Made by a program: the position numbers and the translations under genes
NCBI GenBank assembly: GCA_030611945.1
Contig: JAUWOV010000055.1
Location: 1 to 12,138, forward strand
Length of the DNA stretch: 12,138 nt
Source of the DNA: a bacterium
GTDB taxonomy: Bacteria; JAHJDO01
Reading direction: 5' to 3'
Notes under the pieces: model-generated
Databases searched by the model: none
The model's input: the letters and a program-made list of their open reading frames with translations, nothing else
What the model was told of the DNA's origin: nothing
Shown: positions 1 to 12,138 of the stretch, piece by piece
Numbering within the stretch: position 1 is the stretch's first letter
How the letters are laid out: every line of letters begins with the position of its first letter

Positions 1-34
1 ATCTGACTTGTGACATCTTTTTTGTTAATAGCAT
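1..34 (-). CDS. Start of an outward-facing gene, probable transposase (partial)
   Basis: ATG at 34-32 follows GGAG with 6 bases of spacing. The visible product is MLLTKKMSQVR, then the contig ends. It is identical to the partial gene at the right end. Transposase is inferred only from its position inside a repeated block with its own promoter; 11 residues are too few for any family assignment. Confidence 0.4.
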   Translation of the reverse strand, partial: MLLTKKMSQVR

Positions 35-49
35 CTTTATCTCCGTTTT

Positions 50-64
50 TCACCCATTGGGTGA
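50..64. repeat. 15-bp dyad in the leader of the terminal-repeat gene (left copy)
   Basis: TCACCCA-T-TGGGTGA has perfect 7-base arms around one central base. It lies between the -10 box and the ribosome binding site of the outward gene, so it could be an operator for autoregulation or a short leader hairpin. The same dyad is at 12075-12089. Confidence 0.6.
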
Positions 65-172
65 TGCTCTGTTTTTGCTATTATACCAGCAGAGCCTGCT
101 TCTTTCTACCTTTTTTTAGGCTTCTATCTAGGTTTTTGGGCAACCACATTTAGAAATGTCTTATTTTAAGAT

Positions 173-1255
173 TTATTTTATTTCCTCTGACACTCCTGCA
201 TCTTCAAAAGTTGCCATCTCATTCAATATTTTTATTCCTGCTTCTATTATACTGATCCCAAGGACTGCTCCTGTGCCTTCGCCAAGTCTCATGTTCAGGT
301 CTAAAATCGGATTAAGGTTCATTCTATTGAGCATGTACTGATGTCCTGCTTCTACAGATTTATGCGCCGCAAAAACATATTCCTTTACCTGAGGACATAA
401 TTCGTATGCAATAAGAGCGCCCGCTGTAGATATTAGCCCATCAATTACAACGGGAGTATTTGCCGCTGCTGCCCCGAGTACACAGCCACATAATCCTCCA
501 ATTTCAAATCCGCCAACCTTTGCTAATATATCAATAGGATCTTTAGTATCAGGTTTATTAATATCCAACGCCTTTTTTATAACTCTAACCTTATTCTCAA
601 ATGCTTCATCCGAAATCCCTGTTCCCCGACCTGTGACTTTCTCAACCTCAATCTCTGAAAAAGCTGCAATCACTGCGCTGCTCGGTGTAGTATTTCCTAT
701 CCCCATATCACCCGTCCCTAATATATCAAGGCCATGTTTCTTTCTTTCCATAAATACTTCCATACCATTCTCTATTGATTTTACTGCATCCTCTCTTGTC
801 ATTGCGGGACCTTTTGTCATATTCTTAGTGCCAAAAGCAACTTTTTTATTTATAAAATTTCGGATTTCGTCCCGAATGCTTTCGGGAGGATTTCGGATTT
901 CGGCAGCTACTCCCATATCAATAACAATTACCCTTGCTCCAACATGTTTTGCCAAAACATTGATACCTGCGCCTTCTCTTAAAAAATTATATACCATTTG
1001 AGGCGTAACTTCCTGAGGAAACGCGCTAACGCCTTCCTCTACAACTCCATGATCTCCAGCCATTGCAAAAATTACTTTATCTCTGAATTCGGGTTTGATA
1101 TCTCCTGTGATTCCCACAACTTGTTTTGCAAACTCCTCCAATCTGCCCAGACTCCCTCTAGGTTTAGTGAGATTGTCAAGCCTTCTCTGTGCTTCGCTCA
1201 TAAGCTTTGAATCTAACGGCTTAATTCTACCAATTACCTGTTTGATTTTGTCCAT
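173..1255 (-). CDS. cobT: Nicotinate-nucleotide--dimethylbenzimidazole phosphoribosyltransferase CobT
   Basis: Cytoplasmic enzyme that transfers phosphoribose from nicotinate mononucleotide to the lower-ligand base, giving alpha-ribazole phosphate for cobamide assembly. The 360-residue product is close to the usual family length of about 350. Recognisable blocks are [13 protein letters not shown] (31-43), AMAGDHGV (64-71), the [11 protein letters not shown] loop, GRGTGI, and the C-terminal RLGEGTGA, whose glutamate (E326) matches the family's catalytic base. ATG follows GGGGAG with 6 bases of spacing. The gene lies 19 bases after the TrpD-like gene and is the last visible gene of the cobamide operon. 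Oddity: residues 119-129 ([11 protein letters not shown]) are an extra 11-residue piece, with EIRN repeated straight after it, encoded by a palindromic insertion in frame. The terminal inverted repeat begins 32 bases after the stop codon. Confidence 0.95.
857..902. repeat. Palindromic element in frame within cobT, flanked by 13-bp direct repeats
   Basis: The core is a hairpin TCCCGAA-TGCT-TTCGGGA (870-887). It is flanked by two identical 13-base copies of ATTTCGGATTTCG at 857-869 and 890-902, spaced exactly 33 bases apart. That equals 11 codons, so the insertion adds [11 protein letters not shown] to CobT without shifting the frame. The direct repeats look like a target duplication or a slipped-strand duplication. 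Known CobT proteins, as I recall them, pass from VAAxI straight to a segment like NFINKKVA. The insertion claim rests on that recall and on the internal repeat. Confidence 0.65.
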
Positions 1256-1274
1256 GATTTACTCCCCTATTTTT

Positions 1275-2384
1275 TTATATCTGCGCTAATAAGTTATCTA
1301 ACTTACTTAATCCACGTTCATGATTACTATTCTGTTCCCTCACCCATTGTCTCAATTTCTCTATTGCCTGACCTGATTCAATCGTCTCCTTAGATCGCTT
1401 AACTCCTTCTTCAAAATCTGCAACCTTATTCATCATATAGAGAATAGGCGCTGTGTTAAGACAAATAATATCGTGCTTTGGGCCTCTATCCTTACCTGTT
1501 AATACTTTTAGAAAACTCAGTATTTCTTCATCCATACTCTCAGCAAAAAGGATATCCGTATATCTGGCTCGTTTAATCCCAACGTCCTCCGGCATAATTG
1601 TATAATTGGATATTTCACCATTTTCTTTTAATTCAGCGATTATTGTCTCGCCAAAAGAGGAAACCTCATCTATGCCTCTGGTCTTATCTTCATTTAGTCC
1701 GTGAACTACTATGGCTTTTTTATATCCAATTTCCTTCATTACTTCAGCGGCAGTAGATACCATATCTTTTTTATATACTCCGCGTACCGCATACTCAGGC
1801 AAACATGGATTAGCCAAAGATCCGGCTATATTTAATGTAGTCCCAAAGCGGATTTGGGATAAAATCCTGCCTAATGCTTGAGGATGAACCTTGGAACTCA
1901 TGCCGTTAAAGATTCCTATCCCGGCATTTTCAATGCTCTTTTTCACAATTTCCACATCGCATTCCACATCTACTCCTAATGCTTCCATGATATCCACAGC
2001 GCCGCATCTTGATGTAATAGCTCTTGCGCCATGTTTAGCCATGTATATGCCGTTAGCTGCTGCAACTATTGCCGCTGCAGTACTAATGTTAAATGTTTTC
2101 ATCTGATCCATACCCGTTCCGCAGTTCTCCACAACAGGTTCTTTTATATCAGGTTTTATCTTTACAGTATCTATCTCGTAAATGGCTCTCCATGCTCCTG
2201 CAATTTCCTCCGGAGTTTCCCCCTTTTCAACCAGCGCTGCAAGAAAAGCGCCCTGCTGCAAGTCAGGTTGTTGGTTTAAGAGAATCTCCTTGAACATGGC
2301 ATAACTCTCATCACAAGATAAATCCTTGCGGTCAATTAAGCGCTGAATTTTTAACCCAAACTTTGCGATTCTTTCTGTATCCAT
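1275..2384 (-). CDS. TrpD-like phosphoribosyltransferase in the cobamide operon, substrate unknown
   Basis: This 369-residue protein has the layout of the anthranilate phosphoribosyltransferase / nucleoside phosphorylase class II fold: a helical N-terminal domain (about 1-75), then GTGMD (89-93) and NIST (99-102) for phosphoribose binding, KHGAR (117-121) and CGAVDIMEALG (128-138). In classical TrpD the matching blocks read GTGGD, KHGNR and SGSADVLEALG. The substrate-contacting Asn of KHGNR is Ala here and the following serine-rich block is changed, so anthranilate is a doubtful substrate. No other trp gene is nearby; it sits between a dehydrogenase and cobT. I infer a role in making or activating a base or phenol for the lower ligand, but the sequence does not prove this. 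ATG follows GAGGGGAG with 4 bases of spacing. 17 bases separate it from the dehydrogenase stop. Confidence 0.8.
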   Translation of the reverse strand: MDTERIAKFGLKIQRLIDRKDLSCDESYAMFKEILLNQQPDLQQGAFLAALVEKGETPEEIAGAWRAIYEIDTVKIKPDIKEPVVENCGTGMDQMKTFNISTAAAIVAAANGIYMAKHGARAITSRCGAVDIMEALGVDVECDVEIVKKSIENAGIGIFNGMSSKVHPQALGRILSQIRFGTTLNIAGSLANPCLPEYAVRGVYKKDMVSTAAEVMKEIGYKKAIVVHGLNEDKTRGIDEVSSFGETIIAELKENGEISNYTIMPEDVGIKRARYTDILFAESMDEEILSFLKVLTGKDRGPKHDIICLNTAPILYMMNKVADFEEGVKRSKETIESGQAIEKLRQWVREQNSNHERGLSKLDNLLAQI

Positions 2385-2401
2385 CTGGCTCCCCTCATAT
2401 A

Positions 2402-3367
2402 TTATGGATAAAGTAATATTTTCAATCCACTTCTCTTCTCTACTAATTTCAGCGCTTTCTCAAGCTCCCAAAGCGGCATTTTATGCGAAATAAGGTCTTT
2501 AACTTTCACTCTTCCATCTGCAAGGAATTCAAGAGCTTGCTGACCATGCCTGTAACTGCATCCATAAGCTCCAACAAGCGTTTGCTCATAATAATGAAAC
2601 TGGTTAAAATCAATTTGAAGATTAGACGCATCAGGAGCAAGCCCGGAAAAAACCACAACACGACCTCTGGGATTAAGATGGGAAATGGCCTCTTTATAAG
2701 CCTCAACAGAGCCAACAGCCACAATGCATACATCAAACCCATTGCGTGTAGGTTTTTTAAACCCATTAGCTAAGGAACGTCTGCGCTCATCAGGTTCAAT
2801 AACAAAAGGTTCGGCACCTAGTGCTGATGCACCACGGCACAGCAACCTTCCTGCAGGACCCGCTCCCCATATCCCGATTGTCTCTCCTTTCTTAAGTCGG
2901 GAAAGTTCAAGCGCGTTAAGACAGCATGAAAGAGGTTCAGCAAATATAGCTATCTCATCAGGAAGTTTATCAGAAATAGAAATTAGACTTTTCACTGGAG
3001 CAAGCACATACTCTGCAAAGCCACCATCACGATGGAATCCCATTATTCTCATATCCTCACATAGATTTTCCGCACCGCTTTTACACGCAGGACATTTGCC
3101 GCATGCTGTCCCGGGATATACATAAACGCGCTGTCCGCAGGAAAACCCAGAAACATCGGTTCCAATCTCAGAAATCGTACCAACAACCTCCTCTCCCGGC
3201 ACACGAGGCAGTACAAGATCTCTGTGCCCTACTCTAATTAATTTTAAATCCGTACGGCATAGTCCGGTAACACTGACCCGTATCATAACCTCACCAGCCA
3301 CAGGATGCGGAATATTAACATTCCTAATGCTAAATGACCCAATTTGTTCAACAACTATAGCTTTCAT
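2402..3367 (-). CDS. Zinc-type medium-chain dehydrogenase in the cobamide operon
   Basis: A 321-residue member of the medium-chain dehydrogenase/reductase superfamily, predicted to oxidise or reduce an alcohol with NAD(P). Visible are the N-terminal catalytic domain with GLCRTD (C37), the structural-zinc loop with cysteines C89, C92, C95 and C103, the EPLSCC segment that supplies a zinc ligand in sorbitol-dehydrogenase-like members, and the Rossmann motif GAGPAG. The usual PGHExxG motif reads PGEEVVG, so the His zinc ligand is replaced by Glu. I chose ATG 3367, not ATG 3376: AGGAG touches the upstream ATG but lies 9 bases before the second, and family members usually start MKA. It starts 12 bases after the cbiB stop. 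The substrate is unknown; a role in lower-ligand or linker chemistry is suggested only by position. Confidence 0.85.
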   Translation of the reverse strand: MKAIVVEQIGSFSIRNVNIPHPVAGEVMIRVSVTGLCRTDLKLIRVGHRDLVLPRVPGEEVVGTISEIGTDVSGFSCGQRVYVYPGTACGKCPACKSGAENLCEDMRIMGFHRDGGFAEYVLAPVKSLISISDKLPDEIAIFAEPLSCCLNALELSRLKKGETIGIWGAGPAGRLLCRGASALGAEPFVIEPDERRRSLANGFKKPTRNGFDVCIVAVGSVEAYKEAISHLNPRGRVVVFSGLAPDASNLQIDFNQFHYYEQTLVGAYGCSYRHGQQALEFLADGRVKVKDLISHKMPLWELEKALKLVEKRSGLKILLYP

Positions 3368-3379
3368 AAAGTTCATCTC

Positions 3380-4297
3380 CTACATAAAGATTCTTATACA
3401 ACAACCAAAAACTATTGACAATGCGGAACATACATACATTATCCTTATAGAATCTTTTATATCCAAAAGCTCAAGAGGCTTTTCAGCATCGCCTATACAG
3501 GGTGATTTTCCGATTCTTATTCCAAGCGCTCCTGCAAATCCTGCTTCAGGAATACCGCTGTTTGGACTTGCATGTTTTTTTCTATCCCTTGAAATTATCC
3601 TGATAGAATCTCCGAATCCCTTTCCTGAAATAAACGAAGCTATTGGGATTAATGCCATTGATATTCGCGCAGGTATAAAATTGACTATGTCATCCAGTTT
3701 TGCAGATGCCCACCCAAGATTCACATATCTCTTGTTCTTGTACCCAACCATTGAATCAAGTGTATTTATCGCCTTATACGCCATACACAAAGGGGCTCCT
3801 CCAATAAATGCAAAGAAAAGTGGGGAAACAATCCCATCTACTGTGTTCTCTGCCACAGTTTCCACACTGGCTCTTATAATCTCTCTCTCATTTAAGTCTT
3901 CAGTATCCCTTCCAACAATTCTTGACAAATTCTTCCTTGCCAGAGATAAATCATTCCTATTTAGAGATGTATACACTCTGTTTGTTTCAATTGCGAGGTC
4001 TTTTACTGACAATGAGACAAAAATAAAATAAATACTTGCCATTACTCCAAATATCCAATGCAGGCGCGTTGCAAGCCATATCAATATAAAAACAAAGAAA
4101 TATGTTCCAAGCACAACCAGAAATGCCAGAATTATCCCGGCAACTTTTTCATTGCTTACAACTGCCCTTATCTTCTCTTCCAATACCTCTATTATTCTTC
4201 CTATCAGGACAATGGGATGAGGAAATCTCTCAGGATCCCCTATAATCAAATCCAGAATATATGCAAAAATTATTTGAACTGTAATGAAATATGTCAT
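3380..4297 (-). CDS. cbiB: Adenosylcobinamide-phosphate synthase CbiB
   Basis: Integral membrane enzyme that joins aminopropanol phosphate to adenosylcobyric acid, giving adenosylcobinamide phosphate. The 305-residue length is normal. Family blocks are LDLIIGDPERFPHPIVLIGRII at the N terminus, RIVGRDTEDLNEREIIRASVET, ENTVDGIVSPLFF, APLCMAYKAINTLDSMVGYKN and GWASAKLDD. Hydrophobic membrane segments lie near residues 5-20, 53-90, 150-170, 205-225 and at the C terminus. The start codon overlaps the cobD stop as ATGA, so the two genes are translationally coupled. CbiB uses the aminopropanol phosphate made by CobD, which matches the gene order. The E. coli name for this protein is also CbiB; CobD is its name in the Pseudomonas nomenclature. 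Confidence 0.95.
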   Translation of the reverse strand: MTYFITVQIIFAYILDLIIGDPERFPHPIVLIGRIIEVLEEKIRAVVSNEKVAGIILAFLVVLGTYFFVFILIWLATRLHWIFGVMASIYFIFVSLSVKDLAIETNRVYTSLNRNDLSLARKNLSRIVGRDTEDLNEREIIRASVETVAENTVDGIVSPLFFAFIGGAPLCMAYKAINTLDSMVGYKNKRYVNLGWASAKLDDIVNFIPARISMALIPIASFISGKGFGDSIRIISRDRKKHASPNSGIPEAGFAGALGIRIGKSPCIGDAEKPLELLDIKDSIRIMYVCSALSIVFGCCIRIFM

Positions 4298-5397
4298 CCT
4301 AATATCTTCTTAAGAGCCTTAATCAAGAGTTCGTTTTCAGCCCTTTTCTTAACCGCTATTCTTATAAACGAGCTATTCAATCCCTTGAAATTGCCGCAGT
4401 TTCTTACAACAATTTTGTCCCTTATAAGAAGTCTCTCTAAGCCTGCGGGACGGGCAGGCCCGCCCCCTACAAAAGTAGGGGTCAGGCCTGCCTGACCCAT
4501 TAATTTAAATAGAATAAAATTTGTATATGAATCAAATACTTTTATAGATTTTATGCTCTTCAATTCTGAAGACAGAAAATTTCGTTCCTTAATCAAAATT
4601 CTTTTGCTTTTCTCAATATATGCTGAATCGGCTAATAAATAAGAACCTGCAATCTGAGCAAATGTATTTACAGACCATGTCGGCTGGAAATTTTTTATCT
4701 TTGCGCTTAAACGAGCAGATACCACTCCGAAGCCAAGTCTTAATCCCGGAATTCCAAGAAACTTTGTCAATGACCTTATAACAAAAAGATTTTGCTGCCT
4801 TTGAGCTCTCGCAGCTAAACTCTCATCCTCAATCAAATCTATAAATGCTTCATCAATTACTACAAAGACATTATGCCGCTTGGCAAGATGCAGAATATTG
4901 TAAAGTGTATTGCGGGATATCTTCTGACCTGTCGGATTGTTCGGATTACAGATAAATAGAACTTCCACACTCTTAATAATGCTTCTTATATCCTGTAAAT
5001 TCAGCCCAAATCCTTCCTTCTCTTCCAGCTTTACAAATTTAATATTGCAATCAATATTTGACAATGCTTTCTCATATTCTGAAAAGGTAGGAATAATAAC
5101 AGCCGCCTTTTTGGGACGCAGCAAGTAGCATATAAGATATATTAGTTCTGTTGCCCCATTAGCTGGTACCAAACATGTTTTCTTGATGTTATATCTGTCT
5201 GAGATTGCATCTATCAACTCTCTGCAATCAGGGTCAGGATACATGCGAATTTTATTAAAATCTTCTTTGAGAACCTGTTTCAGCCTGTATGGGTGAGAAA
5301 CGGGATTTATATTTGCACTAAAGTCAACTATCTCACCAAGCGCTATATTGTGCTTTTTACTAATTTGGTATAAGTTGCCGCCGTGCTGAGGTTTCAA
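4294..5397 (-). CDS. cobD: Threonine-phosphate decarboxylase CobD (aminotransferase fold)
   Basis: PLP enzyme that decarboxylates L-threonine phosphate to aminopropanol phosphate, the linker of the cobamide nucleotide loop. Family features are HGGNLYQ near the N terminus, FSANINPV (26-33), the NPNNPTG motif (151-157), IDEAF (181-185) and SLTKFLGIPGLRLGF with PLP lysine K212. The start is TTG: an in-frame TAG stop directly precedes it, and a strong GGAGGAG (5410-5404) lies 6 bases upstream. The first 38 bases overlap the end of pduX, and the stop overlaps the cbiB start. Oddity: residues 301-319, between FKLM and LERLLIRDK, are a glycine/proline-rich insert encoded by a GC-rich palindromic element. 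All catalytic motifs lie before the insert and it stays in frame, so the enzyme may still work. Confidence 0.93.
   Translation of the reverse strand: MKPQHGGNLYQISKKHNIALGEIVDFSANINPVSHPYRLKQVLKEDFNKIRMYPDPDCRELIDAISDRYNIKKTCLVPANGATELIYLICYLLRPKKAAVIIPTFSEYEKALSNIDCNIKFVKLEEKEGFGLNLQDIRSIIKSVEVLFICNPNNPTGQKISRNTLYNILHLAKRHNVFVVIDEAFIDLIEDESLAARAQRQQNLFVIRSLTKFLGIPGLRLGFGVVSARLSAKIKNFQPTWSVNTFAQIAGSYLLADSAYIEKSKRILIKERNFLSSELKSIKSIKVFDSYTNFILFKLMGQAGLTPTFVGGGPARPAGLERLLIRDKIVVRNCGNFKGLNSSFIRIAVKKRAENELLIKALKKILG
4441..4498. repeat. GC-rich palindromic element inserted in frame in cobD
   Basis: This 58-base block is strikingly GC-rich against an AT-rich gene. It folds into several hairpins: CCCCTAC-AAAA-GTAGGGG (4464-4481), GGGTCAGGC-CT-GCCTGACCC (4479-4498) and GCCTGC...GCAGGC (4441-4459). 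It encodes residues 301-319 of CobD (GQAGLTPTFV then GGGPARPAG), which the family lacks as far as I recall. The architecture resembles mobile palindromic repeats such as the Rickettsia palindromic elements. Copy number in the rest of the genome is not visible here. Confidence 0.75.
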
Positions 5398-6265
5398 CTA
5401 GTTCTCCTCCCCCGTTTACAAGTTTAGTAATATAAAAGGTGAATTTTGCCTTAAATCTTTTTTCTATACTGCAAACAACCGTCTGCATATCAACCTGACC
5501 CGGGGAAAACAAAATACCAACAACCGTTCCACTATGAGCAGTATTAATTCCGCAAGCTCCTAATTCATTTGCAATTTTCATGATATCCATAAGCTCTCTT
5601 TTATGCAAAATTTTCTGATTGAATTCAGCGCTCATTGTTGCGCCTTTTCCAAGCATATATATGTCTTTTTTTCTAATTCCGTCTTTAACAAGCTCATAAG
5701 CTTCTCTCAACTCTGAAGCATTATTGAATTTCTCCAATATTTCATTACGTCTGGAATTAAACTCAAGAGTATTGATTCTTCCACCTAAATCAACAATCAA
5801 TATGTCCATTTCAGGTGGAGAGCCAATATATTCCTTTATTACTCCGCTTATATGGTCAAAAGTCAGCATGTCTTTAAACATCAAACCGTCTGTTGGTTCA
5901 ATAGAGATCGCTATTCCGGCAATTTCCAAAGGAGTTATATCTCTACCCGAAGCCTCTGCTGTAGCGATGCAGGTTCCAATTATGTCTGAGGTGCTGCTGC
6001 TCATACCTTTTTCCTGTGGAATTTCAGAATTTATACATATTTCCCCGCCGCATTTAAACATACCAAAATAATCCAGAACCTTCCTCATAGCTTCGCAGGA
6101 CTTATACTTATCGTCCGGTGCCTTTATTCTGGAATTTGATTCATCTATATCAACCTCAATATATGAATAAACATTTACAGGGCATGTTATAAGAAGATGC
6201 GTCCCGTCAAGCACACCCTGCCACAACTCTCCGCATGCGCCGGGAACTTTTACTGTTGTCTTCAT
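5360..6265 (-). CDS. pduX: L-threonine kinase PduX (GHMP kinase family)
   Basis: Cytoplasmic kinase that makes L-threonine O-3-phosphate, the substrate of CobD, for the aminopropanol linker of cobamides. The 301-residue length fits the family. The N terminus has PGACGEL (8-14), matching the PGSCGE signature of PduX proteins. The ATP-binding GHMP motif is PQEKGMSSSTSD (83-94), and a C-terminal GHMP-type block includes GINTAHSGTVVGILF. The ATG overlaps the nadB stop as ATGA, and the 3' end overlaps cobD by 38 bases, so the kinase and decarboxylase acting in sequence are encoded next to each other and probably translated together. No pdu microcompartment genes are present, so the role is cobamide synthesis and not propanediol use. 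Confidence 0.92.
   Translation of the reverse strand: MKTTVKVPGACGELWQGVLDGTHLLITCPVNVYSYIEVDIDESNSRIKAPDDKYKSCEAMRKVLDYFGMFKCGGEICINSEIPQEKGMSSSTSDIIGTCIATAEASGRDITPLEIAGIAISIEPTDGLMFKDMLTFDHISGVIKEYIGSPPEMDILIVDLGGRINTLEFNSRRNEILEKFNNASELREAYELVKDGIRKKDIYMLGKGATMSAEFNQKILHKRELMDIMKIANELGACGINTAHSGTVVGILFSPGQVDMQTVVCSIEKRFKAKFTFYITKLVNGGGELVETSARRQLIPN
5404..5410 (-). promoter_or_regulatory. Ribosome binding site that sets the TTG start of cobD
   Basis: GGAGGAG on the minus strand lies 6 bases before the TTG at 5397. The preceding codon is an in-frame stop, so the TTG is the only reasonable start for the conserved KPQHGGN N terminus. It lies inside the 3' end of pduX, which couples the two genes. 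Confidence 0.8.
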
Positions 6266-7881
6266 ATATCACTTAGTTCTATGTGTCTTTTCTGCCATTC
6301 TTTACCATTCTGTTCAGGATAATCTGTGCGATAGTGGACTCCTATGCTTTCTTTTCTGATAAGAGCTGCTTTCTGGACAAGTCCTGCTACAAGAAGCATA
6401 TTCTGAAATTCCCAATCCCTGATATCTGAAAATTCTTTCCCCATTACGTATGAAGACCAAAAATTAATTTCTTTCTGAGCTGCCAAAAGACTTCTCTCAT
6501 CTCTCTCAATACCAACATACCTTGTCATCAAGCTTTTCAAAGAAGCTTTAAGATCTCCTATGTCCAGTTTTCTTGCGCCGGCTGAGTCTAATACATTGCT
6601 TATATCCGAAGTTCTGTCAAATCGCTTTCCACAATCTATATCCTTACCTGCAGATTGCCCTGCTCTATAACCAAAAACAAGTCCTTCAAGGAGAGAATTG
6701 CTCGCCAGTCTGTTAGCGCCGTGAACCCCTGAAGAAGCTGTCTCTCCACATGCATATAGATTTTGAATATTAGTTTTCCCATTTTTATCTATTTTAATTC
6801 CTCCTATCATATAATGAGCAGTAGGCCGAACAGGTATAAAATCCTTCTTAATATCTATGCCAAAAGAAGAACAAACCTCCATTATGTTTGGGAAACGATT
6901 TTCTATTAACTTATAACTTAGGTGCGTAAGGTCTAAATAGACACGTGTATCAGCAGTTTCTCTCATCTCTTTCAGAATTGATCTTGACATCACGTCACGA
7001 GGAGCAAGCTCTCCATCCTTATGATATTCAAACATAAATCTCTCACCATGCTTGTTTCTCAAGACTCCGCCTTCCCCTCTAACTGCCTCAGAGATTAATG
7101 TGCGTGACAGGCCGGCTACGTATAAGGTGGTAGGATGAAACTGAACAAACTCCATATCTATAAGCTTAGCTCCCGCCCTATAGGCAAGCGCCATGCCGCA
7201 TCCTGTAGCAACAGTGGAGTTTGTTGTCTCCCGATAAACCTGTCCAATTCCGCCTGTAGCTAATATTACCTTACGCGCATAGACTATCTTCTTGGGCGAT
7301 TCGCGAATCGCCCCTACATTTCCATTTTTTATATTAACAACAGTGCCAAAACAAGCTCCATCTTTATGAAGTAAATCTATGACAAAAGCATACTCTAAAA
7401 TCTTAATATTAGCGCTCTGCCTGACTTTTGCTATTAGCGCTCTTTCTAATTCTGCACCCGTAGCATCGCCTTTTGCATGAATCACTCTTCGTATGCTATG
7501 GCCTGCTTCTTGAGTAAAAGAGAGACGGGCTCCCTGCTTGTCAAATTCTGTTCCCCATTGGATCAATTCCTTGATACGAACAGGTCCTTCTTCTACTACT
7601 ATCCTGACTGTCTTCTCGTTGCATAACCCGCACCCAACTCTTAATGTATCCTCTATATGCTTTTCAGATGAATCGTTCTCTGATAACGCTACAGCTATTC
7701 CGCCCTGGGCTTTTTGAGTGTTGTTTTCGCTGAGTTTATCCTTTGTTATTATAGTCACCTTTCCATATTTTGCCGCCTGAATAGCAGCAGAGAGCCCAGC
7801 TACACCACTTCCAATAATTAAAATATCAGTTTTGACAGATGGCAGGTCTTTTGAATTAAAAGATGTGAGGAATTTATTCAT
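6262..7881 (-). CDS. nadB: L-aspartate oxidase NadB
   Basis: FAD enzyme that oxidises L-aspartate to iminoaspartate, the first step of de novo NAD synthesis through quinolinate and nicotinate mononucleotide. Visible are the FAD motif IIGSGVAG (22-29), NTQKAQGGIA, the HAKGDATG block, QFHPTTL, SEAVRGEGGVLRN, LAPRDVMSR, RPTAHYMIGGI and the FAD-binding ASSGVHGANRLASNSLLEG. The product is about 539 residues, normal for the family. I chose ATG 7881 because the protein then begins MNKFLTSFNS shortly before the FAD motif. ATG 7890 and TTG 7917 are alternatives, but both overlap the promoter boxes described for this gene. The stop overlaps the pduX start (ATGA). Its product leads to nicotinate mononucleotide, the co-substrate of CobT at the operon end. 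Residues 189-196 (VGAIRESP) come from an in-frame palindromic repeat. Confidence 0.95.
   Translation of the reverse strand: MNKFLTSFNSKDLPSVKTDILIIGSGVAGLSAAIQAAKYGKVTIITKDKLSENNTQKAQGGIAVALSENDSSEKHIEDTLRVGCGLCNEKTVRIVVEEGPVRIKELIQWGTEFDKQGARLSFTQEAGHSIRRVIHAKGDATGAELERALIAKVRQSANIKILEYAFVIDLLHKDGACFGTVVNIKNGNVGAIRESPKKIVYARKVILATGGIGQVYRETTNSTVATGCGMALAYRAGAKLIDMEFVQFHPTTLYVAGLSRTLISEAVRGEGGVLRNKHGERFMFEYHKDGELAPRDVMSRSILKEMRETADTRVYLDLTHLSYKLIENRFPNIMEVCSSFGIDIKKDFIPVRPTAHYMIGGIKIDKNGKTNIQNLYACGETASSGVHGANRLASNSLLEGLVFGYRAGQSAGKDIDCGKRFDRTSDISNVLDSAGARKLDIGDLKASLKSLMTRYVGIERDERSLLAAQKEINFWSSYVMGKEFSDIRDWEFQNMLLVAGLVQKAALIRKESIGVHYRTDYPEQNGKEWQKRHIELSDI
7294..7317. repeat. Short perfect palindrome inserted in frame in nadB
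   Basis: Bases 7294-7313 form a perfect palindrome with arms GGGCGATTCG and CGAATCGCCC, followed by CTAC. The 24 bases encode exactly eight codons, VGAIRESP, residues 189-196 of NadB. They fall in a variable stretch just before the conserved YARKVILATGG strand, where extra residues could be tolerated. The base composition is unlike the surrounding gene. I recall similar GTAGGGGCGATTCG palindromes as dispersed repeats in other bacterial genomes, but could not check this. Confidence 0.65.
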
Positions 7882-7888
7882 AAGCCGC

Positions 7889-7917
7889 ATTCTACATCGC
7901 TTATAAAACAGTGTCAA
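7889..7917 (-). promoter_or_regulatory. Sigma70-like promoter of the nadB-cob operon
   Basis: On the minus strand a perfect TTGACA (-35, 7917-7912) is followed after 17 bases by TAGAAT (-10, 7894-7889). A start of transcription about 7 bases downstream falls at or next to the ATG at 7881, so the nadB mRNA could be leaderless or nearly so. The -35 box lies in the tail of the DUF2779-like remnant. No cobalamin riboswitch box was seen between this promoter and nadB. Confidence 0.5.
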
Positions 7918-7993
7918 ACAGGAAGATACTTCGAATTAAGAGCTTTGAACACTGAAGCCCTGCAAGGTATTTTGATTTTGTTAAAAGTGCCAT
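7901..7993 (-). pseudogene. 5' remnant of a DUF2779-like gene, copy 1
   Basis: ATG at 7993 follows an AGGA-type ribosome binding site and encodes MALLTKSKYLAGLQCSKLL, then an unrelated tail ending at a stop (30 residues in all). The first part matches from memory the N terminus of DUF2779 proteins, which have a PD-(D/E)XK nuclease-like domain and typically begin with LTKSKYLxGLQCPK. Only the first 19 codons are shared with copy 2, and both copies are cut at the same codon. The rest of the gene is absent. It could instead be a small leader peptide. It follows the MazF-like toxin gene and overlaps the nadB promoter. Confidence 0.45.
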
Positions 7994-8017
7994 GCTGTTG
8001 TCCTAATTGTAGTGTAT
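7938..8017. repeat. 80-bp direct repeat, copy 1 (left flank of the toxin-antitoxin pair)
   Basis: Matches 9186-9265 in the same orientation with four mismatches in 80 bases. It covers about 25 bases of leader plus the first 19 codons of the DUF2779-like remnant. Both mismatches in the coding part are in third codon positions and silent (GCA/GCG and ACA/ACC). The repeat unit spacing is 1248 bases, enclosing both toxin-antitoxin genes. Confidence 0.9.
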
Positions 8018-8055
8018 ATTTACGCACGAATCTTGGTGGTAAAGCATATAATATT

Positions 8056-8511
8056 TTAGTTATTTATTTCAGTTCTATCAATCGCTTTCTTGGTAAATGG
8101 TTTTATCATGGGACTGCTATCTATTGCACTAATTATAATATTTATTAGGTCGGAAGGAATACGCTTTACTATTAAATCATAAGTATCTTCTTTTATTTTT
8201 TTCTTTAAGAAATTTCTATGGATATGCTGCGCCGAATTGCAGTCTATAATACTTTCGCATTTAAGAAATGATAAATCAGAGGGTTTTAGATTGACTGTAG
8301 ATTTAAGACAAGCAGGATTACTTTTTGTATAGTAACCACAAATTTTATCCACTTTTGATGTAATTAAACAGATAATTAAATATGCACTATTTACCGTAGG
8401 AATAACAACATAATAATGTGCGGGAGCTTCCTTTTGATGGCGAATATCTTTGAAATGACAAACAGAAAATCCTTCTAACGCATCGATACACAAAGAGATA
8501 GGTAATTTCAC
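8056..8511 (-). CDS. MazF/PemK-like toxin paired with a Panacea antitoxin
   Basis: A 151-residue protein I assign to the MazF/PemK-type SH3-barrel fold. The evidence is the order of short blocks: HYYVVIP (32-38) for the first core strand, LIICLITSK in the middle, and VNLKPSDLSFLKCESIIDCNSAQHI, which matches the family pattern of a Leu-Ser-rich loop followed by a SxxDC-x-Q strand. MazF-family toxins are RNases that block translation. It begins with GTG five bases after the stop of the Panacea gene, with no convincing ribosome binding site, so translation is probably coupled. Antitoxin first and toxin second is the common order. The gene is AT-rich. If it is not MazF-like, it is still probably the partner effector of the Panacea protein. 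Confidence 0.6.
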   Translation of the reverse strand: MKLPISLCIDALEGFSVCHFKDIRHQKEAPAHYYVVIPTVNSAYLIICLITSKVDKICGYYTKSNPACLKSTVNLKPSDLSFLKCESIIDCNSAQHIHRNFLKKKIKEDTYDLIVKRIPSDLINIIISAIDSSPMIKPFTKKAIDRTEINN

Positions 8512-8516
8512 AGGAA

Positions 8517-9089
8517 TTAATAGTTACCACAAAATATGTCTTTAGCTTCTTCTATATCACTTTCTTTAAAAGAAAAATACTTGTCGTTATGAATAACTGA
8601 AATCAAATCACCTGTTTGTATTTTTTCTCTTCTTATTTCATTGTTTTTAAACATTTCTTCATATTGAGCCCATTCCGGGTAAGCATGAGAATAATTTCGA
8701 ATGTCCCATGTACTCATGCTTCCAAATTTTGATATTACAAAATTCAAAGCCTCAATATCTGTTTTTGAAAGGTAGTTATATGAATAAAGTTTTTTTAAAT
8801 TATTTTTTTTAAATCTATTTTCACTAATTTTATAAATTAATTTCGAAGCAAATTTACGTTCACTTTTAGACATGGTAAAATCATTAAATTCTAGAACATC
8901 TTTTACATTAGAACCAACTGGACCATGATCCATAGCCCAGTATTCATCATTTGTTATAGTTCTCCCATATTTGATCACATGATATTTATCCGCAAAGTAT
9001 ATTAATTTAACAAGTTTTAACTTGTCGGTAGGACCAATTTTAGATAACAAAAAGTATATAGACTCGCTTATTGTGCCAATTTCTATCAT
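8517..9089 (-). CDS. Panacea-domain (SocA/GepA-like, DUF4065) antitoxin
   Basis: A 190-residue protein with the Panacea-domain signature: LSKIGPTDKLKLVKLIYFADKY, then YGRTITNDEYWAMDHGPVGS (about residues 41-60), matching the family pattern KLLYFADxxxxxxxGxPIxxDxxxAxxxGPV. Panacea proteins neutralise many different toxin folds encoded next to them (PanAT systems); SocA of Caulobacter is a related adaptor. ATG is preceded by AGAGGA with about 7 bases of spacing, and a promoter lies just upstream. The toxin gene follows five bases after the stop. The gene is very AT-rich compared with the cobamide operon, which suggests transfer. Both genes sit between 80-bp direct repeats. Confidence 0.82.
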   Translation of the reverse strand: MIEIGTISESIYFLLSKIGPTDKLKLVKLIYFADKYHVIKYGRTITNDEYWAMDHGPVGSNVKDVLEFNDFTMSKSERKFASKLIYKISENRFKKNNLKKLYSYNYLSKTDIEALNFVISKFGSMSTWDIRNYSHAYPEWAQYEEMFKNNEIRREKIQTGDLISVIHNDKYFSFKESDIEEAKDIFCGNY

Positions 9090-9107
9090 ATGTTTTCCTC
9101 TAAGTGC

Positions 9108-9135
9108 ATTTTACCATAATTTATGGACTAATCAA
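9108..9135 (-). promoter_or_regulatory. Promoter of the Panacea toxin-antitoxin pair
   Basis: On the minus strand TTGATT (-35, 9135-9130) is followed after 16 bases by TAAAAT (-10, 9113-9108), preceded by an extended -10 TGG. The predicted start lies about 12 bases before the ATG at 9089, just leaving room for the AGAGGA ribosome binding site. The pair can thus be expressed on its own after insertion into a new place. Confidence 0.45.
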
Positions 9136-9181
9136 TAATATACTTTTTTGGGGGAAATCCAATAAAGACCTGACTCCTGTT

Positions 9182-9241
9182 TTACAAGAGCTTTGAACAC
9201 TGAAGCCCTGCAAGGTATTTTGATTTGGTTAAAAGCGCCAT
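9182..9241 (-). pseudogene. 5' remnant of a DUF2779-like gene, copy 2
   Basis: ATG at 9241 starts four bases after the Vsr stop codon and encodes the 19-residue peptide MALLTKSKYLAGLQCSKLL, followed directly by TAA. It is identical in protein to the first 19 residues of copy 1 and broken at the same codon. After the break comes unrelated AT-rich sequence containing GGAGTCAGGTC. Its position suggests that a DUF2779-like gene once followed vsr in a defence cluster and was lost apart from its beginning. Confidence 0.45.
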
Positions 9242-9265
9242 GCTGTTATCCTAATCGTAGTGTAT
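9186..9265. repeat. 80-bp direct repeat, copy 2 (right flank of the toxin-antitoxin pair)
   Basis: Same orientation as 7938-8017, with 76 of 80 bases identical. This copy overlaps the last codons and stop of vsr. It and copy 1 end at the same base on the remnant side (CTCTT on the minus strand) and diverge at once beyond it. Confidence 0.9.
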
Positions 9266-9665
9266 TTATTAAGTTATTAAGTGTTTTGTTTCTAACTTTT
9301 AGATTTCTCAACTCACATTGCCAAATTGTAATTACTTTCCAACCACGTTTTTCAAGTTCAGATATGTTTTTTTTATATCGTTTGATATTGCCGTCTATTT
9401 TTTTCGTCCAAAAAGTTTTTCTCGTTTCGGGAAGTTTACCTGCCGGACAATCGTGTCCATGCCAAAAACACCCATGAATAAAAATTAGCATTTTGTATTT
9501 TGGCAAAACAATATCTGGTTTACCGGGATATCGTTTGTCGTTTTTACGGAATCTGAAACCTTTTGAGAATAAATACTTTCTTACTATAATTTCGGGTTTT
9601 GTTTCTTTTCCTGAAATTTTAGACATTATTTGACTGCGCTTTTGTTTGGTATAGATATCAGACAT
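9246..9665 (-). CDS. vsr: Very short patch repair endonuclease Vsr
   Basis: Nicks DNA 5' of the T in T:G mismatches that arise when 5-methylcytosine deaminates, and usually accompanies a C5-cytosine methyltransferase. The 139-residue product has all key residues, with the E. coli numbering as I recall it: catalytic D51 in KPDIVLP, H64, H69 and H71 in HGCFWHGH, and zinc cysteines C66, C73 and C117 (WQCEL). The N terminus has the usual RSQIMSKISGKETKPE block. It lacks a C-terminal extension of about 17 residues found in the 156-residue E. coli protein. It begins five bases after the small ORF at 9671-9799, without a clear ribosome binding site, so it is probably coupled to upstream translation. 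Its partner methyltransferase at the right end is broken. Confidence 0.93.
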   Translation of the reverse strand: MSDIYTKQKRSQIMSKISGKETKPEIIVRKYLFSKGFRFRKNDKRYPGKPDIVLPKYKMLIFIHGCFWHGHDCPAGKLPETRKTFWTKKIDGNIKRYKKNISELEKRGWKVITIWQCELRNLKVRNKTLNNLINTLRLG

Positions 9666-9670
9666 ATGAA

Positions 9671-9799
9671 TTAATTAATTATAGATATACCAAGTCGAGC
9701 AATATAAGCTGATAATTTCTGTAATATATCAGCAAAAATACAGTCCTTTGCTTTGAAAAGTAATTTATATTTATCAGTATTTTTGAATTTATTATTCAT
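9671..9799 (-). CDS. Small hypothetical protein between the ATPase and vsr
   Basis: A 42-residue ORF (starts MNNKFKNTDK, ends LGISIIN). Its ATG lies one base after the ATPase stop codon and its stop lies five bases before the vsr ATG, so it fills the gap in the way coupled operon genes do. No ribosome binding site is visible, and the peptide matches no family that I know. It is basic near the N terminus, with an amphipathic-looking stretch ADILQKLSAYIARLG. It could be a real small gene, the remnant of a larger one, or chance in AT-rich DNA. Confidence 0.35.
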   Translation of the reverse strand: MNNKFKNTDKYKLLFKAKDCIFADILQKLSAYIARLGISIIN

Positions 9800-9800
9800 A

Positions 9801-11423
9801 TTAATTTGGCTCAGCATCATCAAGTCTACGAAAAAGATGGGAGAGCAGGCTGAGCGCATCAAGACAGTCTTTTGCAGTATATATTTCTGATTTTTTTAAA
9901 TCTTCATTTTCTTGATGCCCGATAGGGTTACGAAAAGCTGCTATCATAGCCTGTGCCAACAGATGATTTCCTCTTTCAATAGTATCTTTTGTTGGATTGG
10001 TTATTTTAGCGCCGGTAGTTGGGTTGCTATATGATTCATACCTCTTAGTTATAGATAGTATTCCATGTTCTTTACCAAAAGCCCAATTAATAACTTCATT
10101 ATCCTCACCAACTGTTTCTTTCGCGGTCTTATGTCTAAGTTTTGTAATATATCTTTTGGCTCCATTAAGAACTGCATCATAGTATTTTTCTTGCTCGTAG
10201 TATTCTAAGGTAAGCGCTTTCAATTCTGGTAGAAGATTCTTGTTATGGAATTCGGGGTATTTTTCACTTATTTCATCTATAACTTCTATTGCGGTCTCTG
10301 TATCCATGTCTGCTTCCGCAAAAGTTTCTACGGAGCTATCAAAATCTTCTTTCTCTTCCCCTGTTTTTATACTGTCTTCTTTTTCCTTTATTTTAGCATT
10401 AGATTTTATGGCTTTTACTTTTGCCTCTTTCCATTTTTTTCGCCAATCTTGTTCCATTTTCTTAATTGTATCTGCGAGCCATTTTTCGAATTCAGCGAGT
10501 TCTAGATTTCCCCAATTTAAGGTTTTTCTGTCCGTAGAGATGACGTCATCGGGAAGATCGTCAATAAAATCAACCTCAAGGTATCCTGTTAAGTATTCAT
10601 AGAAAAAGCTGGAACTATCAATGGGGAAAAGTTCGGGCAGATTTACAAGTTTTTTTCTTGATAGTAGTGCGACCCCTCTTAGTTTTTTTGTAATAGGTTT
10701 TTTTGTTGTAAAGATTCTACCTCTTATTTCTTGCGTATAAGGATATGTTCTATTCGGAAATCTCCAAAGAAATTGTATATCTAATTGCTGATAACGAGTC
10801 TCGTTTGTTATCTCTTCGTAATCACCATCATTGTATTTTGCAAAAACCTTGAAATTTGAATCAAAAATAAAATAATTGGCTATTTTATTTTTTAAACCTT
10901 GAAAATCAAAATTTGAATCACGCTTTATTTGATTAAGTTTTACTATTGTCCCATTTTCTTCTTTGGTATCTTCAGATTTATATTCAGGAAAATAATCTTT
11001 TGATTTTCTTATTTTTTTACGATCCATCTCAAAAACTGTTTTTCTTTTATTTTGAATAGTTATAATCTCAGCATAATCAGTAATGCCGAAAAATGACAAT
11101 TTACCAATTCCTTTTTTACCCATTACAGGTCTATTAAAAATGGGATCATGCGTTTCTTTTTCTTCTCTCCTTTTTCGACCCACGAGTAAATAGTTATCAT
11201 TAATTTGATTGTAGCTCATCCCATTCCCATTATCTTTAACCAATATTGTTTTGTTTTGAGAATCTGAATCACTAAATTCAATATGAATTTCCTTTGCTCC
11301 CGCATCATAACCATTTGCAATTAATTCAGAAATAATGGGGGGTAAGGTTGAATATAATTTTGCTCCTAAGTCATCAATGGTATTAGGGTCAAATTTCAGT
11401 TGTAATTTTTCTTCTTTATCCAT
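9801..11423 (-). CDS. GHKL (Hsp90/MORC-like) ATPase with C-terminal Ymh-type domain, restriction-modification associated
   Basis: A 540-residue protein. The N-terminal GHKL ATP-binding domain shows all three motifs: N box ISELIANGYDA with E33, N37 and D40; G1 DNGNGM (64-69); G2 GKKGIGKLS (102-110). A second domain runs to about residue 340, followed by a charged, probably coiled linker (about 335-400). The C terminus (about 445-540), with NPTKDTIERGNHLLAQAMIAAFRNPIGH and LSLLSHLFRRLDDA, resembles the Ymh domain (TIGR02391). GHKL ATPases of this kind occur beside C5-methyltransferases, Vsr-like nucleases and helicases in predicted restriction-modification systems, and are relatives of eukaryotic MORC. 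The ATG overlaps the methyltransferase stop by 8 bases, and vsr follows. It probably acts as an ATP-driven clamp on DNA in defence; the exact role is not known. Confidence 0.88.
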   Translation of the reverse strand: MDKEEKLQLKFDPNTIDDLGAKLYSTLPPIISELIANGYDAGAKEIHIEFSDSDSQNKTILVKDNGNGMSYNQINDNYLLVGRKRREEKETHDPIFNRPVMGKKGIGKLSFFGITDYAEIITIQNKRKTVFEMDRKKIRKSKDYFPEYKSEDTKEENGTIVKLNQIKRDSNFDFQGLKNKIANYFIFDSNFKVFAKYNDGDYEEITNETRYQQLDIQFLWRFPNRTYPYTQEIRGRIFTTKKPITKKLRGVALLSRKKLVNLPELFPIDSSSFFYEYLTGYLEVDFIDDLPDDVISTDRKTLNWGNLELAEFEKWLADTIKKMEQDWRKKWKEAKVKAIKSNAKIKEKEDSIKTGEEKEDFDSSVETFAEADMDTETAIEVIDEISEKYPEFHNKNLLPELKALTLEYYEQEKYYDAVLNGAKRYITKLRHKTAKETVGEDNEVINWAFGKEHGILSITKRYESYSNPTTGAKITNPTKDTIERGNHLLAQAMIAAFRNPIGHQENEDLKKSEIYTAKDCLDALSLLSHLFRRLDDAEPN

Positions 11424-11998
11424 GATTTTTTATTATAGTTTCCGCAATCTGCTTGGCATAGAGAGGTGGAACTGCATTTCCTATCATTCTTGCGATTGCA
11501 CCGATACTTTTTGTTTTAAAAACATAATCTTTCGGAAAGGTTTGTAGTGTAGCCCCTTCTCGCAAAGACAATGCCCTGTCTTCTTCCGGATGTCCGAAAC
11601 GTCCATTTGAAATACTATGAAATTTGGTAGTAATTGTAGGTGCTGGCTTTTCCCAAAACATTCTACCGTATGTATCCTGAAAAGAATTTTTATCTCTTTT
11701 CTTGTAAGTATCCAATTGCAGGTCAGTATTTGACCAATCTAATCTGTTTCCACCGTTCTTTTTAGTTTTTCTCATTCGTTCCAAATTTTTCTCACTTAAT
11801 CCGGACGCAGTATGCATAAACTCTGAATTATCTCTGTGTCCTGCTGGTATTTTCGGGAAACCGTTTTTTACACCGATAAAATCTTTGACTACTGGAAAAT
11901 TGTCCTTTTTCGGCTTGGGGAACATTCTTTTGTTAGCTACTCTTGTTGCTATTAAAGAAAATCTTTTTCTGTTTTGTGGAATGCCGTAATTATTTAGA
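11416..11998 (-). pseudogene. C5-cytosine DNA methyltransferase, N-terminal half lost at the terminal repeat
   Basis: The surviving part holds the C-terminal half of a 5-methylcytosine methyltransferase: motif VIII (YGIPQNRKR) at the very edge, a target-recognition region, a PTITTKFHS segment, motif IX (LREGATLQTFP) and motif X (IGNAVPP), ending at KNHG. Motif I (FxGxGG), motif IV with the catalytic PCQ and motif VI (ENV) are missing. The reading frame runs into the inverted repeat at 11999 immediately before GLNNYGIPQ. Beyond that it only crosses the antisense strand of the putative transposase leader, so no working enzyme can be made from this copy. The missing half may lie on the far side of the inserted element. 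The stop overlaps the ATPase start by 8 bases. Confidence 0.85.
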
Positions 11999-12050
11999 CC
12001 CAAAAACCTAGATAGAAGCCTAAAAAAAGGTAGAAAGAAGCAGGCTCTGC

Positions 12051-12059
12051 TGGTATAAT
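12051..12059 (+). promoter_or_regulatory. Extended -10 promoter of the outward gene (right copy)
   Basis: TGGTATAAT is a perfect -10 box with an extended TGn. The -35 region 17 bases upstream (TAGAAA) is poor, which an extended -10 can offset. The same promoter is on the minus strand at 88-80. The predicted transcript starts near 12066, just before the 15-bp dyad. Confidence 0.5.
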
Positions 12060-12074
12060 AGCAAAAACAGAGCA

Positions 12075-12089
12075 TCACCCAATGGGTGA
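12075..12089. repeat. 15-bp dyad in the leader of the terminal-repeat gene (right copy)
   Basis: TCACCCA-A-TGGGTGA lies between the -10 box and GGAG (12095-12098) of the outward gene. It is either an operator or a small leader hairpin. Confidence 0.6.
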
Positions 12090-12104
12090 AAAACGGAGAT
12101 AAAG

Positions 12105-12138
12105 ATGCTATTAACAAAAAAGATGTCACAAGTCAGAT
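12105..12138 (+). CDS. Start of an outward-facing gene, probable transposase (partial)
   Basis: ATG at 12105 with GGAG 6 bases upstream encodes MLLTKKMSQVR before the contig ends. It is identical to the gene start at the left end. The function is inferred only from its place in the repeated block. Confidence 0.4.
   Translation, partial: MLLTKKMSQVR

Follow-up and report, generated by a model that had tools for sequence, protein, structure and literature searches.

The cobD gene in the window, by which we mean the whole 12,138-bp contig analysed here, carries a GC-rich palindromic block in its reading frame. This raises the question of what kind of DNA the block is and how it came to lie inside an enzyme gene. 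Our answer, to which we assign a probability of about 0.87, is that it is an inverted pair of GTAG-tagged REP units (BIME/REPIN), non-autonomous, and likely moved by a RAYT transposase into a variable cobD loop once the species had split from its congeners. The features concerned are these:

4294..5397, minus strand: cobD, threonine-phosphate decarboxylase, host of the insertion (TIGR01140 above cut-off)
4447..4498, minus strand: REP pair inserted in frame in cobD (from sequence, fold, dimer scan and the empty site in congeners)
4447..4470, minus strand: REP unit 1, GTAGGGGGCGGGCCTGCCCGTCCC, encoding VGGGPARP of CobD
4471..4474, no strand: 4-nt spacer, AAAA/TTTT, separating the two GTAG tags
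4475..4498, plus strand: REP unit 2, GTAGGGGTCAGGCCTGCCTGACCC, whose opposite strand encodes GQAGLTPT

The core of the element is 52 nt (24 + 4 + 24), in which the two units are placed tail to tail: GGGACGGGCAGGCCCGCCCCCTAC (4447-4470), AAAA (4471-4474) and GTAGGGGTCAGGCCTGCCTGACCC (4475-4498). Each is composed of GTAG and a palindrome of 20 nt, and the two GTAG ends point inward. In both, an unpaired GTAG immediately precedes a short hairpin (stem of 5-13 bp), the mark of a REP unit, and two inverted units this close together, 4 nt apart, make a REP dimer. The units differ in sequence, and the pair is thus a heterodimer. The earlier note had drawn the block as 4441-4498. A palindromic block is indeed there and in frame, but the element proper spans 4447-4498, and the hexamer GCCTGC (4441-4446) is probably flank outside the REP pair. 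With its flanks, the block folds at -42.5 kcal/mol (z = -5.1), and none of 200 shuffles did as well. It is also the most stable 58-nt fold in the window, at -42.3 versus -20.3 for the next one elsewhere. Over the whole of 4441-4498, the minus strand reads LMGQAGLTPTFVGGGPARPAGLE in the CobD frame, free of stops and frameshifts as originally claimed, while one of the two remaining sense frames contains stops. The composition is as foreign to the gene as had been proposed, at 72% G+C versus 35% in the remainder of cobD.

The host gene encodes a CobD of 367 aa, scoring 323.5 bits against TIGR01140, for which the NCBI cut-off is 290.6. The REP pair is absent from the orthologs of three congeners (L094, L095 and L096; 353-355 aa; 82-86% identical), which have only a short variable loop at the insertion point. 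It is also absent from two distant orthologs (43% and 36% identical), and Salmonella CobD (1LC5) is without the REP-encoded residues. The block is therefore a lineage-specific insertion; unrelated orthologs do not share the inserted residues, as the idea of an insertion had required. The net gain over the congeners is 36-42 nt, or 12-14 residues rather than the roughly 19 first estimated, because the REP pair replaced 16-22 nt of the variable loop. The junction is not clean, and since loop sequence was replaced, the exact event is not reconstructable. From the alignment, either the 52-nt dimer displaced at least about 16 nt of the loop, or the loop may have diverged simultaneously. The data are metagenome-assembled genomes, five in number and of one genus that represents the whole phylum in the collection; an assembly error in the cobD repeat could be checked for only with the reads.

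The insert had been placed between the catalytic and C-terminal domains, and the structural model moves it. In an AlphaFold model of CobD built on a four-sequence alignment (mean pLDDT 72.7; TM 0.85 to Salmonella CobD), residues 304-318 have a pLDDT under 50 and fall between a strand (294-299) and a helix (320-326). This puts the predicted insert site in a loop of the C-terminal small domain rather than in an inter-domain linker.

A selfish element should have relatives in its genome. In the 1.66-Mb genome the 58-mer has a single exact copy, and BLASTN of a 78-nt stretch containing the block gave a single match. Searches with shorter units uncovered a family, and the repeated half-units overturned the impression of a unique sequence. 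The pattern GTAGGGG with a spaced CCC after it had 86 matches, counted per strand. A hairpin filter on the retrieved stretches left 70 candidate units, of which about 64 were convincing by eye; a census made in this way misses REPs lacking GTAGGG. The repetition expected of mobile DNA is thus found at the level of the REP unit, as a dispersed family of 24-26 nt, and not for the whole 58-mer. Stem cells are paired in 96.5% of cases versus 69% after shuffling, and 60 versus 16 stem cells are changed on both sides; both comparisons are partly circular, as the set was pre-selected for hairpins. The base preceding GTAG is T in 49 of the 70 candidates. The closest relative of unit 2, GTAGGGGTCAGGCATGCCTGACCC, is identical at 23 of 24 positions and intergenic in a congener (G001), and REP families of a similar kind exist in G003 and G004. 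Searched alone, the CCTACnnnnGTAGG centre appeared at two other places, neither with REP stems. The genome yielded no second copy of the exact cobD dimer. Pairs with inward GTAG ends are rare there: one other was found, with a spacer of 19 nt.

A different pairing, a head-to-head doublet of the GTCGGAT and CTTGAT types, is present at three places of the genome, at one of them with a longer spacer, and also in a congener (G002). The copies are:

L039, 1501-1583: GTCGGAT/CTTGAT doublet, head to head
L072, 136-185: the same doublet
L077, 1656-1705: the same doublet, in frame, close to where a PHP-type gene ends
L146, 1375-1424: the same doublet

The recurrence of this doublet at several places, one of them in frame in a protein gene, indicates that dimers move as units.

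CobD is not the only protein in the window to carry such an insertion. A second one is located in nadB:

6262..7917, minus strand: nadB, L-aspartate oxidase, host of the second REP (TIGR00551 above cut-off)
7294..7317, minus strand: second in-frame REP, GTAGGGGCGATTCGCGAATCGCCC, encoding VGAIRESP of NadB

This is an exact gain of 24 nt, one unit, that is absent from three congeners, and no target duplication is visible in comparison with those three. Comparison with orthologs added at least five further host genes with in-frame REPs. They include a histidine kinase with units at two sites, the sigma-54 response regulator adjoining it, and a Dpy19-like membrane protein whose three units occupy two sites. 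A PHP-type protein, so named from its sequence and having no Pfam match, contains a head-to-head dimer, and a phosphomannomutase-like protein has a REP at its N-terminus. At one point in the linker of the histidine kinase (L071, L124-L127), four of the five congeners have GTAG-like palindromes in frame that differ in sequence, and the remaining one has a sequence that is not a REP. The same mixture of palindromes is seen at the response regulator and at one site of the membrane protein. Mixed palindromes at a shared site are either drifted old insertions or replaced units. It is conceivable, though we regard it as rather doubtful, that linker sites in this genus serve as recurrent docking sites where REPs are gained, lost or swapped between subtypes with the frame kept. 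Were this exchange, and not one old insertion that has drifted, REPs would keep supplying proteins with in-frame variation.

A likely source of movement is present in the genome, which carries three Y1_Tnp genes with RAYT features. The open reading frames of all three contain REPs; the REP family is thereby associated with RAYT genes that hold the same class of REP. Against NF047646 (REP_Tyr_transpos), the genome's own RAYT scores below the curated cut-off and that of a congener just above it. The internal units of one RAYT (C105) are GTAGGGGCACAGCGTGCTGTGCCC and GTAGGGGCACGGCGTGCCGTGCCC, and identical copies of them are dispersed in the genome. Four RAYTs of the genus (L053, L054, L057 and L058) have two in-frame head-to-head REPs bracketing the HUH motif, and another (C88, in L055) lacks the HUH segment and has a single REP at the junction. 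Among the distant RAYTs sampled, an in-frame palindrome follows directly after HUH in about 25 of 29 loci, a rate biased by the query, which carries one itself. Many of the internal REPs in these distant genes are of the 'double foot' form (GTAG...CTAC). None of the RAYTs was identified as the cognate enzyme of the GTCAGGC subtype, which weighs against the explanation proposed here.

REPs inside RAYT genes appeared at first to be unreported, an impression overturned by Quentin et al. 2018, who describe in-frame REPs in the transposase gene, generally between HUH and Y, as a feature of subclass 2.4, and 'double foot' REPs likewise (PMC6006769). In-frame REPs are also located between the HUH and Y motifs of this genome's transposases. 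Its RAYTs would accordingly be placed in subclass 2.4, an assignment by the described features rather than by those authors' profile. The genus departs from the subclass 2.4 REPtrons of that paper in two ways: in several RAYTs there is a pair of in-frame REPs with one member upstream of HUH, and in one RAYT the HUH segment between the REPs has been lost.

TnpA-REP enzymes cut and bind single-stranded GTAG hairpins in vitro (PMC8266576). Taken with the RAYT genes of the genome, this makes a RAYT the best candidate for having placed the cobD element, short of a demonstration. We propose that an inverted GTAG REP dimer entered the variable cobD loop after the split from the congeners. The element itself being non-autonomous, its likely mover would be a RAYT (TnpA-REP, a Y1/HUH single-strand transposase), which would recognise the GTAG-footed hairpin in single-stranded DNA and then cut and rejoin it. 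Three things may have let the insertion survive: the change in length preserved the frame, the TAG within the GTAG tag is not read as a codon in the frame that is used, and the encoded peptide, probably floppy, would sit in a loop away from the conserved residues of CobD. CobD with the insert is presumably still active, and the element would be neutral to the host.

The pair need not have arrived whole. One REP may have entered cobD and a second may later have been inserted or copied beside its GTAG end, a variant of our explanation that we consider a serious possibility, if at less than even odds. The heterodimeric make-up, the spacer of only 4 nt and a dimer type unrepeated elsewhere speak for it; with no second exact dimer, and with GTAG-inside dimers so rare, two separate insertions in cobD are possible. 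Against it, the other REP dimers of the genus, such as the GTCGGAT/CTTGAT doublet, recur whole. A further reading would take mobility away altogether and make the block a selected functional feature, either a hairpin RNA for translational pausing or a loop specific to CobD. The hairpin is very stable, and it would be so in the mRNA too, but the block is missing from every ortholog examined, and REP units of this type are scattered in unrelated genes and spacers. We consider this reading very unlikely.

The earlier note had likened the block to the Rickettsia palindromic elements, in an apparently unrelated bacterium. The bacterium is indeed unrelated to Rickettsia, and a functional-looking enzyme gene has been invaded. 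The likeness in behaviour also stands: as in those elements, palindromic repeats lie in frame in protein genes (CobD, NadB and others) and in loop positions, as selfish DNA might. The likeness does not extend to the sequence class. Di Nocera, De Gregorio and Rocco (2013) divide REPs into GTAG and CGTC super-families, with RPE-4 and RPE-6 among the CGTC-tagged ones, and no dedicated transposase is known for the CGTC repeats (PMC3733652). The cobD block has the GTAG tag instead, the REP family of about 64 copies is of the GTAG type, and RAYT genes of that association are present. With the CGTC tag absent, we rule out a Rickettsia-type element for the cobD block, and an independent invasion of this genome by such a repeat is extremely improbable.

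As an inverted pair of GTAG-REPs, the block fits the description of Di Nocera et al. in every respect tested. The shared traits are the GTAG tag, a stem of 8-9 bp, dimers in opposite orientation, in-frame insertions, proposed loop or linker positions, and tens of copies per genome. Intragenic in-frame GTAG-REPs are already listed in that paper, more than half of them dimers or groups encoding 20-30 residues, and loops are proposed there as places that may tolerate them (PMC3733652). In-frame GTAG-REP insertion is therefore already described as a kind, and what is new is the lineage, at the level of a phylum, and the host genes, cobD and nadB as opposed to the DNA replication and repair genes stressed in that set. 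The pair also resembles the REPINs or BIMEs of Bertels and Rainey 2011 (PMC3116915) in having two inverted REP units that form a larger hairpin. It differs from them in its 4-nt spacer, its inward GTAG ends, its intragenic position and the single copy of the exact doublet. That single copy keeps the doublet from counting as a mobile REPIN, for which recurrence as a unit is required, but not from being a REP dimer. The known range of in-frame GTAG-REP insertion is thus extended by one deep, uncultured lineage and by two enzymes of cofactor biosynthesis, and the comparisons of close relatives with and without the insert are unusually clean. For annotators, peptides such as VGAGLKPA, RGTARRAPT and GLTPTFVG in metagenome-assembled proteins may be translated mobile DNA.

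Other features of the window were noted in passing. Positions 7938-8017 and 9186-9265 form a direct repeat of 80 nt (95% identical) flanking a gene with a Panacea (SocA-like) antitoxin domain and a small unknown gene. A restriction-like cluster at 9246-12129 encodes a Vsr endonuclease, an HSP90-like ATPase whose Hypoth_Ymh domain matches type II restriction models, and a C5 cytosine methyltransferase extending to the contig end. The two ends of the contig (1-140 and 11999-12138 of 12138 bp) form a perfect 140-nt inverted repeat, which overlaps the start of the methyltransferase frame and is probably an assembly end artefact.
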